DNA from: a virus
DNA length: 52,446 nt
Reading direction: 5' to 3' (one strand)
Virus record (IMG/VR): IMGVR_UViG_3300036792_000044
Span: 1-52,446 of that record
In this document: positions 1-52,446 of the stretch, piece after piece
Layout: each line of letters opens with the position of its first letter
Numbering within the stretch: the first letter of the stretch is position 1
Translations under genes and position numbers: made by a program
The notes under the pieces: generated by a model
Database searches by the model: none
What the model was told of the DNA's origin: nothing
Seen by the model: only the letters and a program-made list of their open reading frames with translations

Positions 1-127
1 ATCCCTTGCCGCCCTTGGTTTTCGGGATAGCTGGCGCTTTGCCGTGTCGTGCTAGTGGGAACACAGGCCAACGCCACTTCGTGTATTCGTATGCGGCGGA
101 ACCGATGTCGAGTGTTTCCAACTGAGT
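1..127. repeat. Terminal repeat, left copy (circle join)
   Basis: Bases 1-127 are identical to 52320-52446. A gene reads continuously across the overlap, so this is one locus seen twice. A length of exactly 127 is typical of an assembler k-mer overlap on a circular graph, so I read it as evidence of a circular map and not as a biological direct terminal repeat. Confidence 0.9.
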
Positions 128-358
128 CATCAGTGACTCAGTCATACCGGCTTGCTCGAACTTGCCCGCGTTAATCTCCGAGGCGTACAGGTCGGCAAGC
201 GACTCAAGCTGCGTCTCTACGGTAGGGCACAACGGGTGCGAATGTTGGTCTGGCGTAATGACTTTCATTTTATCACCGCAGTAACGGCACGTCGAATACA
301 CGTCGAGCAGCCCGTCGTACATCAGCGGCGGATTACGCGGGTCATAAATCGCTGTCAT
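1..358 (-). CDS. PrimPol-type primase-polymerase, 5' part (continues at 51922-52446)
   Basis: This is the N-terminal part of a 251-residue protein whose gene crosses the contig join; in the circle it runs from 358 leftwards to 51922. The ATG at 358 overlaps the end of the gene at 342-668 by 17 bases. Residues 24-44 form a putative zinc site (Cys24, Cys27, His41, Cys44). The reading frame then continues, with no stop, through the palindrome at 121-142 (residues 73-79) into the PrimPol domain. A second ATG at 145 would give a protein without the zinc site, but I see no good ribosome binding site there. The fusion of a zinc module to PrimPol is inferred from the open frame across the join. Confidence 0.8.
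   Translation of the reverse strand, partial: MTAIYDPRNPPLMYDGLLDVYSTCRYCGDKMKVITPDQHSHPLCPTVETQLESLADLYASEINAGKFEQAGMTESLMTQLETLDIGSAAYEYTKWRWPVFPLARHGKAPAIPKTKGGKG
121..142. repeat. TGAGTC palindrome copy 1 (PrimPol linker)
   Basis: ACTGAGTCA-TCAG-TGACTCAGT, 9-bp arms, a 2-base-longer spacer than the others. In frame in the PrimPol gene between zinc module and catalytic domain. The window's right end cuts its second copy. Confidence 0.95.
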
Positions 359-668
359 CCCACGCCTCCGTAATGTCGAGTGTGAGCCGCTTCGGCCATT
401 GCACTGCACCGCGCCAGCCTTCACTTTCATGCGGGTGCATGACGTGCACTGTAATGTACTGCCACAGAGCACCTTTCGTGCGTTCCGCTGTCTCCAACAC
501 GAATCGCGTGGCCTGCTCGTACGTTGCGAACACGATGTAAGCGTCAGTGTACATACCCTGGCAGGAGAACTGTGTCTCAAACCCCTTGTCCCACAACGAT
601 TCCAGTAGCTCAACCAGTTCCTCGTCTACGACAGCTTCGCTCGCCCGCACTTGCACGTGGTGTGTCAC
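342..668 (-). CDS. Hypothetical protein, 108 aa
   Basis: Start is a GTG at 668 that overlaps the stop of the nuclease gene (GTGA). It encodes a soluble acidic protein with alternating helix and strand character, containing the stretch GFETQFSCQG and an aromatic C-terminal half. No catalytic motif is recognised. It sits between the Cas4-like nuclease and the PrimPol gene in a tightly overlapped block, which suggests co-translation with replication functions. The function is unknown. Confidence 0.8.
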   Translation of the reverse strand: MTHHVQVRASEAVVDEELVELLESLWDKGFETQFSCQGMYTDAYIVFATYEQATRFVLETAERTKGALWQYITVHVMHPHESEGWRGAVQWPKRLTLDITEAWDDSDL

Positions 669-1831
669 TTCGTAACCCCTTGTCTCCTAAGTATTTTCGC
701 ACGCTTAGTGAGCGCGTCCGCAATGACGGGCGACAACATGCCGTCTGCTTTCCACACCTTGTAGTACTGCCGCAGTGCAGCGAGACTCGTTGCGCGCATG
801 GTCATGTCCCACATGATGGCGTGCGGCTCGTCGTGAACCACCGGGTTCCAGTCCCGTACGTCCCACACCAGCTTGGCGAGTTGGCATGCACGCCAACCCA
901 TTTCGATGTTCATTGGTTCGACGGTGCAACTGCCTTCGCCCTCGGGCAGATAGATGATGTAGCCGACGTTGAGGTCTACGGGTGCAACGTCGGAACCTCT
1001 TGTGTCACCGGGGAATTGGTACGGTACCATGTGTGCGTAACATGCGAGTTGCATAGCGTGGCCCAGCTTGTTAAAGTCCGAGCCGGTCTTGATGTCAAAG
1101 ATGCACAATCTCCCTTGGTACCAACCGATTCGGTCGACGGTGCCCGCAACGCCGAGGCACGTGCAGCCGCCGCCGTACTGTGCTCGCTTGTGGTCGCACT
1201 CCGATATGTCCTTGACCCATTCATCGAGGACGCGGAACGACTCAATCGAAACCCATTCGATACCAAGGGATTTGATGGTCTTGTCGTACACCTTGAGGTC
1301 GTTGCTCCAACGTGCTGGTACGTGCCCTAGCTTCTCACCGCGGTCCATCGTATGTGTTAGCCGATGAAGTGACGAGCCAATGGTCGCCTTGTACATGTCG
1401 CCCGCGTACCGACCCGCTTCTGCCGCAATGTCATTCAACTCGCGCTTCTCTTCGAGTGTCTGCTCGGCGTGGCTGTCGGGTTTCAGTGAGGCAGCAGCGA
1501 TTTGAAGATCGGGCCGTTGACCCATACCCCACGCGACGTTGCGCTTACCCCAATTCTTAAGCAGGAACTCATCTTGCAGCACGTCGATGAATGTAGTAGT
1601 TCGCTTGTGGTAGAAGCACTTACACGAATGCTTGTAGTAGTTCTTGGGTTGCGCGGCTACCTTGCGACCGCACGACTTGCACACCTTGGTCCCCGGTTTG
1701 TGCGTAGCTCCTGGCGGTATCAGCAGCGGGCCTCGCTCGCTACCGGATGATGCTCTGCGCCTTGGGATTTCGGTGTCGGTGAGTTGGATACCCTTGCGCG
1801 GTTTGGGTCCGTCGTCTAGTTCGATGGGCAT
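665..1831 (-). CDS. Cas4/RecB-like PD-(D/E)XK exonuclease
   Basis: 388 residues. The N-terminal part has a zinc-finger-like cluster (Cys51, Cys54, Cys70, Cys72). The nuclease core follows the Cas4/RecB pattern: His156 (in SSLHRL), Asp233 (GTVD), Asp246 and Lys248 (FDIKTG) and the Gln261-x3-Tyr265 helix motif. I do not see the C-terminal cysteine triad of a 4Fe-4S Cas4, so 'RecB-like' is the safer name. A role in end processing for replication or recombination is inferred from family and neighbours (PrimPol, SSB-like protein). Start ATG at 1831 overlaps the previous stop (TAATG). Confidence 0.88.
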   Translation of the reverse strand: MPIELDDGPKPRKGIQLTDTEIPRRRASSGSERGPLLIPPGATHKPGTKVCKSCGRKVAAQPKNYYKHSCKCFYHKRTTTFIDVLQDEFLLKNWGKRNVAWGMGQRPDLQIAAASLKPDSHAEQTLEEKRELNDIAAEAGRYAGDMYKATIGSSLHRLTHTMDRGEKLGHVPARWSNDLKVYDKTIKSLGIEWVSIESFRVLDEWVKDISECDHKRAQYGGGCTCLGVAGTVDRIGWYQGRLCIFDIKTGSDFNKLGHAMQLACYAHMVPYQFPGDTRGSDVAPVDLNVGYIIYLPEGEGSCTVEPMNIEMGWRACQLAKLVWDVRDWNPVVHDEPHAIMWDMTMRATSLAALRQYYKVWKADGMLSPVIADALTKRAKILRRQGVTK

Positions 1832-2103
1832 TAGTCGTCGTCCTCCCCTGGAAAGATCAGGTTGCGGCGAGTGTCGGGTAGCTTCGGCTTGCGTGGTGCG
1901 GGTTTGCGAAACACGTTGCCCGCCAACTGTTCAAACGGTACTGCGATTGCCTCGACGGTGCCGTTGAATGCGGGTTGTATGCGGATGCCACCGGGTACGG
2001 GTGTGCCGGTCGCGAGTGTCGGGCCTATCTTGGATAGGACCATGGCGAAGTTCTCGGCTACCCAACGTTCGCCCGAATTCTCGTACAGGATAAGCACTTT
2101 CAT
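1831..2103 (-). CDS. Hypothetical protein, 90 aa
   Basis: ATG at 2103 overlaps the upstream stop (ATGA). It starts MKVLILYENSGERW and ends in an acidic DDD tail. The centre (TPVPGGIRIQPAF) looks beta-rich and the C-terminal part is basic and proline-rich. No family is recognised. Tight coupling to both neighbours indicates an early-operon accessory gene. Confidence 0.8.
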   Translation of the reverse strand: MKVLILYENSGERWVAENFAMVLSKIGPTLATGTPVPGGIRIQPAFNGTVEAIAVPFEQLAGNVFRKPAPRKPKLPDTRRNLIFPGEDDD

Positions 2104-2462
2104 TTCACCTGTACGATTCGCTCCGGTATGAATTGCAGGCCAGCGCACACTCGCTGCGCTTCGTCGTCGGGCATACCCGGTATGCGGAAACGGAACTCGA
2201 TGTCGTTGGGGCATTCCTCCACGATGAGCAGCACGGGATGGTAGTTCTCCCAATCGATTTCGGCGATGACCACAAAGATACGGTCGCCGTCAGCCGGGTT
2301 CACGCCCCTGTACCGTACATCGCAGCGGACGACGATACCCGAATTCAATTGCACGCGAACGTTAACCGGCTTCGGCCTGCCACTGGTGTCGGGATACCAC
2401 GTGTCCTGAATCCTGGCCTCGTCGCCCAATAGCTTCGCCAGATCGATTGCGTCGTCGTTCAT
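2100..2462 (-). CDS. Hypothetical protein, 120 aa
   Basis: ATG at 2462 overlaps the stop of the zinc-finger gene upstream. The protein is predicted mostly beta, with hydrophobic strands alternating with short acidic loops, and includes IVVRCDVRYRGVNPADGDR. No catalytic residues or known family are apparent. It is part of the continuous overlapping gene chain between 668 and 2656. Confidence 0.8.
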   Translation of the reverse strand: MNDDAIDLAKLLGDEARIQDTWYPDTSGRPKPVNVRVQLNSGIVVRCDVRYRGVNPADGDRIFVVIAEIDWENYHPVLLIVEECPNDIEFRFRIPGMPDDEAQRVCAGLQFIPERIVQVK

Positions 2463-2656
2463 TTCGGCCTCGCATGGGCCATGAGTGTGCCATCCTTGCG
2501 AATCTTCTTGTCCGCGTTGCAGAATGGGCACACCCCGTACTCGCCAGTCCTGCCGCCGACGCGTGCGAACGAGCCGGGACAGCCTCGCGGGTTGGGTGGT
2601 TTGCGGAACATCGCACCGCCAGTTGTTAGGTGTGCGTGCCGGTGAGTGGAAGTCAT
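2459..2656 (-). CDS. Small zinc-ribbon protein, 65 aa
   Basis: Start ATG at 2656 is preceded by GGAAAGG. The sequence holds CPFCNADKKIRKDG near the C-terminus plus an upstream Cys (RGCPG), resembling the short zinc-binding proteins (CPxC...RKDGTL) common in actinophages. It may bind nucleic acid or protein; no enzymatic role is visible. The start codon overlaps an outlying copy of the 18-bp repeat described at 44.67-45.94 kb. Confidence 0.75.
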   Translation of the reverse strand: MTSTHRHAHLTTGGAMFRKPPNPRGCPGSFARVGGRTGEYGVCPFCNADKKIRKDGTLMAHARPK

Positions 2657-2698
2657 TGTGCGCCTTTCCATTGCGGGAAGCAGTCGGCCCACCAATCG

Positions 2699-2718
2699 AC
2701 TGAGTCGGATGACTCAGT
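2699..2718. repeat. TGAGTC palindrome copy 2
   Basis: ACTGAGTC-GGAT-GACTCAGT. Here the palindrome supplies the TGA stop codon of the gene at 2714-2944 and fills the gap before the next gene. Confidence 0.95.
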
Positions 2719-2944
2719 CGATGGCGTCGGCTGGGAATCGGATTGGTAGTTCGTGTCCCCTGGCTCGGTCACGGTCCTGCGTCTCCCTCTCAAACCGTAG
2801 TGACTCAAGGTGATTCGCGTCCTCCATGGCCTGCGCGATGCGCTCGGCTGCTGTAGAGAACCGCATGAAAGATCGTGCTATACGTGATAGCGAAGTGGTT
2901 GCGTCGTTCGCAAACTTCAACGCTGCTGCTGCTTGCATACCCAT
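2714..2944 (-). CDS. Hypothetical helical protein, 76 aa
   Basis: ATG at 2944 has a good ribosome binding site (AAGGAGACGACC). The protein is almost wholly alpha-helical and charged, with a probable coiled-coil from residues 20-60 (ERIAQAMEDANHLESLRFER). The stop codon lies inside palindrome copy 2. No family recognised. Confidence 0.75.
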   Translation of the reverse strand: MGMQAAAALKFANDATTSLSRIARSFMRFSTAAERIAQAMEDANHLESLRFERETQDRDRARGHELPIRFPADAID

Positions 2945-2968
2945 TGGTCGTCTCCTTAGTTGGTGAAA

Positions 2969-3001
2969 CCCGTTGCCGCACTTGGGCTGAACGGCAACGG
3001 G
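2969..3001 (-). other. Intergenic hairpin, 10-bp perfect stem
   Basis: CCCGTTGCCG pairs exactly with CGGCAACGGG across a 13-nt loop. It sits between the stop at 3011 and the Shine-Dalgarno of the gene starting at 2944. There is no T-run, so it is a processing or stability hairpin more likely than a terminator. Confidence 0.7.
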
Positions 3002-3010
3002 TGGCTTGTG

Positions 3011-3355
3011 TTACTCGACTACCTCGATCACCTGTCCCTGCTCGGCCTCGACCGTGGACTCGTCAGGCTTGAGTCCCCAATACTCGCGCATGTGCGCAAG
3101 CTGGTCGCGGTCGTAGCCGGGGTCGTTATCGATCTGCGCCGCGTCGGCCTTGCTTGCCCGACCCGGCCGCTGTAGCTCGGCCCGGTTGCGCTCCGCCGCC
3201 AGGTGCGTTTCGTCCTGCTGGCTCGGGTCCAGCACCGCCTCCGCCTGGAACGACAACTTGGCTGAGTCCTGCACTCGCGCTTGGCTTTTCGGCGCTGCCG
3301 TCTTGGCCGGTGCCTTCTTCGCTGGTGCTCGTTTCGTCGCTGTTTTCGTTGGCAT
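3011..3355 (-). CDS. Lys/Ala-rich hypothetical protein, 114 aa
   Basis: ATG at 3355. The first 25 residues are a histone-H1-like Lys-Ala-Pro tail (KRAPAKKAPAK), followed by an acidic helical domain ending YDRDQLAHMREYWGL. The codon third positions are GC-rich throughout, supporting this frame over the overlapping one. The basic tail suggests nucleic-acid contact, but that is inference. Confidence 0.75.
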   Translation of the reverse strand: MPTKTATKRAPAKKAPAKTAAPKSQARVQDSAKLSFQAEAVLDPSQQDETHLAAERNRAELQRPGRASKADAAQIDNDPGYDRDQLAHMREYWGLKPDESTVEAEQGQVIEVVE

Positions 3356-3497
3356 GATTAGTCCTCTCGTGCAATGTAGGGTTCCACACTATTGCGCCGC
3401 AGCGCGTACAACACGTTAATGCTACACTCCCCGTGCTCGCCGTAATGGAGAATCCAAAATAGCGTGTCATGTACGGTGCAGGTTGGTTAACCATCAT
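3126..3497 (-). CDS. Small zinc-finger protein with long overlapping tail
   Basis: ATG at 3497 overlaps the previous stop (ATGA). The first ~45 residues contain CCTRCGAIVWNPTLHERTNH, matching the short C-x2-C...H...H proteins frequent in actinophages. The frame then stays open to 3126 as a Ser/Gly-rich disordered tail lying out of frame over the gene at 3011-3355. A competing frame in the first 130 bases also looks protein-like (LFWILHYGEHGE) and stops just before 3355, but it has no start codon. The N-terminal half is the credible part. Confidence 0.55.
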   Translation of the reverse strand: MMVNQPAPYMTRYFGFSITASTGSVALTCCTRCGAIVWNPTLHERTNHANENSDETSTSEEGTGQDGSAEKPSASAGLSQVVVPGGGGAGPEPAGRNAPGGGAQPGRATAAGSGKQGRRGADR

Positions 3498-3952
3498 GTC
3501 TCCCTTCGGTTTTCGACTCTGCCGCTTGGGTAGCAGATGTCGACTGGTTTAAATACGCGTTGTGCGAACTCGACGGTGTACCAGGTCCCTCCCCACAGCA
3601 TAGGCTCGGGTTGTTCCTCTTGCTTCGGCAACGCCTTGAGAACCGTTGCAGCATGGACGATTTCGCGGTCGCGTGGTAGGTACTGCATACGCGGGTGCAC
3701 GGTGACGGTCGTCTTACCCGTTGATCCCTTCGGGATGATGCACTCTTGCGCAAGCCATTTGAAGTTGACCGGGGGCCAGACGTGCACCCACCGGATACCA
3801 ATGTCGATGCACGCGTGGTGAACTGCGAGGTCGACGCCGACGCACGAACCATGGTGTACCTCGTCGGGTCGGCCGTCCTCCAATTGCTGGTACAGCCAAG
3901 CCAATTGGGAGTCGGTAGCGCCATGGCGCGTGCCGGTGAATCCCCAAATCAT
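3494..3952 (-). CDS. SLOG/Rossmann-like nucleotide-binding protein
   Basis: 152 residues; ATG at 3952 overlaps the upstream stop. It opens with a Rossmann strand-loop, IWGFTGTRHGATD, then HHGSCVGVDLAVHHA and YLPRDREIV, the sequence order of phage SLOG-superfamily (DprA/YpsA-like) proteins that bind nucleotides or derivatives. The ligand is not predictable. It lies among small accessory early genes. Confidence 0.65.
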   Translation of the reverse strand: MIWGFTGTRHGATDSQLAWLYQQLEDGRPDEVHHGSCVGVDLAVHHACIDIGIRWVHVWPPVNFKWLAQECIIPKGSTGKTTVTVHPRMQYLPRDREIVHAATVLKALPKQEEQPEPMLWGGTWYTVEFAQRVFKPVDICYPSGRVENRRET

Positions 3953-4221
3953 CTGACCTCCAAGGCCATGAGCCACGCGCTGATATACCGTAGGCACCAA
4001 CGCAAGCGCGGGTGGTCGTCGGCAATCATCTTGAGACTGATCCCCAAATCGTATGTGGCATGGTCGATTCCGTCCTTGATGAACTGCCACAGCACTGGCA
4101 CAATACCTAGTACCTCTTGCTCTAGCCCGTCGTCATTGAACCGAATCTCGTAGCTAGTCAACGCAAGTCGGTCTGTCAGGCGCAACGGCTTGACGAGAGT
4201 AAACCCGTCACACTTCATCAT
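3949..4221 (-). CDS. Hypothetical protein, 90 aa
   Basis: Starts at the first of two ATG codons (4221 or 4218), overlapping the end of the gene at 4208-4405. It looks like a small mixed alpha/beta protein with an aromatic C-terminal helix (RWCLRYISAWLM). No family recognised. Confidence 0.7.
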   Translation of the reverse strand: MMKCDGFTLVKPLRLTDRLALTSYEIRFNDDGLEQEVLGIVPVLWQFIKDGIDHATYDLGISLKMIADDHPRLRWCLRYISAWLMALEVR

Positions 4222-4405
4222 CAGTCAGTCTCTCGATGGCGATTGTGAGCATGTCGTACAGGTCGGCCAGCGTGAACCCTGCACCGTCGAAAGACTTTCT
4301 GGCAGCGGACATTCGGTGCTGCATCGAGGTACCGTTAGCGCGTACTGCACGGTAGCCGACGAGCATGGCCTCGAATCCCGGCCCGCTATGCGGTTGAATC
4401 GTCAT
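4208..4405 (-). CDS. Hypothetical protein, 65 aa
   Basis: ATG at 4405 overlaps the stop of the 4402-4596 frame (ATGA). The protein is helical, ending LADLYDMLTIAIERLTDDEV. Function unknown. Confidence 0.7.
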   Translation of the reverse strand: MTIQPHSGPGFEAMLVGYRAVRANGTSMQHRMSAARKSFDGAGFTLADLYDMLTIAIERLTDDEV

Positions 4406-4523
4406 TGGCTTTCTCCACCTTGGTCGACTCCACGGTTACTGCCATCTTCTCCAACGCTTTCTTCAGTTCGTAATCGTCTACTGCCACAGTCGTTTTCACT
4501 ACGGCTGTCAGCTTCTGCCTCAT
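4386..4523 (-). CDS. Small protein, 45 aa
   Basis: Starts MRQKLTAVVKTTVAVDDYEL and ends at a TAG at 4386. Codon third positions favour this frame in 4386-4523. It looks like a short strand-helix protein (DDYELKKALEKMAV). It lies out of frame over the 3' part of the 4402-4596 frame and the start of the 4208-4405 gene, so this stretch may encode two proteins. Confidence 0.65.
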   Translation of the reverse strand: MRQKLTAVVKTTVAVDDYELKKALEKMAVTVESTKVEKANDDSTA

Positions 4524-4596
4524 GGTCGTGTTCACCTATTCTTCTCATGGGCCGCTTGCGCGTGTCGAACGCGTGCGGCTCGTACCACTTCGTCAT
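4402..4596 (-). CDS. Hypothetical protein, 64 aa (overlapped tail)
   Basis: Begins MTKWYEPHAFDTRKRPM; these first 17 codons have strongly GC-biased third positions, typical of real genes here. After about residue 25 the bias is lost and the frame overlaps the 4386-4523 gene out of phase. Its stop still couples (ATGA) to the next gene. Either a genuine overprinted tail or a gene whose original stop has been lost. Confidence 0.5.
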   Translation of the reverse strand: MTKWYEPHAFDTRKRPMRRIGEHDHEAEADSRSENDCGSRRLRTEESVGEDGSNRGVDQGGESQ

Positions 4597-4602
4597 GGCC
4601 GG

Positions 4603-4893
4603 TCATGGCAGAGGCGGCGGCGGAGGTACCGGCAAGAGTGCGGGTCCGCTACCGTAGTCGGGCGGTAGGACAACGTCGGGTCCTGTGCAGTACGCGTTCT
4701 TAGCGCGCAGTCCTACACGGCCGAGCTGAATCTTGTTGCCGTTCAACACAACAACGGGTGTGTCGGCAGCGTAGGCGGGGTGCAGGCACAGTGCGTCGAG
4801 TTGCGGGTCCTTGCCCGTCTCGGCGCGTGCGCCTGCGTTGTTGAGCAGGAACAGTGCTGCCAGAATGCCCAGCACCACAATGGATTTCCTCAT
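4603..4893 (-). CDS. Secreted small protein with signal peptide
   Basis: 96 residues. The N-terminus is a clear signal peptide: basic MRKS, hydrophobic IVVLGILAALFLLNN, then a likely cleavage site at AGARA-E. The mature part has two cysteines in an otherwise small beta-type domain and a proline-rich C-terminus. It is probably exported by the infected cell; the role is unknown. ATG at 4893 overlaps the previous stop. Confidence 0.75.
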   Translation of the reverse strand: MRKSIVVLGILAALFLLNNAGARAETGKDPQLDALCLHPAYAADTPVVVLNGNKIQLGRVGLRAKNAYCTGPDVVLPPDYGSGPALLPVPPPPPLP

Positions 4894-5234
4894 TTCACGC
4901 CTCCCGTGCGTGTCTTGCGTCGTCCCCGTTGAATACGAGAACGCAACGGCCGGATTCCGCCGAGGCCGAATCGTTGTGCGCGCCTTGCCCTTCGGAGTGT
5001 CGGCGCATTACCAGAGTGCATGGCGTACACGTTGCCTTGAAAGTCACCCTGCGACCTGCCATCGACCAATCCGGTGACCGGGCGCGGCGGCGTAGCCGGT
5101 GGCTGCAAGCATTCGCGAGGGTCGAGGATGGTGGAAAGGTCACGCAGCCTTGCCTTTTGGTTCTTACCGAGACGTTTCTTACCGAGCAGCGTATCGCGCT
5201 CCTGTTGAAAGCCTCGCATGTCGCTGAATCTCAT
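4890..5234 (-). CDS. Basic hypothetical protein, 114 aa
   Basis: Starts MRFSDMRGFQQERDTLLGKK with a helical N-terminal half of good codon bias. The second half is very Arg-rich, with poorer codon bias, and overlaps a different frame (4895-5062). The stop couples to the secreted-protein gene. The N-terminal half is the better supported part. Confidence 0.55.
   Translation of the reverse strand: MRFSDMRGFQQERDTLLGKKRLGKNQKARLRDLSTILDPRECLQPPATPPRPVTGLVDGRSQGDFQGNVYAMHSGNAPTLRRARRAQRFGLGGIRPLRSRIQRGRRKTRTGGVK
4895..5062 (-). CDS. Possible small Cys-containing protein, 55 aa
   Basis: Frame shifted relative to 4890-5234: it begins MAGRRVTFKATCTPCTLVM and ends GRCVLVFNGDDARHAREA. It has a CTPC pair and a strand-like C-terminus, and reads more like a folded protein than the Arg-rich alternative. 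There is no strong ribosome binding site. Both frames may be used. Confidence 0.45.
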   Translation of the reverse strand: MAGRRVTFKATCTPCTLVMRRHSEGQGAHNDSASAESGRCVLVFNGDDARHAREA

Positions 5235-5238
5235 TGTG

Positions 5239-5673
5239 TCACTTCCTAATCCACGGTGTACGTGCGAATGTTTCCTGTCGCGGGTTGGCTGCACCAACGA
5301 ACCCGTCCTCCAGAATGCCAACGGCTGCAAGAACTTCCAGCAGCATGGCGTACTTGCGCCACTCCATCAGCGTCTTGATGTAAAGGTGCGAGTGGTCGGG
5401 CGTCGAGGACGGGACTAACATTGCCGGAACATCGATGTCCAGTACGGGATAGTGCAGACCCGAAACCGTCTTACTGCCAATGACATTCGCCTCGGGTAGC
5501 GCAACGTTGTCGGAGCGCATGTCGTGGTTGTTGTCGTTGTCCTTGCTGCCCCGCTTGTTGAAGTCCACTACGGCGCAATGGAATCCGTTGACGAAGCTAC
5601 GGTAGCTCTGTCCCGCTGGTGTGGATAGGTACTGTTGCGCGGGTGTTACCTCGATGTCCAACTGTCTGCTCAT
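5239..5673 (-). CDS. Conserved phage hypothetical protein, 144 aa
   Basis: ATG at 5673 overlaps the previous stop (ATGA). The C-terminal half contains VLDIDVPAMLVPSSTPDHSH followed by LYIKTLMEWRKY, a signature I recognise from uncharacterised actinophage early proteins. DxD and conserved His residues hint at metal or nucleotide binding, but no function is established. Confidence 0.8.
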   Translation of the reverse strand: MSRQLDIEVTPAQQYLSTPAGQSYRSFVNGFHCAVVDFNKRGSKDNDNNHDMRSDNVALPEANVIGSKTVSGLHYPVLDIDVPAMLVPSSTPDHSHLYIKTLMEWRKYAMLLEVLAAVGILEDGFVGAANPRQETFARTPWIRK

Positions 5674-5855
5674 GACGTGAAAACCTCCACGGCACACTCG
5701 AATTGGGGTGCTAGTTCGTTGATGTGTTTTGCCGTCGCCTCGACCTTGTCGAAGTCTCTGCTACGGTAGTCGCTCACCGCCCGCCCAGGTGGCTTGTGCA
5801 GCCTCTCGGCCCAATAGGGTGGGCGGTTCCACGACAGTGCAAACGATGCAGCCAT
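5670..5855 (-). CDS. Hypothetical protein, 61 aa
   Basis: Starts 2 bases after the preceding stop and overlaps the next start. The N-terminal half is aromatic and basic, the C-terminal half helical. No family recognised. Confidence 0.7.
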   Translation of the reverse strand: MAASFALSWNRPPYWAERLHKPPGRAVSDYRSRDFDKVEATAKHINELAPQFECAVEVFTS

Positions 5856-5857
5856 GA

Positions 5858-6148
5858 TCAGAAGTCAGGCTCGTCGCTAGCGGGATCGGGTGTCGCCTCG
5901 AACGGCGGCTCGGAGTCTGAGTCAGGTGACTCAGTTGTCTTGCCCCGCTTGCCCTTTGCCCGTGCCGTAGCGCTCGATGGTTCGTTGGGATTGATGGACA
6001 GGTTGACCTCGACCTGTCCGCTGCGCTTCCAATCCAGCAGTGCCGCAAGTACTTCCGGCTCGGTCACGATGTCGGCGTCGACGCTGCCGCACGCCTGTGC
6101 CAGCACGTTATGCAATGCGAACAGTTCGCGAATGTCCTCGATGTTCAT
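5858..6148 (-). CDS. Hypothetical protein with acidic tail, 96 aa
   Basis: ATG at 6148 is preceded by AAGGAGATTGACGACC. Residues 1-60 are helical; the C-terminal third is a Lys-rich then acidic, disordered tail. Palindrome copy 3 lies in that tail and encodes TESPDSD. Function unknown. Confidence 0.75.
   Translation of the reverse strand: MNIEDIRELFALHNVLAQACGSVDADIVTEPEVLAALLDWKRSGQVEVNLSINPNEPSSATARAKGKRGKTTESPDSDSEPPFEATPDPASDEPDF
5916..5935. repeat. TGAGTC palindrome copy 3
   Basis: TCTGAGTC-AGGT-GACTCAGT, one mismatch at the outer base. It is in frame in the disordered tail of the 5858-6148 gene. Confidence 0.95.
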
Positions 6149-6227
6149 GGTCGTCAATCTCCTTGTGTACGATAGTGTTTCGTTGTGTGCGCGTGGGTCC
6201 TGCCAGTATGCGCGCCCCACTGTAGCC

Positions 6228-6242
6228 GGGTAGACGCTACCC
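6228..6242 (-). other. Intergenic hairpin GGGTAG/CTACCC
   Basis: A perfect 6-bp stem with a 3-nt loop, just after the stop of the SSB-like gene and upstream of the Shine-Dalgarno of the next gene. No T-run. Confidence 0.55.
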
Positions 6243-6253
6243 CGCAGGCTTCA

Positions 6254-6877
6254 TCAGAACGGCGGCTCGTCGTCCACCACGTTGCTGTCTGCGGTAGCGG
6301 CCGAATCGTCCTCGGCCGGAATCGCGTTCAGATTGTGGTATGCCTCTTCGGCTTTCGTCAGCCACTCGCTGTTGGGCTTCGGCTCCCGCAGGGTCACCGG
6401 CCCGTAGATGCCGACTGAGCGCCCACGCGGAACTCGTTCTACCTCAGCCTGATCCGCAATCTCTGGACCAGACGGGTTGCCCTGCGCGTCGTACACCTGA
6501 GCCTTGTCGGTCGTCTGCTGCACGATGTCTCCGACGTTGACGGGTCGGCCAAGCTCCCGTTTAGCTTCGATCCAGTCGGCAAATGCCTTGCCCTTCAAGA
6601 TGAGTCGGGCAAGTTCGCCCGCCTCGGGCACGTGCTCGTCGTCGCCCAACCCTACCGGCGCGGTCGTCCCTGGTAACGTGAGGCAGGTGATAACCATTTC
6701 CTGCCTTGGCTTTTGGTTGGCCTTGAGGATGGGCACCATGTTGCCGGTGGTGTCGTCCTTCTTGAGCCGGTCCCGTTGCTGAACCTTGACGACTGCGCCA
6801 AAGTACTTCTGGCCCAGCGCCGTTCGCTTCACCACCGGCAAGCCTGGCTGGCGTTCCTCTTCTAGTGCGATTCCCAT
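6254..6877 (-). CDS. Probable single-stranded DNA-binding protein
   Basis: 207 residues; start ATG 4 bases after the preceding stop. The last residues, VVDDEPPF, are the acidic-aromatic tip characteristic of SSB proteins, used to recruit partners. The body is beta-rich (QKYFGAVVKVQQRD) with an internal Gly-Asp-rich loop. It lies in the replication/recombination region with the Cas4-like nuclease and PrimPol. The assignment rests on the tail and context, not on a confident OB-fold match. Confidence 0.6.
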   Translation of the reverse strand: MGIALEEERQPGLPVVKRTALGQKYFGAVVKVQQRDRLKKDDTTGNMVPILKANQKPRQEMVITCLTLPGTTAPVGLGDDEHVPEAGELARLILKGKAFADWIEAKRELGRPVNVGDIVQQTTDKAQVYDAQGNPSGPEIADQAEVERVPRGRSVGIYGPVTLREPKPNSEWLTKAEEAYHNLNAIPAEDDSAATADSNVVDDEPPF

Positions 6878-6881
6878 TGTG

Positions 6882-7280
6882 TCATCTTTCGTGTTGTGCC
6901 GCAGTAACATTGAAACCCGCTGCGACTCGGGCGGTCTGAATGTGCTGTCGTCCAGCATTGGTGATACGTGATACGCCGACCAGTCTCCCATTGCTGCCCA
7001 ACACCTTTCGCTGCTTACCCTCTCTGTCGTATACCCAACAGATCAGGCCCAGCTTGCGCAGGTCCGAGCAGCGGTGCCACCAACAGATACCTTGCTGGCG
7101 CAAACCCGCACGCTCGGCCAGTACCTCGTCGGTGAAAAGTGGTGAGTCAGTGAGTGATACGAGATAGGCTTCGGAAAGTATTGCGAGACAATGGCTTTGC
7201 GCCGTAGTCAGTAACTCGGCTGCAATGTGCGAAGTCTCGGGGTCGTCGCGTCGTACGCGTGGTATGTCGTCAAAGTCCAT
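6882..7280 (-). CDS. Winged-helix-like protein, 132 aa
   Basis: ATG at 7280 follows GGGAGATACC. It begins with RVRRDDPETSHIAAE, a motif shared by actinophage proteins with a C-terminal winged helix (FTDEVLAERAGLRQQG followed by LRKLGLICWV). It is probably a DNA-binding regulator or replication accessory protein. Moderately confident of the fold, not of the role. Confidence 0.65.
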   Translation of the reverse strand: MDFDDIPRVRRDDPETSHIAAELLTTAQSHCLAILSEAYLVSLTDSPLFTDEVLAERAGLRQQGICWWHRCSDLRKLGLICWVYDREGKQRKVLGSNGRLVGVSRITNAGRQHIQTARVAAGFNVTAAQHER

Positions 7281-7301
7281 GGTATCTCCCAGGTTTGAGA
7301 G

Positions 7302-7350
7302 GGCACGGTGTCGCCGGATTGGAGACAAAGCCATACAGCGACACCGTGCC
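7302..7350 (-). other. Intergenic hairpin, 13-bp perfect stem
   Basis: GGCACGGTGTCGC pairs exactly with GCGACACCGTGCC over a 23-nt loop, between the stop at 7356 and the start at 7280. The loop carries ATTGGAGACAAA on the plus strand, i.e. an inverted copy of the leader end that precedes genes at 10.5-14.5 kb. No T-run. Confidence 0.7.
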
Positions 7351-7355
7351 GGTCC

Positions 7356-7616
7356 TCATGAGAACGCCGCCCCGTAAATCTCTTGCGCGGCAAGCATTCT
7401 CGTGGTCATCAGGGCTAGGCCCATTGCCATATTCATGACAGCGTCGATCTTGTCGGGCGATTCGGCGTAGGCGTCGAGGACGATGCACGCCAACCCTACG
7501 GTATGTTGCGCATTCGTCTCGTCGGAATGGCGTGCGCGCCTTTCCTTTTCGACTGCCAGCAGCCGGTCGATGTACTCGCCCGTGGCGGCAACGTCTGCGT
7601 TGCATCCGGCGCACAT
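7356..7616 (-). CDS. Hypothetical protein, 86 aa
   Basis: ATG at 7616 overlaps the previous stop (TGATG). A CAGC pair near the N-terminus, then a helical protein with Met-rich C-terminal helix (DAVMNMAMGLALMTTRM). Function unknown. Confidence 0.75.
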   Translation of the reverse strand: MCAGCNADVAATGEYIDRLLAVEKERRARHSDETNAQHTVGLACIVLDAYAESPDKIDAVMNMAMGLALMTTRMLAAQEIYGAAFS

Positions 7617-8158
7617 CAGGACACCACCAGTTTCGCACGGCGTGCCAATTGCGTTGCGCGCCACAGCCTGTGGCCCGGTATCTTCTCAACCAGACCCGCA
7701 GACTTGAGTGCCTGTATACGGGACGCGACGATAACCTGCGGGATGCCGAGCAACTGTGTAAGCCCGCTGGTACCAACACCTTCGGTGAACAGCATGATCG
7801 CTTCCAGTATCTCATTGTTCTTGCGCGACACTGGAATGTGTTGCGGTGCAACTGAGTCGGATGACTCAGTTAGTACCAGTGACAACACTGGCGCGTCCTC
7901 TTCCAGTTCTGCGAGCCGGTCGGCCGTCACACCGTACGGGTCGAGGTTCGGGCGAGGAACCATCGACGTGCCGTAATCCCCTACGGGATAAGACTTCTCG
8001 TCCGGTGGCCCGCCAACGCGCCACGATGGTGCTGGCGCGTTGACTGCCACGGGTAGGTGCAGACTGCCGACCGGAGTGTTGAGCACTGCGATGGCGATGC
8101 GCAACTCGGCCTCGGTATCGGCCGTAACCGAAACCCCGTCTTTCGCTACGGTATACAT
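7616..8158 (-). CDS. HTH DNA-binding protein with palindrome in linker
   Basis: 180 residues. The C-terminal ~65 residues form a winged helix (NEILEAIMLFTEGVG, SGLTQLLGIPQVIVASRI, LKSAGLVEKI). The N-terminal part is a Pro/Gly-rich region without known domain. Palindrome copy 4 encodes TESSDSV exactly in the linker before the winged helix. A likely transcription regulator; its target is unknown, and the 20-bp palindrome itself is a reasonable but untested candidate. Confidence 0.7.
   Translation of the reverse strand: MYTVAKDGVSVTADTEAELRIAIAVLNTPVGSLHLPVAVNAPAPSWRVGGPPDEKSYPVGDYGTSMVPRPNLDPYGVTADRLAELEEDAPVLSLVLTESSDSVAPQHIPVSRKNNEILEAIMLFTEGVGTSGLTQLLGIPQVIVASRIQALKSAGLVEKIPGHRLWRATQLARRAKLVVS
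7851..7870. repeat. TGAGTC palindrome copy 4
   Basis: ACTGAGTC-GGAT-GACTCAGT, perfect arms, in frame within the linker of the 7616-8158 HTH gene (TESSDSV). Confidence 0.97.
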
Positions 8159-8161
8159 GAG

Positions 8162-8872
8162 TTACCCCGTCATAAGGTCATCGATGATGGACTGCAAACC
8201 CTTGGCAATCTCGCCGAGAGTTTCCATGTTGGCCTTGGCAATTCGCTTGCGCGCACCAGACCACTTGTCCTCTTGCATGAACTCGGTCATTTCAGACCAC
8301 GCGGCGTGCAGGTTCGCCGTCTCGTCATCGAACGCCGTCACGATTTCGGCTGCCGTCATAGGCGCACCCGAATCCTCTTCGTCGTCAACGACTTCCGCGT
8401 CGATGGGTTCCTCGGCCACAATGCCCTTGCCGTTCTTCGGCCGCTCCGCACCGTCGAGAGACGTTACGGTAGCGCCCTCTTCGACTTCCTCGCCGTCGAG
8501 GTCGCGGTCCACCGTTTTCTGCGAGACGTTCAGCGTCCCGGCGATGGCGCGCTGGCTCATACCCTGGCCGGATAGGAACTGCACCAACAACTTTCGGTCC
8601 TCGCGCTCTGGCGCGGCCGGTAGTGCAACGGCGTCCGCTACGTAAGCAGTCCACGACTTGAGGCCGAGCGCTTTGTGAATGTCGCCCTCGCGTGCACGGG
8701 TGAGCAGCGCCGTCAGTTCGTCCACGAGGTCGATCACCTTGTCGCGGGCCTTGACTGCCTGGTCGGACTTGCTGCGAATCTGCTTGTCGAGTCGCTTCGC
8801 CTCCGTCTTGTTCAGCGGCCCAACAACTTCCGCGTCGGCTTCCTCGATCAGTGCCAGATCAGTGGTCGTCAT
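8162..8872 (-). CDS. HTH DNA-binding protein (ParB/Sigma-like HTH)
   Basis: 236 residues. An N-terminal coiled-coil segment (about 15-60) precedes a helix-turn-helix, GMSQRAIAGTLNVSQKTVDR, near residues 105-125, followed by a long acidic linker and a C-terminal helical domain. This layout matches phage HTH proteins often found near replication genes. ATG at 8872 lies inside the end of the upstream gene. It could regulate early transcription or mark a replication or segregation site. Confidence 0.8.
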   Translation of the reverse strand: MTTTDLALIEEADAEVVGPLNKTEAKRLDKQIRSKSDQAVKARDKVIDLVDELTALLTRAREGDIHKALGLKSWTAYVADAVALPAAPEREDRKLLVQFLSGQGMSQRAIAGTLNVSQKTVDRDLDGEEVEEGATVTSLDGAERPKNGKGIVAEEPIDAEVVDDEEDSGAPMTAAEIVTAFDDETANLHAAWSEMTEFMQEDKWSGARKRIAKANMETLGEIAKGLQSIIDDLMTG

Positions 8873-9293
8873 TTCCTGTCTCCATATCCTTATCTAGTTG
8901 CGCCAGAACATCATTGGTGAGTGGCGCGCTCACCAGTCTTGTGATTGCAGCAGCGGCGAATAGCACCGTTGCAAGGTGTCCAATCCCCGGCGCGCTGCGC
9001 TCGGAGTGGGATATGTAACTCTTCATGTAGTCGAAAACGACTGAGGGATCAGTGTTTCCGCCTGCTGTAGCGTACAGTTCCGGCAACTGCGAGCGTATGT
9101 ACGTCAGCAAATTGTCGAGACTGTCGGATGCCTCGGCCCACAACTGTTCTGCACCCTGTATGAGAGCCGGGTTACCGTTGACTTCTGCGAAGTGATCGCG
9201 TGCGGCGTCGTGGTCGGAATACGTTGCGCCGCACTGGCACATCACTGCACCGCTCGGGTACTCAATAGCTATGCCGTGCCGTTGCCTGTTCAT
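8859..9293 (-). CDS. Hypothetical protein with zinc-finger start, 144 aa
   Basis: ATG at 9293 overlaps the previous stop. Residues ~15-35 carry a C-x-C...H...H pattern (CQCGATYSDHDAARDHF). The remainder is a helical domain with an Ala-rich segment near the C-terminus. Function unknown. Confidence 0.75.
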   Translation of the reverse strand: MNRQRHGIAIEYPSGAVMCQCGATYSDHDAARDHFAEVNGNPALIQGAEQLWAEASDSLDNLLTYIRSQLPELYATAGGNTDPSVVFDYMKSYISHSERSAPGIGHLATVLFAAAAITRLVSAPLTNDVLAQLDKDMETGNDDH

Positions 9294-9511
9294 AGCTCGA
9301 ATCCCCTTACAGTGCGGGTGATTCCAAGGGACTTGGCAGCAGCGGACGCGTTGAGTGCGTCGACAACCTGCTGTCCCCACTCGGGTTCGCGCATCGCTCC
9401 GATTATGTCTGGCACTTCCTCCCAACGCATTTCGGTGATCATGCGAACGTACACCTGGTCGTCGTCGCCGTCGTAAACCTCGATCTTGAGGAACTGAGTC
9501 ATGTGACTCAC
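9290..9511 (-). CDS. Hypothetical protein, 73 aa; start inside palindrome
   Basis: Two possible starts: GTG at 9511, which overlaps the upstream stop (GTGTGA), or ATG at 9502; both lie in palindrome copy 5. The protein is small and acidic with an alpha/beta profile (FLKIEVYDGDDDQVYVRM). Function unknown. Confidence 0.7.
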   Translation of the reverse strand: MSHMTQFLKIEVYDGDDDQVYVRMITEMRWEEVPDIIGAMREPEWGQQVVDALNASAAAKSLGITRTVRGFEL

Positions 9512-9512
9512 A
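9493..9512. repeat. TGAGTC palindrome copy 5
   Basis: ACTGAGTC-ATGT-GACTCACA; the right arm's last two bases differ. It spans the translation start of the 9290-9511 gene and abuts the stop of the one before. Confidence 0.9.
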
Positions 9513-9744
9513 CCGCCGCTAGGAACGGATGGTCGACATTACCCTTGCGTGCAGTCACCAACGCGTCGAACAGGCGGATGGTGGACTCTTCGCTCGGGCA
9601 ATGTATTTCGATGCCGGTATGCCTGCCGCCGATGACGCGTATGACGTAGTGCATACCGTCGCCCTCGGGGTGATGCTCGGCCACAATGCTTTCGGTGCAA
9701 CGCTGGTAGCAGCGTATAAGTTGCTCGGGGTTTGCGAATGGCAT
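9508..9744 (-). CDS. Hypothetical protein, 78 aa
   Basis: ATG at 9744 follows CAGGAGACAAAGCATC, a good ribosome binding site. A small beta-strand protein (YVIRVIGGRHTGIEIHC). It is the first gene after the terminator at 9915-9947, so it should head the early operon. Function unknown. Confidence 0.75.
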   Translation of the reverse strand: MPFANPEQLIRCYQRCTESIVAEHHPEGDGMHYVIRVIGGRHTGIEIHCPSEESTIRLFDALVTARKGNVDHPFLAAV

Positions 9745-9914
9745 GATGCTTTGTCTCCTGTTTGGTCGTCTGCGTGTGACGGTACGCGCAGGGTCCGACA
9801 AAGCAAGCGCTTTGAACCCGGCGATCCCAAAGGTGTGGGTACACCTAGTGATTCAGCCGGTACCGTAGCTGCGCTCAGATGCCCATTGCTGCCGCTCAGA
9901 TCGATTCTGGGCAC
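9745..9914 (-). promoter_or_regulatory. Gap expected to hold the early promoter
   Basis: 170 bases between a terminator and the first early gene. An inverted repeat CAAAGC-AAGC-GCTTTG (9799-9814) may be an operator. I find no convincing -35/-10 pair, so the promoter is inferred from layout only. Confidence 0.4.
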
Positions 9915-9947
9915 AAAAAAACCCCGACAGGACGAATCCTGCCGGGG
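9915..9947 (-). terminator. Intrinsic terminator
   Basis: Read on the minus strand: an 11-bp stem (CCCCGGCAGGA / TCCTGTCGGGG, one wobble), a TTCG loop, then seven T. It lies 20 bases past the ribbon-helix-helix gene and ends the 15.0-10.0 kb operon. Confidence 0.93.
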
Positions 9948-9967
9948 TCAATTTGTGTTCGTCTCCC

Positions 9968-10150
9968 TTAGCGCTTACGCGCCTGCATTCCGTTGGCTAC
10001 CGTAGGTTTCCGTGGTCTGCTGTAGACCGTGAGCCACATACGAACCAGGTTCGATATGTTCGTGCCGTCGCGCTTCGCTTGCGCTGTCGCACTGTCCCAC
10101 AGTTCATCATCGATGCGAATGTTTCGCGTCTTAGTTCCCTTGCCGGGCAT
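9968..10150 (-). CDS. Ribbon-helix-helix DNA-binding protein
   Basis: 60 residues. A beta-strand TRNIRIDDELW followed by two helices (DSATAQAKRDGTNISNLVRM) is the Arc/CopG/MetJ ribbon-helix-helix pattern, flanked by a basic N- and C-terminus. Such proteins bind inverted or tandem repeats as dimers. As the last gene of the operon it is the best candidate regulator for the phage's palindromic sites, although which site it binds cannot be read from sequence. ATG at 10150 follows GAAAGGATG. Confidence 0.85.
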   Translation of the reverse strand: MPGKGTKTRNIRIDDELWDSATAQAKRDGTNISNLVRMWLTVYSRPRKPTVANGMQARKR

Positions 10151-10183
10151 GATGTTTCATCCTTTCCTTTCCTGAATCCGTTG

Positions 10184-10534
10184 TTACACTTTCATGTTCG
10201 GCGTGGACAGCCATGCGTCGAGTGCGGGCATGTTGGACGGGCACAGGTCGTACACCGCTTCAACGATGATGACCGCCGCGTCGTGCGCCGTGACACCAGA
10301 GCTAAGCGCCGCTGCCGCTTCGGTATTGATGCCCGCCGTACCGTTGGCGCTGGCGTCCGAGCACACTTGATGCCCTACTGCCAGCGTAATCGGCGCGGTG
10401 TAAACACCATGCGCCGCAACGTCATTGATGAACGACGCCTCGTCGGCCTTCGCCGTCTGAGCGAAGCTCATAGCGACCGCCGTGGCAGCGCCCGCGATTG
10501 CGCAGACAATGCCAGACCTCTTGTAGTTCTTCAT
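10184..10534 (-). CDS. Secreted DUF732-like protein
   Basis: 116 residues. Signal peptide (MKNYKRS, then a hydrophobic Ala-rich stretch, cleavage near AKA-D). The mature part is helical with two spaced cysteines (QVCSD and YDLCP) and the D-x2-F-x2-D-V start typical of DUF732, a family of small exported mycobacterial proteins. A host-derived gene retained by the phage is plausible. ATG at 10534 is preceded by GATTGGAGACGAAAC, the same leader end as its upstream neighbours. Confidence 0.7.
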   Translation of the reverse strand: MKNYKRSGIVCAIAGAATAVAMSFAQTAKADEASFINDVAAHGVYTAPITLAVGHQVCSDASANGTAGINTEAAAALSSGVTAHDAAVIIVEAVYDLCPSNMPALDAWLSTPNMKV

Positions 10535-10611
10535 GTTTCGTCTCCAATCTGTTGTGTTTCGGACTGAGTTGTCCAGCGGCTCAGCCTCTTACGAGGCTGG
10601 CCTAGTACTAC
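10535..10611 (-). repeat. Leader element, degenerate copy
   Basis: Keeps the GATTGGAGAC end before the DUF732-like gene. Its hairpin is CAGCCTC/GAGGCTG (10582-10599, 4-nt loop), different in sequence from other copies but in the same place between stop and start. Confidence 0.6.
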
Positions 10612-10824
10612 TCAGTGCGTTCTCTTGTGCGCCTTGAGCCACGCGCCGAAGTCAATCAGCGTGTGCCCCTTGGCTTTCGCGTGTTCCACGTCCCCGGCAT
10701 ATGCGCCGGTTAGTTCCTCGAATGCCTGCTCCTGCCGCCATCGTTCGATACGGTAGGACGCGACGAGGTCGGCGTGAGCCGGTGAGCAAGACCTGTGGCG
10801 CGTACTGCATGGCGTGAAAGTCAT
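10612..10824 (-). CDS. Hypothetical protein, 70 aa
   Basis: Start ATG at 10824 is chosen because GATTGGAGACAGCA lies directly upstream, as in its neighbours. Two cysteines near the N-terminus, then an amphipathic helical body ending LIDFGAWLKAHKRTH. Function unknown; part of the AAA+ ATPase operon. Confidence 0.75.
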   Translation of the reverse strand: MTFTPCSTRHRSCSPAHADLVASYRIERWRQEQAFEELTGAYAGDVEHAKAKGHTLIDFGAWLKAHKRTH

Positions 10825-10912
10825 TGCTGTCTCCAATCGTTGGCTTGTCTCTTCAGTGGGGAGGGAACCACCCTAACCCAGACCCGCTGCACCGCAGCGG
10901 GTTTCGACTATC
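10825..10912 (-). repeat. Structured leader element, copy A
   Basis: Between the stop at 10913 and the start at 10824. First hairpin ACCCGCTGC-acc-GCAGCGGGT (10882-10902); second, weaker hairpin from GGG/AGGG paired with CCCT/CCC; then the conserved spacer and the Shine-Dalgarno GATTGGAGAC. Confidence 0.9.
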
Positions 10913-11251
10913 TCAGTGTGTCGACCATGTCTGGCCTCCGTCGTGTGAGTGCACGCCACGGGCCAGCGCTGCACGGTCAACGGCCTTACCCGCCAACATT
11001 TCTTGGCGTTGCAGGTTCATCTTGGCAGCAGCGCTACCAGACCGTGTGATGGTCCGGTAGATGCACGCGTCGGAGATACCGTCGCGGTCGCTGTCGGACA
11101 GCCCGAGGAACGTAACCGCTCCCTGTGGGCCAACTTTCAGCTTCAACCGGCCGCTTGAAATGAGCTTGTCAATCTGGCTCATTCGCTTGCGTACCTCTTC
11201 CTTGCGCTGCGCGAGCGTTTGGCGAGGCTTCAGCATTGTGTCGCATACCAT
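10913..11251 (-). CDS. Hypothetical protein of the AAA+ operon, 112 aa
   Basis: ATG at 11251 follows GATTGGAGACAAA. A helical N-terminus (RKEEVRKRMSQIDKLISSG) is followed by a compact domain with LKVGPQGAVTFLG and SDACIYRTI, ending HSHDGGQTW. The SDSDRDGISDAC stretch is Asp-rich and could bind metal. No family assigned with confidence. Confidence 0.75.
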   Translation of the reverse strand: MVCDTMLKPRQTLAQRKEEVRKRMSQIDKLISSGRLKLKVGPQGAVTFLGLSDSDRDGISDACIYRTITRSGSAAAKMNLQRQEMLAGKAVDRAALARGVHSHDGGQTWSTH

Positions 11252-11332
11252 TTTGTCTCCAATCGTTGTGGCAGTCTCTTCAGTGAGGGAATGCCAATCC
11301 CTCAGACCTGGTGCTAGGCACCAGGTTTCGAC
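11252..11332 (-). repeat. Structured leader element, copy B
   Basis: The first hairpin is ACCTGGTGC-tag-GCACCAGGT (11306-11326): both arms differ from the other copies yet pairing is exact, a compensatory change. The second hairpin is GAGGGA-atgccaa-TCCCTC (11285-11303 region). Same Shine-Dalgarno. Confidence 0.92.
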
Positions 11333-12070
11333 TTATCCGGCGAGGTCTATGTTCCTGCCGTTCTTCGGTCGCACGTACTCGACACCGCCGCTATTCTCGA
11401 TGTCGAGGAACTGCACGCGTGCCATCTTCAGACGCGTAAGCGCTTGCCGGTCAACCTCTTTCGCAGCAGCTTGACCAACCTGGCTCATCTTGTCTGCCAC
11501 CTGGCGAGACGCCTTAATGGCTGCTTGCAACCTCGGCGTTGCCTCCGGTGACAGCACCTTGCCGACCTGCGTTAGCTTGTTCGCGTTGTCTCGAATCATC
11601 TTGGGGTCCAACGCTTTAACGCCTGCCTGCATACCGTCCACCAACTGGCGTACCTCGCTGGCGATGGCACGAACCGTCTCCACGTCATCCTGAGCTATGC
11701 GACCAGTGATGACGTAGAACGAGATTCGCGTTGTCCGCGCCGTGGCGTTGAACTCGTCGGCAAGCCTGCGGGCCTCTTCGACGGCCTCTCGCAAATCTTC
11801 CTCTTTGTTGTTGGGGCAGATAAGCGAGTTGCTGAAAGCTGTTGCTACGCAATGCTTCAGGATTAGGCCACGAATCTTGGTCCGCTGCTTGATGGCTGCC
11901 TCTTGCTCGTCAACGTCGTTGACTTGCTTGCGAGTGTGAATGTCGGTTACCTCGGTACGGTCCATCCGCACCACGTCTCGGTCGATGTCGTGGTACGACA
12001 CATTGCCCTTAACGCTGGTGAACATCGACACCAACAGGCCAGGGCGCAGGGTGTGAAATTCCATTGTCAT
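11333..12070 (-). CDS. Hypothetical protein of the AAA+ operon, 245 aa
   Basis: ATG at 12070 follows GGAGACAAAC. Largely helical; residues ~130-215 are probably a long coiled region (ASEVRQLVDGMQAGVKALD, IKASRQVADKMSQVGQAA). The N-terminal ~60 residues are more strand-like. It lies directly downstream of the ATPase and may be its substrate or partner, an inference from position alone. Confidence 0.8.
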   Translation of the reverse strand: MTMEFHTLRPGLLVSMFTSVKGNVSYHDIDRDVVRMDRTEVTDIHTRKQVNDVDEQEAAIKQRTKIRGLILKHCVATAFSNSLICPNNKEEDLREAVEEARRLADEFNATARTTRISFYVITGRIAQDDVETVRAIASEVRQLVDGMQAGVKALDPKMIRDNANKLTQVGKVLSPEATPRLQAAIKASRQVADKMSQVGQAAAKEVDRQALTRLKMARVQFLDIENSGGVEYVRPKNGRNIDLAG

Positions 12071-12157
12071 GTTTGTCTCCAATCGGTTTGGCTTGTCTCT
12101 TCAGTGAGCAGGGAGCCACCCTAACTCAGACCCGCTGCTAGGCAGCGGGTTTCGACA
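12071..12157 (-). repeat. Structured leader element, copy C
   Basis: First hairpin CCCGCTGC-tag-GCAGCGGG. Second hairpin GAG/AGGG with CCCT/CTC, where copies A and D have GGG/CCC in the outer stem, again a compensated change. Shine-Dalgarno GATTGGAGACAAAC. Confidence 0.92.
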
Positions 12158-13735
12158 TCACACCAGATCAAGCTGGCGTCCGCGCTTGCGCGCCGTGCTG
12201 GTGTCCGCTGCGGCAGCGCTGGTCGCCGGGCGAGCACGCCCGAGCCAGAACTCCCGCAGACGTTCGATCTTCTCGAACGCTGACTTCGCCAGTGGCACAA
12301 CCGTTTTCGCTGCTTCGAGCAGGTCGTCGGTTGTGACCTCACGTGCGCCATCGTTGAACGCCGCGAACATTGCATCCGGTACCAGAGCAGCTAGCTCAGC
12401 GCCGGTAAACAAGTCCGTTGCTTCGCTGATAGCTGCCAGGTTGACATCTGCACTGCTCCGACCGTGCGCCTTCAGCGCGGCCGTCGTAATGCTGGCACGC
12501 TCGCCAGGTGTAGGCAGGTCAACCCACCACACCTCGTCAAAACGTCCCTTGCGCAACAACTCTGGCGGTAGCTTCTCGGCATTGTTGGCGGTCGCGATAA
12601 CGAACGCCTCACCTTGCCGGTCTTGCATCCACGAGAGGATGGCACCGAGCGCATCCGCACTCACGCCACCGTCGGCCGAACCCGAAGTTGCACCCTCAAG
12701 CGCCTTTTCGATTTCGTCCAACCAGACAACGCAGCGGCCGATAGCCTCGATGACGCCTAATGCCTTGCGCAAGTTGCCCTCTGACTCACCAACGTACTTG
12801 GACTTGAGCGCACCCAGGTCCAAGCGCAGCAGCGGAACGCCCCATGCCGTAGCAATTGCCTTGGCAGTCAACGACTTTCCGCAACCGGGAACGCCGACGA
12901 GCAGCGCACCCTTGGGAGCTGGCAGACCGTACTCTCTGGCAGCCGGTGAGTACGCGCTCGCACGCGACACCAACCATGCCTTCAGATTGTCAAGTCCGCC
13001 AACGGCTTCCAGCCCGCCCGGTATCGGGTCGAACCATTCGATGACACCCTCACGCGCAACCACTCGTTTCTTTTCGGCGGCGACGAGCGCGGAGTCAATC
13101 TTGAAAGCCTGCACCAGCGACCGGGCAAAGGTGGCTTGCGCCTCTTCGCCCGAAAGGCCAACCGCCGCATCGATTGCGGAGTCACGAGAACCGTTGGACA
13201 ACTTCTCAATTCGAGGGTCGTCTTGGTACGGCTCCATGGTGTCGTCCAGTAGCTCTGCAATTTCCTCGCGGTCGGGCAGAGGCCACTCGATAACCGTTGT
13301 GTGGTTGGCTAATTCGGCCGGTACATCTTTTGTTGGTGAGATCACGATGATGGCTTGCGCGTCATCTTGGTCCTTGGCGGGAAGCTGGCGAGCCAGATTC
13401 CTCAAGCGCCGCAAGGGCATTGCGCCCTGCGGGCCGGTGAGCCACACGGGTAAGTCCCGCATGATCCACACGCCACGCTCGCCGGACTTCTCCCCGATAG
13501 CTGTGAAAGCTGCGTCGGGGTCACCCTCGGCATTACCGTAGGTGTTCAACGGCTTTCCAGCCATTGTGGTGAATCCTGCTGCGATGTCCCATGTTTGAGC
13601 AAGGTAACCTGCATTGGCAGCCGCTTGGAAGAGGTACTGTTCTACACGTGCCTCTTCGCGAGTCACTACCCACAGCAACGGGTTACGTGCGCGGAGTAGT
13701 GCAGCGATGTCCAGGGTTACATCTTGTGATTTCAT
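12158..13735 (-). CDS. AAA+ ATPase, Ycf46-like
   Basis: 525 residues; ATG at 13735 chosen from the GATTGGAGACAAA directly upstream. The N-terminal ~230 residues match the degenerate ATPase-like region of Ycf46 proteins (LLRARNPLLWVVTREEARV). The AAA+ core has Walker A GVPGCGKS (281-288), Walker B VVWLDEIEK (336-344), sensor ATANN (381-385) and an Arg finger in RKGRFDE (395-401). LDLGALKSKYVGESE is the Ycf46 pattern. These are remodelling ATPases of poorly known function. The C-terminal tail is disordered and basic. It is the central enzyme of this seven-gene operon. Confidence 0.88.
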   Translation of the reverse strand: MKSQDVTLDIAALLRARNPLLWVVTREEARVEQYLFQAAANAGYLAQTWDIAAGFTTMAGKPLNTYGNAEGDPDAAFTAIGEKSGERGVWIMRDLPVWLTGPQGAMPLRRLRNLARQLPAKDQDDAQAIIVISPTKDVPAELANHTTVIEWPLPDREEIAELLDDTMEPYQDDPRIEKLSNGSRDSAIDAAVGLSGEEAQATFARSLVQAFKIDSALVAAEKKRVVAREGVIEWFDPIPGGLEAVGGLDNLKAWLVSRASAYSPAAREYGLPAPKGALLVGVPGCGKSLTAKAIATAWGVPLLRLDLGALKSKYVGESEGNLRKALGVIEAIGRCVVWLDEIEKALEGATSGSADGGVSADALGAILSWMQDRQGEAFVIATANNAEKLPPELLRKGRFDEVWWVDLPTPGERASITTAALKAHGRSSADVNLAAISEATDLFTGAELAALVPDAMFAAFNDGAREVTTDDLLEAAKTVVPLAKSAFEKIERLREFWLGRARPATSAAAADTSTARKRGRQLDLV

Positions 13736-13819
13736 TTTGTCTCCAATCGGTTTGGCTTGTCTCTTCAGTGGGGAGGGAGCCACCCTCGCCCAGACCCGCT
13801 GGCTCGCAGCGGGTTTCGA
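13736..13819 (-). repeat. Structured leader element, copy D
   Basis: Precedes the AAA+ ATPase gene. First hairpin CCCGCTG-gctcg-CAGCGGG, second GGG/AGGG with CCCT/CCC. Shine-Dalgarno GATTGGAGACAAA. Confidence 0.92.
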
Positions 13820-14239
13820 CTAGCAGTCGCAGCACTCGACGGGCGTAATCGGCATGATCGCCGAGCCGATGTCGATGTGTGCTGTCTTGGGGAATTCCTC
13901 GTAAAACGATTCTTTCCCAAGGTATTTCGCGTATGCGGTGCGAACCTTGGCGTCGGGGTTGATATTGAATACCTCGATCAACACGTCTCGGTAGACGTGC
14001 CAGCACACCGCAGCGACCCTACGCTCGCCGCTCCATTTAATGGAGCGTTTCTGCCCTGGCGCTAACTCTTCGACGGGTAATCCCATACCGTAGCCAGTGA
14101 CCTTGAGCTTCACCGTTGCGCGAAAGCGCTTGGGAGAGTAGGTGGTTCCGAAGTCTGCCCGTAGGTTGTCCGCGTACAGTGCGCCAGCTTTCGCGACGGC
14201 CTGCTCGAATTCCCCTGTGGTGATTCCGGTTATCTGCAT
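13820..14239 (-). CDS. Hypothetical protein of the AAA+ operon, 139 aa
   Basis: ATG at 14239 follows GATTGGAGACAAC. A mixed alpha/beta protein ending in a CCDC cysteine cluster that could bind metal. Contains AVCWHVYRDVLIEVF and KTAHIDIGSAIMP. No family recognised. Confidence 0.78.
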   Translation of the reverse strand: MQITGITTGEFEQAVAKAGALYADNLRADFGTTYSPKRFRATVKLKVTGYGMGLPVEELAPGQKRSIKWSGERRVAAVCWHVYRDVLIEVFNINPDAKVRTAYAKYLGKESFYEEFPKTAHIDIGSAIMPITPVECCDC

Positions 14240-14320
14240 GTTGTCTCCAATCGTTGTGGCAGTCTCTTCAGTGAGGGAATGCCAATCCCTCAGACCCGCT
14301 GTCTCGCAGCGGGTTTCGAC
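14240..14320 (-). repeat. Structured leader element, copy E
   Basis: First hairpin CCCGCTG-tctcg-CAGCGGG; second GAGGGA-atgccaa-TCCCTC, identical to copy B. Shine-Dalgarno GATTGGAGACAAC. Confidence 0.92.
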
Positions 14321-14545
14321 TTAAAACATGTGAACGGTTACCACGTATTCGTTCTCACCCTTGGCACCGCGCAAGCGCAGCGCACGAATGAGACCGTGGT
14401 CCATACCATCGAATTCGTCATCGTAGACAACAGCGCTCGCGGTGTTGATTGCCCGCGTGCAGAAGTTGTTTGCTTCCATCTCCGACGCGACACTCTTGGT
14501 CTTGGTCTGGTAGGTGGTCTGCGACTGCATCGTGATCTGGTACAT
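14321..14545 (-). CDS. Hypothetical protein of the AAA+ operon, 74 aa
   Basis: First gene of the operon. ATG at 14545 follows GATTGGAGACAAT. A small protein rich in polar residues, ending in a strand-like KGENEYVVTVHMF. Function unknown. Confidence 0.75.
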   Translation of the reverse strand: MYQITMQSQTTYQTKTKSVASEMEANNFCTRAINTASAVVYDDEFDGMDHGLIRALRLRGAKGENEYVVTVHMF

Positions 14546-14630
14546 ATTGTCTCCAATCTGAAATGGCTTATCTCGTCAGTGATTTGGGAGCCACCCAAAC
14601 CAGACCCGCTGCTAGGCAACGGGTTTCGAT
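14546..14630 (-). repeat. Structured leader element, copy F
   Basis: First hairpin CCCGTTGC-cta-GCAGCGGG on the RNA strand (one U-G wobble). Second hairpin TTTGGG-agcca-CCCAAA replaces the GC-only stem of other copies, a compensated change. It stands ahead of the first gene, so this copy is part of the operon's 5' leader. Confidence 0.92.
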
Positions 14631-15033
14631 TGAAGGAGACGGGCTTCGCCTGCGTCTTGATCTTGCACTACCTGTCGTCTATGAAGCGATCGGCGCATTA
14701 CCCTTGCTTGTGGCGCAGGCGCTACCCGGGACTTCCCGGTCTTACACAGTGAGCAACGACAGTTACTCTAGATCATGGAGCATTTTGAAACCTTATGTGG
14801 GACATCACCTTTCGAGACGTGAAAGGCGTCGACCTTACTGCTAGGTCGAACGGCGGGTGCGTGCAGCGACTGTCGAAGTTCTCGCGCATTCGGTTGCGGC
14901 ACTGCGTCTTACGTATGTCCTGGTGCGTTATAGGAATCCCTTGATTGGGGCTGGCTGCCATCCGCTCGTGTTCGTCGGCTCGTGCGCTCGTAACGTCTTA
15001 TCCAGTTGTCCACCGCGCTAGCGGCTTGCCGCT
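14631..15033 (-). other. Long untranslated leader, about 400 nt
   Basis: Lies between the promoter at 15034-15062 and leader copy F. No tRNA, no convincing gene. One weak frame (14773-14961, 62 codons, no good ribosome binding site) could be a leader peptide, but I do not call it. Confidence 0.55.
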
Positions 15034-15036
15034 AGC
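15017..15036. promoter_or_regulatory. Palindromic operator overlapping -10
   Basis: GCTAGCGG-CTTG-CCGCTAGC, perfect 8-bp arms. It overlaps the -10 hexamer and the expected transcription start of the promoter at 15034-15062, the classical position for a repressor site. Confidence 0.75.
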
Positions 15037-15062
15037 TTATTCACATGTCCCCACATTGTCAA
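15034..15062 (-). promoter_or_regulatory. Sigma-70-type promoter of the AAA+ operon
   Basis: Minus strand: TTGACA (15057-15062), a 17-bp spacer, TAAGCT (15034-15039). This is the best consensus promoter in the window and reads into the 14.5-10.0 kb operon. Confidence 0.85.
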
Positions 15063-15112
15063 TACACCGTAGGGTCTAGCTAACCCGAAACGGTGACAAA
15101 AATCTTGTGAAC

Positions 15113-15130
15113 GTGCAGGTCAGGACGTTC
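15113..15130. promoter_or_regulatory. GCAGGTCAG site, 15.1 kb copy
   Basis: GTGCAGGTCAGGACGTTC, about 50 bp upstream of the -35 box. Near-identical sequences occur at 44830, 44883 and, inverted, 44716. Confidence 0.7.
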
Positions 15131-15184
15131 CTATGAGAATCCCAGCAAAGTCACAATAACCACACTAGCCCCACTGGTGACAGC

Positions 15185-15238
15185 AAAAAATACCCGTGCA
15201 GACCAGGGCAAATACTGAAATGCCTTGGCCCGCACGGG
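15185..15238 (-). terminator. Intrinsic terminator of the late operon
   Basis: Minus strand: outer stem CCCGTGC/GCACGGG plus inner stem CCAAGGCA/TGCCCTGG, followed by TATTTTTT. It follows the last small lysis-region gene and insulates the AAA+ operon from late transcription. Confidence 0.9.
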
Positions 15239-15264
15239 AATTCAAATTACGGCTTGACCTGGGA

Positions 15265-15345
15265 TTATCTATCGTATCCGTTCACAATCATGCTCGCTAC
15301 GGGTAGCCCGAAGAACAACCACCACCACATGCCGATGCCGAACAT
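15265..15345 (-). CDS. Tiny membrane protein, 26 aa
   Basis: MFGIGMWWWLFFGLPVASMI then a short polar end, TAA at 15265. Its ATG overlaps the previous stop (TGATG). Single hydrophobic segment rich in Trp. It closes the lysis block, just before the terminator. A lysis accessory role is an inference. Confidence 0.6.
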   Translation of the reverse strand: MFGIGMWWWLFFGLPVASMIVNGYDR

Positions 15346-15461
15346 CAGTGCGGCGCAACAGAACTGAGATAGATGATCAGCAGAAACATTGCGCCGTAAG
15401 CGATTACGACCGCTAGGATCAGCGGCCACAGGCTAGGTGGTCCCGCAGGCTTTCGCTGCAC
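15345..15461 (-). CDS. Small membrane protein, 38 aa
   Basis: GTG start at 15461 inside the end of the previous gene. Single transmembrane segment LWPLILAVVIAYGAMFLLII. The stop overlaps the next start (TGATG). Alternatively the internal ATG would give a 14-residue peptide. Probably part of the lysis cassette. Confidence 0.6.
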   Translation of the reverse strand: MQRKPAGPPSLWPLILAVVIAYGAMFLLIIYLSSVAPH

Positions 15462-15918
15462 GGCTCGCGTTGTCCTGGTTGTCCTGGCGCAGCTTGTTCG
15501 CTTCGCCGACCTTGCTCTGATATTCCTGCGTAATCGGATCGGTGTACGCCCGCAACGCCGGATCGTTCTGCGGCAGTCCGCGCAATTCCGGTGGGATACT
15601 AAGCGATTTGGTGATCGCTAGCTGGAATGCGTCTCGCTCCATCTTGTTCGCGGCGTTCTCGTTGGCCTGCGAAACCGCAAGGCGGATAGAGCAATTGCGC
15701 GCCTGATCCACGCTCACCATGATCCACGTCATGGCGATGATGATGATGATTCCGACCAGGGTTATGAACCCATCTCGTTTCACGCGCACCGTTTCGCCGG
15801 GATGCCTGCGTTCCTGCCACGCGCAGACTCCCCAATTGATACCGTAGCCGAGCAGCAACCCGGCGACGAGCACCAAAACGTATGGCAGCGTTATGTTTTC
15901 GCTGAGCCAGTTGAACAT
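15433..15918 (-). CDS. Two-TM membrane protein, 161 aa (lysis block)
   Basis: Transmembrane segments at about 11-30 (LPYVLVLVAGLLLGYGI) and 50-68 (FITLVGIIIIIAMTWIMV), then a ~90-residue helical soluble domain. Position among holin-like genes suggests a holin partner, spanin-like or envelope protein; no family assigned. ATG directly follows the previous TAA. Confidence 0.7.
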   Translation of the reverse strand: MFNWLSENITLPYVLVLVAGLLLGYGINWGVCAWQERRHPGETVRVKRDGFITLVGIIIIIAMTWIMVSVDQARNCSIRLAVSQANENAANKMERDAFQLAITKSLSIPPELRGLPQNDPALRAYTDPITQEYQSKVGEANKLRQDNQDNASRAAKACGTT

Positions 15919-16179
15919 TTAACTCTCTCCCTTATCGACGGAACGCTGCCGGATGCAGTAACCGAACCATGTTGCCAGCGTGCCAGTCCACGCCACCGAA
16001 ATTGTCTGGGGCACAGCGGCTCCCGAGAAGTTGTGAGCCGCTATCCCGCTGGTCACGTAGAACGCCACGTAGAACAGACTGACAGCAGCCATGGCTATGT
16101 GCGGCAGATACTTCTCCTGAAACACGCGCTGCCGCAACGATGTCCGGACTTCTGCCTCTTCGGGCGCTCGGTGAGTCAT
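15919..16179 (-). CDS. Holin-like membrane protein, 86 aa
   Basis: Two hydrophobic segments (IAMAAVSLFYVAFYVTSG and ISVAWTGTLATWFGYCI) with charged ends, the size and layout of actinophage holins. ATG at 16179 overlaps the previous stop (ATGA). One of several candidates for the pore former. Confidence 0.6.
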   Translation of the reverse strand: MTHRAPEEAEVRTSLRQRVFQEKYLPHIAMAAVSLFYVAFYVTSGIAAHNFSGAAVPQTISVAWTGTLATWFGYCIRQRSVDKGES

Positions 16180-16589
16180 ACTGAAATGCACACTCCTAGA
16201 ACGGGATCGAGGACCAGGCCCAACAATTCGCACGACTGCTCTGTTGGTGGTTGCGTAGTCGTCGTGGTCGGTGGCGGAACTGAGTCGGGGGACTCAGTCT
16301 TGCTCGGCTGCTGCGGAATTGGTGGCACCCTCGGCGCGACAGGGATAGGGATTGCCGGGGCTGAGGGCAACGCTGGCAGACTTTCAGGCGGAGAGGGTGG
16401 TGGTTGTACCGCAGACAGATTCACTGGCGCTGGCGACGGCGCAAGAGGCGAACCGCTCGGCACGATCACGGCCGGAACCGACTGCGGAAGTACCACAGCA
16501 GTATCGGTCGCTGGCGCGGACATCGAAATGCCCGCTGCCGCAACCGACACCACTGCGATGACTCCGGTGACGAGCAGTGCTTCACGCAC
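16176..16589 (-). CDS. Membrane-anchored proline-rich protein
   Basis: 137 residues from a GTG at 16589. An N-terminal hydrophobic anchor (LLVTGVIAVVSVAAAGI) is followed by ~90 residues of Pro/Ser/Thr-rich sequence and a short Cys-containing end (SCELLGLVLDPVLGVC). Palindrome copy 7 encodes TESPDSV in the proline-rich stalk. Probably spans the thick envelope; a lysis accessory role is inferred. Confidence 0.65.
   Translation of the reverse strand: MREALLVTGVIAVVSVAAAGISMSAPATDTAVVLPQSVPAVIVPSGSPLAPSPAPVNLSAVQPPPSPPESLPALPSAPAIPIPVAPRVPPIPQQPSKTESPDSVPPPTTTTTQPPTEQSCELLGLVLDPVLGVCISV
16279..16298. repeat. TGAGTC palindrome copy 6
   Basis: ACTGAGTC-GGGG-GACTCAGT, perfect arms, in frame (TESPDSV) in the proline-rich stalk of the 16176-16589 gene. 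Confidence 0.97.
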
Positions 16590-16797
16590 TATTCGGAGCC
16601 TCGTGCTTCCCCGCCGTCTTGTTAGCAGGCCCAGCAGCCACACTGCCAGTCGTGCCGAAAACCGTTACGGCCCATAGCACCCACGCCGCAGCGTTGGTCG
16701 GCCACGGCTGCCCGCTTTGCACCCACATAACGACGCCGGGTAGAACCACGGTGGAAACAAAAGCGAGGATCGCTTTCCAATATCCTTGCCACTGCAT
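16582..16797 (-). CDS. Probable holin, 71 aa
   Basis: Two transmembrane segments (ILAFVSTVVLPGVVMWV; AAWVLWAVTVFGTTGSVAAG) joined by a short WPTN turn, with a polar C-terminus: a typical class II holin shape. ATG at 16797 follows GGGAGTG. Lies downstream of lysin B. Confidence 0.7.
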   Translation of the reverse strand: MQWQGYWKAILAFVSTVVLPGVVMWVQSGQPWPTNAAAWVLWAVTVFGTTGSVAAGPANKTAGKHEAPNSA

Positions 16798-16802
16798 AGT
16801 TT

Positions 16803-17025
16803 TCACTCCCAATCACATGTTGTATTACCGAACAGAACAACCGCCGGATGACACACGTACTGCAATCCAGGTGGTGGCGGCGGCGGCGGAGGCGGAGCCG
16901 GTAACTCGCAATCCACGCCGGGGATATTCACCCCGAGCACATTGCAATCCGCTTGCGCCGCAGCGATACTCACTGTGTTAAAAACCGAATAGCAGCGCGG
17001 TGACCGCGAGTATCCGAGTAATCAT
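16803..17025 (-). pseudogene. Secreted proline-rich protein split by a frameshift
   Basis: ATG at 17025 has an excellent GGAGGG site. It reads MITRILAVTALLFGF then stops at 16978-16980, after a run of five T. One base fewer in that run would continue as NTVSIAAAQA-DCNV..., completing a textbook signal peptide and a mature protein with four spaced cysteines and nine consecutive prolines, ending CDWE at 16803. Either a natural or assembly frameshift, programmed slippage on T5, or two separate peptides (the second from GTG 16973). Confidence 0.65.
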
Positions 17026-17033
17026 CTTCCCTC

Positions 17034-17942
17034 CTACGGTGTAGGAATCGGCAACGGCATGTTGCCGTTCTGCGATGGTATCGGAGAACCACCGGGGATA
17101 CCAGGCAGCCCAGGCTGATCTGGATTCACCTGCGGCCCAGGCGAATTCGGCGTGTTGTGCCAGTCGTTGAACTCGCACCCCGCCCAGATCGGTGACGGGT
17201 CCGCACCACTCACAACAGGCGGCGGGCCGGGGACCTCGAATTCGAGCACGCCGTCCGTGCCAGTCCATTGCCTGGCTCCATCCGCTTCTGCCTTCGTGAT
17301 GATGCGGTGCCCGTCGAGGGACAGGCCCCACACACCAGGCCCGCTGCACTGCGGAGCCGAATTGTTGTAAGGATCGCGACCATCGAAATAGTTGTGAACC
17401 CCTTGCGGCGCAAACTGATCCGGCTGCAACTGTCCGAACAGTTCGATGCTCGGTTCAACGAACGGGTTGTCCTGCCACTGGTTGTGCCAGATACCGGGCG
17501 ACGGTTCAGGCCCACCATAGAGATACACCTGGTCTGTGGAATGCCCTGTCTCGGCTTGCAATTCGAGCGCGGGCATGGTGCCGAGGCTGAATCCTGCGAT
17601 GATGCAATCACTTTGGCAATTGGCTAGTGCTGCCTTGCCCGCTGGCATTGCATCCTTAACCTCTTGGTTCGTGCCCGAGCCGATGTCAGCTTTCCACTGC
17701 ACCTGGCAGATTCGATCCGCCGACACCCAACCACCTGCTACCAGTTGATCTTTCGCGCCGCCGCCGCAACTCCCGTCGCCGGGATCGGTGTTGCCGCCGA
17801 ACACAATCCACTGATACTGCGGTGCGGTACGGCCCATGATTAGCGCGAGGCCGGTACCGACGAGCAGGCAGCATAGACACGCCACGATCATGCCGTACCA
17901 ATGGCATTCCCATTGACGCCTAAGACTTCTCACTGCGTTCAT
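17034..17942 (-). CDS. lysB: Lysin B-like mycolylarabinogalactan esterase
   Basis: 302 residues from ATG 17942. An N-terminal membrane segment (about 17-36, MIVACLCCLLVGTGLALIM) is followed by an alpha/beta-hydrolase of the PE-PPE/cutinase type. The nucleophile is Ser119 in AGFSLGTMP, and YLYGGPEPSPG follows. Lysin B cleaves the link between mycolic acids and arabinogalactan in the outer membrane. The N-terminal anchor is unusual for a holin-released enzyme and suggests secretion or tethering. The C-terminus is a Pro/Gly-rich tail. Confidence 0.82.
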   Translation of the reverse strand: MNAVRSLRRQWECHWYGMIVACLCCLLVGTGLALIMGRTAPQYQWIVFGGNTDPGDGSCGGGAKDQLVAGGWVSADRICQVQWKADIGSGTNQEVKDAMPAGKAALANCQSDCIIAGFSLGTMPALELQAETGHSTDQVYLYGGPEPSPGIWHNQWQDNPFVEPSIELFGQLQPDQFAPQGVHNYFDGRDPYNNSAPQCSGPGVWGLSLDGHRIITKAEADGARQWTGTDGVLEFEVPGPPPVVSGADPSPIWAGCEFNDWHNTPNSPGPQVNPDQPGLPGIPGGSPIPSQNGNMPLPIPTP

Positions 17943-17967
17943 TCCTGTTCTCTCTCTTGGTTTCTGG

Positions 17968-17973
17968 TACACT
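17968..17973 (+). promoter_or_regulatory. Extended -10 promoter, leaderless plus-strand gene
   Basis: TGG-TACACT followed by 7 bases and then the ATG at 17981, so transcription would start at the initiation codon. No Shine-Dalgarno is present. Leaderless mRNAs of this form are common in mycobacteria. Confidence 0.6.
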
Positions 17974-17980
17974 GCGGGTC

Positions 17981-18274
17981 ATGACGACCAACAATGTTGT
18001 TTCCGAGCTAGGCGAGAAGTGGTGGCCTCTGCCGCCCGAAAAATTCTTCACAGCCCAGCGTGCGCCAGACATGTGGTTTGGAGACGAACTGCCACCGACC
18101 TTGCAGGCCGAATTGGCGAGTCCCCTTGTGACACAATCGAAGTTGATGGTGCAAATGGGCATCATGCAGAACCTTGCCCTCGGCGAACGCAAGAGAGTCA
18201 TGCAGGAAGAGACGCAACGATTCGTCTCGGCCCGCTCCCGAGTTGGCAAGCGGGCCAAGACAAAACGACACTGA
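17981..18274 (+). CDS. Only plus-strand gene; hypothetical, 97 aa
   Basis: Begins MTTNNVVSELGEKWWPLPPE. The centre is helical and the last 20 residues very basic (VGKRAKTKRH). It is divergent from lysin B and convergent with the GH25 gene; both convergent genes stop in palindrome copy 8. The composition and codon use support this strand over the opposite frames. Antisense orientation within the late operon suggests expression at another stage, perhaps regulation of lysis; this is inference. Confidence 0.75.
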   Translation: MTTNNVVSELGEKWWPLPPEKFFTAQRAPDMWFGDELPPTLQAELASPLVTQSKLMVQMGIMQNLALGERKRVMQEETQRFVSARSRVGKRAKTKRH

Positions 18275-18289
18275 GTCATGTGACTCAGT
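18270..18289. repeat. TGAGTC palindrome copy 7, double stop
   Basis: ACTGAGTC-ATGT-GACTCAGT, perfect arms. It supplies the TGA stop of the plus-strand gene (18272-18274) and of the minus-strand GH25 gene (18285-18287). Confidence 0.97.
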
Positions 18290-19193
18290 TGGCCTTTCCG
18301 AACACCTTGTTCTTGAGCGCGGCGAGCGCATCGACCAGAGTTAGGTTCTGGCCCTTGTCATTCTGGCCTAGCTGCGGCCACGGGTTCGCGACCTGATCAC
18401 GCACGTCTCCGAGTGCGTCGACCACCGTCTTACCGCCAAGCTGAGGCCAGCCGGTAGCCTGGTCGGGCTTGGAAGCGTCTGTGGGACCGAGCAATTGGTC
18501 GCTGATCAGTCGGACACGCTTGAGTAGTTCGTCTTGTTCTGCGTCGTTGAGTGCCATGAAATTTCCTCCTGGTATTCCTGCGATGTGCAGAGCCGATGCT
18601 AGCTCTGCCTTACTGCCTCGAAATGCGTTGGCGTCCATGTTCATTCCGGCGATGTGCGCGGCGTCGGTGAACTGCAAGATGTCAACGTTCTTACCGCCGA
18701 ACCCTGCCCACATGCGAGAGTCGTCGCCGGGATACATGGCGGAAGCTGCACCGCCAGAACCACTTACGTAACTCGACTGAATGAGCAGACCCGGTATGTT
18801 GCTGATGTCTGGCGAGCCGATCTGCTGCCAGTACCAGTGCGGAATATAGCTCAGGACAACCTCGATACCGCGCCGATTGAACGCCTGCACGCAAGCCCAA
18901 AAGTTGTTGATATTCCCAGAATTCGCCTCGAAGTCGAACATGACTTTGTCGCCGCCGCCGTTGTTGGCGAAACACGCTGCCTGCGCGTCGGCGTTGTCGG
19001 TCTTGACGTAGTGGTACCCGACGCAGATCAGTCCGCGCCGAGCGCACGCGTCACGCGTAGCGGCCCAATACCCGTCCCGAAAGCCTGATCCCTCAGACAC
19101 TTTCGCGAACACGAAGTCGAATCCTTCGTCGGCAACACGGTCGATGTCGACCCGCCCGTTGTTGTTGGATATGTCTGGTCCGAAGATTGTCAT
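18285..19193 (-). CDS. Endolysin, GH25-type muramidase
   Basis: 302 residues. Residues 1-200 have the GH25 barrel pattern: Asp7 in GPDISNNNG, and Asp87/Glu89 in MFDFEANSG, with ILQFTDAAHIAGMNMDAN near the end. It cuts the glycan strand of peptidoglycan. The C-terminal ~100 residues contain two similar GWPQLGG/NPWPQLGQN units and may bind the wall. ATG at 19193 follows GGGAGGCAAGCA and overlaps the previous stop. It works with the separate peptidase at 19943. Confidence 0.85.
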   Translation of the reverse strand: MTIFGPDISNNNGRVDIDRVADEGFDFVFAKVSEGSGFRDGYWAATRDACARRGLICVGYHYVKTDNADAQAACFANNGGGDKVMFDFEANSGNINNFWACVQAFNRRGIEVVLSYIPHWYWQQIGSPDISNIPGLLIQSSYVSGSGGAASAMYPGDDSRMWAGFGGKNVDILQFTDAAHIAGMNMDANAFRGSKAELASALHIAGIPGGNFMALNDAEQDELLKRVRLISDQLLGPTDASKPDQATGWPQLGGKTVVDALGDVRDQVANPWPQLGQNDKGQNLTLVDALAALKNKVFGKAN

Positions 19194-19366
19194 TGCTTGC
19201 CTCCCAAGCAGTTTCGTAGGTCTGCCTCGGCACGGGCCAGCGCTCGGTCGAGTGCCGTCTTGGTGTCGAGCGAGGATTGGTACGTGTCATCGTTGACAGT
19301 ACGTCCGCTGGTGAACGGGTCACTGTCCTTAGTGAATCGTCCTGTACGGTAGTCTCTCTGGCTCAT
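19190..19366 (-). CDS. Small hydrophilic protein, 58 aa
   Basis: MSQRDYRTGRFTKDSDPFTS, then a helical ALDRALARAEADLRNCLGG end. Overlaps both neighbours (ATGA at each end). Function unknown; lies within the lysin block. Confidence 0.7.
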   Translation of the reverse strand: MSQRDYRTGRFTKDSDPFTSGRTVNDDTYQSSLDTKTALDRALARAEADLRNCLGGKQ

Positions 19367-19746
19367 TCGCCACCACCCTCGTTGGGTATCTTGTCGACGG
19401 TGCCCGCTGCCACGGCAGCCGTATAGCCTTGCAGCGCAAGGTTGTAACGCAGCGTGTTCTTGTACCTCGACAACGGATACTTGATCGTGCCGCCGCCGTT
19501 CTTCAGCGTCGTCAGCAGCGCGTGAATCGTGTAATGGCAGTTGTCGCAAGCCATTACAAGATTGTCGGGTGTTGACTTGCCGCCGCACGCGACTGGCAAC
19601 AAGTGGTGCCAGACGAACCGCAACGGCTTCGGTTCATGCTTGGCTGCGCATGAGCAATAGCTCGCCACGCCAACAGCTTTCAGCACTTCGCCGACTGAGC
19701 CGTCTGCGAAGCGTACCGTTTTGTGAGGCGTGTGTAGAACGCTCAT
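19363..19746 (-). CDS. HNH endonuclease
   Basis: 127 residues. WHHLLPVACGG, then NLVMACDNCHYTIH, gives the HNH core with a C-x2-C zinc knuckle partner (CSC earlier). Placed between the two lysin genes and translationally coupled, unlike a recently inserted homing endonuclease. A packaging or recombination role is possible; the target is unknown. Confidence 0.82.
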   Translation of the reverse strand: MSVLHTPHKTVRFADGSVGEVLKAVGVASYCSCAAKHEPKPLRFVWHHLLPVACGGKSTPDNLVMACDNCHYTIHALLTTLKNGGGTIKYPLSRYKNTLRYNLALQGYTAAVAAGTVDKIPNEGGGE

Positions 19747-19946
19747 CGTTTCCAGGGTTTCCTCGTCGCCAGGTTTCCCTTGCGCGTCAGATCATACACG
19801 GGATCGCTGGGAAACTGCTTGCGGGCAGCGCGTTTCGCATTCCACTTGCGAGTGTGCGCCTCGCCCTCGGCCGTGATGTTCCCGTTGTCGGCGCGTCTGC
19901 GCCAACCGAATTGCCCATCTTCCCTACGGTATACCTCGATCCTCAT
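19743..19946 (-). CDS. DUF1508/YegP-like protein, 67 aa
   Basis: EVYRREDGQFGWRRRADNGN followed by an ARK-rich helix is the short repeat of the DUF1508 (YegP) family, present once here. Function of the family in phages is unknown. Overlaps both neighbours. Confidence 0.6.
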   Translation of the reverse strand: MRIEVYRREDGQFGWRRRADNGNITAEGEAHTRKWNAKRAARKQFPSDPVYDLTRKGNLATRKPWKR

Positions 19947-20725
19947 TTCACGCTCCTGAGTTGCTTGATGTAGTCGGTCAACTTGGCGTAGTTAAACCCG
20001 TTGAGGTCAACGCCTTTCACCAGTTTCTCGGGTGTGAGGATTGCGTACGCCTCGTCGCATGTCTGCGCGACAGCACCGAGGGTTAGCTCCACGCCCGTAC
20101 CCCACGTGATGTCGTAGGGTCGCTTGTCCCGGTACGCGACGGTTGTAATGCAGTGCCCGCCATCGTAATTCGGATTGTTCAGCGCAGGCCACACCCTGCC
20201 GCCCTGGTTGAAAATGTTCATCCACTGCTCGGGGAAGTTCACGCCGATCAGCACACCGTCGAAATAGTATGCGGCGTAGCGCATCTCGTCGGGGTTGTGC
20301 GGGTCGAGCGACAGGTACGCCCCAATCTTGTGGGCGGTACCGTGGTCATCCACGAAACCCGTTTTGCGCCAATGAGATAACCACTCCGCCATGTCGGTGC
20401 CCTGGTCGGTCGGGTTCTCCCCCGTCGTCGGATCGGTCTGGCTCGGGTCGTATCCGGTGAAGTCACTGTAGTTCTTCAAAGTTGTTGCAGTGCTTATGGA
20501 TACCTTCTTACCGGCCTCCGCATTCCACAGCGCAATGTTGTGCGCCGTGGCTGCGAACACGCAGTCACCAGCAACGTCGTTGCCCTGCATACCCCAGCGT
20601 TTGATCAGCCGGTCGTGGCCGAAATTCGCTGGCGGCTCAGCCATTTGGGCGATGGTGGCGAAGTCGGTGAACTTGAATGTGACCGCGCCAGGTCGAGCCG
20701 GTTTCTTACCTAGTTTCAGAGCCAT
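19943..20725 (-). CDS. Endolysin peptidase, C39/papain-like
   Basis: 260 residues. Nucleophile Cys55 in GNDVAGDCVFAAT and His190 in YDGGHCITTVAY, with a downstream ITWGTG loop, match phage lysin peptidases of the C39-like type that cut peptidoglycan cross-bridges or stems. No separate cell-wall-binding domain. In many relatives peptidase and glycosidase are one lysin A; here they are separate genes. Confidence 0.78.
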   Translation of the reverse strand: MALKLGKKPARPGAVTFKFTDFATIAQMAEPPANFGHDRLIKRWGMQGNDVAGDCVFAATAHNIALWNAEAGKKVSISTATTLKNYSDFTGYDPSQTDPTTGENPTDQGTDMAEWLSHWRKTGFVDDHGTAHKIGAYLSLDPHNPDEMRYAAYYFDGVLIGVNFPEQWMNIFNQGGRVWPALNNPNYDGGHCITTVAYRDKRPYDITWGTGVELTLGAVAQTCDEAYAILTPEKLVKGVDLNGFNYAKLTDYIKQLRSVK

Positions 20726-20838
20726 GTCGAATCGAACGCCTTTCCATCCGAAAGTTCAATCACCGCAAGCAGAATCAGCGCGGCGAGCGCCCAGCCTCCG
20801 ACGACGCTGAGCATGATGGTGATGTACCAGTGCCTCAC
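20716..20838 (-). CDS. Small membrane protein, 40 aa
   Basis: GTG at 20838 overlaps the previous stop (GTGA). One transmembrane segment (LSVVGGWALAALILLAVI) with a polar C-terminus. It overlaps the peptidase start by 10 bases. A possible lysis accessory peptide. Confidence 0.65.
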   Translation of the reverse strand: MRHWYITIMLSVVGGWALAALILLAVIELSDGKAFDSTWL

Positions 20839-21008
20839 TTCACCGTCCAATCCTTAACCTCGTCGTCCTCGGACCAGTGCCCACCGTTGCTGGGATTCAT
20901 TACACCCCAACGGTTTGCGCCTGCCTTGACGGCGACGGAGCCGTACTGCGGGTCCTCTTCGTTGGTGCACTGCCGAACCTCGGGCAGTGCCTTTGCCTTT
21001 GCCGCCAT
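20835..21008 (-). CDS. Small soluble protein, 57 aa
   Basis: MAAKAKALPEVRQCTNEEDP and an end NGGHWSEDDEVKDWTVK. ATG overlaps the previous stop (TAATG). The end resembles small virion-associated proteins, but function is unknown. Confidence 0.65.
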   Translation of the reverse strand: MAAKAKALPEVRQCTNEEDPQYGSVAVKAGANRWGVMNPSNGGHWSEDDEVKDWTVK

Positions 21009-21274
21009 TAGAACGTACCTCCCTGTTGTGCCAACCTAGCTGCAAGCTGCTGCTGCACTTGCGGATTCTGTAATGCCAACTGCGCGAACGCAACTCGCAC
21101 GCTGTACTTCAGTTCCTCGAACAGCCACGCCGACCGGCGTATCTGCTCGGCCGCTGGCAGCAGGGTCCAGTCGGCCTCTTGTGCCGCAGTGAATCCCGTC
21201 TGTCGTGGTGGAGTCTTGCGCTGCCCGTTGGTCTTTCGCGGTGCAGCCTTTTGTGGTGTCTTGGTGGTCGTCAT
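21008..21274 (-). CDS. Hypothetical protein, 88 aa
   Basis: Basic Lys/Pro/Thr N-terminus, then a helical body rich in Ala/Gln (FAQLALQNPQVQQQLAARLA). ATG at 21274 follows AAAGAGATTC. Function unknown. Confidence 0.7.
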   Translation of the reverse strand: MTTTKTPQKAAPRKTNGQRKTPPRQTGFTAAQEADWTLLPAAEQIRRSAWLFEELKYSVRVAFAQLALQNPQVQQQLAARLAQQGGTF

Positions 21275-21298
21275 GAATCTCTTTCTCTCTCTTGGTTG

Positions 21299-21550
21299 TT
21301 ACGGTGTTCCACCCTGCCCGAAGAAGAACAGACCCCAGGCAGTGAATGGTGGCATGGTCGAGCCGGGTGGCATGTAGCCACAGGTGATCGTCGGCCGGTA
21401 AATCGAGCCATCTGGCAGCGGTACCGTATAGGACGAAAGGCATTGCGTCGGGTCCACTTTCGGCACGCCGAGCGGCGTGGGCAGGTGGTACCAGGGGACG
21501 GTGCGTTGCCCGCTCGGTGTGGTGTATGCGCGTCCGCTTGAGTGGTGCAT
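21299..21550 (-). CDS. Hypothetical virion-type protein, 83 aa
   Basis: ATG at 21550 overlaps the previous stop (TGATG). Rich in Pro, Thr and aromatics (YTVPLPDGSIYRPTITCGYM), beta-type composition. Between minor tail and lysis genes, so a virion component is plausible. Confidence 0.65.
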   Translation of the reverse strand: MHHSSGRAYTTPSGQRTVPWYHLPTPLGVPKVDPTQCLSSYTVPLPDGSIYRPTITCGYMPPGSTMPPFTAWGLFFFGQGGTP

Positions 21551-21912
21551 CAGAGTGGCCCTGGTGTCGTGTTGTCGACGCGTGTCTGCTCGGCGAACAT
21601 GTACGCGGCGTTGGATGCGATCTGCGAATACGCAAGGGACACAGGGATTTGGCTGGGAATCTGGCTCGCTGCGTTCGCGAGCTTGGCCTCGGCCTCGGTT
21701 GCGTATGCCTCGGCCGCAGCGGAGGGTGTAAACCCTTGTGCGGTAAGGCGACTGCGTTCGATGTACAGGAATCCCCACACGCTGGCGCGGGTGCTGTGTG
21801 CGAGCGAAACGTCTGGCCCGCCGCCGAATGCGGCTGTCTGGCCCGCCTTCGTGATCGCGGTTGCCTGCGCCGATTGGTAGTTGGATAGGTATGTTGCTGC
21901 CGATGTCGGCAT
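21550..21912 (-). CDS. Hypothetical helical protein, 120 aa
   Basis: ATG at 21912 follows AGAAGGAGATTCACG. Ala/Ser-rich helices (AAAEAYATEAEAKLANAASQ). No family recognised; probably tail-associated from its location. Confidence 0.7.
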   Translation of the reverse strand: MPTSAATYLSNYQSAQATAITKAGQTAAFGGGPDVSLAHSTRASVWGFLYIERSRLTAQGFTPSAAAEAYATEAEAKLANAASQIPSQIPVSLAYSQIASNAAYMFAEQTRVDNTTPGPL

Positions 21913-21945
21913 CGTGAATCTCCTTCTGTTGGTTGGTGTTTGAAA

Positions 21946-22200
21946 CTACGGTGAGGGCGGATTGTACAACGCCGCCCATTCCTCGAATGTTCCCTCGAAC
22001 TCCCCCACTAATACCAAGTCTGGACCGCTGCTACTGCCGAGATAAATGCCAACAGCGTCGACAGTATCACCGTTGCTGTCGAGCACTGATTGAATCTTTA
22101 TGCAACCAGCAAGCAACGGCACAAGGACTTGCCCGTTTTGATTATAGGGTTTGGCGAGAATCCAGTTATTTCCCTGTGACACAGGTGATGTCGTCATCAT
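21946..22200 (-). CDS. Hypothetical protein, 84 aa
   Basis: A beta-rich small protein (VLVPLLAGCIKIQSV, VGIYLGSS, LVLVGEFEGTFEEW). Noticeably more A/T in third positions than neighbouring tail genes, as is the next gene, which may indicate later acquisition of this pair. Confidence 0.65.
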   Translation of the reverse strand: MMTTSPVSQGNNWILAKPYNQNGQVLVPLLAGCIKIQSVLDSNGDTVDAVGIYLGSSSGPDLVLVGEFEGTFEEWAALYNPPSP

Positions 22201-22206
22201 TATTCC

Positions 22207-22518
22207 TTAATTAGTTACTTCGTAGCCCATTTGCTTGAGCACGGAGTGCATTGCTGCGTGATCGAATTGGCCATACGAGACCATTGTACTATCAATCGGG
22301 TTCGCCTCGGCGTCACTAGGGAAGATGTCTACCCCCGCATTTGCCTTGTGTACCGCTGGTGTTCGCACGTGCACGATGATGTACTCGAAATCCCTTGGGC
22401 TGCCGTCAATCACGCTGTACCGGCGCAACGGCGGATTGAGTTGAACTAGGGTTGATTCCGTAGGCCAATGTGTCGTACTCACGTCGTATTTGATTGTGGC
22501 AGTTGCCTTTTTGGTCAT
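22207..22518 (-). CDS. Hypothetical protein, 103 aa
   Basis: Alpha/beta protein (FEYIIVHVRTPAVHKANAGV). Lower GC than the surrounding genes. Unknown function, directly downstream of the large glycine-rich tail protein; could be a tail-tip assembly factor. Confidence 0.65.
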   Translation of the reverse strand: MTKKATATIKYDVSTTHWPTESTLVQLNPPLRRYSVIDGSPRDFEYIIVHVRTPAVHKANAGVDIFPSDAEANPIDSTMVSYGQFDHAAMHSVLKQMGYEVTN

Positions 22519-22531
22519 CTCATCTTCCTTC

Positions 22532-25500
22532 CTAGTATGGTGCGATTACATAGATGCAACCGGCTGCGCCTGCGCCGCCGTTTGTTGTGGTACCAGTACC
22601 GCCGACACCACCGCCGCCGCCTGCGCCGCCCGGAAAACCGCCTGCCCCACCAGTTCCCGTGCCGTTAGCGCCTGCGCCGCCGCCGCCGCCCGCTGGCGTT
22701 CCTGCGGGTGCAGCAGCGCCATTTCCGCCCGTGCTAGCGCCGACCTCGCCGCCCGCCGCGAATGAACTTGACTTACCACGCCCTACACGGCCACTAGTGC
22801 CAGGCGTGGAGGTTGTGGCGAAATAGATTGAGCCACCGTCGCCGCCGTCGCCAGGTGGTATGGCAGTTGCGTACGAGCCGTCTGTTTTTAGGATGGAACC
22901 TGCACCCTTTTGACCGACCACTAACGAGCCGAAACTTGTTGAGCCACCGGAACCTCCGACCGTACTGTTGGCTGTCGCACCAGCACCCGCAGCACCAATT
23001 GTCATGGCAACCGTAGCGGGTAGTGCAGAGTACTTAAACTGTTGGGACACATAGCCTCCCGACAATCCACCGGGGAATGGCATACTGATACTGCCTCTAC
23101 CGCCGCCGTTGCCGCCACAAATACAAATGACGGTGAACAAGTCATCCGGTTGGTACGCAACACCATTCGACGGCGAAACTGTGGGTTTAGTCCATGTGGC
23201 GTTCGTTGTGTACTGAGTGAGCACGCCCCCTCCTATGAGTGCGGTAACCTTGTTGTTCAATGTTGTTGCAGCACTTGACGCTGCACTCTGCGTGCTGCCT
23301 GTACTGCCGAAAGCGCTTGTAAGCGTTGACCATACATTGGCAACACCCGAGACGGTATCGGAGAATACGCCCGTCGTAATCTTGCTGGCGTCGAGGCTCG
23401 GAATCAGCCCTGCCCCAAAGGTTCCCGTCGTCACCTTGGACGCGTCGAGCGACGGTATAAAGCTACTGAGGATTGAGGTCAGGCCACCGTTTAATATGTT
23501 GCCCAACAACGACGTTGGGAACAAACCCGAAACGATCTTGCTGGCATCGAGGCCCGGTATTAGGCCCGTGCCGAAGCTGCCCGAGGTTATCTTGCTGGCG
23601 TCGAGGCCGGGGATGATTGACCCGAGAATGTTTCCGCCGCTTAGCAATCCACCCAACACGGGAATGCTACTGATACCGGGCAGAACTGGCGAGCCGGAAC
23701 CCAATGCCGTTGGGCTGCCTACGATTCCGAGCAGGTCGGTGAAGATCGAGGTTAGCCCGCCCAATCCGCTCAGTCCACCCGTGGTGCCGGTGAACGTTCC
23801 GAGTAGCTGCGTGAGAATGCTTGAGCCAGTACCGAATCCGGTGAACAACGTCACGAGACTGGTGACCATGCTGAGTGGGAAGGTACCGGACACAATCTTG
23901 CTCGCGTCGAGGCCCGGTATCAGCGAGCCGAGAATGCTTGTGCCACCGGACAATAACCCGCCAAGGATGGGGATGCTACTGATACCGGGGAGGACTGGCG
24001 TACCGGAGCCGACAGCCGTTGGGCTACCTACGATTCCGAACAGGTCGGTGAAGATTGAACCGAGTCCGGTTAGCCCGGTCAACCCGCCCGCGATGCCGGG
24101 GATGATACCGATTAGCTGCGTGAGAATGCTTGAGCCAGTACCGAATCCACCGAGCAGCGTTGCGAGGCTGGTGATCATGCTGATAGGGAACGCGCCCGAG
24201 ACAATCTTGCTCGCGTCGAGGCCGGGGATGAGCGAGCCGAGAATGCTTACGCCACCGGACAATAACGGCCCGAGGATCGGAATGCTACCGATAACAGGGA
24301 GTACCGGCGAACCGGAGCCGACAGCCGTTGGGCTGCCTAGTAATCCGAACAGGTCGGTGAAGATCGAACCCAATCCTGTTGAGCCGCTTAGCCCTGTCCC
24401 GATACCGGGGATGAGTGCGATGAGGTCGTCAAAGCTGATACCGCCGAACGACAGACCGCCGAGGAATGATGTTAGACCGCCGAACCCGAGGCCAGTCGAT
24501 CCGCCGAATCCCTGTGATACAGCGTCGATTACGGGTTGCAGGATGCTCGCGCCGAATGTACCGGAGATAATCTTGGACGCGTCGAGGCCGGGGATGAGTG
24601 AGCCGAGAATGCTTATGCCACCGGACAATAACCCGCCGAGGATGGGGATGCTACCGATACCGGGCAAGCTCGCTGAGCCGGTACCCAATCCTGTTGGGCT
24701 GCCTAACAATCCGAGCCAATCGGTGAAGATTGATCCCAAACCTGTTGAGCCACTTAGCCCTGAGCCGATACCGGGGATGAGACTGATGATGTCATCGAAC
24801 GCTACGCCGACGAGCGACAGCGTGGACAGGAACGATTGCAGACCTGGTATGCCCAAACCTGTTGTGCCGCCAAAACCTTGGGACACTGCGTCGATGAACG
24901 GTTGCAATAGGCCCGCGCCGAATGTACCAGACACAATCTTAGATGCGTCGAGGCCGGGGATCAGCGAGCCGAGAATCGTTATGCCACCGGACAATAGCGG
25001 GCCGAGGATCGGAATGCTACCGATAATAGGCAAGACTGGTGAACCGGAGCCGACTCCTGTTGGGCCACCTAGTAATCCGAACAGGTCGCCGAAGATTGAA
25101 CCCAACCCGGTTAGTCCGGTCAACCCGCCGACGATGCCGGGGATGACACCTATGATCGAACCGAGCAGCGAGCCGCCGCCACCGAGCAACCCGAAACCGC
25201 TTGTGATCCAAGAGATTATCCCCGAGAACAAACCGACAGGACTGGTCGACGGCGTCGGTAGTCCGAGCGTCGGGTCGGTGGATGGTTGGTTGTCGAGGAA
25301 TGATGCGAAACCGCTTGCGCCCGAACCGCCGAGCGCCGAACCAAGCAAGTCCTCCAACATTTTCGCAGCAGGCAACAGGTCCAATCCTGTTACGTAGTCA
25401 ACGATTTCGATGAGGGTGTTCGCTGCGCCGAAGATAATATCCTCGGTCATCGTGAGGAACGGATTGTCCCCCACGAAACCCATTGGGTCGCCGTTGATCT

Positions 25501-25564
25501 GCTTAGTCGGGTCGTTGGGGACCTGATTAAAGTTGGCGGGGAGCAGCGAAATACTGTTTGGCAC
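22532..25564 (-). CDS. Large repetitive minor tail protein
   Basis: 1010 residues. The first ~700 contain at least nine repeats around IPGLDASKIVSGTFG, each followed by GLLSGGxxILGSLIPGLDA- and TGLGSIFTDL-type blocks. DNA repeats at 23.3-25.2 kb mirror this. A globular part follows, then a glycine-rich segment (residues ~890-1000) ending CIYVIAPY, typical of tail-tip or fibre glycine-rich domains that contact receptors. Repeat number probably varies by recombination. Likely a receptor-binding tail protein. Confidence 0.82.
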   Translation of the reverse strand: MPNSISLLPANFNQVPNDPTKQINGDPMGFVGDNPFLTMTEDIIFGAANTLIEIVDYVTGLDLLPAAKMLEDLLGSALGGSGASGFASFLDNQPSTDPTLGLPTPSTSPVGLFSGIISWITSGFGLLGGGGSLLGSIIGVIPGIVGGLTGLTGLGSIFGDLFGLLGGPTGVGSGSPVLPIIGSIPILGPLLSGGITILGSLIPGLDASKIVSGTFGAGLLQPFIDAVSQGFGGTTGLGIPGLQSFLSTLSLVGVAFDDIISLIPGIGSGLSGSTGLGSIFTDWLGLLGSPTGLGTGSASLPGIGSIPILGGLLSGGISILGSLIPGLDASKIISGTFGASILQPVIDAVSQGFGGSTGLGFGGLTSFLGGLSFGGISFDDLIALIPGIGTGLSGSTGLGSIFTDLFGLLGSPTAVGSGSPVLPVIGSIPILGPLLSGGVSILGSLIPGLDASKIVSGAFPISMITSLATLLGGFGTGSSILTQLIGIIPGIAGGLTGLTGLGSIFTDLFGIVGSPTAVGSGTPVLPGISSIPILGGLLSGGTSILGSLIPGLDASKIVSGTFPLSMVTSLVTLFTGFGTGSSILTQLLGTFTGTTGGLSGLGGLTSIFTDLLGIVGSPTALGSGSPVLPGISSIPVLGGLLSGGNILGSIIPGLDASKITSGSFGTGLIPGLDASKIVSGLFPTSLLGNILNGGLTSILSSFIPSLDASKVTTGTFGAGLIPSLDASKITTGVFSDTVSGVANVWSTLTSAFGSTGSTQSAASSAATTLNNKVTALIGGGVLTQYTTNATWTKPTVSPSNGVAYQPDDLFTVICICGGNGGGRGSISMPFPGGLSGGYVSQQFKYSALPATVAMTIGAAGAGATANSTVGGSGGSTSFGSLVVGQKGAGSILKTDGSYATAIPPGDGGDGGSIYFATTSTPGTSGRVGRGKSSSFAAGGEVGASTGGNGAAAPAGTPAGGGGGAGANGTGTGGAGGFPGGAGGGGGVGGTGTTTNGGAGAAGCIYVIAPY

Positions 25565-25576
25565 AGTCGTTTTGCC

Positions 25577-27082
25577 TTACTGCGGAACAGGCCAGGCCAC
25601 GACGAACGCGCCGGAGTTAACCGCCGTGAAGTCGTAAACGCCTGCCATGCCTTGGTTTACGAGGTTGAAGTACAGTTTGCCGGTCTGGCCCGCTGGCACC
25701 AGGCCGAGCGCGTTGCTCGGTGTGATAGCGGCCGACGTGTTGTCCGGTCCCGAAGGGTGCGGGATAAATGTGGTGTAGCCCAACGAGTTTCCGAATCCGC
25801 GTGCAACCCGCTGGCCCGTGGTCGGATCGCCCAGCAGTACCTCCGCGCCGACGAGCAGCGGCGTGAATGAAATGTTGAGTCCGAAGATTTGCACCTGGCC
25901 GAAAACGATTGGCTTCCAAGGCCAATCCTGCGCTGGCACGTCGAACGTGCAGATCGGTTGTGTCGCACCGCCGATGCCCATTGCGCTGGTGAACGCCGCC
26001 TCGGGAATGGTGTAAATCATTCCGTACTGCTGCGTAGGTGCCTTCGGAACCCAAATCTTGCGTCCCGCAACCAATCCCACGCTTGGCATGGGCATGGGCG
26101 AGGTCGGTCCACCCACGTCTGTAAACGTCGTAATGCTAGCGTCGGGTATGTTCGCGACGAGCACGTTCTCCTGCCCAATTGCGGTGCCACGGTAGATGTT
26201 ATATCCCGTAGCACCTGAGTTGGGTGGCTCACTCCACGACAGGTCAACACTGTTGGTTGTGCCGGTGAGCGCGCCGGTCGTAACTTCGTTGCTGCCAACG
26301 GTTTCCGCGTTCGTCATGGTGGCGGTCACCTTGTAGAAGTAGGTACCCGCTGGCAGCGCGCCTCCCGTAGTGTGCGGGAGAATCCCCAATGACGTTGGGG
26401 CACCAGGGGTTAACCTCTCTGTGCAGACCAGCGTGTCCCCGGCTTGTGGTGCACGCGTTGTGAAATCGACATCGAGCGCTTCACCGAGTGACGCTGCGGG
26501 ACCGGGAACGCCTCTGGGAGCAGCGATATGGAACTCGAACACGGGGTTGGATGCGATGCCGTCAACGTGAATCCACGAGTCCACGCCGCCTGGCCCGTGA
26601 CCCGAACCCGGTACTTCCAGAACGATATTGGGCGTGATGATGGGGTACGGCCCAGGTGGGCCTGGCGCTCCGACCGGCAACTGTCGCCAACCGATCGCGG
26701 TGCCCCACCACACGTACATCGTTGTGGCAACAGTGTTTCCGTTCTCGTCGGTGACGCCGAACACCCAGAACTTGCCTCGGTCTGCTGCGGTGTCGCCGAG
26801 GTCGGTCGGTAGTTGCGACGGGTCGATCTTGTCGTCATTCTGCCATTGCAGTGCAAACGACGGCTCGCCGGGATCGCCCTTAACACCTTGCAGCACAGGC
26901 ACAGTCAGGACTGCCTGGCGTTGGTACGCCTGCATGGTTGCGGCGAACATGTTGGGATTGTTGATGTCGGTTACCAAGCCCAGCAAGAACATCTGCGTGA
27001 GGATGGTGCCGATGGGCACCGTGTCTCCGACGCTTAGCTGAATGATTTCAGCCTGCGGTGACGGGATGACTGGCGAACTCAT
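25577..27082 (-). CDS. Minor tail protein with collagen-like and Fn3-like parts
   Basis: 501 residues. Short collagen-like stretches (GVKGDPGEP, GAPGPPGP, GVPGPAA) at ~65, 145 and 195 separate small domains. A fibronectin-III-like domain (~240-325: AGTYFYKVTATMTNAET, YNIYRGTAIGQ) precedes a beta-rich C-terminal head. Layout fits a baseplate or tail-tip appendage. ATG at 27082 overlaps the previous stop. Confidence 0.75.
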   Translation of the reverse strand: MSSPVIPSPQAEIIQLSVGDTVPIGTILTQMFLLGLVTDINNPNMFAATMQAYQRQAVLTVPVLQGVKGDPGEPSFALQWQNDDKIDPSQLPTDLGDTAADRGKFWVFGVTDENGNTVATTMYVWWGTAIGWRQLPVGAPGPPGPYPIITPNIVLEVPGSGHGPGGVDSWIHVDGIASNPVFEFHIAAPRGVPGPAASLGEALDVDFTTRAPQAGDTLVCTERLTPGAPTSLGILPHTTGGALPAGTYFYKVTATMTNAETVGSNEVTTGALTGTTNSVDLSWSEPPNSGATGYNIYRGTAIGQENVLVANIPDASITTFTDVGGPTSPMPMPSVGLVAGRKIWVPKAPTQQYGMIYTIPEAAFTSAMGIGGATQPICTFDVPAQDWPWKPIVFGQVQIFGLNISFTPLLVGAEVLLGDPTTGQRVARGFGNSLGYTTFIPHPSGPDNTSAAITPSNALGLVPAGQTGKLYFNLVNQGMAGVYDFTAVNSGAFVVAWPVPQ

Positions 27083-27369
27083 TTCTCTTGTGTCCCTTCG
27101 GTTTTGATGTTATCGACGTAGTTGATTTTCGCGTGGCCGACCGACCACAATTCGGGTTCTTTCTGCGCGTCCTCGGGTCGAGGGTTGTCCATGACTCGCC
27201 AGACGGGTGCGTCAATCATGGCCTGGTGCATACGTTTTGCGTCTTGCGCCATCTGCTGCATGTGCGGCAGCGCCGTCTTAAGGTCCTTCTGAAACCGGCC
27301 GAGCGCCTGGTGCTGCTCGCCGTCCAGTAGGTGTAAGTTGCTGCTGCGCTTGCGCTTTCGTTGTGTCAT
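27079..27369 (-). CDS. Hypothetical tail-region protein, 96 aa
   Basis: Basic N-terminus (MTQRKRKRSS), then a long helix (QKDLKTALPHMQQMAQDAKR). Sits between minor tail genes with ATGA overlaps at both ends. Probably a virion or assembly protein. Confidence 0.7.
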   Translation of the reverse strand: MTQRKRKRSSNLHLLDGEQHQALGRFQKDLKTALPHMQQMAQDAKRMHQAMIDAPVWRVMDNPRPEDAQKEPELWSVGHAKINYVDNIKTEGTQEK

Positions 27370-29288
27370 CCGAATATCAATCCTTCTCCGAGGAACGCGC
27401 CGAACATTGTGTACATAGACTGCACTGCGCGCATGAGTCGCGCCTGCGGGTCTGCTTTGTCTTTGTCGTCACCAATGGTGAGTGTATCTTTCAATCCTGT
27501 CTTTCGGTCGACGGCACACTTGTCTCCGTAAATCTGATCGACGTACAGCACGCCATCGAACTCGAATGCGTTGCGGTCGCCCAATTCTGTGTCTACGGTT
27601 AGTGTGTGCGGATGACCGTTGCGCACAACAGCTTTGAAGCTCTGGTATGCACGCGTTTTCCACAAAGCGCTTTGGAGAGTGAGGATTCCGCTTAGTGTGT
27701 ACGCCGTCGAGCTACCGCGCTCGAAATACTCTTGGTAGCTCAGATCGCCATTCCACAAGGCGCGCAACGGATCTGTCCAGCGCTCCCAGGCAAATAGCAC
27801 ATTATCTAGCTGACCTTGATAAAGGTTGTCAAGCCCTGGCGTCATTGGCATTTGGAATGCCGTGTTGATCATCGTGCCGATGGCGACGTTGATCATATCG
27901 CTCAATTGGCTTAGGCCCCAACGAATTGCGAAGGTCTGAAGCTCGTTCACAAGGGCAGGACTACGGCCTCCTGTCATCACCGTGCGGGGCGAGCCTTTGT
28001 GCAGTGTGTGCGTTGCGTCGATGAGTCCGGTGAACTGTCCCTCTCGCCAAATCACCTTGGGCACTTCGGGTGCCACGCCGAGCAGTGACGAGAAGATCGG
28101 GAAGTTGCTACCGTTGTCCTCGAAAACTGGCTCCCCGTCAAGAGATAACCCTGTGTTGGCGTCAATCAGGGTGGTAGACAAGAAGTTATCGAGGTTCACT
28201 CCGATCACGTCGAGCAGCCCATCGAACGCCGTGCCGGTCGGCCCGCGATGGCCCGACTTGTCTTCTATACGGAACACAACGCAGTTACGTAGAGGCTTCG
28301 CAATGGAATTCGCGATCTGAGTCAGTTGACTCAGTCCGAGTAGGTCGGACAGTTCCTCGTACGGATTCCACACGTCCCCAACGAGATACGTGTATGCACG
28401 CAACATGCAGCCTGCGTCTTTGAGCAAATCGCCTGTGGCACTGTGCCAGTCGGTCCACGTCGCGCCGAGCACCGTCCACATGCTGGTGTCGGACACGGGA
28501 TTGACGAACGCAACCTGTATCGGCCATTCCATTGGATTGACGTTGAACAGCGAGTCGGTCGACAGCGGGTTGAGCCACGACGCCGGGTTGAAAACGTTTG
28601 TGAGGAAAGACAATCCAGGCACGAATAGTCGCGCCAGATTGACGAACATCGACATGAACAGTACCGTACGAATCGGTCCCGGCATGATCCACATTTTGGG
28701 TAGCTGGACCTCGGGCGGCAGGAACGGCGAGGCTGCGAAGAGAAGTCGTTTCGCGTGCTCCCGCATCGAAACCGCAAGCATCTCAACGGTACTCGTGCCG
28801 TCCTCGTGACGCTGAATGTTGATCGTGTGAATCTTTCCGCCCCAACGCTTTCGAGCGTCGTTGGCGTTCAACGGATCACGGTCGATGAGCAGGTGTAAGT
28901 CCTCTTCAACCCGCGTGAGGTTGACGATGTAGTCGACCATCCAATTGTCGTAGCGCACAACGTATCTCGCCGTGCCACTGTCGACCATCAGTTCCTCGAA
29001 CTCCGCCGACATTTCGCCGGAAAGCTCGCCCACGATGCTTAAGTTCTTGTCTCCCAAGCGGAATAGCGGACGCTGGCCCGCACTCTTCTCGATGATGGTG
29101 CGCTTGTTGCGAATGTAATTGAAAGCGCCTGCGGGGCTTTGCTTTCCGTTGGGGCAGCCGTTCGCGCCCGGTGTGGGGAACAAGGGTTGCCCGAGCGGGT
29201 TGTTCCACACGTTGGAGAATGCGATGGGTAGCTCAGCGCCCAGGTGGTCTAATGGGTTGAGCGGCACACCAAGTAGAGTCTCGCCCAT
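27366..29288 (-). CDS. Minor tail protein (Gp37-like family)
   Basis: 640 residues. DLHLLIDRDPLNANDARKRW and the overall order resemble the siphovirus Gp37-like minor tail proteins found next to the distal tail protein. Palindrome copy 9 lies inside the gene at 28316-28335 and is read in the alternative frame (LSQLTQ). Likely part of the baseplate. Confidence 0.75.
   Translation of the reverse strand: MGETLLGVPLNPLDHLGAELPIAFSNVWNNPLGQPLFPTPGANGCPNGKQSPAGAFNYIRNKRTIIEKSAGQRPLFRLGDKNLSIVGELSGEMSAEFEELMVDSGTARYVVRYDNWMVDYIVNLTRVEEDLHLLIDRDPLNANDARKRWGGKIHTINIQRHEDGTSTVEMLAVSMREHAKRLLFAASPFLPPEVQLPKMWIMPGPIRTVLFMSMFVNLARLFVPGLSFLTNVFNPASWLNPLSTDSLFNVNPMEWPIQVAFVNPVSDTSMWTVLGATWTDWHSATGDLLKDAGCMLRAYTYLVGDVWNPYEELSDLLGLSQLTQIANSIAKPLRNCVVFRIEDKSGHRGPTGTAFDGLLDVIGVNLDNFLSTTLIDANTGLSLDGEPVFEDNGSNFPIFSSLLGVAPEVPKVIWREGQFTGLIDATHTLHKGSPRTVMTGGRSPALVNELQTFAIRWGLSQLSDMINVAIGTMINTAFQMPMTPGLDNLYQGQLDNVLFAWERWTDPLRALWNGDLSYQEYFERGSSTAYTLSGILTLQSALWKTRAYQSFKAVVRNGHPHTLTVDTELGDRNAFEFDGVLYVDQIYGDKCAVDRKTGLKDTLTIGDDKDKADPQARLMRAVQSMYTMFGAFLGEGLIFG
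28316..28335. repeat. TGAGTC palindrome copy 8
   Basis: TCTGAGTC-AGTT-GACTCAGT. It is the only fully coding copy read as LSQLTQ and not TESxDSV. Confidence 0.95.
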
Positions 29289-30367
29289 TACCGTGACCTC
29301 TTAAACCGTTGCGGCAGACGAACAACGATTTGCGCGTTGGGGTTGCGAGCCTTAACGTGCAAGTGCGCCACAGCCTTTGGAGGAACGGGGTACAGGAACC
29401 GAATGTACTGTCTCAGCCAAAGTGGTTCTCCGCTAAGCGCTTTCGTCGGTGACAGCAGGAAGTCCAGCAGGCCCGTTGCGCGCAGCAGTTTGTAGAACTC
29501 GTCGTCGTGCGGATCATTCTCGGAGAGAAGGGTTTTCCGCGTCGGGTCGGTGTCGACTGTGACCTGGCCGTCAGTGTCGAAGAGAGGCCCGACCTTGACG
29601 GCGCGCTCCATAATGTTGTCCTGCAATATCACGTCGGCGTCGGTACCGGCCGCGCAGTCGGTGAGCAAGTATTCGACGTAGCTGCCGATGTCGCCGGTAT
29701 TCGGAATGGCAAGTGTCCCATGGTAATAACCGTCTTTGTCTGGTGCGCCTGCTTTGTTCGCGAGCCACGGCATGGTCATTAGTGCGGGCGTGCTGTAGTA
29801 CGGTACAGGAGCGATCCAGTTGATGTCCCAGATAGCTTGGTTGTTGTCGTACATCACGGGGTCGTTCTTCTGTGCTGTATCAACGGTTTTCGCGGGCCAC
29901 ACCTGAATCCAACGCCATCCGCTAAATCGTGTGAACACGCCGAACCATCCGCCGCGTACCTCGTCTTGCCCTGCCCAGAACCGATCCTCACACGCACGGT
30001 ACGTGATGTTATTCATGCCGGGACGGCCGATGAACACACGCAGATTGATCTTGCGCGCAAGGTAATTCACGCGTTCGATGGTCGCACCGAATTGATACGC
30101 CGACTCCGTTACAACCTGCTCGAAGAACAAGTGGTGCTCGCCCTGTAAGTTCTGGTGCAGACGCACACCCTCCCGCCCAGCGAGTGGCCCGTTCAAGTGA
30201 GTTACGTTGCCCGCGTAGTCGATATAGACCATGACAGTTTCCATGGCCTGCAACGGATACGGGAAGTCCTCGATATGTTCATACGTGGCAACGACTTCCG
30301 GCCGCATATAGTCTGCGGCCGGTATCTTGAGGTACGGCCCAGCAGGTATCGGGATGGCTTGTGTCAC
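29288..30367 (-). CDS. Minor tail protein, distal-tail-like
   Basis: 359 residues, beta-rich, immediately after the tape measure gene. RLYP-type aromatic loops and the ending HVKARNPNAQIVVRLPQRFK fit the distal tail/first minor tail position in siphoviruses. ATG overlaps the tape measure stop region; the stop overlaps the next ATG (TAATG). Confidence 0.75.
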   Translation of the reverse strand: MTQAIPIPAGPYLKIPAADYMRPEVVATYEHIEDFPYPLQAMETVMVYIDYAGNVTHLNGPLAGREGVRLHQNLQGEHHLFFEQVVTESAYQFGATIERVNYLARKINLRVFIGRPGMNNITYRACEDRFWAGQDEVRGGWFGVFTRFSGWRWIQVWPAKTVDTAQKNDPVMYDNNQAIWDINWIAPVPYYSTPALMTMPWLANKAGAPDKDGYYHGTLAIPNTGDIGSYVEYLLTDCAAGTDADVILQDNIMERAVKVGPLFDTDGQVTVDTDPTRKTLLSENDPHDDEFYKLLRATGLLDFLLSPTKALSGEPLWLRQYIRFLYPVPPKAVAHLHVKARNPNAQIVVRLPQRFKRSR

Positions 30368-33300
30368 GGGAGTCCTCCGGTCTGGCCGTGTAGTTGGGCG
30401 TTCTGTGAATTCTGTTGTTCCTTAACGGGTCCGAGGATTGCATTCGGATCGACATTGGGGGACACGTAAATTGGTTGGTAGTCGCCTTGCACGACCGGGC
30501 CTGGTGCGGGACCGAGCGCGCCGTACGGTTGAGGCATCCCCGTGCCTGGTGAAATGTTAGCTCCTGCACTAACATTCGCTTTCGGCAGGTTGATTCCGAG
30601 TCCGCTCGCGAGGCCGGAAAGCATTCCGCCGCCTACGTTGGACGTGTTGACGCCGCTGCTGCCGCTGCCGCCGCCCATGATTGCGTCGGACCATGCGTTG
30701 GCGGTTCCGAGTGCCCAACCTGCCGCTCCCGTAAGGAGTTTCACCGCGCCCCACTCCCACGGTGGCTTCGCGAACAGGTCGCCGAATCCGAGTTCCTGCC
30801 CTATACCTTGCAGCAGACCAGCGCCCAATTGCTCTGCGCCAGGGAACGCCTTCGCCGCCGAAGTTGTTGCGGCGCTTGGCTTTTTGTACGTCGCCTCTTG
30901 GGCTTTGCGTTCTGCCTCGGTGATCTTGCCGTCTTGCTCGCTGCGGTCGCGCTTCGCCACTTCGAGCGAATGGTTCGCGTCATCGAGTTGCCGTTGCAGT
31001 GAATCTCGTTTGTCTGCATCAGCTTTCGCGTTCTGCGCTGCCGTCGCCGGGTCCTCTTTTACCGGAAGTCCAAGCGCGCCAGTCTTTGTCTTGCGATCCC
31101 CGCCTATGTTGGCAAGCTGCTTGTTGATGTCCGCGATGCGGTCCTGTGCCTGCTTCACTGTCCAATCGAGGTCTGCTGCACGGTCTCTCGCTGCTTGTAT
31201 GTTCTGCTGCGCCTGCACCTGTTGGTCGTACGTTTCGCCGCCGTACACACCAGCACCGCCGTACTGTCCCTCCATGCCGGGATAGTAGGCACCATTGCTG
31301 CCCCCTGGCAGCGTTCCTCCGCCACCCATTGAGTATTGGGCTATAGCGGACGGCTCATTGCTTGTTTGGCCCGTAGACGGCGCTGCAAATCCCTGTGGTT
31401 TCTGGCCTTGCGGGAACCCGCCGCCGAGCGTGCGAACGTGAACGTGGTCAAGATGATTCGCCGTCGCCCCGCCTCGGTCGCTCATCTTGCTAGAAGTACC
31501 GTCGGGATTCCATTGCGCCTGCTGCCACAATACGTACTGCACTCCGAATTGTGCGGCGTGCTGCAAGAAGTATTGTGCGACAGCGTCTCCCAGCGCTTTG
31601 TTGTTGCCGACCATCACGTCGGCCGCTTCACCGGATGCGTGTTCGTTGTAACCGTCTGGGCTGCGGTACATTCCAATATCGTTGACGCCGAACAACGCTT
31701 GCGCTGCACGTGCAACGGCAATCGTATCCACTTGCGCGCCTTGGGTATCCAGCCCGCCGCCCTGGTCGAACCCGTAGACACTTCCCGAGTGCAACGCCTT
31801 GATAAGCCAGCCGTATTTGTCGACTGTGTCTGTGTCCCAAACGTATTCGCCGCGCTTGAGTAGTGCTGCAACGTCGTCGTCTTTGCCGCTGCCCTGTGTG
31901 ATGGGACGGCCGGGTGCGCCGCCTCTTACTTTCTTCTCGACGTAGGTGTTGCCGTTGTCCCAAGCCTTCGGGCCTTGACCGGGATTGCTACCCCAACCGT
32001 TGAGGATGCGCTCGGCAATAGCCTCTTGCTGTTCTTTCGTTGCCTGGTAAGCATATTGGGAGAACGCAAGACCGCCGAACTCGTACCAGGTTTCGGGCTT
32101 GATCTGTAGGCCACCACCCAAAGGCACTCCGGTATTGAAGGTTTCGTTCCACCGACCACCAGATTCCTTCTGCGCGATAGCATCCCAATCCGCGTGGTGC
32201 TGCCCCGGTCCTGCCGGTGGCGGGCCTGCGGTCGCTGGCGCCCCCAGGCCGGAGCCGAGTGTTCCACCAGGAGAAGGGAATTGGCCCGAGCTACCGACTG
32301 GCGGAAACCCCATGGGACCACTAACCCCAGGCATACTCGATCCGGCATTGCCGAACCAACTGTCCGACTTGTGAACTGAGCTATCGGCCGAATTCATTGC
32401 GTCGTCAACGTGACTCGCGAAGTTCAGCCACGACTGACTTGCTTTGTCCACGTCGATTGGGTGTTGCTTGCTCCAATCGGCGAGGTCGCGCATCTTGTCG
32501 CCAACGTTGAGATTCTTAAGCTGGTCGCCCATCTTGCCCGCTGCGTCGGACGCGTCGGACAAGCCGTGACCAATGTCGCGCAAGCCGGGTATGTGCTCCA
32601 TCAATCCGCCTGCGGCCTTACCGAATCCGGCAAGTCCCTCGATTGCACCGTACAGAACGGTGGAGATAGCATCTGCTATCGGAGCGAAGAATTCGAGCAA
32701 GCCTTGGCCGAACTTCTGCAAATCGGCTGCGAACTTTATGATTTCGACACCAGCGATCATCACCGTTTTCTTAATGGTGTCCATGTGATCGGAGACGTAG
32801 TGAGTCAACGCGTCGAGGCCCGTGCTCGCTAGGTGCACTGCCGCCAAACCCATTGGGAGGAAAGCGGCTTCGACTTTGTGCTTGACCTCTTCCCATTCGT
32901 TCTGCAACGTACGGGTCCGCTGGATAAAGTCATCGAGTCCAGCAGCGTTGGCGTTGTACGCATCCGGGCCTTTAGCGACCACGTCAACGTACTGCTGGAC
33001 TGCCTGCATTGCGACGGCCCAACGCCTTGTGCCGAACAGCTTTTCGGCTAGGTCTTGCCCAGCGGCGGTGTCCCCCAACTCTTTTAGACGTTGACCCGCC
33101 ATCTTCATGCCGTCGCCGAACGAAAGCCCTTCGGACGCAAAGTCTTTCATCGCCGCTTGCAGGCCCATCATGACCGAGCGGCCTGGTGCGCCCATCTTCA
33201 TTAGCTCGCCCATAAATGCGCCAGCCTGTTGAAGATTCAGGCCAGCTTCCTTCAAAGTTATTGCAGCGTCACCAGATAACGCCGAAGTCAGTTGCCCGAG

Positions 33301-34383
33301 GTCTTGACCGGAGTTGCGTGCGCTTTGCAGCAGCGACGCCAACGCCGAATCCGTCTCTTCCGCAGGGGTTTTGAACGCAACAAAAATAGACGCAAGGTCA
33401 TCCCCCTTCAAATCGGAGAAACGACCTTGCAATTCCACGACGTGTTTGGTGAGCGCGTCGAGTGCGGGACCAGGCTCCATGTTCAGCATAGATGCGAACT
33501 GCGCCATAGTCTTTCCGGTATTGTTACCGGCAACGTCTAAGGTAGAGAACACCCTTTGGGCGTGAGTGGAGAGTTCTTCTAGTTGTGCGCTTGTGCCACC
33601 AGAGAATTCGACAACCTGGTGCTCGACCTGTTCGTACGTTTCGCCGAGTTCGAGCATCTTCTCGGCGAATTCCTTGGCACCCTCAATGCCCATCTTGAAT
33701 GCCTCGACGGCACCCTCAATGATCTTCTCTGCTACGGCATCGATTGCGCCCGTAAGTTGTTGTGCGGCAGCAACAACGAGGCCACCCATGACACCAGCAA
33801 GCATCTCGCCGCCAGCCGCCGCTCTGGGCATCGCGTCACCTAGTTTGGTGACCTTGGTGTTGTAATCCTCAAGCGCCACACCAGTACTCTTGTGCGCTGC
33901 CTCAAGTTCGTTCTGCGCCTTGGTCTGCTGCTGCATGAGCGGCAGCATGACCGACGCGTTGTTAAACCCGTTCGACCGCGCCGTCGCAACCTTTTGTTCC
34001 GCTTCTGCCGCACGGTTTTCCGCCGCTGTCAGGTTCTCGTACTCTTGGCGGTATTTTGAAAGTGCGTCGGACGCTTCGCCTTTGAGTTTGTTGATGAGTT
34101 TGGTGTCGACCTCGGTGCCGAATTTGTCGATAGCTTTCGACATGCCGAGCGGCAACTCGAACCCTTGGAGTCCCTGCCCGATTGTCTGAGTGAACTTCCC
34201 AACGAAGCTCTGCCCCATGGCTTCTGGCGACGAGCCTGTGTTGAACCCTTGCTCGAATTGGCGCTTGGATTCCTCACCCGCCTTGCGCATTTCGGGTGCC
34301 ATCTTGGACGTTTCCGGCATGACCGGAACCCACAGTGCCGCAAGGTTTATCTCGTTACTGCCATGACCGCCTGGCGTTGTCAT
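30364..34383 (-). CDS. Tape measure protein with two wall-active domains
   Basis: 1339 residues, sets tail length (roughly 200 nm by the usual 0.15 nm per residue). Long helical and hydrophobic central segments. Near 730-815 a transglycosylase/Rpf-like domain (DWDAIAQKESGGRW, GGLQIKPETW). Near 895-985 an ARB_07466-like domain (YRSPDGYNEHASGEAAD, HLDHVHVRTLGG) of the peptidase type. Both suggest local peptidoglycan opening during injection. C-terminal part is coiled-coil then Gly/Pro-rich. Confidence 0.9.
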   Translation of the reverse strand: MTTPGGHGSNEINLAALWVPVMPETSKMAPEMRKAGEESKRQFEQGFNTGSSPEAMGQSFVGKFTQTIGQGLQGFELPLGMSKAIDKFGTEVDTKLINKLKGEASDALSKYRQEYENLTAAENRAAEAEQKVATARSNGFNNASVMLPLMQQQTKAQNELEAAHKSTGVALEDYNTKVTKLGDAMPRAAAGGEMLAGVMGGLVVAAAQQLTGAIDAVAEKIIEGAVEAFKMGIEGAKEFAEKMLELGETYEQVEHQVVEFSGGTSAQLEELSTHAQRVFSTLDVAGNNTGKTMAQFASMLNMEPGPALDALTKHVVELQGRFSDLKGDDLASIFVAFKTPAEETDSALASLLQSARNSGQDLGQLTSALSGDAAITLKEAGLNLQQAGAFMGELMKMGAPGRSVMMGLQAAMKDFASEGLSFGDGMKMAGQRLKELGDTAAGQDLAEKLFGTRRWAVAMQAVQQYVDVVAKGPDAYNANAAGLDDFIQRTRTLQNEWEEVKHKVEAAFLPMGLAAVHLASTGLDALTHYVSDHMDTIKKTVMIAGVEIIKFAADLQKFGQGLLEFFAPIADAISTVLYGAIEGLAGFGKAAGGLMEHIPGLRDIGHGLSDASDAAGKMGDQLKNLNVGDKMRDLADWSKQHPIDVDKASQSWLNFASHVDDAMNSADSSVHKSDSWFGNAGSSMPGVSGPMGFPPVGSSGQFPSPGGTLGSGLGAPATAGPPPAGPGQHHADWDAIAQKESGGRWNETFNTGVPLGGGLQIKPETWYEFGGLAFSQYAYQATKEQQEAIAERILNGWGSNPGQGPKAWDNGNTYVEKKVRGGAPGRPITQGSGKDDDVAALLKRGEYVWDTDTVDKYGWLIKALHSGSVYGFDQGGGLDTQGAQVDTIAVARAAQALFGVNDIGMYRSPDGYNEHASGEAADVMVGNNKALGDAVAQYFLQHAAQFGVQYVLWQQAQWNPDGTSSKMSDRGGATANHLDHVHVRTLGGGFPQGQKPQGFAAPSTGQTSNEPSAIAQYSMGGGGTLPGGSNGAYYPGMEGQYGGAGVYGGETYDQQVQAQQNIQAARDRAADLDWTVKQAQDRIADINKQLANIGGDRKTKTGALGLPVKEDPATAAQNAKADADKRDSLQRQLDDANHSLEVAKRDRSEQDGKITEAERKAQEATYKKPSAATTSAAKAFPGAEQLGAGLLQGIGQELGFGDLFAKPPWEWGAVKLLTGAAGWALGTANAWSDAIMGGGSGSSGVNTSNVGGGMLSGLASGLGINLPKANVSAGANISPGTGMPQPYGALGPAPGPVVQGDYQPIYVSPNVDPNAILGPVKEQQNSQNAQLHGQTGGLP

Positions 34384-34859
34384 GTATTAGCTTCCTCACG
34401 CGCTATGCGTTGGCGCTCACGGAGTTTCGCCGTGAATTCGTCAACGGGATGGGCCTCCAACGGGATTCCCATGTACGGTGCTGTGACGGTACCGTGCTTG
34501 TCCGACAACGGTTTTGAAGCTGGAGCCGAATCTACCTCTGGCCGAGGGTATCTCGCGTTCAGGCTCACCAACCCGGCTTGCTGCTCACCAAGATTCGCAA
34601 TCAACTCGTCGGTGCGTGACCAACGCGTTTGGTCAAAGTGATGAACAGCAGTACCGGGCGGTGCAGCCAGAACAACCGAAATGAACTCGCAGACAGTAAG
34701 TTTCGTACCGATGTCGTCGGCGTGGTACCCGAGGTCGAGTAGGTCACGCTCGACTGCGTGCCAGTGTTCGTTTATGCACGCAGCGAGCGCAATCATTTCC
34801 CCGACGTAACCGCGCCCTTCGGCCCGCCGCCGCGTGCAGCTTTCATGACCTCGAACCAC
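34380..34859 (-). CDS. Tail assembly chaperone, frameshift extension (T part)
   Basis: Expressed as a -1 extension of the gene at 34793-35215; the shared frame enters at GYVGEMIALAACINE. The frame before 34800 has no credible start. A helical domain of ~150 residues with GTAVHHFDQTRW, ending at the tape measure start. G and G-T chaperones in ratio are needed for tail assembly. Confidence 0.85.
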   Translation of the reverse strand: MVRGHESCTRRRAEGRGYVGEMIALAACINEHWHAVERDLLDLGYHADDIGTKLTVCEFISVVLAAPPGTAVHHFDQTRWSRTDELIANLGEQQAGLVSLNARYPRPEVDSAPASKPLSDKHGTVTAPYMGIPLEAHPVDEFTAKLRERQRIAREEANT

Positions 34860-35215
34860 TGGTCGAACATCTCGAAATACTCACCGTCAGGCAGGATTTG
34901 GGCCTGGCGCTGAATGTCTTTCGGGACTCTCGCACGGTCCAGCCACTTCCACGTTTGCGCGAGCCTGGGAAGCTGCGCCACGTCGAAGAACCAGAGTTTG
35001 TCCGGTGGGTCGAAACCGTTGATAGCCAACAGGATTGGCTCGTCACCGCTCTTGGGCTGGTACGAGAAGTACTGCACCCCTTCAGGATACGGCGACAGCT
35101 TCTCCGCTGCCTTGTCGGGCGAGGGCAACCCTTCGAGTAGGTTTACCTCTTGGGCTGGCGGCTTCTTTTTGGCCGTATTCGACCGTGCGCCAGTCCTTTT
35201 CGCTGCGGTAGCCAT
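34793..35215 (-). CDS. Tail assembly chaperone (G part)
   Basis: 140 residues; begins with a Lys/Ala-rich tail, then DEPILLAINGFDPPDKLWFF and a helical C-terminus. The typical position (major tail gene, this, frameshift, tape measure) identifies it. Normal termination at TGA 34793. Confidence 0.88.
   Translation of the reverse strand: MATAAKRTGARSNTAKKKPPAQEVNLLEGLPSPDKAAEKLSPYPEGVQYFSYQPKSGDEPILLAINGFDPPDKLWFFDVAQLPRLAQTWKWLDRARVPKDIQRQAQILPDGEYFEMFDQWFEVMKAARGGGPKGAVTSGK
34796..34802 (-). promoter_or_regulatory. Probable -1 slippery site GGGGAAA
   Basis: Minus strand TCG-GGG-AAA-TGA at the end of the G gene; slipping back one base on GGG enters the frame of the T part. The stop codon is directly downstream. 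Confidence 0.8.
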
Positions 35216-35216
35216 C

Positions 35217-35825
35217 TTACGTGGTCTGCCCGTCGTTGACGTAGAGGTACCCGTGGTTCTTGTTGCTGTCGGGGTACGCCTTGAGCGTGCACTCGATGGT
35301 CATGTACGCCTTGTGGGTCATGTCGATTTCACCGACAGTCACGACGCGTCCAATCGGAATGACAATGCGGACAAGGTTTTCCGCGTAGAAACCGTCGAAC
35401 ACCCACGAGCGCGTGTCGAGCAACTTGGGGTTGAACTTGACGGCGATTTCCTTGCCGTTCGTCGCAGTCGCCGCGACGACTGAAACGTTGGAGATTCCGA
35501 AGCTGGCTTTCAAGACCTCGACGTTGCGGAATTGCATGAGCCGGAACGTCATTGTCCTGTCGTACTGCGTCTGCAACGTACCCGCGAGGTCGCCGCCCCA
35601 GACGAAAACGTCTGTCGTGGAGCGGGTTTCACGCTGCTTGAGTCCGTTGTCGTCGGCGAACCCGAGGTCGGCGAACCCGGTTGACGGCGTACCGTCGAGG
35701 TCGGCGTAACTCGTTGTGGGAAGGGCAGTTCCGATGGGTGCCCAGAGAATCGATCCACTGGTGCGTGGTGATGGAGCCAGTAGTTCCAGCACGCTATCAG
35801 CTGTAACTGGCACGGGTGCAGTCAT
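35217..35825 (-). CDS. Major tail protein
   Basis: 202 residues, beta-rich, no signal or membrane segment. Located between tail terminator and chaperones. Motifs TTDVFVWGGDLAGTLQTQYD and ATNGKEIAVKF resemble actinophage tail tube subunits. Probably abundantly expressed; the 5' gap holds tandem repeats. Confidence 0.85.
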   Translation of the reverse strand: MTAPVPVTADSVLELLAPSPRTSGSILWAPIGTALPTTSYADLDGTPSTGFADLGFADDNGLKQRETRSTTDVFVWGGDLAGTLQTQYDRTMTFRLMQFRNVEVLKASFGISNVSVVAATATNGKEIAVKFNPKLLDTRSWVFDGFYAENLVRIVIPIGRVVTVGEIDMTHKAYMTIECTLKAYPDSNKNHGYLYVNDGQTT

Positions 35826-35904
35826 AATGCTTGCCTTTCAATGTGTTTCGGTTGTTTTCTGGTATTCAGTTGTGTATTCAGTTGTGTATTCGGTTGGTAT
35901 GCAA
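35826..35904 (-). repeat. Tandem 12-bp repeat in major tail leader
   Basis: GTATTCAGTTGT three times (35862-35897, the third with two changes) in the 79-bp gap before the major tail gene. On the RNA this is an unstructured A/C-rich leader, possibly a translation enhancer or regulator site. Confidence 0.75.
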
Positions 35905-36324
35905 TTAGATTGGGTGGCCTTGCACCCTCCATGTCAACGCAGAGCGATAACGTGGAAGCTCGATGTCGGGGTTTGGAAGTTGTTCTCCCCCAATTGCATT
36001 CACCAAACCGACTATGTACCAACCCATTACGGTTAGTCCTTGCACTGCTGTACCGTACGCCATGAGTTTGCGCGATATGGTAGCGGCCTCGTACTCGCTC
36101 GGCGAGTACGCATGCAGAATGAAACTCAAATCCCATTGCGCCAGACCAACTCTCGTTCCTGGCGCTGCCTCAATAGTGACGAACCCGTTGACGGTGTCGG
36201 CGTTGTTCGCTACGTCGGGCAGCCGCGAATCAATCAGCGTCGGCGCAATCAACGGCGTGAAGTAGAAAATCCCCAAGTCCTGCACGTCCGCTGAATCCAA
36301 TGGTGGCACAACGTAATTGGTCAC
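35905..36324 (-). CDS. Tail terminator protein
   Basis: 139 residues from a GTG at 36324 (GTGA overlap). Pattern: LIDSRLPDVANNAD..., alternating beta-strands, and the gene position directly upstream of the major tail gene are those of siphovirus tail terminators, which cap the tube at the neck. Confidence 0.75.
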   Translation of the reverse strand: MTNYVVPPLDSADVQDLGIFYFTPLIAPTLIDSRLPDVANNADTVNGFVTIEAAPGTRVGLAQWDLSFILHAYSPSEYEAATISRKLMAYGTAVQGLTVMGWYIVGLVNAIGGEQLPNPDIELPRYRSALTWRVQGHPI

Positions 36325-36629
36325 TGCCCGCTCATCCCTAGCGCTGCCTTGAGTAGCACGGCCTGCGACAGTTCCTCGTGGATACCCTCGCGATTGGCGG
36401 GCGTGACGTAGAACCGAGGACGTTGCGAGTGAGGGTCGGTCTGGGCGACGAGCCGAAAGTTGTTGCCCACCTTGGTCTTAAGGTCCATTGCCCTTCCGCG
36501 ACAATACAATTCAACCACGGTCATGTGCCGGATCGCCTGGTCAATCTCGGGTGTGATACCCGCGTCGTACTCCTGGCTTAGATCGACCTTGAGTCCGAAA
36601 CCGCTTCCGCTGCCGCTGAATACAGCCAT
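36321..36629 (-). CDS. Head-tail connector, HK97-gp10-like
   Basis: 102 residues. A helix (EIDQAIRHMTVVELYCRGRA) then a beta-hairpin and C-terminal helix; the size and location fit the gp10-type neck/tail-completion proteins. Confidence 0.68.
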   Translation of the reverse strand: MAVFSGSGSGFGLKVDLSQEYDAGITPEIDQAIRHMTVVELYCRGRAMDLKTKVGNNFRLVAQTDPHSQRPRFYVTPANREGIHEELSQAVLLKAALGMSGQ

Positions 36630-37013
36630 TTACGTCACCCGCCTAATCAGTACTTGACCGCCGAACATGTCGTCGTATTCGCTCATGATCTGCATACCAC
36701 TAGACCAGCTTTCGAGGCCAGGTTGCCCCTGAACCTCGAACGCAATTCCGTTGACTAGCACCTGATCCCGCTTCTTGTAAACGCTGCTGTCGGGCACGTC
36801 CATGATGAAATTGCTGATCGTCTTGTCGTAGTTTTCGAGGTCGATTGGGTCTGGTATCGGACGCTGCCAGCGCGCCGGGTACACCTGGTAAATGAACCGC
36901 TCAATAGGGTCGGAAAGCGTTCCCTCGTCGGACATTCCATGGTGTGGCTGCGGGCCGGTGTTCTGCACGAACACACGGTGCATTACGGGTACCTCAGCGT
37001 CCAGCACAGGCAT
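36630..37013 (-). CDS. Head-tail stopper-like protein
   Basis: 127 residues, beta-type. Contains YKKRDQVLVNGIAFEVQG and a C-terminal GGQVLIRRVT typical of head-closure (stopper) proteins. Follows the adaptor gene. Confidence 0.65.
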   Translation of the reverse strand: MPVLDAEVPVMHRVFVQNTGPQPHHGMSDEGTLSDPIERFIYQVYPARWQRPIPDPIDLENYDKTISNFIMDVPDSSVYKKRDQVLVNGIAFEVQGQPGLESWSSGMQIMSEYDDMFGGQVLIRRVT

Positions 37014-37015
37014 TT

Positions 37016-37549
37016 TCAGACCCTCGTTAGGGTGTACGGCCCAAGGCGCTTTATCTGGTCGTCAGAGAGGACAGCGCCGAATTCTAGGAAGTCCAAATCT
37101 GTTGGGCCACGGGTCATGTGTTTCACGACGCCGGTCGGCTTCTCCATGGTGCGCCCGGTCAACTCAAACCCTACTTCGGCGACGGCTCGCGGGACCTCTT
37201 CGTAGCCGTGCGTGAAATCGACTGTGACGCTGGCGTTTCGGCCGCGCCGTCCGAGGTAGCCGTGGAATTGCAGCCAGCCCTCTTCGTGTATCTCGTACAT
37301 CGTTGCGTCGAGCGGGTTGTCGGGATACGTTGCGATGGTTAGGTTTTCGACGCTTACCAGCTTGAGTGTGGGCAGCATGATGATGCCCTTGTTTCCGATC
37401 TTCGCTTTGTAGCCGGTAGTCGAGACGACGGGCGCGATGTGCCAGCCGCATCTGTCCCGTATAGTTTCACCGGCCGCGCCGAGGAACCAATTCGGGTCCT
37501 TAGCTTGGAAACTCGCGAAATCTGTTGGGGACAAAAGGGGATCGGTCAT
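37016..37549 (-). CDS. Head-tail adaptor protein
   Basis: 177 residues. Starts LLSPTDFASFQAKDPNWFLG (adaptor helix) and contains a beta domain then a terminal helix, as in HK97 gp6-like connectors. ATG at 37549 overlaps the preceding stop. Confidence 0.75.
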   Translation of the reverse strand: MTDPLLSPTDFASFQAKDPNWFLGAAGETIRDRCGWHIAPVVSTTGYKAKIGNKGIIMLPTLKLVSVENLTIATYPDNPLDATMYEIHEEGWLQFHGYLGRRGRNASVTVDFTHGYEEVPRAVAEVGFELTGRTMEKPTGVVKHMTRGPTDLDFLEFGAVLSDDQIKRLGPYTLTRV

Positions 37550-37704
37550 GGCCTGGGCTTCCTCACCACTACTGTCTTGGGTTGGCCGTCGCCGCCGTCG
37601 ATACCGGGGAACGTCGAAACCACGTCTACCGCAAAGTCATTGCCGTATTCGTGCGTGATCCCAAGGTCGCTCTCGTCATCCTCGTAAGGCCATGTACCGG
37701 GCAT
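37546..37704 (-). CDS. Small acidic protein downstream of capsid, 52 aa
   Basis: MPGTWPYEDDESDLGITHEY at the start, and GGDGQPKTVVVRKPRP at the end; stop overlaps the next ATG (ATGA). Good codon bias. A short head-tail or decoration-type protein is plausible; unknown. Confidence 0.75.
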   Translation of the reverse strand: MPGTWPYEDDESDLGITHEYGNDFAVDVVSTFPGIDGGDGQPKTVVVRKPRP

Positions 37705-37724
37705 TTCTATTCTCCCTCAAGTCA

Positions 37725-37744
37725 ACTGAGTCATGTGACTCAGA
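37725..37744. repeat. TGAGTC palindrome copy 9
   Basis: ACTGAGTC-ATGT-GACTCAGA, in the intergenic space after the capsid gene's hairpin. Confidence 0.95.
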
Positions 37745-37745
37745 C

Positions 37746-37800
37746 GGTTGGGTGGCGTGGCACGGGGGAGACGACCAATCGACCCCGTGCCACACCAACC
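37746..37800 (-). terminator. Strong hairpin after the capsid gene
   Basis: An 11-bp perfect stem GTGGCACGGGG/CCCCGTGCCAC with partial extension at its base. No T-run follows, so it may attenuate or protect the capsid mRNA more than terminate it. Confidence 0.65.
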
Positions 37801-37835
37801 CTCCCAACCTACGTAATCCCTTGTCCCGTAAGGGT

Positions 37836-39374
37836 TTACGCGAACTGCACGATCTCGAACAGTTCCGGCCGCTTCACCTGAAGACCCGCACGAATCTCGG
37901 CGCGCATCGTCCAGAGGTTCTGCTCGAAATCGAACCCGTTCATGTTGGTGACGTCCACTCGCATACCGCCGCGACGGAGAATCTTGCCACCGTCTCGGAA
38001 GTCACCAACGAGCGGGAGTCCCTGTGGCATAACGGGAGTCGAGACAACCCGCTTGCCCCACAGAGTGAGGTCCTGCTCGATTCCGACGTTGCCCGAATTG
38101 GCTGCAACGCCGTAGTTGGTACCGAAGAACGAACCGCCGAGGTACTGGCCGTTCGCGTCCTTCGCCAACCGAATGGTTGTCCAGTCAGTTGGGTTGAGCA
38201 CCATGGCATCTGGCTCGAAGAAGTACGTCACCCGAATATCGGTGATCGCCTGCAACAGCGCTTCCGCCGCTGCCGTTCCCTTGGTGTAATCCGTTGGGAG
38301 CGTGTACTTCCGACCCGGTGTCACGGTCGCAACCGTGTCAGCCGTAGTACCCGAACCGACGCCGCCGCCGATTGCCACGTTGGTCAAAGCGGTCACGACA
38401 GTCGGGGTGAGGAACCCGCTCGGGTACGACAGACCACCGGCCGCCGTGTTGCGAGTGAGCAGACCCAGAATGCCGGGCATCCCTGTGCCAGCGAGCAATT
38501 CGACCTCGAACTTGCGGGACACGCCGAGCACGCCATCCTGTTGGACTAGCGCCCAGAACTGCGGGGCGTCCTCGATAGTTTCGTCGGTGACCCGTTCCAG
38601 GTTCGTGATCTTGCCGATAGTGTCGGCGTAACGCGTAACTGCCACAGACGAAGTCGGCTTGGTCGCGCCTTCGGGCGTGGCCGCTGCGTTGTTCGTGAAA
38701 CCCGTCTGCTTGACGTACGACACCACACCACCGTTGACCGGGACGCTGGGGAACAGCGACTCAATCACGTTGGGGTAGAACCGAAGTTCCGCGATACCCG
38801 GCTCGAAGTCAGGCTCGACCAGCGTGCCAGCAGCGCCGCCCGCGAGGAACACCTGGCCTGGTGCCAGATAGCCAGCGGGGGGAACCGTTGTGCCGCTTGC
38901 AGTTACACCCTGCAAGCCCGCGACACCCTGTGCCTTCATGCCGTACTCGTGATCCTCGGGAATCTTGACTTCCCAAGGGTCTGCGCCGAGACGCTTCAGG
39001 GCAATCTCGAAACTGACTTCACCCTGTCGCTTGCCGCTGCCGCCCGAAACAATGTTGCGGGCATTCTCCGCAGCCATCGTCTGAAGCTGCTTGTAGCGCG
39101 CCCAGTTCTCTTGTGCCCGCTTGGCTTTCAGCGACGTGGGCTGCTCGGGCGGTGCGCCCTCACCCTCGTCCGCGCCGCCGCCGTTGCCGAGACGGCCCGC
39201 CATGTCGTACGCCTTGATGACGCCGGAAATTTCCTCGTCCTGCTTCTTGGCGTTCTCCATGTACTGCGCGAATTCCGCTGGGGTGATGGTGTTTTCGTTC
39301 ACCGCCTTCAGCTTTGCGGCGACCTCGTTCTTGAGTTCGACCGACTTCTGCTTGTATTCCAGTACGTTGACCAT
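37836..39374 (-). CDS. Major capsid protein, HK97 fold
   Basis: 512 residues. Residues ~1-110 are a charged, coiled scaffold-like delta domain (MVNVLEYKQKSVELKNEVAA...) removed by the protease. The body carries VFLAGGAAGTLVEPDFEPG, FEVELLAGTGMPGILG and PDAMVLNPTDW, the E-loop, P-domain and A-domain landmarks of this family. ATG at 39374 follows AAGGAGAAAAGGACA. Confidence 0.92.
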   Translation of the reverse strand: MVNVLEYKQKSVELKNEVAAKLKAVNENTITPAEFAQYMENAKKQDEEISGVIKAYDMAGRLGNGGGADEGEGAPPEQPTSLKAKRAQENWARYKQLQTMAAENARNIVSGGSGKRQGEVSFEIALKRLGADPWEVKIPEDHEYGMKAQGVAGLQGVTASGTTVPPAGYLAPGQVFLAGGAAGTLVEPDFEPGIAELRFYPNVIESLFPSVPVNGGVVSYVKQTGFTNNAAATPEGATKPTSSVAVTRYADTIGKITNLERVTDETIEDAPQFWALVQQDGVLGVSRKFEVELLAGTGMPGILGLLTRNTAAGGLSYPSGFLTPTVVTALTNVAIGGGVGSGTTADTVATVTPGRKYTLPTDYTKGTAAAEALLQAITDIRVTYFFEPDAMVLNPTDWTTIRLAKDANGQYLGGSFFGTNYGVAANSGNVGIEQDLTLWGKRVVSTPVMPQGLPLVGDFRDGGKILRRGGMRVDVTNMNGFDFEQNLWTMRAEIRAGLQVKRPELFEIVQFA

Positions 39375-39392
39375 TGTCCTTTTCTCCTTGAA

Positions 39393-40040
39393 TTACGCTG
39401 TCTTACTGAGGATTTGATCGGCAGCGGCCTTCGCAACGGAGAGTGCGGCTGCTTCGTCTTTCTTTGGGTCAGCGGATTCGTCGGTCGGACCCTGCTCGGG
39501 TGCGCCATCCGGTGCCTTCGGAAACTCTTGTTTGGCAAGCAATTCCGAGAACTGCTTGACTGTCAGGTCGGAGAGTAGCGTGTCGTCGTCCAATTCGTCA
39601 ACACTCTTGCTCGCCAACACTTTCGCGTTGGGGTTCGCGGGGACCACGACGAATGAGCCGTTGATCAATTCGCGAGCGATGGTACCCGCCTTGCGATCCC
39701 GCTTCTCTCGGAACGCAACCGACACGTACGGTACGTGAGGAATCACCTTGCGGGTTTCCTGCGCATTCTGCGTTGCCGCCCACGTGCCTTTGCAAATGAT
39801 CTTGCCATTCACCAATTCCGGTACGGCAGAACCGACTACGCTCGCCATCTTGTGGGTGTGGTCGTTGACGAACGTGATCTGTTCTGGCAGTGGGGTTTCC
39901 CACTCGTCGCCCTTCAGCGTTTCGCCGTCACGGTCCAGCGTCTCGTTGGTGAGTTCGACTGTGAACGTGCCGGGGAATTCGTCTGCGCTTGCCGACGTAT
40001 CCTCGATGGTGGCCGCAGCCGCCTTTGTCTTAATCTCCAT
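39393..40040 (-). CDS. Prohead protease, HK97 type
   Basis: 215 residues. His in FVNDHTHKMA and Ser in VPYVSVAFRE follow the herpes-protease-like catalytic order of HK97 gp4. It cleaves scaffold domains in prohead maturation. The C-terminal ~60 residues are an Ala/Lys/Asp-rich helical extension. Confidence 0.85.
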   Translation of the reverse strand: MEIKTKAAAATIEDTSASADEFPGTFTVELTNETLDRDGETLKGDEWETPLPEQITFVNDHTHKMASVVGSAVPELVNGKIICKGTWAATQNAQETRKVIPHVPYVSVAFREKRDRKAGTIARELINGSFVVVPANPNAKVLASKSVDELDDDTLLSDLTVKQFSELLAKQEFPKAPDGAPEQGPTDESADPKKDEAAALSVAKAAADQILSKTA

Positions 40041-40044
40041 GGTA

Positions 40045-41547
40045 TTACTTGCCTTCCATCAAAATGTGCAGGCAGGCTACCTGAATGTCCTGCCGGTCCA
40101 ACGGGTTTCGATCCAACAACTTGAAAGCTACTTCGTCCCAACGCTTCCCGCGTCCCAACCCTGCGAAGATGTCGTTCATGTATCCCTTCGCCTTATCCGT
40201 AAGCGCCGGAACACGTTTCGGCAAATCGCCCTGCGGATTCGGGTTGGCATTGTTCGACGGGTTCGCGCTCGGAAGTGCAAGCGTCGGTGGAGGATTCGCC
40301 GCCAAGTCCTTCGCCGCCTTCTCCGCGTCCATGGTGCCCGCCAGACTCTTGAGCGCCTGGTTGCCGAACAACTGGTCTGCGTCTGGTCCTGCGTCCGAAA
40401 GTCCAAGCCACATACGGCCTTCCGCTGGTTTCATCACGTAGGACTGCACTAGCTGCACGATGGCTGGCGCTAGAACCTCGATGTCCGCTCGGAGTTGGTT
40501 GTTGACCTCGAAGCGGAATTCCTTCGGCCCGTTGAATTCGCAGCCCACGTAGAAGTCGAACGTAGACTCAAAGTCCTTGAGCCGGTGGTCGATTGACGAT
40601 TTGTACACGTCCTTGGTCATTGGCTCGTAGCTGGTCTGCGTCGTGTTGTCGTTGATCTGCGCCGCAGCGGGATTCAGGTCGTAAACCTCGAAACACTCTG
40701 AGCGGTTTAGCTTTCGAGTTTCGATGTACTGCATTTCCTCGGCGTCAAGCTGCATCCGCGTAGCGGTCACGTCATCTTCTAGCAGCATAACGCCGCCCGC
40801 ACCGTCGACACCGCTAGCGGACTGCACGGCAGCCTCGACTCGTTTGTACGCTGCATCGTTGAGAACCTTGCTAGTGCTGAGTACGTAGCTCGGTCGAAGC
40901 ATGTTGTCCGACAAGCTGTTTGCGGCTCGCCGCAGGCTGTCCTCGTTCTTGAGTGTCTGCCGCAGCGGTTCCATACGGGATAGTCCGCGCATCGTGTTGT
41001 CGGGGTTGTATCGCCGGAATGGGATGACCTCAGTTTCGGTGAACCACATGTCTGGTGCGCCGGTGAAACCGTATAGCAGATCACCGTTTTCGCCTCGCCG
41101 AATGTACGTGTTCACGGGGTGCATGGGCACGAACCCGGCGATCTTGCCGCGTGACCCATCGAGGGTGGGCATACGAGACTTCAAAAGGTATGCCTCGCCG
41201 TATATTTCGTAGGTTGTGGCGAGCCAGTGGTAGAACTTGAACCGAGGCATGTCGAGGCACGGGTCGCGCATTAGCTTGGCGTACGGGCCTTTTCGGTCGA
41301 GGATGTCTCCGCTGTCTGGTGCGGTGTCGTACACGCCGATGGTCAACTTGGCGATCAGGTTTGCGACCTTGTCGATTGCCGTAAACAGGTGTGGCTGAAC
41401 ACGATACATCAGCCCGTAGGTTGCAACGTGGTGTTGCAACTCGATTCCCGTGCGAGGCGCAAAGTACGCCTGGTTCAACTGTGGGGAAGTCTCCGCGAAT
41501 GCCGTGGTTGGCACTAGCGGACGAAATACCCCGCTACTCAGCAGCAT
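40045..41547 (-). CDS. Portal protein
   Basis: 500 residues. The order ...YIRRGENGDLLYGF..., NTMRGLSRMEPLRQTLKNED, YKSSIDHRLKDFESTF is that of HK97-family portals. Dodecamer at one capsid vertex for DNA entry. The Pro/Asn-rich C-terminal tail is disordered. ATG at 41547 overlaps the previous gene by 14 bases. Confidence 0.92.
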   Translation of the reverse strand: MLLSSGVFRPLVPTTAFAETSPQLNQAYFAPRTGIELQHHVATYGLMYRVQPHLFTAIDKVANLIAKLTIGVYDTAPDSGDILDRKGPYAKLMRDPCLDMPRFKFYHWLATTYEIYGEAYLLKSRMPTLDGSRGKIAGFVPMHPVNTYIRRGENGDLLYGFTGAPDMWFTETEVIPFRRYNPDNTMRGLSRMEPLRQTLKNEDSLRRAANSLSDNMLRPSYVLSTSKVLNDAAYKRVEAAVQSASGVDGAGGVMLLEDDVTATRMQLDAEEMQYIETRKLNRSECFEVYDLNPAAAQINDNTTQTSYEPMTKDVYKSSIDHRLKDFESTFDFYVGCEFNGPKEFRFEVNNQLRADIEVLAPAIVQLVQSYVMKPAEGRMWLGLSDAGPDADQLFGNQALKSLAGTMDAEKAAKDLAANPPPTLALPSANPSNNANPNPQGDLPKRVPALTDKAKGYMNDIFAGLGRGKRWDEVAFKLLDRNPLDRQDIQVACLHILMEGK

Positions 41548-41845
41548 TCGCTGTCTCCTGAATCTCCTGGTAGTACAAGATGTTTCGGTACGGTACGTGC
41601 AATTGCCCTGGCGCAGCGTGCATTACAATACCGCCTGGTTGGCTGGGCGTGATCCGTATGTCCTCGAAAGTCCAACGGTCCCAACGCTTTTTAGTACAAA
41701 GTGCAACAAAAGCACCCTCATTATTCTTCAGAGTTACTGCATAACGCTTGGCTTTCTTAGCGTTAATGAGAACGTATGCGACACAAACGATTACCCACGG
41801 CAAGCCGAAGATAACGGCGGCAATCGTTGCGAGCCAAGCGAACAC
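41534..41845 (-). CDS. Membrane-anchored protein between terminase and portal
   Basis: 103 residues from GTG 41845 (TAGTG overlap). An N-terminal transmembrane segment (LATIAAVIFGLPWVIVCVAYVL), then a beta-rich soluble domain (PGGIVMHAAPGQLHVPY). Unusual position for a membrane protein. Unknown function; perhaps superinfection or host-membrane modification. Confidence 0.7.
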   Translation of the reverse strand: MFAWLATIAAVIFGLPWVIVCVAYVLINAKKAKRYAVTLKNNEGAFVALCTKKRWDRWTFEDIRITPSQPGGIVMHAAPGQLHVPYRNILYYQEIQETANAAE

Positions 41846-43464
41846 TAGAAACCTCGTCTCTGTATGACGCGCACGCCCCGTGTCGCGTAGATGCTAACCT
41901 CTTCGGGCAGGTGATCCATGCCCCACACCGCACCAACGACGGCGTACAAAACTGCTGTGTCACTTGGTGAATGCTTGATGTCTACGCGCCAGCCACCAGC
42001 CGGGTTCAGTAGCGGCAACGCCGTGAGCGCTGCGGTGTCCAAACCTCTGTGCGGTAGATGCTCAATTCGCTTCTGCGCCAACCGATCCGTGATGTCCGCG
42101 TGTGCAGCTTGAATGTCAGAACCAGACCACTCGATCAGCGGCAGGCGTACCGAGTCGCCCGTCTCGTCGGTGGCGTTGCGCAAGTCCTCGTACAGATTCA
42201 CGGTCGGTGCGCCAGTCTCAGTGCGAATCACTATACCCTTGTACGTTTCTCGCGTATCAATCAAGTGCTGCACGATCTGAGCCAGCGGCAACTCTTCCGA
42301 GATACCTGCTACCGCAATGTCTTTCAGTTCCTCGACGTATCGGCCTGCACGCGCAACGTACGCTAGCTCACGCCGTTCTGAAATCTCAACGCACACAACA
42401 ATTTCCGCGTCGTCACCGGGGTACGCTTCGGGGTCGGTCGTTGCTTCCCACGATCCCTCGGGGAACGGCCCGCCGTCGTTACCGGCCGTGAACCTGCAAA
42501 GAACCTCCTGATCGAATTCCGTTGGGGGAGTACCCTTCAGGGATGCAATCAGGTTACGAGTCGTCGGACAGTTGAACGCGATGTCCTGGTAGTTCAACGC
42601 CGGGTTGGCTTGCGCAATCGCTTGCACGTCAGTGCGTTTCGCGTCCAACGCCGCCGACCACTCGAAGAACCCCGTGGTCAATTCGTCCCAACCATCCGGC
42701 AAATCCTCGGGATTCAGGCCAGCCCAGATGTCGGCGTCACCGCCGATTAGGTCCGCGTCGTCGTCGCCGTCGGGCCAGCCTAATTCCTTGTGCGCCAATG
42801 CTCTCTGGTACCGCAGTACGACGCTCAGATCGGTTCCTGCGTTGCTAAACGCGAAACACTGCGCAAGAGGCCGAGCGTTCATCGTGTTCGTCACAGAGGC
42901 CCACGAATCCCAATTGTGGTGCTCGCGAAGCTCATCCAGCAGAATCAGGTCACCGGAGAATCCACGGCCACCCTTGCCGGTAGCGGCAACCACCTTGTAC
43001 TCGCAACCGTTGTCGAGGTTAAAGAACTTGGGATGACCGAAGTTTCGTTCCTCGATCATTTCGTTGAGGTCGTCTTGAAGCTCGGCGAGCGCCAGGCAGT
43101 CTTTCCATGCTTCCTCGGAACGGTCGAGGTTCTGCGCCGTGCCGATCACTAGGCCGGATTCCAGAGAATACAAGTGCCACAACGCCAGAATGTTCTCTAC
43201 GGTAGTTTTTCCGTTCTGCCGCGCCACCATGCAGATGACGATGCGGAACCTGTAAAACCTTCCCGTAGCGTCCAATTCGAGCGCATGGTTCAAAAACCAT
43301 TCCTGCCAAGGGAATAGCGTGATTCCGAGTATGTCGGTCGCGAACTTGATCGCCGCCTCCCCGTCCGTGAAATCCGCTAACAGTTCACCTGTCAGCGGAT
43401 TCACGTGCGAGTCAAGCGGTTTCGTCCAAATCCTCGGAGTGGTGCAGCCGAGAACCGTTGCCAT
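41845..43464 (-). CDS. terL: Terminase large subunit
   Basis: 539 residues from ATG 43464 (TGATG overlap). The ATPase has Walker A VARQNGKT (80-87), Walker B LILLDE (173-178), preceded by the GGRGFSGDLIL strand. The nuclease part begins near AEIVVCVEISE and includes DTAALTALPLLNP. It cuts and pumps DNA into proheads. Confidence 0.93.
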   Translation of the reverse strand: MATVLGCTTPRIWTKPLDSHVNPLTGELLADFTDGEAAIKFATDILGITLFPWQEWFLNHALELDATGRFYRFRIVICMVARQNGKTTVENILALWHLYSLESGLVIGTAQNLDRSEEAWKDCLALAELQDDLNEMIEERNFGHPKFFNLDNGCEYKVVAATGKGGRGFSGDLILLDELREHHNWDSWASVTNTMNARPLAQCFAFSNAGTDLSVVLRYQRALAHKELGWPDGDDDADLIGGDADIWAGLNPEDLPDGWDELTTGFFEWSAALDAKRTDVQAIAQANPALNYQDIAFNCPTTRNLIASLKGTPPTEFDQEVLCRFTAGNDGGPFPEGSWEATTDPEAYPGDDAEIVVCVEISERRELAYVARAGRYVEELKDIAVAGISEELPLAQIVQHLIDTRETYKGIVIRTETGAPTVNLYEDLRNATDETGDSVRLPLIEWSGSDIQAAHADITDRLAQKRIEHLPHRGLDTAALTALPLLNPAGGWRVDIKHSPSDTAVLYAVVGAVWGMDHLPEEVSIYATRGVRVIQRRGF

Positions 43465-43607
43465 CAGTACCAGTGCGCGCCAACAGGTCCCGGCACCGCA
43501 GCGAGCCACAGCACCAGGCCGATCAGCAGCAGGACGCCGCCGACCCACGCCAACGGCCGAAACAGGAAGAGTCCCAACACAAGCAGGATCAGACCGAGGA
43601 TGATCAT
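43464..43607 (-). CDS. Small membrane protein, 47 aa
   Basis: MIILGLILLVLGLFLF, then a second hydrophobic stretch (AWVGGVLLLIGLVLWLA): two transmembrane segments. Coupled at both ends (ATGA and TGATG) to neighbours. Placement before terminase is unusual; function unknown. Confidence 0.75.
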   Translation of the reverse strand: MIILGLILLVLGLFLFRPLAWVGGVLLLIGLVLWLAAVPGPVGAHWY

Positions 43608-43858
43608 GAGAGTTTGTTCTTCTTTCCCTCGGGGTCGTTGCCGACGTGCTCGCGCTTATTCGGGTCGTTCTTCGGGTTGTCCCAATTCGTCACGGGCACG
43701 CCGCGCTCGTTCAGCTTTGGCTTGACGCTCTGCGGCGCGTTGCTTCCGGCCCGCTTCGCCGGAGTTGCCTTGTCCGCCTTGGACTTCGGGTCCGTCTGAG
43801 CCGACTGCGTTCGCACCTGCCCCGAGCCGTCCGCTGTCCGAACTTCCGTCTCTCCCAT
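43604..43858 (-). CDS. Hydrophilic protein, 84 aa
   Basis: Lys/Asp/Asn-rich, low-complexity, likely disordered. GC-biased third positions strongly support this frame. Unknown function; late operon. Confidence 0.75.
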   Translation of the reverse strand: MGETEVRTADGSGQVRTQSAQTDPKSKADKATPAKRAGSNAPQSVKPKLNERGVPVTNWDNPKNDPNKREHVGNDPEGKKNKLS

Positions 43859-44093
43859 TGATTTTCCTATCTCTCAGGTGTGGATGCTGTTGTATCCAAA
43901 CACTTTCCGATATTTCCTCGTCGCCACGAAAGAAGTGACGAACGCCTTCCTCGTCGTGAGTGACGTACAGACACAACGGGTGAGGTTTCGTCGCCTCGAC
44001 GCGTTCTTTATGTTGTTTCCTGGCAGCCGTTTTCGACAGTTTTTTACCGTCGAACAACATGTTGCCCTTTGCGTCGAACGTCACGTGAGCCAT
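43656..44093 (-). CDS. Hypothetical protein with overprinted tail, 145 aa
   Basis: Residues 1-75 (MAHVTFDAKGNMLFDGKKLS, then LYVTHDEEGVRHFFRGDEEI) look like a small folded domain. The remaining ~70 are an Arg/Gly-rich disordered tail lying out of frame over the 43604-43858 gene for about 200 bases, without codon bias of its own. Confidence 0.65.
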   Translation of the reverse strand: MAHVTFDAKGNMLFDGKKLSKTAARKQHKERVEATKPHPLCLYVTHDEEGVRHFFRGDEEISESVWIQQHPHLRDRKINGRDGSSDSGRLGAGANAVGSDGPEVQGGQGNSGEAGRKQRAAERQAKAERARRARDELGQPEERPE

Positions 44094-44095
44094 AT

Positions 44096-44638
44096 CTACT
44101 GTGCCCGTTTCACTTTCGTCAGAGCGCCTACCGTAGCCAATCGACCACCGGACTTGCGCTTGCCCGTCGCCTTAGCCTTCTCCGTATCCCCGTGCAAGTC
44201 AGCGAGAATCGCCATGATCTGCTTAGTCGTCTGCGTGTGAATACTCGAAAGTTTCGGGTTATCAACGATTTTCGCTAGGTTGCACGCAGCGACCACCAAC
44301 GTCGGCCGAGTGCGTGCACGTTCCAGCGCTTCGCATTCCGCCAGAACCGCTTTCTCCATGCGCCCCTTGGCAACTGAGTCAGACGACTCAGTCCGCTTAG
44401 CTGCCGCCGCACGAATTCCCTTGGTGGAGATAGGCGGTTGCTTGCCCTTGCGCTTCGCACGCTGCGCGGCAAGCTCGTCGGCCTGCCGTGCCTCACGCTG
44501 CTGCTTGCGCCGTGCACGGCCTGCACGGTTGTACTCGTTGATCGCATCCTTGCATACGGTACAGTCGCAGTACCACGGCTTGCGGGCACCCTTCAACCCA
44601 TGGGGTATAGGGTCGTTGGAATCGCCAGTTACAGACAC
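44096..44638 (-). CDS. Putative terminase small subunit
   Basis: 180 residues. HGLKGARKPWYCDCTVCKDA is the Cys-containing N-terminal motif of short phage proteins near terminase. A basic helical middle follows, then NLAKIVDNPKLSSIHTQTTKQI. Palindrome copy 10 encodes TESSDSV in the linker between these parts. Assigned from position and helical layout. Confidence 0.6.
   Translation of the reverse strand: MSVTGDSNDPIPHGLKGARKPWYCDCTVCKDAINEYNRAGRARRKQQREARQADELAAQRAKRKGKQPPISTKGIRAAAAKRTESSDSVAKGRMEKAVLAECEALERARTRPTLVVAACNLAKIVDNPKLSSIHTQTTKQIMAILADLHGDTEKAKATGKRKSGGRLATVGALTKVKRAQ
44373..44392. repeat. TGAGTC palindrome copy 10
   Basis: ACTGAGTC-AGAC-GACTCAGT, perfect arms, in frame (TESSDSV) in the putative terminase small-subunit linker. 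Confidence 0.97.
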
Positions 44639-45163
44639 TTGGTTTGCTCGTTTCGGATAAATGGGCCGTCTTGAAAGTCATTGTGCCACAAAGCATCTCA
44701 GTTCGCTCAGAAATGCCTCTGACCTGCACTTTTGCGTCGATTTTCCGGGAACCCGTTGTTGCGAAAATTCCGAGTGCCGAGCAGCGGGGTGGTTGACGTT
44801 TGCTGGATTGTTCAACCCCCCTCATTTATGCAGGTCAGGGCGTTATTTGGATGGTCACCGTGTTTGCTGGCTCGGCATAACCGCAGGTCAGAGCGTCGTG
44901 GTACATAGCTTGGTACAACGGAGTGGCAGATAGGTCGGTTACACTAACTAGTTCGAGGCGGTTACACATACTTTAGGGCATACCCTGGCAGGGTATCCCA
45001 CCTAGTAAGGTATTCCCTTTGAAAGTCGTTGTCCCGCAGTACCTTTCACGCATATGAATTGTGTTGTGCTGCAAGGGAATTGGTACAACGTGGATGGATA
45101 CCATCTTAGGCAGACGGTCACCCTCCAATAGCACTGTGCTGCACTACAATTCGTGCACGTGAA
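44639..45163 (-). promoter_or_regulatory. Control region upstream of the late operon
   Basis: 525 bases without a gene. Contains three GCAGGTCAG sites (44716-44729 inverted, 44830-44844, 44883-44897), a perfect palindrome ATACCCTG-G-CAGGGTAT (44980-44996), the inverted repeat GGTTGAC...GTTCAACC (about 44791-44816), and 18-bp repeats at 44673, 45021 and 45056 with part of an inverted pair at 45137-45178. Expected to hold the late promoter, but I see no clear -35/-10 pair. Confidence 0.7.
44980..44996. promoter_or_regulatory. Operator-like palindrome
   Basis: ATACCCTG-G-CAGGGTAT, perfect 8-bp arms about a single centre base, in the late control region. Confidence 0.65.
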
Positions 45164-45518
45164 TCATGTTGTGCGCCAACGTGTTTCGTGCACGGTACTA
45201 CCAGGCAATAGGCACTGCTCATTGCAGTGGGGTAGCACTGGTGAAACGTACTGTGCTGCACCATGATTCGTAGTATCTGAATCCTGTTGTGCCCAAGGAT
45301 CTTTCGGCCATAGTACCCATATAGCAAGGGCAATGCAGGCGAGCACCACCAGGGCGCAGATACCGAACACCAGGTCACGCAGGCCGAGCACGTTGGGAGC
45401 CTTGCCGTACACCATGTCACGTAGTGAATCATGTTGTGCGCCACCACGTTTCATCATTGCACGTGCCTTCCCTAGCCCAATCATCAGAACCTCGGCCTAA
45501 CCCAATCCTGTTGCGCCA
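45021..45518. repeat. 18-bp repeat cluster (core)
   Basis: Direct copies of GAAWSNYGTTGTGCSSCA-type sequence at 45021, 45056, 45161, 45279, 45426 and 45501 plus inverted partners at 45137 and 45254. Outlying copies at 44673 and 45921, and one near 2648. It covers noncoding and coding DNA (encodes repeated AQHDS/AQQDS peptides). Confidence 0.8.
45164..45484 (-). CDS. Single-TM membrane protein carrying repeat-encoded peptides
   Basis: 106 residues; ATG at 45484 overlaps the previous stop (TGATG). A transmembrane helix (LVFGICALVVLACIALAIWV) is flanked by GGAQHDS and PWAQQDS, peptides encoded by the 18-bp repeats. The tail end seems unstructured. Function unknown; the repeats probably act at the DNA level. 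Confidence 0.65.
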   Translation of the reverse strand: MIGLGKARAMMKRGGAQHDSLRDMVYGKAPNVLGLRDLVFGICALVVLACIALAIWVLWPKDPWAQQDSDTTNHGAAQYVSPVLPHCNEQCLLPGSTVHETRWRTT

Positions 45519-45843
45519 CAACGGAATCCGAGCGGTGTTGGTGTGTACGATTGCATCTGCAATGGCTCGGTCGCAGGTTCGTCCACACCAGCGCTAGGTG
45601 AGGGTGCGTGCTACGAGGCTTGCGATGGTCGGCCTCGAACGCGTACGCCGTCTGAGGATGCGCCTCGTAATCAATGGGCGCACCGTGCAACGTACACTTG
45701 CCATGCTCCGCATACCAGCAAGGCAGATTGCGAGACTTGCAGTGCGCCTTGAACTTTCGCTTCAAAACACGCCAAGCCTGGCTGTCGAGGCCGGTACCGG
45801 AATTCCTTGCGCGCCTTGGCTTTACGACAACGTCACGGGCCAC
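45484..45843 (-). CDS. HNH endonuclease
   Basis: 119 residues from GTG 45843, inside the end of the preceding gene. WRVLKRKFKAHCKSRNLPCW, AFEADHRKPRSTHPHL and NLRPSHCRCNR give the HNH core. HNH proteins next to terminase genes support packaging cleavage in several siphoviruses. C-terminal VVAQQDWVRPRF is encoded across an 18-bp repeat. Confidence 0.85.
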   Translation of the reverse strand: MARDVVVKPRRARNSGTGLDSQAWRVLKRKFKAHCKSRNLPCWYAEHGKCTLHGAPIDYEAHPQTAYAFEADHRKPRSTHPHLALVWTNLRPSHCRCNRTHQHRSDSVVAQQDWVRPRF

Positions 45844-46300
45844 AGTAGTCGAACCGTTCGAGCGTGACGCTCGTAAGAATGATCGGACTTGCGTCGGTGG
45901 GCGCTTGGAACGCGAAGTTTGAAAGTCGTTGTCCTGCACCGCCGTACGAGACGTTTCGGAATCGTACGTGATAGAACAGCGGTTCACCGAAGTCTAGCCA
46001 AGCCGAATTGGCAACTAGCTCAACGCCATTCGGGTCACCGACGGCGATAGTGCACAACCGAGCGTCCATGGTGCGGCCGGTAATTGGAGCGAGCGTTAGC
46101 TCGGTATCGCCGTACGTTTCATAGTTGGGAACGTACAGCGTCAATCCACCTGGTAGGGCAGACTTCTCGACGCCGGGGAAAAAATCGACGTAGGCACTCA
46201 CGTCGTCGACCTGTGGTGCGATTGCACCAACGCCGACTATTGGTTGTTCAACGTCGCGCCACGCGCCGTCAACACGGAAGTACGTCAGGGAGTTTGGCAT
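45833..46300 (-). CDS. Hypothetical beta-rich protein, 155 aa
   Basis: ATG at 46300. Strand-rich throughout (LTLAPITGRTMDARLCTIAV, FYHVRFRNVSYGGAGQR), composition of a structural or decoration protein, though located away from head genes. It encodes a copy of the 18-bp repeat (45921-45938). Confidence 0.72.
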   Translation of the reverse strand: MPNSLTYFRVDGAWRDVEQPIVGVGAIAPQVDDVSAYVDFFPGVEKSALPGGLTLYVPNYETYGDTELTLAPITGRTMDARLCTIAVGDPNGVELVANSAWLDFGEPLFYHVRFRNVSYGGAGQRLSNFAFQAPTDASPIILTSVTLERFDYCGP

Positions 46301-46383
46301 GTCAAAAGTTTTCTGGCAGCGTTCACGGCTGTCACCGCGAGTGTACGATAGCGCGAATCATCGTGCAACAACCAAGTTTTCAC
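46285..46383 (-). CDS. Tiny protein, 32 aa
   Basis: GTG at 46383 overlaps the previous stop (GTGA). KTWLLHDDSRYRTLAVTAVN then AARKLLTCQTP; amphipathic helical. Ends 13 bases inside the next gene. Supported by tight coupling only. Confidence 0.5.
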   Translation of the reverse strand: MKTWLLHDDSRYRTLAVTAVNAARKLLTCQTP

Positions 46384-46550
46384 GGCGTGTCATCCTCCAC
46401 TATTTTCATCGAAAACTGTTGGGGCGCTTCGTATATGCCCGTTCCGATACCGACTGAGTCATCTGACTCAGTTATGGGTTTGCCCTCGTCCACCAACGAA
46501 TCTATACGGGATAGCAGCGCGTCGATGTGTGCTATGTCCTCTGGTTTCAC
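46380..46550 (-). CDS. Hypothetical acidic protein, 56 aa
   Basis: GTG at 46550 overlaps the zinc-ribbon stop (GTGA). Helix PEDIAHIDALLSRIDSLVDE, then palindrome copy 11 encodes TESDDSV, and a C-terminal acidic end. Function unknown. Confidence 0.75.
   Translation of the reverse strand: MKPEDIAHIDALLSRIDSLVDEGKPITESDDSVGIGTGIYEAPQQFSMKIVEDDTP
46453..46472. repeat. TGAGTC palindrome copy 11
   Basis: ACTGAGTC-ATCT-GACTCAGT, perfect arms, in frame (TESDDSV) in the 46380-46550 gene. Confidence 0.97.
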
Positions 46551-46630
46551 TGGTCGTACCTCGATAGGCCACAATATGGACAACGCACACCCTCGCAAAT
46601 GACACGCAGACAACGACGGCAAAATATCAT
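46547..46630 (-). CDS. Mini zinc-ribbon protein, 27 aa
   Basis: FCRRCLRVICEGVRCPYCGL: Cys4, Cys7, Cys17, Cys20 make two C-x2-C knuckles, a rubredoxin-like zinc ribbon in only 27 residues. ATG overlaps the previous stop (ATGA) and its TGA overlaps the next GTG. Strong coupling and motif make it a credible gene. Could bind nucleic acid or RNA polymerase. Confidence 0.75.
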   Translation of the reverse strand: MIFCRRCLRVICEGVRCPYCGLSRYDQ

Positions 46631-47535
46631 GCTGACCGCCGATTGTCTTGTGCGCGTGCAGCGCACACGTCGTCGTAGGTGTACATGGGAATCTCGACTA
46701 CGTTGCCGTCGTCGTCGGTTTCACGCCGTATCTCGCGAGGCTGTAATCGCTTGGTACGCACATACTTTCCGAACGTGGTTTGCTTGATGGGATCGTTGAG
46801 CCGTGTTGCCATCAGGTTCACCAATTCGGCTCTGGTGAACAACATTCCGGATACCTGTTGCTTCAACATGTCTCGCAATGTCTCGACACTGTGGTTGGTG
46901 TGGCAGAGGTAGCATTGCACGCCGGTCGCTCCCTCTTCGGCGTAAAGCAGTGTGCCGCAAGGCTTTAACTCTTTATCTTGTTGAATCATGGTTGGGCATG
47001 GTCCGCAACAAACATCGTTGGGCCGGTTGATGATTCGCCAACCATTGCGAGCACAGTCGAGCAATTCCGCGTGCAGGCGTGCTGCCTCGGCGCAATGGTG
47101 CCTGATCAGTACGACATTGCTCGCGATGTATCTGGCGCGCTTGACCTCTAGGCGCTCGTAATCCTTTGTCGGGTGTCCTGTATGCACCCAACCCGTTTCG
47201 GGGCTGTGCGTGGCACGTAGCCGGTCGCAAATAGCCTCCCAGCGTGCGAGCACAGTGCCGATTCTCGCTAGTAACTCGGCCGCTTGCTTGTTTCCGAGCA
47301 ACGCGTAATCGGTAGTGCTGGTGCGAGACGACAGCGACCGAGCTAGTCGAGTCTGCCGGTAGGCACTCTCCCGCAAGCGTTTTGCGTACCAGGTGATACC
47401 TGGTTGGCCGTCTGGTTCTCGCGAGCCTACGAGCAGGTCATGCGTTTCGTTCGCGCATCGTCTGCACATGTACGCGTGATTCGTGGATCGGCCGCATACC
47501 GTACATGTTTCAATTCGCTTGTGATACTTCGGCAT
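46627..47535 (-). CDS. Zinc-finger and HTH regulatory protein, 302 aa
   Basis: Two C-x2-C pairs at the N-terminus (ETCTVCGR, YMCRRCAN), a helical middle, a second zinc site (CCGPC...CYLCHTNH) and a C-terminal HTH-like region (LFTRAELVNLMATRLND, then TFGKYVRTKRLQPREI). This layout recurs among actinophage DNA-binding proteins. Probable transcription regulator; target unknown. Confidence 0.75.
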   Translation of the reverse strand: MPKYHKRIETCTVCGRSTNHAYMCRRCANETHDLLVGSREPDGQPGITWYAKRLRESAYRQTRLARSLSSRTSTTDYALLGNKQAAELLARIGTVLARWEAICDRLRATHSPETGWVHTGHPTKDYERLEVKRARYIASNVVLIRHHCAEAARLHAELLDCARNGWRIINRPNDVCCGPCPTMIQQDKELKPCGTLLYAEEGATGVQCYLCHTNHSVETLRDMLKQQVSGMLFTRAELVNLMATRLNDPIKQTTFGKYVRTKRLQPREIRRETDDDGNVVEIPMYTYDDVCAARAQDNRRSA

Positions 47536-47734
47536 TCACGTGCTCCACTTCGAGGTATTCGTGCAGTCCGCCGTCGAGGTTGTTGGTCGCAACGACTCTC
47601 GCGATACCGTCGACCAAGTCTTTTGTGTGTTCTGGGCAGTAGTCCCTGCAATACGAAACAGGTTTGGGATCAAAGGATTTGATATTGCAGTGGTACACGG
47701 CCTGCCTTGTACAGTTGCCGCTCTCACACTTCAT
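47510..47734 (-). CDS. Small zinc-binding protein, 74 aa
   Basis: CESGNCTRQAVYHC then YCRDYCPEH: a treble-clef-like Cys/His cluster in the first 40 residues. Overlaps the next gene by 26 bases. Function unknown. Confidence 0.72.
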   Translation of the reverse strand: MKCESGNCTRQAVYHCNIKSFDPKPVSYCRDYCPEHTKDLVDGIARVVATNNLDGGLHEYLEVEHVNAEVSQAN

Positions 47735-47982
47735 TGCTGCGGCGCTCCCCAGAATCGTGGACCCTGCGTGGGACCTATTGGTGCGGGCGTGTTTTCATCC
47801 GGTTGTGGTATCGCGTCGAGGCCCATCACAAGGTCGGGATTGTTGACCGCGAATTGTGCTTGCTGCAAAGCGATTTCAGCAAGGCCAGTGTAGGCGATGG
47901 TAGTGTTGATGTCGTCTACGTCGTGGGCGTGCTGCAACCACACAGTGCTGGTGTCCCACAACGCTTTTGCTACCTCATTCAA
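47731..47982 (-). CDS. Hypothetical protein, 83 aa
   Basis: TTG start at 47982 overlapping the endonuclease stop (TTGA). Helical N-terminal half and a Pro/Gly-rich C-terminus (TPAPIGPTQGPRFWG). Function unknown. Confidence 0.7.
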   Translation of the reverse strand: MNEVAKALWDTSTVWLQHAHDVDDINTTIAYTGLAEIALQQAQFAVNNPDLVMGLDAIPQPDENTPAPIGPTQGPRFWGAPQQ

Positions 47983-48449
47983 TTGACCTCTCCCTCCAAC
48001 AATTTCAGCACCTTTTGTGCTGGTGGATCGATGGAAACGATGATAGCTCGCTGAAGCGCTGCGGCGTCGAGTCTGCCGAGCACGTCCTTATTGCATGGTC
48101 CGCACGCCAGGCATCGAATACACTTGCGGCAGCCCACTTTTGGATCATGGCCGTCTGGTTTGTTGTTCCAATTCTCCGAGCAGTTATGGTCGTGGTCTAC
48201 CGCGAGTCGTCGAGCCTTGCCGGTAGCTCGTTGGCAGACAAAGCATTTACCGCCCTGAGCTGCGTAAAGTTCGTCGTAGATGTCGCCGGTGATGTCGAAG
48301 AACTTCTCAATCCTCTTGCTGTGGGCCGCTTTTGAGCGTGCTCTCTTCTTCTCTCGCCAGTGCTCGTCGCATCGAGGTCCTGGGTTGTACGCAGTCCTCG
48401 GCGTAGTACGTCCCAAGGCTGCGCAGTCGATGCAGCGTGTTTGTCTCAT
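47979..48449 (-). CDS. Endonuclease VII-like resolvase
   Basis: 156 residues. KCFVC (Cys69, Cys72), AVDHDHN (Asp85-His88) and CLACGPCN (Cys116, Cys119) match recombination endonuclease VII: zinc-knit HNH-type nuclease that resolves branched DNA before packaging. An extra N-terminal Cys pair (TRCIDC) is present. ATG at 48449 overlaps the previous stop. Confidence 0.88.
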   Translation of the reverse strand: MRQTRCIDCAALGRTTPRTAYNPGPRCDEHWREKKRARSKAAHSKRIEKFFDITGDIYDELYAAQGGKCFVCQRATGKARRLAVDHDHNCSENWNNKPDGHDPKVGCRKCIRCLACGPCNKDVLGRLDAAALQRAIIVSIDPPAQKVLKLLEGEVN

Positions 48450-48613
48450 ACCGTAGTCGCCTTAGTGACTGAGTCGCGTGACTCAGTTGCTTGCAGGATA
48501 AGCACTCTCGCAATGGCATTGAGTGCGTACGCGCTGGCTGCGTTGTAGTCATCTTGTCTCAGGCATAGGTCTGATACTTCGAGGTCCGACACTGCCTCTT
48601 CTAGTTCGTCCAT
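48446..48613 (-). CDS. Hypothetical protein, 55 aa
   Basis: ATG at 48613 follows CGGAGAGGAAC. Helical (DELEEAVSDLEVSDLCLRQD), with palindrome copy 12 encoding TESRDSV near the C-terminus. First gene after the AT-rich island. Confidence 0.75.
   Translation of the reverse strand: MDELEEAVSDLEVSDLCLRQDDYNAASAYALNAIARVLILQATESRDSVTKATTV
48468..48487. repeat. TGAGTC palindrome copy 12
   Basis: ACTGAGTC-GCGT-GACTCAGT, perfect arms, in frame (TESRDSV) near the C-terminus of the 48446-48613 gene. Confidence 0.97.
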
Positions 48614-48834
48614 GTTCCTCTCCGTTTGTTTGCGTTTGCTGCTGTCTATCAGTCTATCGATAGACACCCGAATCCCTTTGTGTCCCTTCTCGTATACGAA
48701 TGCACGTTTAGTTAGTTAGTATATATACACCATGTGACCTCGATTCGTTAGGGTAGGGCAAGAAAATTCGTCTTTTGGATTGTCTACCATTCCAAAGGAT
48801 TTCGGGTGATAGACGGTAGACAGATAGACGTTTG
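48614..48834. promoter_or_regulatory. AT-rich, repeat-bearing island; candidate replication origin or promoter
   Basis: 221 bases without a gene. Contains a perfect palindrome GTCTATCGATAGAC (48652-48665), further GATAGAC/GTCTATC or one-mismatch copies at about 48644, 48781 and 48807-48830, and a central AT tract (GTTAGTTAGTATATATACAC, about 48710-48730). It separates the helicase-like gene from the endonuclease VII gene. Confidence 0.7.
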
Positions 48835-50529
48835 CTAAGCACTGTAGTACCAACGGTTTTCGGCCGTCGAAAACGACAGCACTCCCTGCTCAATCAAGCC
48901 GGTCACAATCGAGTCGAACAACCTGTAATCTCGCGACAACTTGCGTTGAACGTCGCGCCTGCTCAGTCCGCGAGCGCCAGCCTCTTTGAAGTACTTGATG
49001 ATTCGTTTCGTGATGTCCGCACGTTTCTGATCTGTACGGTAGTCGCGTTCCTCGCTGGCAACCTGGCTTGAAATACCTTGCAGCCGTCCACGTTCCGACG
49101 CATCCTCTTCGACGGCCTCATTCATCTTGGCCTGCACCCATTCCCGCGTAACGTCGGAGACTTTCATCGCTACACCAGATAGCCTCCAATCCTGTTCTGT
49201 CACATACGCTCTGCCGTCGAGGACTGCGAGCGCGAACGCGAACTTCTCCCGCACGAACAGGGCGTGCCCGTCGAGGGCGTCGGTATTGCCCTGCATCGTC
49301 TTAACCCGTTCCGCCACAATAAGATTGCGTGCACTCTCTGGTATCGCTATCTCGCGAGGGTACTGCCATTCCCCTGCGCGTGGAGTCGCGAGCGGGTATA
49401 TCCAACCACCAGCCATGTCGGCCGTGACTCGGTCATCGATACCTGGAAACCACATAATGCGTTGGGGCGTACCGCCTCTCGCGTCGTCCATGAGTGACGC
49501 TGCACGCGTAGGCTGCACGCTGATCACCATTGTCATACGGTAGGTGTGCGCTTCGAGGTACGGCGTGTTCTTGTTGATGTAGGAAAACCCTAGTGTCTCA
49601 CCGGAGAACGCCGAGCGAAGTACGCTCATCGTGGTCGAACCCGAGCGTGCGGATTGTGCTGTGAGAGAGTCGATTTCATCCACTATGAACATCACCGATT
49701 CTCGCAACCCTGCTGGCTCGTCGCCTTCCTTCGGTCTGCGATAGGCGTTGATCATTCCCTCGCCCGAACCGGAGTTGCGTTGAATTACCTCGTCTGTCAC
49801 CAGCTTTCGCGCTACTGCCGACGCTGCACCCTTGCCGCCGCCGCTCGGCGCTGCGATAGCTGCGAACCAATTCAACGAGCCGCTGCCACCAATGATGGGC
49901 GGCAACGTCACGCACGGTCGTACGGTAGCGAGTGCACGTGCTGCGCAGTGTGCGAGTACAGCCCACGGTGAACACATAGCTGAAAGTGCCGACAGGTAAA
50001 CGTTTTTCAGTGACTCGCGCTCGGTCCAGAATCCGTACTCGATGTCCGCGAAACTCAGTGCAACAACGGGTTCCTTGCTCGGGAATGCGACGACGTTGCT
50101 GCTGCTGTATTGTGCTGCTGCCCTTGCTTTCTCGTCCAGGTCGCGAGGCTTGGCCTGCCCGTCGCGCAACCCTCGGTCTGGTAAATCCCACGATTTTAAT
50201 TCGCTTCGCTTCAGCCCGACACTCAGTGCGGCAGCGGTCAATTCGTCGCGTGCCTCCATGAAAGTCAGACCGTCCGGTTGCACAAGCTGCCCGACGTTGA
50301 AACATGCACGGTTCAACTCTGTGTTGCGCTGGCCTTTCGTCGCCTGCCGAACGCGCTCCGTCTCCTGCCGCAACCCTTCCAAGGCGTATGCCCTTCGGGG
50401 ATCGGTGTTCGTGCCTCTGCGTGGCGCTGAGGGCCGGGAAACACCCTCTAGCGCAGCCTCTTCGGCCTTGCGTCGGGCCTTGTCGTCGTCGTCGGCGCGT
50501 ACGTTGTCGATAAAGTCATCACCGGGCAT
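48835..50529 (-). CDS. P-loop helicase-like replication protein
   Basis: 564 residues from ATG 50529. Walker A-like APSGGGKGAA (~225-235), Walker B FIVDEIDSL (~277-285), SGETLGFSYINK and an R-rich sensor region; a winged helix (RADITKRIIKYFKEAG, SRRDVQRKLS, IVTGLIEQGVL) ends the protein. This order matches phage DUF3987-type helicase/primase partners. Probably works with PrimPol on opposite sides of the contig join. Confidence 0.75.
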   Translation of the reverse strand: MPGDDFIDNVRADDDDKARRKAEEAALEGVSRPSAPRRGTNTDPRRAYALEGLRQETERVRQATKGQRNTELNRACFNVGQLVQPDGLTFMEARDELTAAALSVGLKRSELKSWDLPDRGLRDGQAKPRDLDEKARAAAQYSSSNVVAFPSKEPVVALSFADIEYGFWTERESLKNVYLSALSAMCSPWAVLAHCAARALATVRPCVTLPPIIGGSGSLNWFAAIAAPSGGGKGAASAVARKLVTDEVIQRNSGSGEGMINAYRRPKEGDEPAGLRESVMFIVDEIDSLTAQSARSGSTTMSVLRSAFSGETLGFSYINKNTPYLEAHTYRMTMVISVQPTRAASLMDDARGGTPQRIMWFPGIDDRVTADMAGGWIYPLATPRAGEWQYPREIAIPESARNLIVAERVKTMQGNTDALDGHALFVREKFAFALAVLDGRAYVTEQDWRLSGVAMKVSDVTREWVQAKMNEAVEEDASERGRLQGISSQVASEERDYRTDQKRADITKRIIKYFKEAGARGLSRRDVQRKLSRDYRLFDSIVTGLIEQGVLSFSTAENRWYYSA

Positions 50530-50716
50530 GTTCCGGCCTGCCTCGGTCAACCCACGTCATGAGATTCGCGTGTCCCATAGCGTGTGCCCAACAACGGAAT
50601 TCGCGACGGGTGTCGGGCATGACCAGCCAACCGGAGCGCGCAATGGTGTACCACACGCCGTCGTCGTCTTTGCGTACGGCCCAACGTCTTTTGATTGTCT
50701 CGATTAGATCAGGCAT
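50519..50716 (-). CDS. Hypothetical protein, 65 aa
   Basis: MPDLIETIKRRWAVRKDDDG, then VWYTIARSGWLVMPDTRREF: a short WW-like strand pattern. Coupled to the helicase gene at its end. Function unknown. Confidence 0.75.
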   Translation of the reverse strand: MPDLIETIKRRWAVRKDDDGVWYTIARSGWLVMPDTRREFRCWAHAMGHANLMTWVDRGRPEHAR

Positions 50717-50999
50717 GGTCGGGGTCCATATCGATTGGCGCGGCGACATCGAACAAAGGCACGTCGGCGCGAGTGGAGTGCAAGCCTCGCGACTGCACAG
50801 GCGGCAGCTTGGCCTGCTCGCTGCACTTGATGGTGTCCTGCATGAGCGAGTTCTTACGCGTATTGCGTTCCCACTCAACAGGTTTGCGGTTCGACTCCAA
50901 CGCCTTGGTGCGTATCGTGCAACCGTCGTTGCGCCAGCATTGGTGGCAGTGGTGCTCAATCCAAATGTCTTGGTGCAGTTCACTTCTGAATAGAGTCAC
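50709..50999 (-). CDS. Zinc-binding conserved phage protein, 96 aa
   Basis: GTG at 50999 (GTGA overlap). FRSELHQDIWIEHHCHQCWR, then RKPVEWERNTRKNSLMQDTI, a conserved uncharacterised actinophage protein pattern with HHCHQC metal ligands. Function unknown. Confidence 0.8.
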   Translation of the reverse strand: MTLFRSELHQDIWIEHHCHQCWRNDGCTIRTKALESNRKPVEWERNTRKNSLMQDTIKCSEQAKLPPVQSRGLHSTRADVPLFDVAAPIDMDPDHA

Positions 51000-51358
51000 T
51001 TGCGACCTCGGAACTGGAACGGCTTGCCGTCGCCGTTCATGATGGCTCTGAAAGCTGCTGCCTGCCAAGGCAATAACGGTATGCCTCGTTCCTCCATAAA
51101 GTCGATGCACTTCTCAACTGTCTCGGGGTCGGGCGGCAATTGCGGGTTGCGCCGCTCGGGGATACCGGGTTTGCCTATCGGCATTGATGCAGCCATGTCC
51201 TCGGGTGATCTGTACGGTAGTTCCTCGAATAGTGCTCTTACGCAACCCTCTTGGGTCCACTTCGGTGACGCGCACACAGCACACGTGGGCGAGCAATGCC
51301 CGTTGCACGTGCACAGTGAGTAGGCTGTGGACACATCGTTGACATCTGGGAAACTCAT
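50996..51358 (-). CDS. Cys-rich hypothetical protein, 120 aa
   Basis: N-terminal CTCNGHCSPTCAVC cluster, then helical segments. The end ERGIPLLPWQAAAFRAIM resembles the PWQ motif of terminase and helicase adenine-binding regions, but no Walker A is present. Probably a zinc-binding accessory protein. Confidence 0.72.
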   Translation of the reverse strand: MSFPDVNDVSTAYSLCTCNGHCSPTCAVCASPKWTQEGCVRALFEELPYRSPEDMAASMPIGKPGIPERRNPQLPPDPETVEKCIDFMEERGIPLLPWQAAAFRAIMNGDGKPFQFRGRK

Positions 51359-51513
51359 GATTGCGCCTCTCTGAATTGTATTGTCACACCCTCGGTTTCA
51401 CCGTTGAGTAGCTGTATCAGTCGCAGCATGAGCGACGAGTGTACCTGCTGCTGCTTCTCTTCGGTCATCATCACGCCGTAGATGTGTATGTCGGTCTTGA
51501 CCTTTCGACTCAT
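51355..51513 (-). CDS. Small protein, 52 aa
   Basis: MSRKVKTDIHIYGVMMTEEK then a helix QQQVHSSLMLRLIQLLNG. ATG and stop overlap neighbours (ATGA). Function unknown. Confidence 0.75.
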   Translation of the reverse strand: MSRKVKTDIHIYGVMMTEEKQQQVHSSLMLRLIQLLNGETEGVTIQFREAQS

Positions 51514-51617
51514 GCGTTGGTGTTCCTCTCATCCTCGTATAGTGTTGCCTCGTAATCGAATTCGCTGCCCGTGTCGGTGACGATGGCGAGCGTGCGGGCG
51601 ATACCCGTCATTGCCAT
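51510..51617 (-). CDS. Small acidic protein, 35 aa
   Basis: MAMTGIARTLAIVTDTGSEF then an acidic end. Stop overlaps the next ATG (ATGA). Tight packing and codon bias support it. Function unknown. Confidence 0.65.
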   Translation of the reverse strand: MAMTGIARTLAIVTDTGSEFDYEATLYEDERNTNA

Positions 51618-51621
51618 TTCG

Positions 51622-51816
51622 CTATAGCTGCACATCTTCGGCCTCGATGTAGTAGATCAGGCACCGCAGAATCCCTTGCAGCGCAAGCAATTGCGAACGC
51701 TGCACGTCGTAGTTCGCGGACTCGGCCGAGCCGAGGTAGTACTGGCGTGCTGCGTCGAGCGCCATGCGCCGAGGTCGTGTCGGGTCGTCGGGTTCGCTCG
51801 GCGCTGCGTGAGTCAT
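51622..51816 (-). CDS. Hypothetical helical protein, 64 aa
   Basis: ATG at 51816 overlaps the previous stop (TGATG). MALDAARQYYLGSAESANYD and LLALQGILRCLIYYIEAEDV helices. Function unknown. Confidence 0.72.
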   Translation of the reverse strand: MTHAAPSEPDDPTRPRRMALDAARQYYLGSAESANYDVQRSQLLALQGILRCLIYYIEAEDVQL

Positions 51817-51920
51817 CACACGCCTGCTATACGGTACAGTGCCTGCAATTGTTGCTCGGCGACGAGTCGCTGTTCTTCCTCGGTTTCCGGCTTGCCCCAA
51901 TAGGTTTCGTCGTTGTCCAT
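51816..51920 (-). CDS. Small acidic protein, 34 aa
   Basis: MDNDETYWGKPETEEEQRLV then a helix ending LYRIAGV. Starts directly after the PrimPol stop. Function unknown. Confidence 0.68.
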   Translation of the reverse strand: MDNDETYWGKPETEEEQRLVAEQQLQALYRIAGV

Positions 51921-51921
51921 T

Positions 51922-52446
51922 TCACTTGCCTCCCTTGATGATTGGGCTGGGTTCTACCAGCCACGAATAACTGCGGCCGGGTCGGCCGAGCGTCGAGGGT
52001 GCAGCTACCACGTAGCCACCCAATCCTCGGTAGTCGATGCCCGGTCGGATACCGGCGTAATTGCCTTTGCCCGTTGCCTTTACGAACAGGTGCGTGCCAC
52101 CCGACGCTGTGATCGCCACGCCGTGGCACTCTGGTATCTTGCCCGACTCTAGTAACTCCATGAAAGACATCACGCCAGCGGACGATGGGTTGCCGTCGGA
52201 ATCCTTTGTGTCGATGTCGATTACGTCGAACATGTGGCCGGTCGCTAGTCCTATGTTGTGGTCTGGGTGCCGGTCCCACCACTTCTCGATGCGGGTACTG
52301 TCGGTCGTCGCGTCTTTGAATCCCTTGCCGCCCTTGGTTTTCGGGATAGCTGGCGCTTTGCCGTGTCGTGCTAGTGGGAACACAGGCCAACGCCACTTCG
52401 TGTATTCGTATGCGGCGGAACCGATGTCGAGTGTTTCCAACTGAGT
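51922..52446 (-). CDS. PrimPol-type primase-polymerase, 3' part
   Basis: C-terminal ~175 residues of the protein whose start lies at 358 (the gene crosses the join). Key residues in full-length numbering: the catalytic DxD at Asp154/Asp156 (DVIDIDT), His196 (SGGTHLF), GKAPAIP near 107, and DYRGLGGYVVAAPS. It both primes and extends DNA in this family. The protein ends right after the PrimPol domain, with no helicase domain; the separate P-loop protein at 48835 may supply that. Confidence 0.88.
   Translation of the reverse strand, partial: TQLETLDIGSAAYEYTKWRWPVFPLARHGKAPAIPKTKGGKGFKDATTDSTRIEKWWDRHPDHNIGLATGHMFDVIDIDTKDSDGNPSSAGVMSFMELLESGKIPECHGVAITASGGTHLFVKATGKGNYAGIRPGIDYRGLGGYVVAAPSTLGRPGRSYSWLVEPSPIIKGGK
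52320..52446. repeat. Terminal repeat, right copy (circle join)
   Basis: Exact copy of bases 1-127. It ends in the left arm of the palindrome that is complete at 121-142. Removing one copy gives a unique circle of about 52,319 bp. Confidence 0.9.

Follow-up and report, generated by a model that had tools for sequence, protein, structure and literature searches.

What is the function of a structured RNA that recurs, with changing sequence and constant pairing, ahead of one gene after another in a phage operon? The question is raised by a 52-kb tailed-phage record (IMG/VR IMGVR_UViG_3300036792_000044; the window denotes the whole 52,446-nucleotide stretch analysed), in which consecutive genes from 14545 to 10824 on the minus strand are each preceded by an element of about 69 nt, six in all, that occupies the intergenic gap. 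The terminase large subunit and the remaining genes inspected are encoded on this strand too. Each element lies directly 5′ of an ATG (14545, 14239, 13735, 12070, 11251, and 10824) and ends in GATTGGAGACA. A sequence-only reading had described these as a two-hairpin leader RNA present in six or seven copies (its copies A to F being copies F to A here). The six were confirmed from the sequence at the sites given, and the RNA is indeed structured, but the core motifs, an open stem II, and a pseudoknot had been overlooked. Judged from these features, the six elements are very probably type II hammerhead ribozymes that would cut the operon mRNA after a GUC, at a point preceded by the stop codon of one gene and followed by the ribosome binding site (RBS) of the next.

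Every copy reads, from 5′ to 3′, AGUC, UGUC, or AAUC, then GAAA, a hairpin, GUC, a second hairpin, CUGANGA, GAC or GAU, a tail, GGAG, and the ATG. Loops close stems I and III and stem II is left open in all six, which is the type II layout. The core is CUGACGA in copy A and CUGAAGA in copies B to F, GAAA with the A15.1-U16.1 pair closing stem III is found in six of six, and the cleavage triplet, of the NUH kind, is GUC in all six and in 226 of 233 cases among the matches listed in a wider set. Copy A (14564–14631, minus strand as for all that follow; before ATG 14545, the operon's first gene) comprises stem II (AAUC/GAUA), GAAA at 14627–14624, stem III at 14624–14604, C17 at 14603, a predicted cleavage site between 14603 and 14602, stem I at 14602–14580, CUGACGA at 14579–14573, and a pseudoknot UGGCU/AGCCA. 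Copy B (14257–14321, before ATG 14239) would be cleaved at 14293/14292 and has the pseudoknot UGGCA/UGCCA; copy C (13753–13821, cleavage 13793/13792, UGGCU/AGCCA) precedes an AAA+ ATPase gene (12161–13735, ATG 13735; Pfam AAA, phrog_8638); and copies D (12089–12157, before ATG 12070, cleavage 12129/12128, UGGCU/AGCCA), E (11269–11333, before ATG 11251, cleavage 11305/11304, UGGCA/UGCCA), and F (10841–10909, before ATG 10824, cleavage 10881/10880, UGGUU/AGCCA with a wobble) complete the series. The two hairpins originally described correspond to stem III (hairpin 1) and stem I (hairpin 2), and all the pairing claims made for them check out, including CCTGGTGC/GCACCAGG before 11251, the wobble CCCGUUGC before 14545, and the pairing types of stem I; stem III of copy E is CCUGGUGC/GCACCAGG.

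On both strands taken together, a descriptor combining the core with the three stems matched the window exactly six times; 200 dinucleotide-shuffled versions of it yielded no match. All copies were missed by a default Rfam search of the window at the gathering cut-off. At a relaxed threshold, Hammerhead_II (RF02276) was the best match, with copy A at 29.6 bits (E-value 0.0042), and a per-genome search added copy C at 30.7 bits, so that only two of the six window copies were reported, both below the gathering score of 37 bits, which is a cut-off of the model and not a property of ribozymes; copies from related phages exceeded it (45.1, 41.2, 39.3, and 39.2 bits). The low scores of the window copies, and the bulge or internal loop that breaks stem I in copies C, D, and F and could slow cleavage there, would suit decayed hammerheads retained as hairpins stabilising the 5′ and 3′ ends of mRNAs, for which cleavage no longer matters. 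The catalytic nucleotides are nevertheless all intact in six of six copies and the pseudoknot, unneeded by hairpins alone, covaries between copies, which makes this reading very unlikely.

The pseudoknot joins the loop of stem I to the 3′ tail behind stem II, and five base pairs are possible in all six copies. Perreault et al. 2011 (PMC3088659) described this loop I/3′ tail interaction in type II hammerheads and demonstrated that fast cleavage depends on it. Related phages pair the same regions as UUGGUA/UACCAA, UGGGC/GCCCA, and GAGC/GCUC. Stem II pairs covary as well (GTC/GAC, ATC/GAT, and GGC/GCC); the descriptor demands the stems, so stem pairing within its set is partly circular evidence and the pseudoknot test alone is independent. 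When tails were swapped between elements whose stem I hairpin spans 20 nt or more (n = 29), at least five consecutive Watson-Crick pairs were found in 72% of the native combinations versus 20% of the swapped ones; elements with a shorter stem I (n = 196) gave no signal (2% versus 2.5%). The selection on RNA structure that had been proposed for these leaders is supported, with stem II and the pseudoknot both covarying.

A pseudoknot directly 5′ of every RBS is also what would be expected of a translational operator, in which the leader is bound by a phage protein and cleavage plays no part. T4 gp32, for instance, binds a pseudoknot of its own mRNA. Such an operator would leave unexplained the invariant GAAA, CUGANGA, and GUC, which no stem requires, as well as a stem II and a type II topology matching those of a known ribozyme, and is considered highly improbable. 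An intrinsic terminator (a G+C-rich hairpin plus T-run) was rejected because there is no such site at the elements, in agreement with the earlier remark that no T-run follows them. Among the three functions first put forward, it is the processing site that has held up; a layer of coordinate control is likely too, apparently acting via the RBS block and not via the hairpins.

The wider set was drawn from virus contigs identified either through a homologous ATPase or through hammerhead patterns, the AAA+ ATPase gene (12161–13735) having served as the query for sister phages, and holds at least 215 distinct hammerheads with flanks. Among the matches listed, 172 of 215 (80%; control 8%) have GAAA preceded, at a distance of −3 to 12 nt, by the stop codon of an open reading frame of at least 50 codons, the usual distance of 3–4 nt placing it directly against stem II, and an RBS and start codon follow within 70 nt behind the core in 198 of 215 (control 23%). 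A single gene fills 70 of the 129 intervals between successive hammerheads among the matches listed. Series of at least four hammerheads occur in at least about 18 contigs; the longest among the matches listed numbers 12 (G005, IMG/VR 3300047317_000073), followed by eight each in G007, L159, and L167 and seven in L154. The cultured Streptomyces phages Yara and Gibson hold four and five strict matches, respectively, none of them annotated. Searches for relatives of gene 4, searches of plasmids, and searches of annotated phages with two arrays found nothing. Phages of quite another kind (L029, L036, L042, and L044) likewise have hammerheads in the neighbourhood of this AAA+ ATPase gene. The Corndog-type phage MadKillah (L100) has a related ATPase and no hammerhead in the 17-kb stretch searched; a palindrome, TGTTCGGAAACCGAACA (TGTTCGG..CCGAACA), stands at 7205–7345, 9036–9125, and 9630–9690 before its ATPase gene and neighbouring genes, occupying the place held by hammerheads in the window.

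From established hammerhead chemistry, cleavage after GUC by each ribozyme would divide the polycistronic transcript into single-gene messages with protected ends, the upstream mRNA closing with the stem III hairpin and a 2′,3′-cyclic phosphate and the downstream mRNA opening with a 5′-OH and the stem I hairpin/pseudoknot. The leaders predicted after cleavage measure 53–58 nt on all six mRNAs. The operon would thus be punctuated by stop codon, ribozyme, RBS, and start codon, in that order. With the stop codon so close, a terminating ribosome could cover the ribozyme, and cleavage in the cell may therefore be partial or regulated.

Directly 5′ of copy A, and of no other copy, lies GTCTCCTTCAATC (14628–14640, minus strand), which can pair with the RBS block (GTCTCC/GGAGAC and AATC/GATT); this fold and stem II are mutually exclusive because both use AATC, which in stem II forms the 5′ strand. 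It is possible that such a fold hides the first RBS until cleavage takes place. The sequence TCTCCTTCAATC occurs once per contig in four of four sister phages, always at the first gene, even in G003, where that gene is preceded by another type of element. A promoter-like TTGACA-N17-TAAGCT (15034–15062, minus strand) precedes the cleavage site of copy A by some 425 nt; it is the sole window match to TTGACA-N17-TAnnnT on either strand, and comparable sites exist in G001 and G002, while a general promoter scan of the window with a stricter second hexamer did not list it. Between this site and the first ribozyme extends a leader of about 400 nt (14640–15034, minus strand) with no evident conserved gene, and cleavage at the first ribozyme would free it as a separate RNA.

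Cleavage might be under control: ribosomes that terminate on the adjoining stop codon would exert one influence and, for the first gene, formation of the alternative helix GTCTCCTTCAATC/GATTGGAGAC, which would hide the RBS and remove stem II, would exert another. This reading, which would refine rather than exclude the hammerhead explanation, draws on the stop codon found against stem II in most of the 215 cases among the matches listed and on a leader block that is unique, shared by four of four sister phages, and placed even before a non-hammerhead element; compact gene packing alone could put stop codons there, and regulated cleavage is considered possible though on balance doubtful.

The seventh junction differs. 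Before ATG 10534, the interval taken for a further copy (10561–10615, minus strand) shares only the RBS block with the six and contains a different, putatively pseudoknotted RNA, designated here the G-type element, with P1 (UGAGU/ACUCA), an inner hairpin, and P3 (GGAC/GUCC). A hammerhead was rejected for this copy, as CUGAGUAG does not fit CUGANGA and the relatives of this copy lack GAAA, and comparison with Rfam covariance models returned no match at E ≤ 10. P1 includes the stop codon of the upstream gene and the P3 loop holds the 3′ strand of P1; sharing one loop, P1 and P3 may be too tight to form together. Homologues were found in G001, G002, and G003, with a more distant one in L031. Across 15 sequences, 93% of the helix cells are paired, against 82% when shuffled and 32–40% when slid, and P3 is 100% paired with changes on both sides in three of its four pairs. 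Six other contigs with the G-type pattern (L220, L222, L223, L224, L226, and L228) were dismissed as coincidences in unrelated sequence.

Comparison of orthologous junctions in the window, G001, G002, and G003, in this order, revealed hammerhead, hammerhead, G-type, and G-type at the ATPase gene; hammerhead followed by three G-type elements at gene 12070 and likewise at gene 11251; and G-type, hammerhead, G-type, and G-type at gene 10534. This exchange in both directions is best explained by the same job for both elements, and the G-type element is probably functionally equivalent to the hammerheads, doing its work at the seventh junction by cleavage or by another route. By analogy from substitution, it is possibly an undescribed ribozyme; comparable reasoning has earlier uncovered ribozyme classes near hammerhead-associated genes (summarised in PMC10085705). 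G-type elements in place of hammerheads at orthologous junctions were observed at 10561–10615 (minus strand) and in L080, L083, L085, and L031. Two more structured junction elements, in L085 (before the gene at 11481 of G003) and L080 (before the gene at 35528 of G001), keep the order of helices with different sequence; in each, an inserted hairpin is followed by a second one with a loop that pairs upstream.

What the seven junctions have in common is the RBS block, which is GATTGGAGACA at 10828–10838, 11254–11264, 12074–12084, 13738–13748, 14242–14252, and 14548–14558 and GATTGGAGACG before the 10534 gene (10539–10549, all minus strand). With at most one mismatch, GATTGGAGACA occurs nine times in the window, versus 0.78 expected, and the block GATTGGAGACAAA, common to all seven genes, is conserved beyond the needs of an RBS. 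Its exact complement, TTTGTCTCCAATC (7329–7317), forms the loop of a hairpin, GGCACGGTGTCG..CGACACCGTGCC, at 7302–7350 on the minus strand, a candidate antisense RNA. G001 and G002 have an identical loop, and the single substitution in that of G003 is compatible with a G-U pair; stem sequences vary, with pairing kept in all four phages. The predicted duplex between the loop and its seven window targets ranges from −19.7 to −27.4 kcal/mol, and the same prediction for 54 other RBS-like window sites gave a mean of −12.8 kcal/mol (lowest −19.8). The mRNAs released by cleavage would probably be addressed together through this block by the antisense hairpin RNA. The full proposal, in which the G-type element is a self-cleaving ribozyme interchangeable with hammerheads and a ribozyme at every junction is combined with an antisense hairpin acting on the common RBS block, is put forward tentatively, as rather unlikely to be correct in all its parts.

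Type II hammerheads, their pseudoknot, their prophage clusters, and the idea of mRNA processing, proposed for such clusters in 2011, are already known (PMC3088659). The window elements resemble RF02276 in core, GUC site, type II topology, pseudoknot, and clustering around phage genes, and differ in scoring below its gathering score. The clusters of PMC3088659, of which a triple was tested, flank individual genes or short blocks, whereas one element stands before each of six genes here and series in other phages reach 12 among the matches listed. Cleavage in vitro has been shown for type II hammerheads with the pseudoknot and for prophage clusters, one of which also cleaved in E. coli; in the same study, four of 18 consensus-fitting hammerheads were inactive in vitro (PMC3088659). 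In haloviruses HF1/HF2, a hammerhead likewise lies directly upstream of an early gene, 13 nt before the helicase gene, and the mRNA 5′ end was mapped within 3 nt of the cleavage site (PMC3088659); it differs in being a single copy with a variant core in an archaeal virus. The open-access papers searched, leaving room for earlier reports elsewhere, gave no account of six to twelve successive genes each preceded by a hammerhead, of the stop-codon rule, of hammerheads and another structured RNA replacing one another, or of the antisense hairpin. The role of hammerheads in phages has been an open question since 2011; series with a ribozyme for every gene, upstream stop codons placed right against them, and functional replacement by another RNA argue for a definite one, the cutting of an operon into single-gene mRNAs, which is testable in the cultured phages Yara and Gibson, carriers of such hammerheads. 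The replacement principle, in turn, leads to a possible new ribozyme class.

A conserved Shine-Dalgarno-containing block before many non-structural genes is also known from the SAS/ESAS of cluster K mycobacteriophages (PMC3203893, PMC11373665), and the single reverse SAS of Anaya and Adephagia sits in a hairpin loop like the anti-RBS block here. The SAS differs in being a 13-bp GGGATAGGAGCCC (PMC3203893) as against GATTGGAGACA, and the ESAS is a DNA inverted repeat with a putative promoter, unlike the present elements. SAS/ESAS was rejected as their identity on account of the different sequence and the little RNA-structure support for ESAS, and no hammerheads were found in the Anaya and Adephagia stretches searched. 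In Anaya (L251, near 59870) as well as Adephagia (L252, near 58682), the hairpin whose loop contains the reverse SAS, described in 2011, is a stable one; that of Adephagia falls between genes 92 and 93, at the apparent start of late transcription (PMC11373665). This arrangement suggests antisense control of the SAS-bearing genes. Antisense control of an RBS block is plausibly, on sequence grounds, a device shared with cluster K; the anti-RBS hairpin suggests a concrete role for the hitherto unexplained SAS blocks, and if the regulon reading is true the same antisense logic would account for them. Cluster K phages also encode an RtcB-like RNA ligase (gp88 in Anaya, L251; gp84 in Adephagia, L252). 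Ligases of the RtcB type join ends of the kind that hammerheads make.
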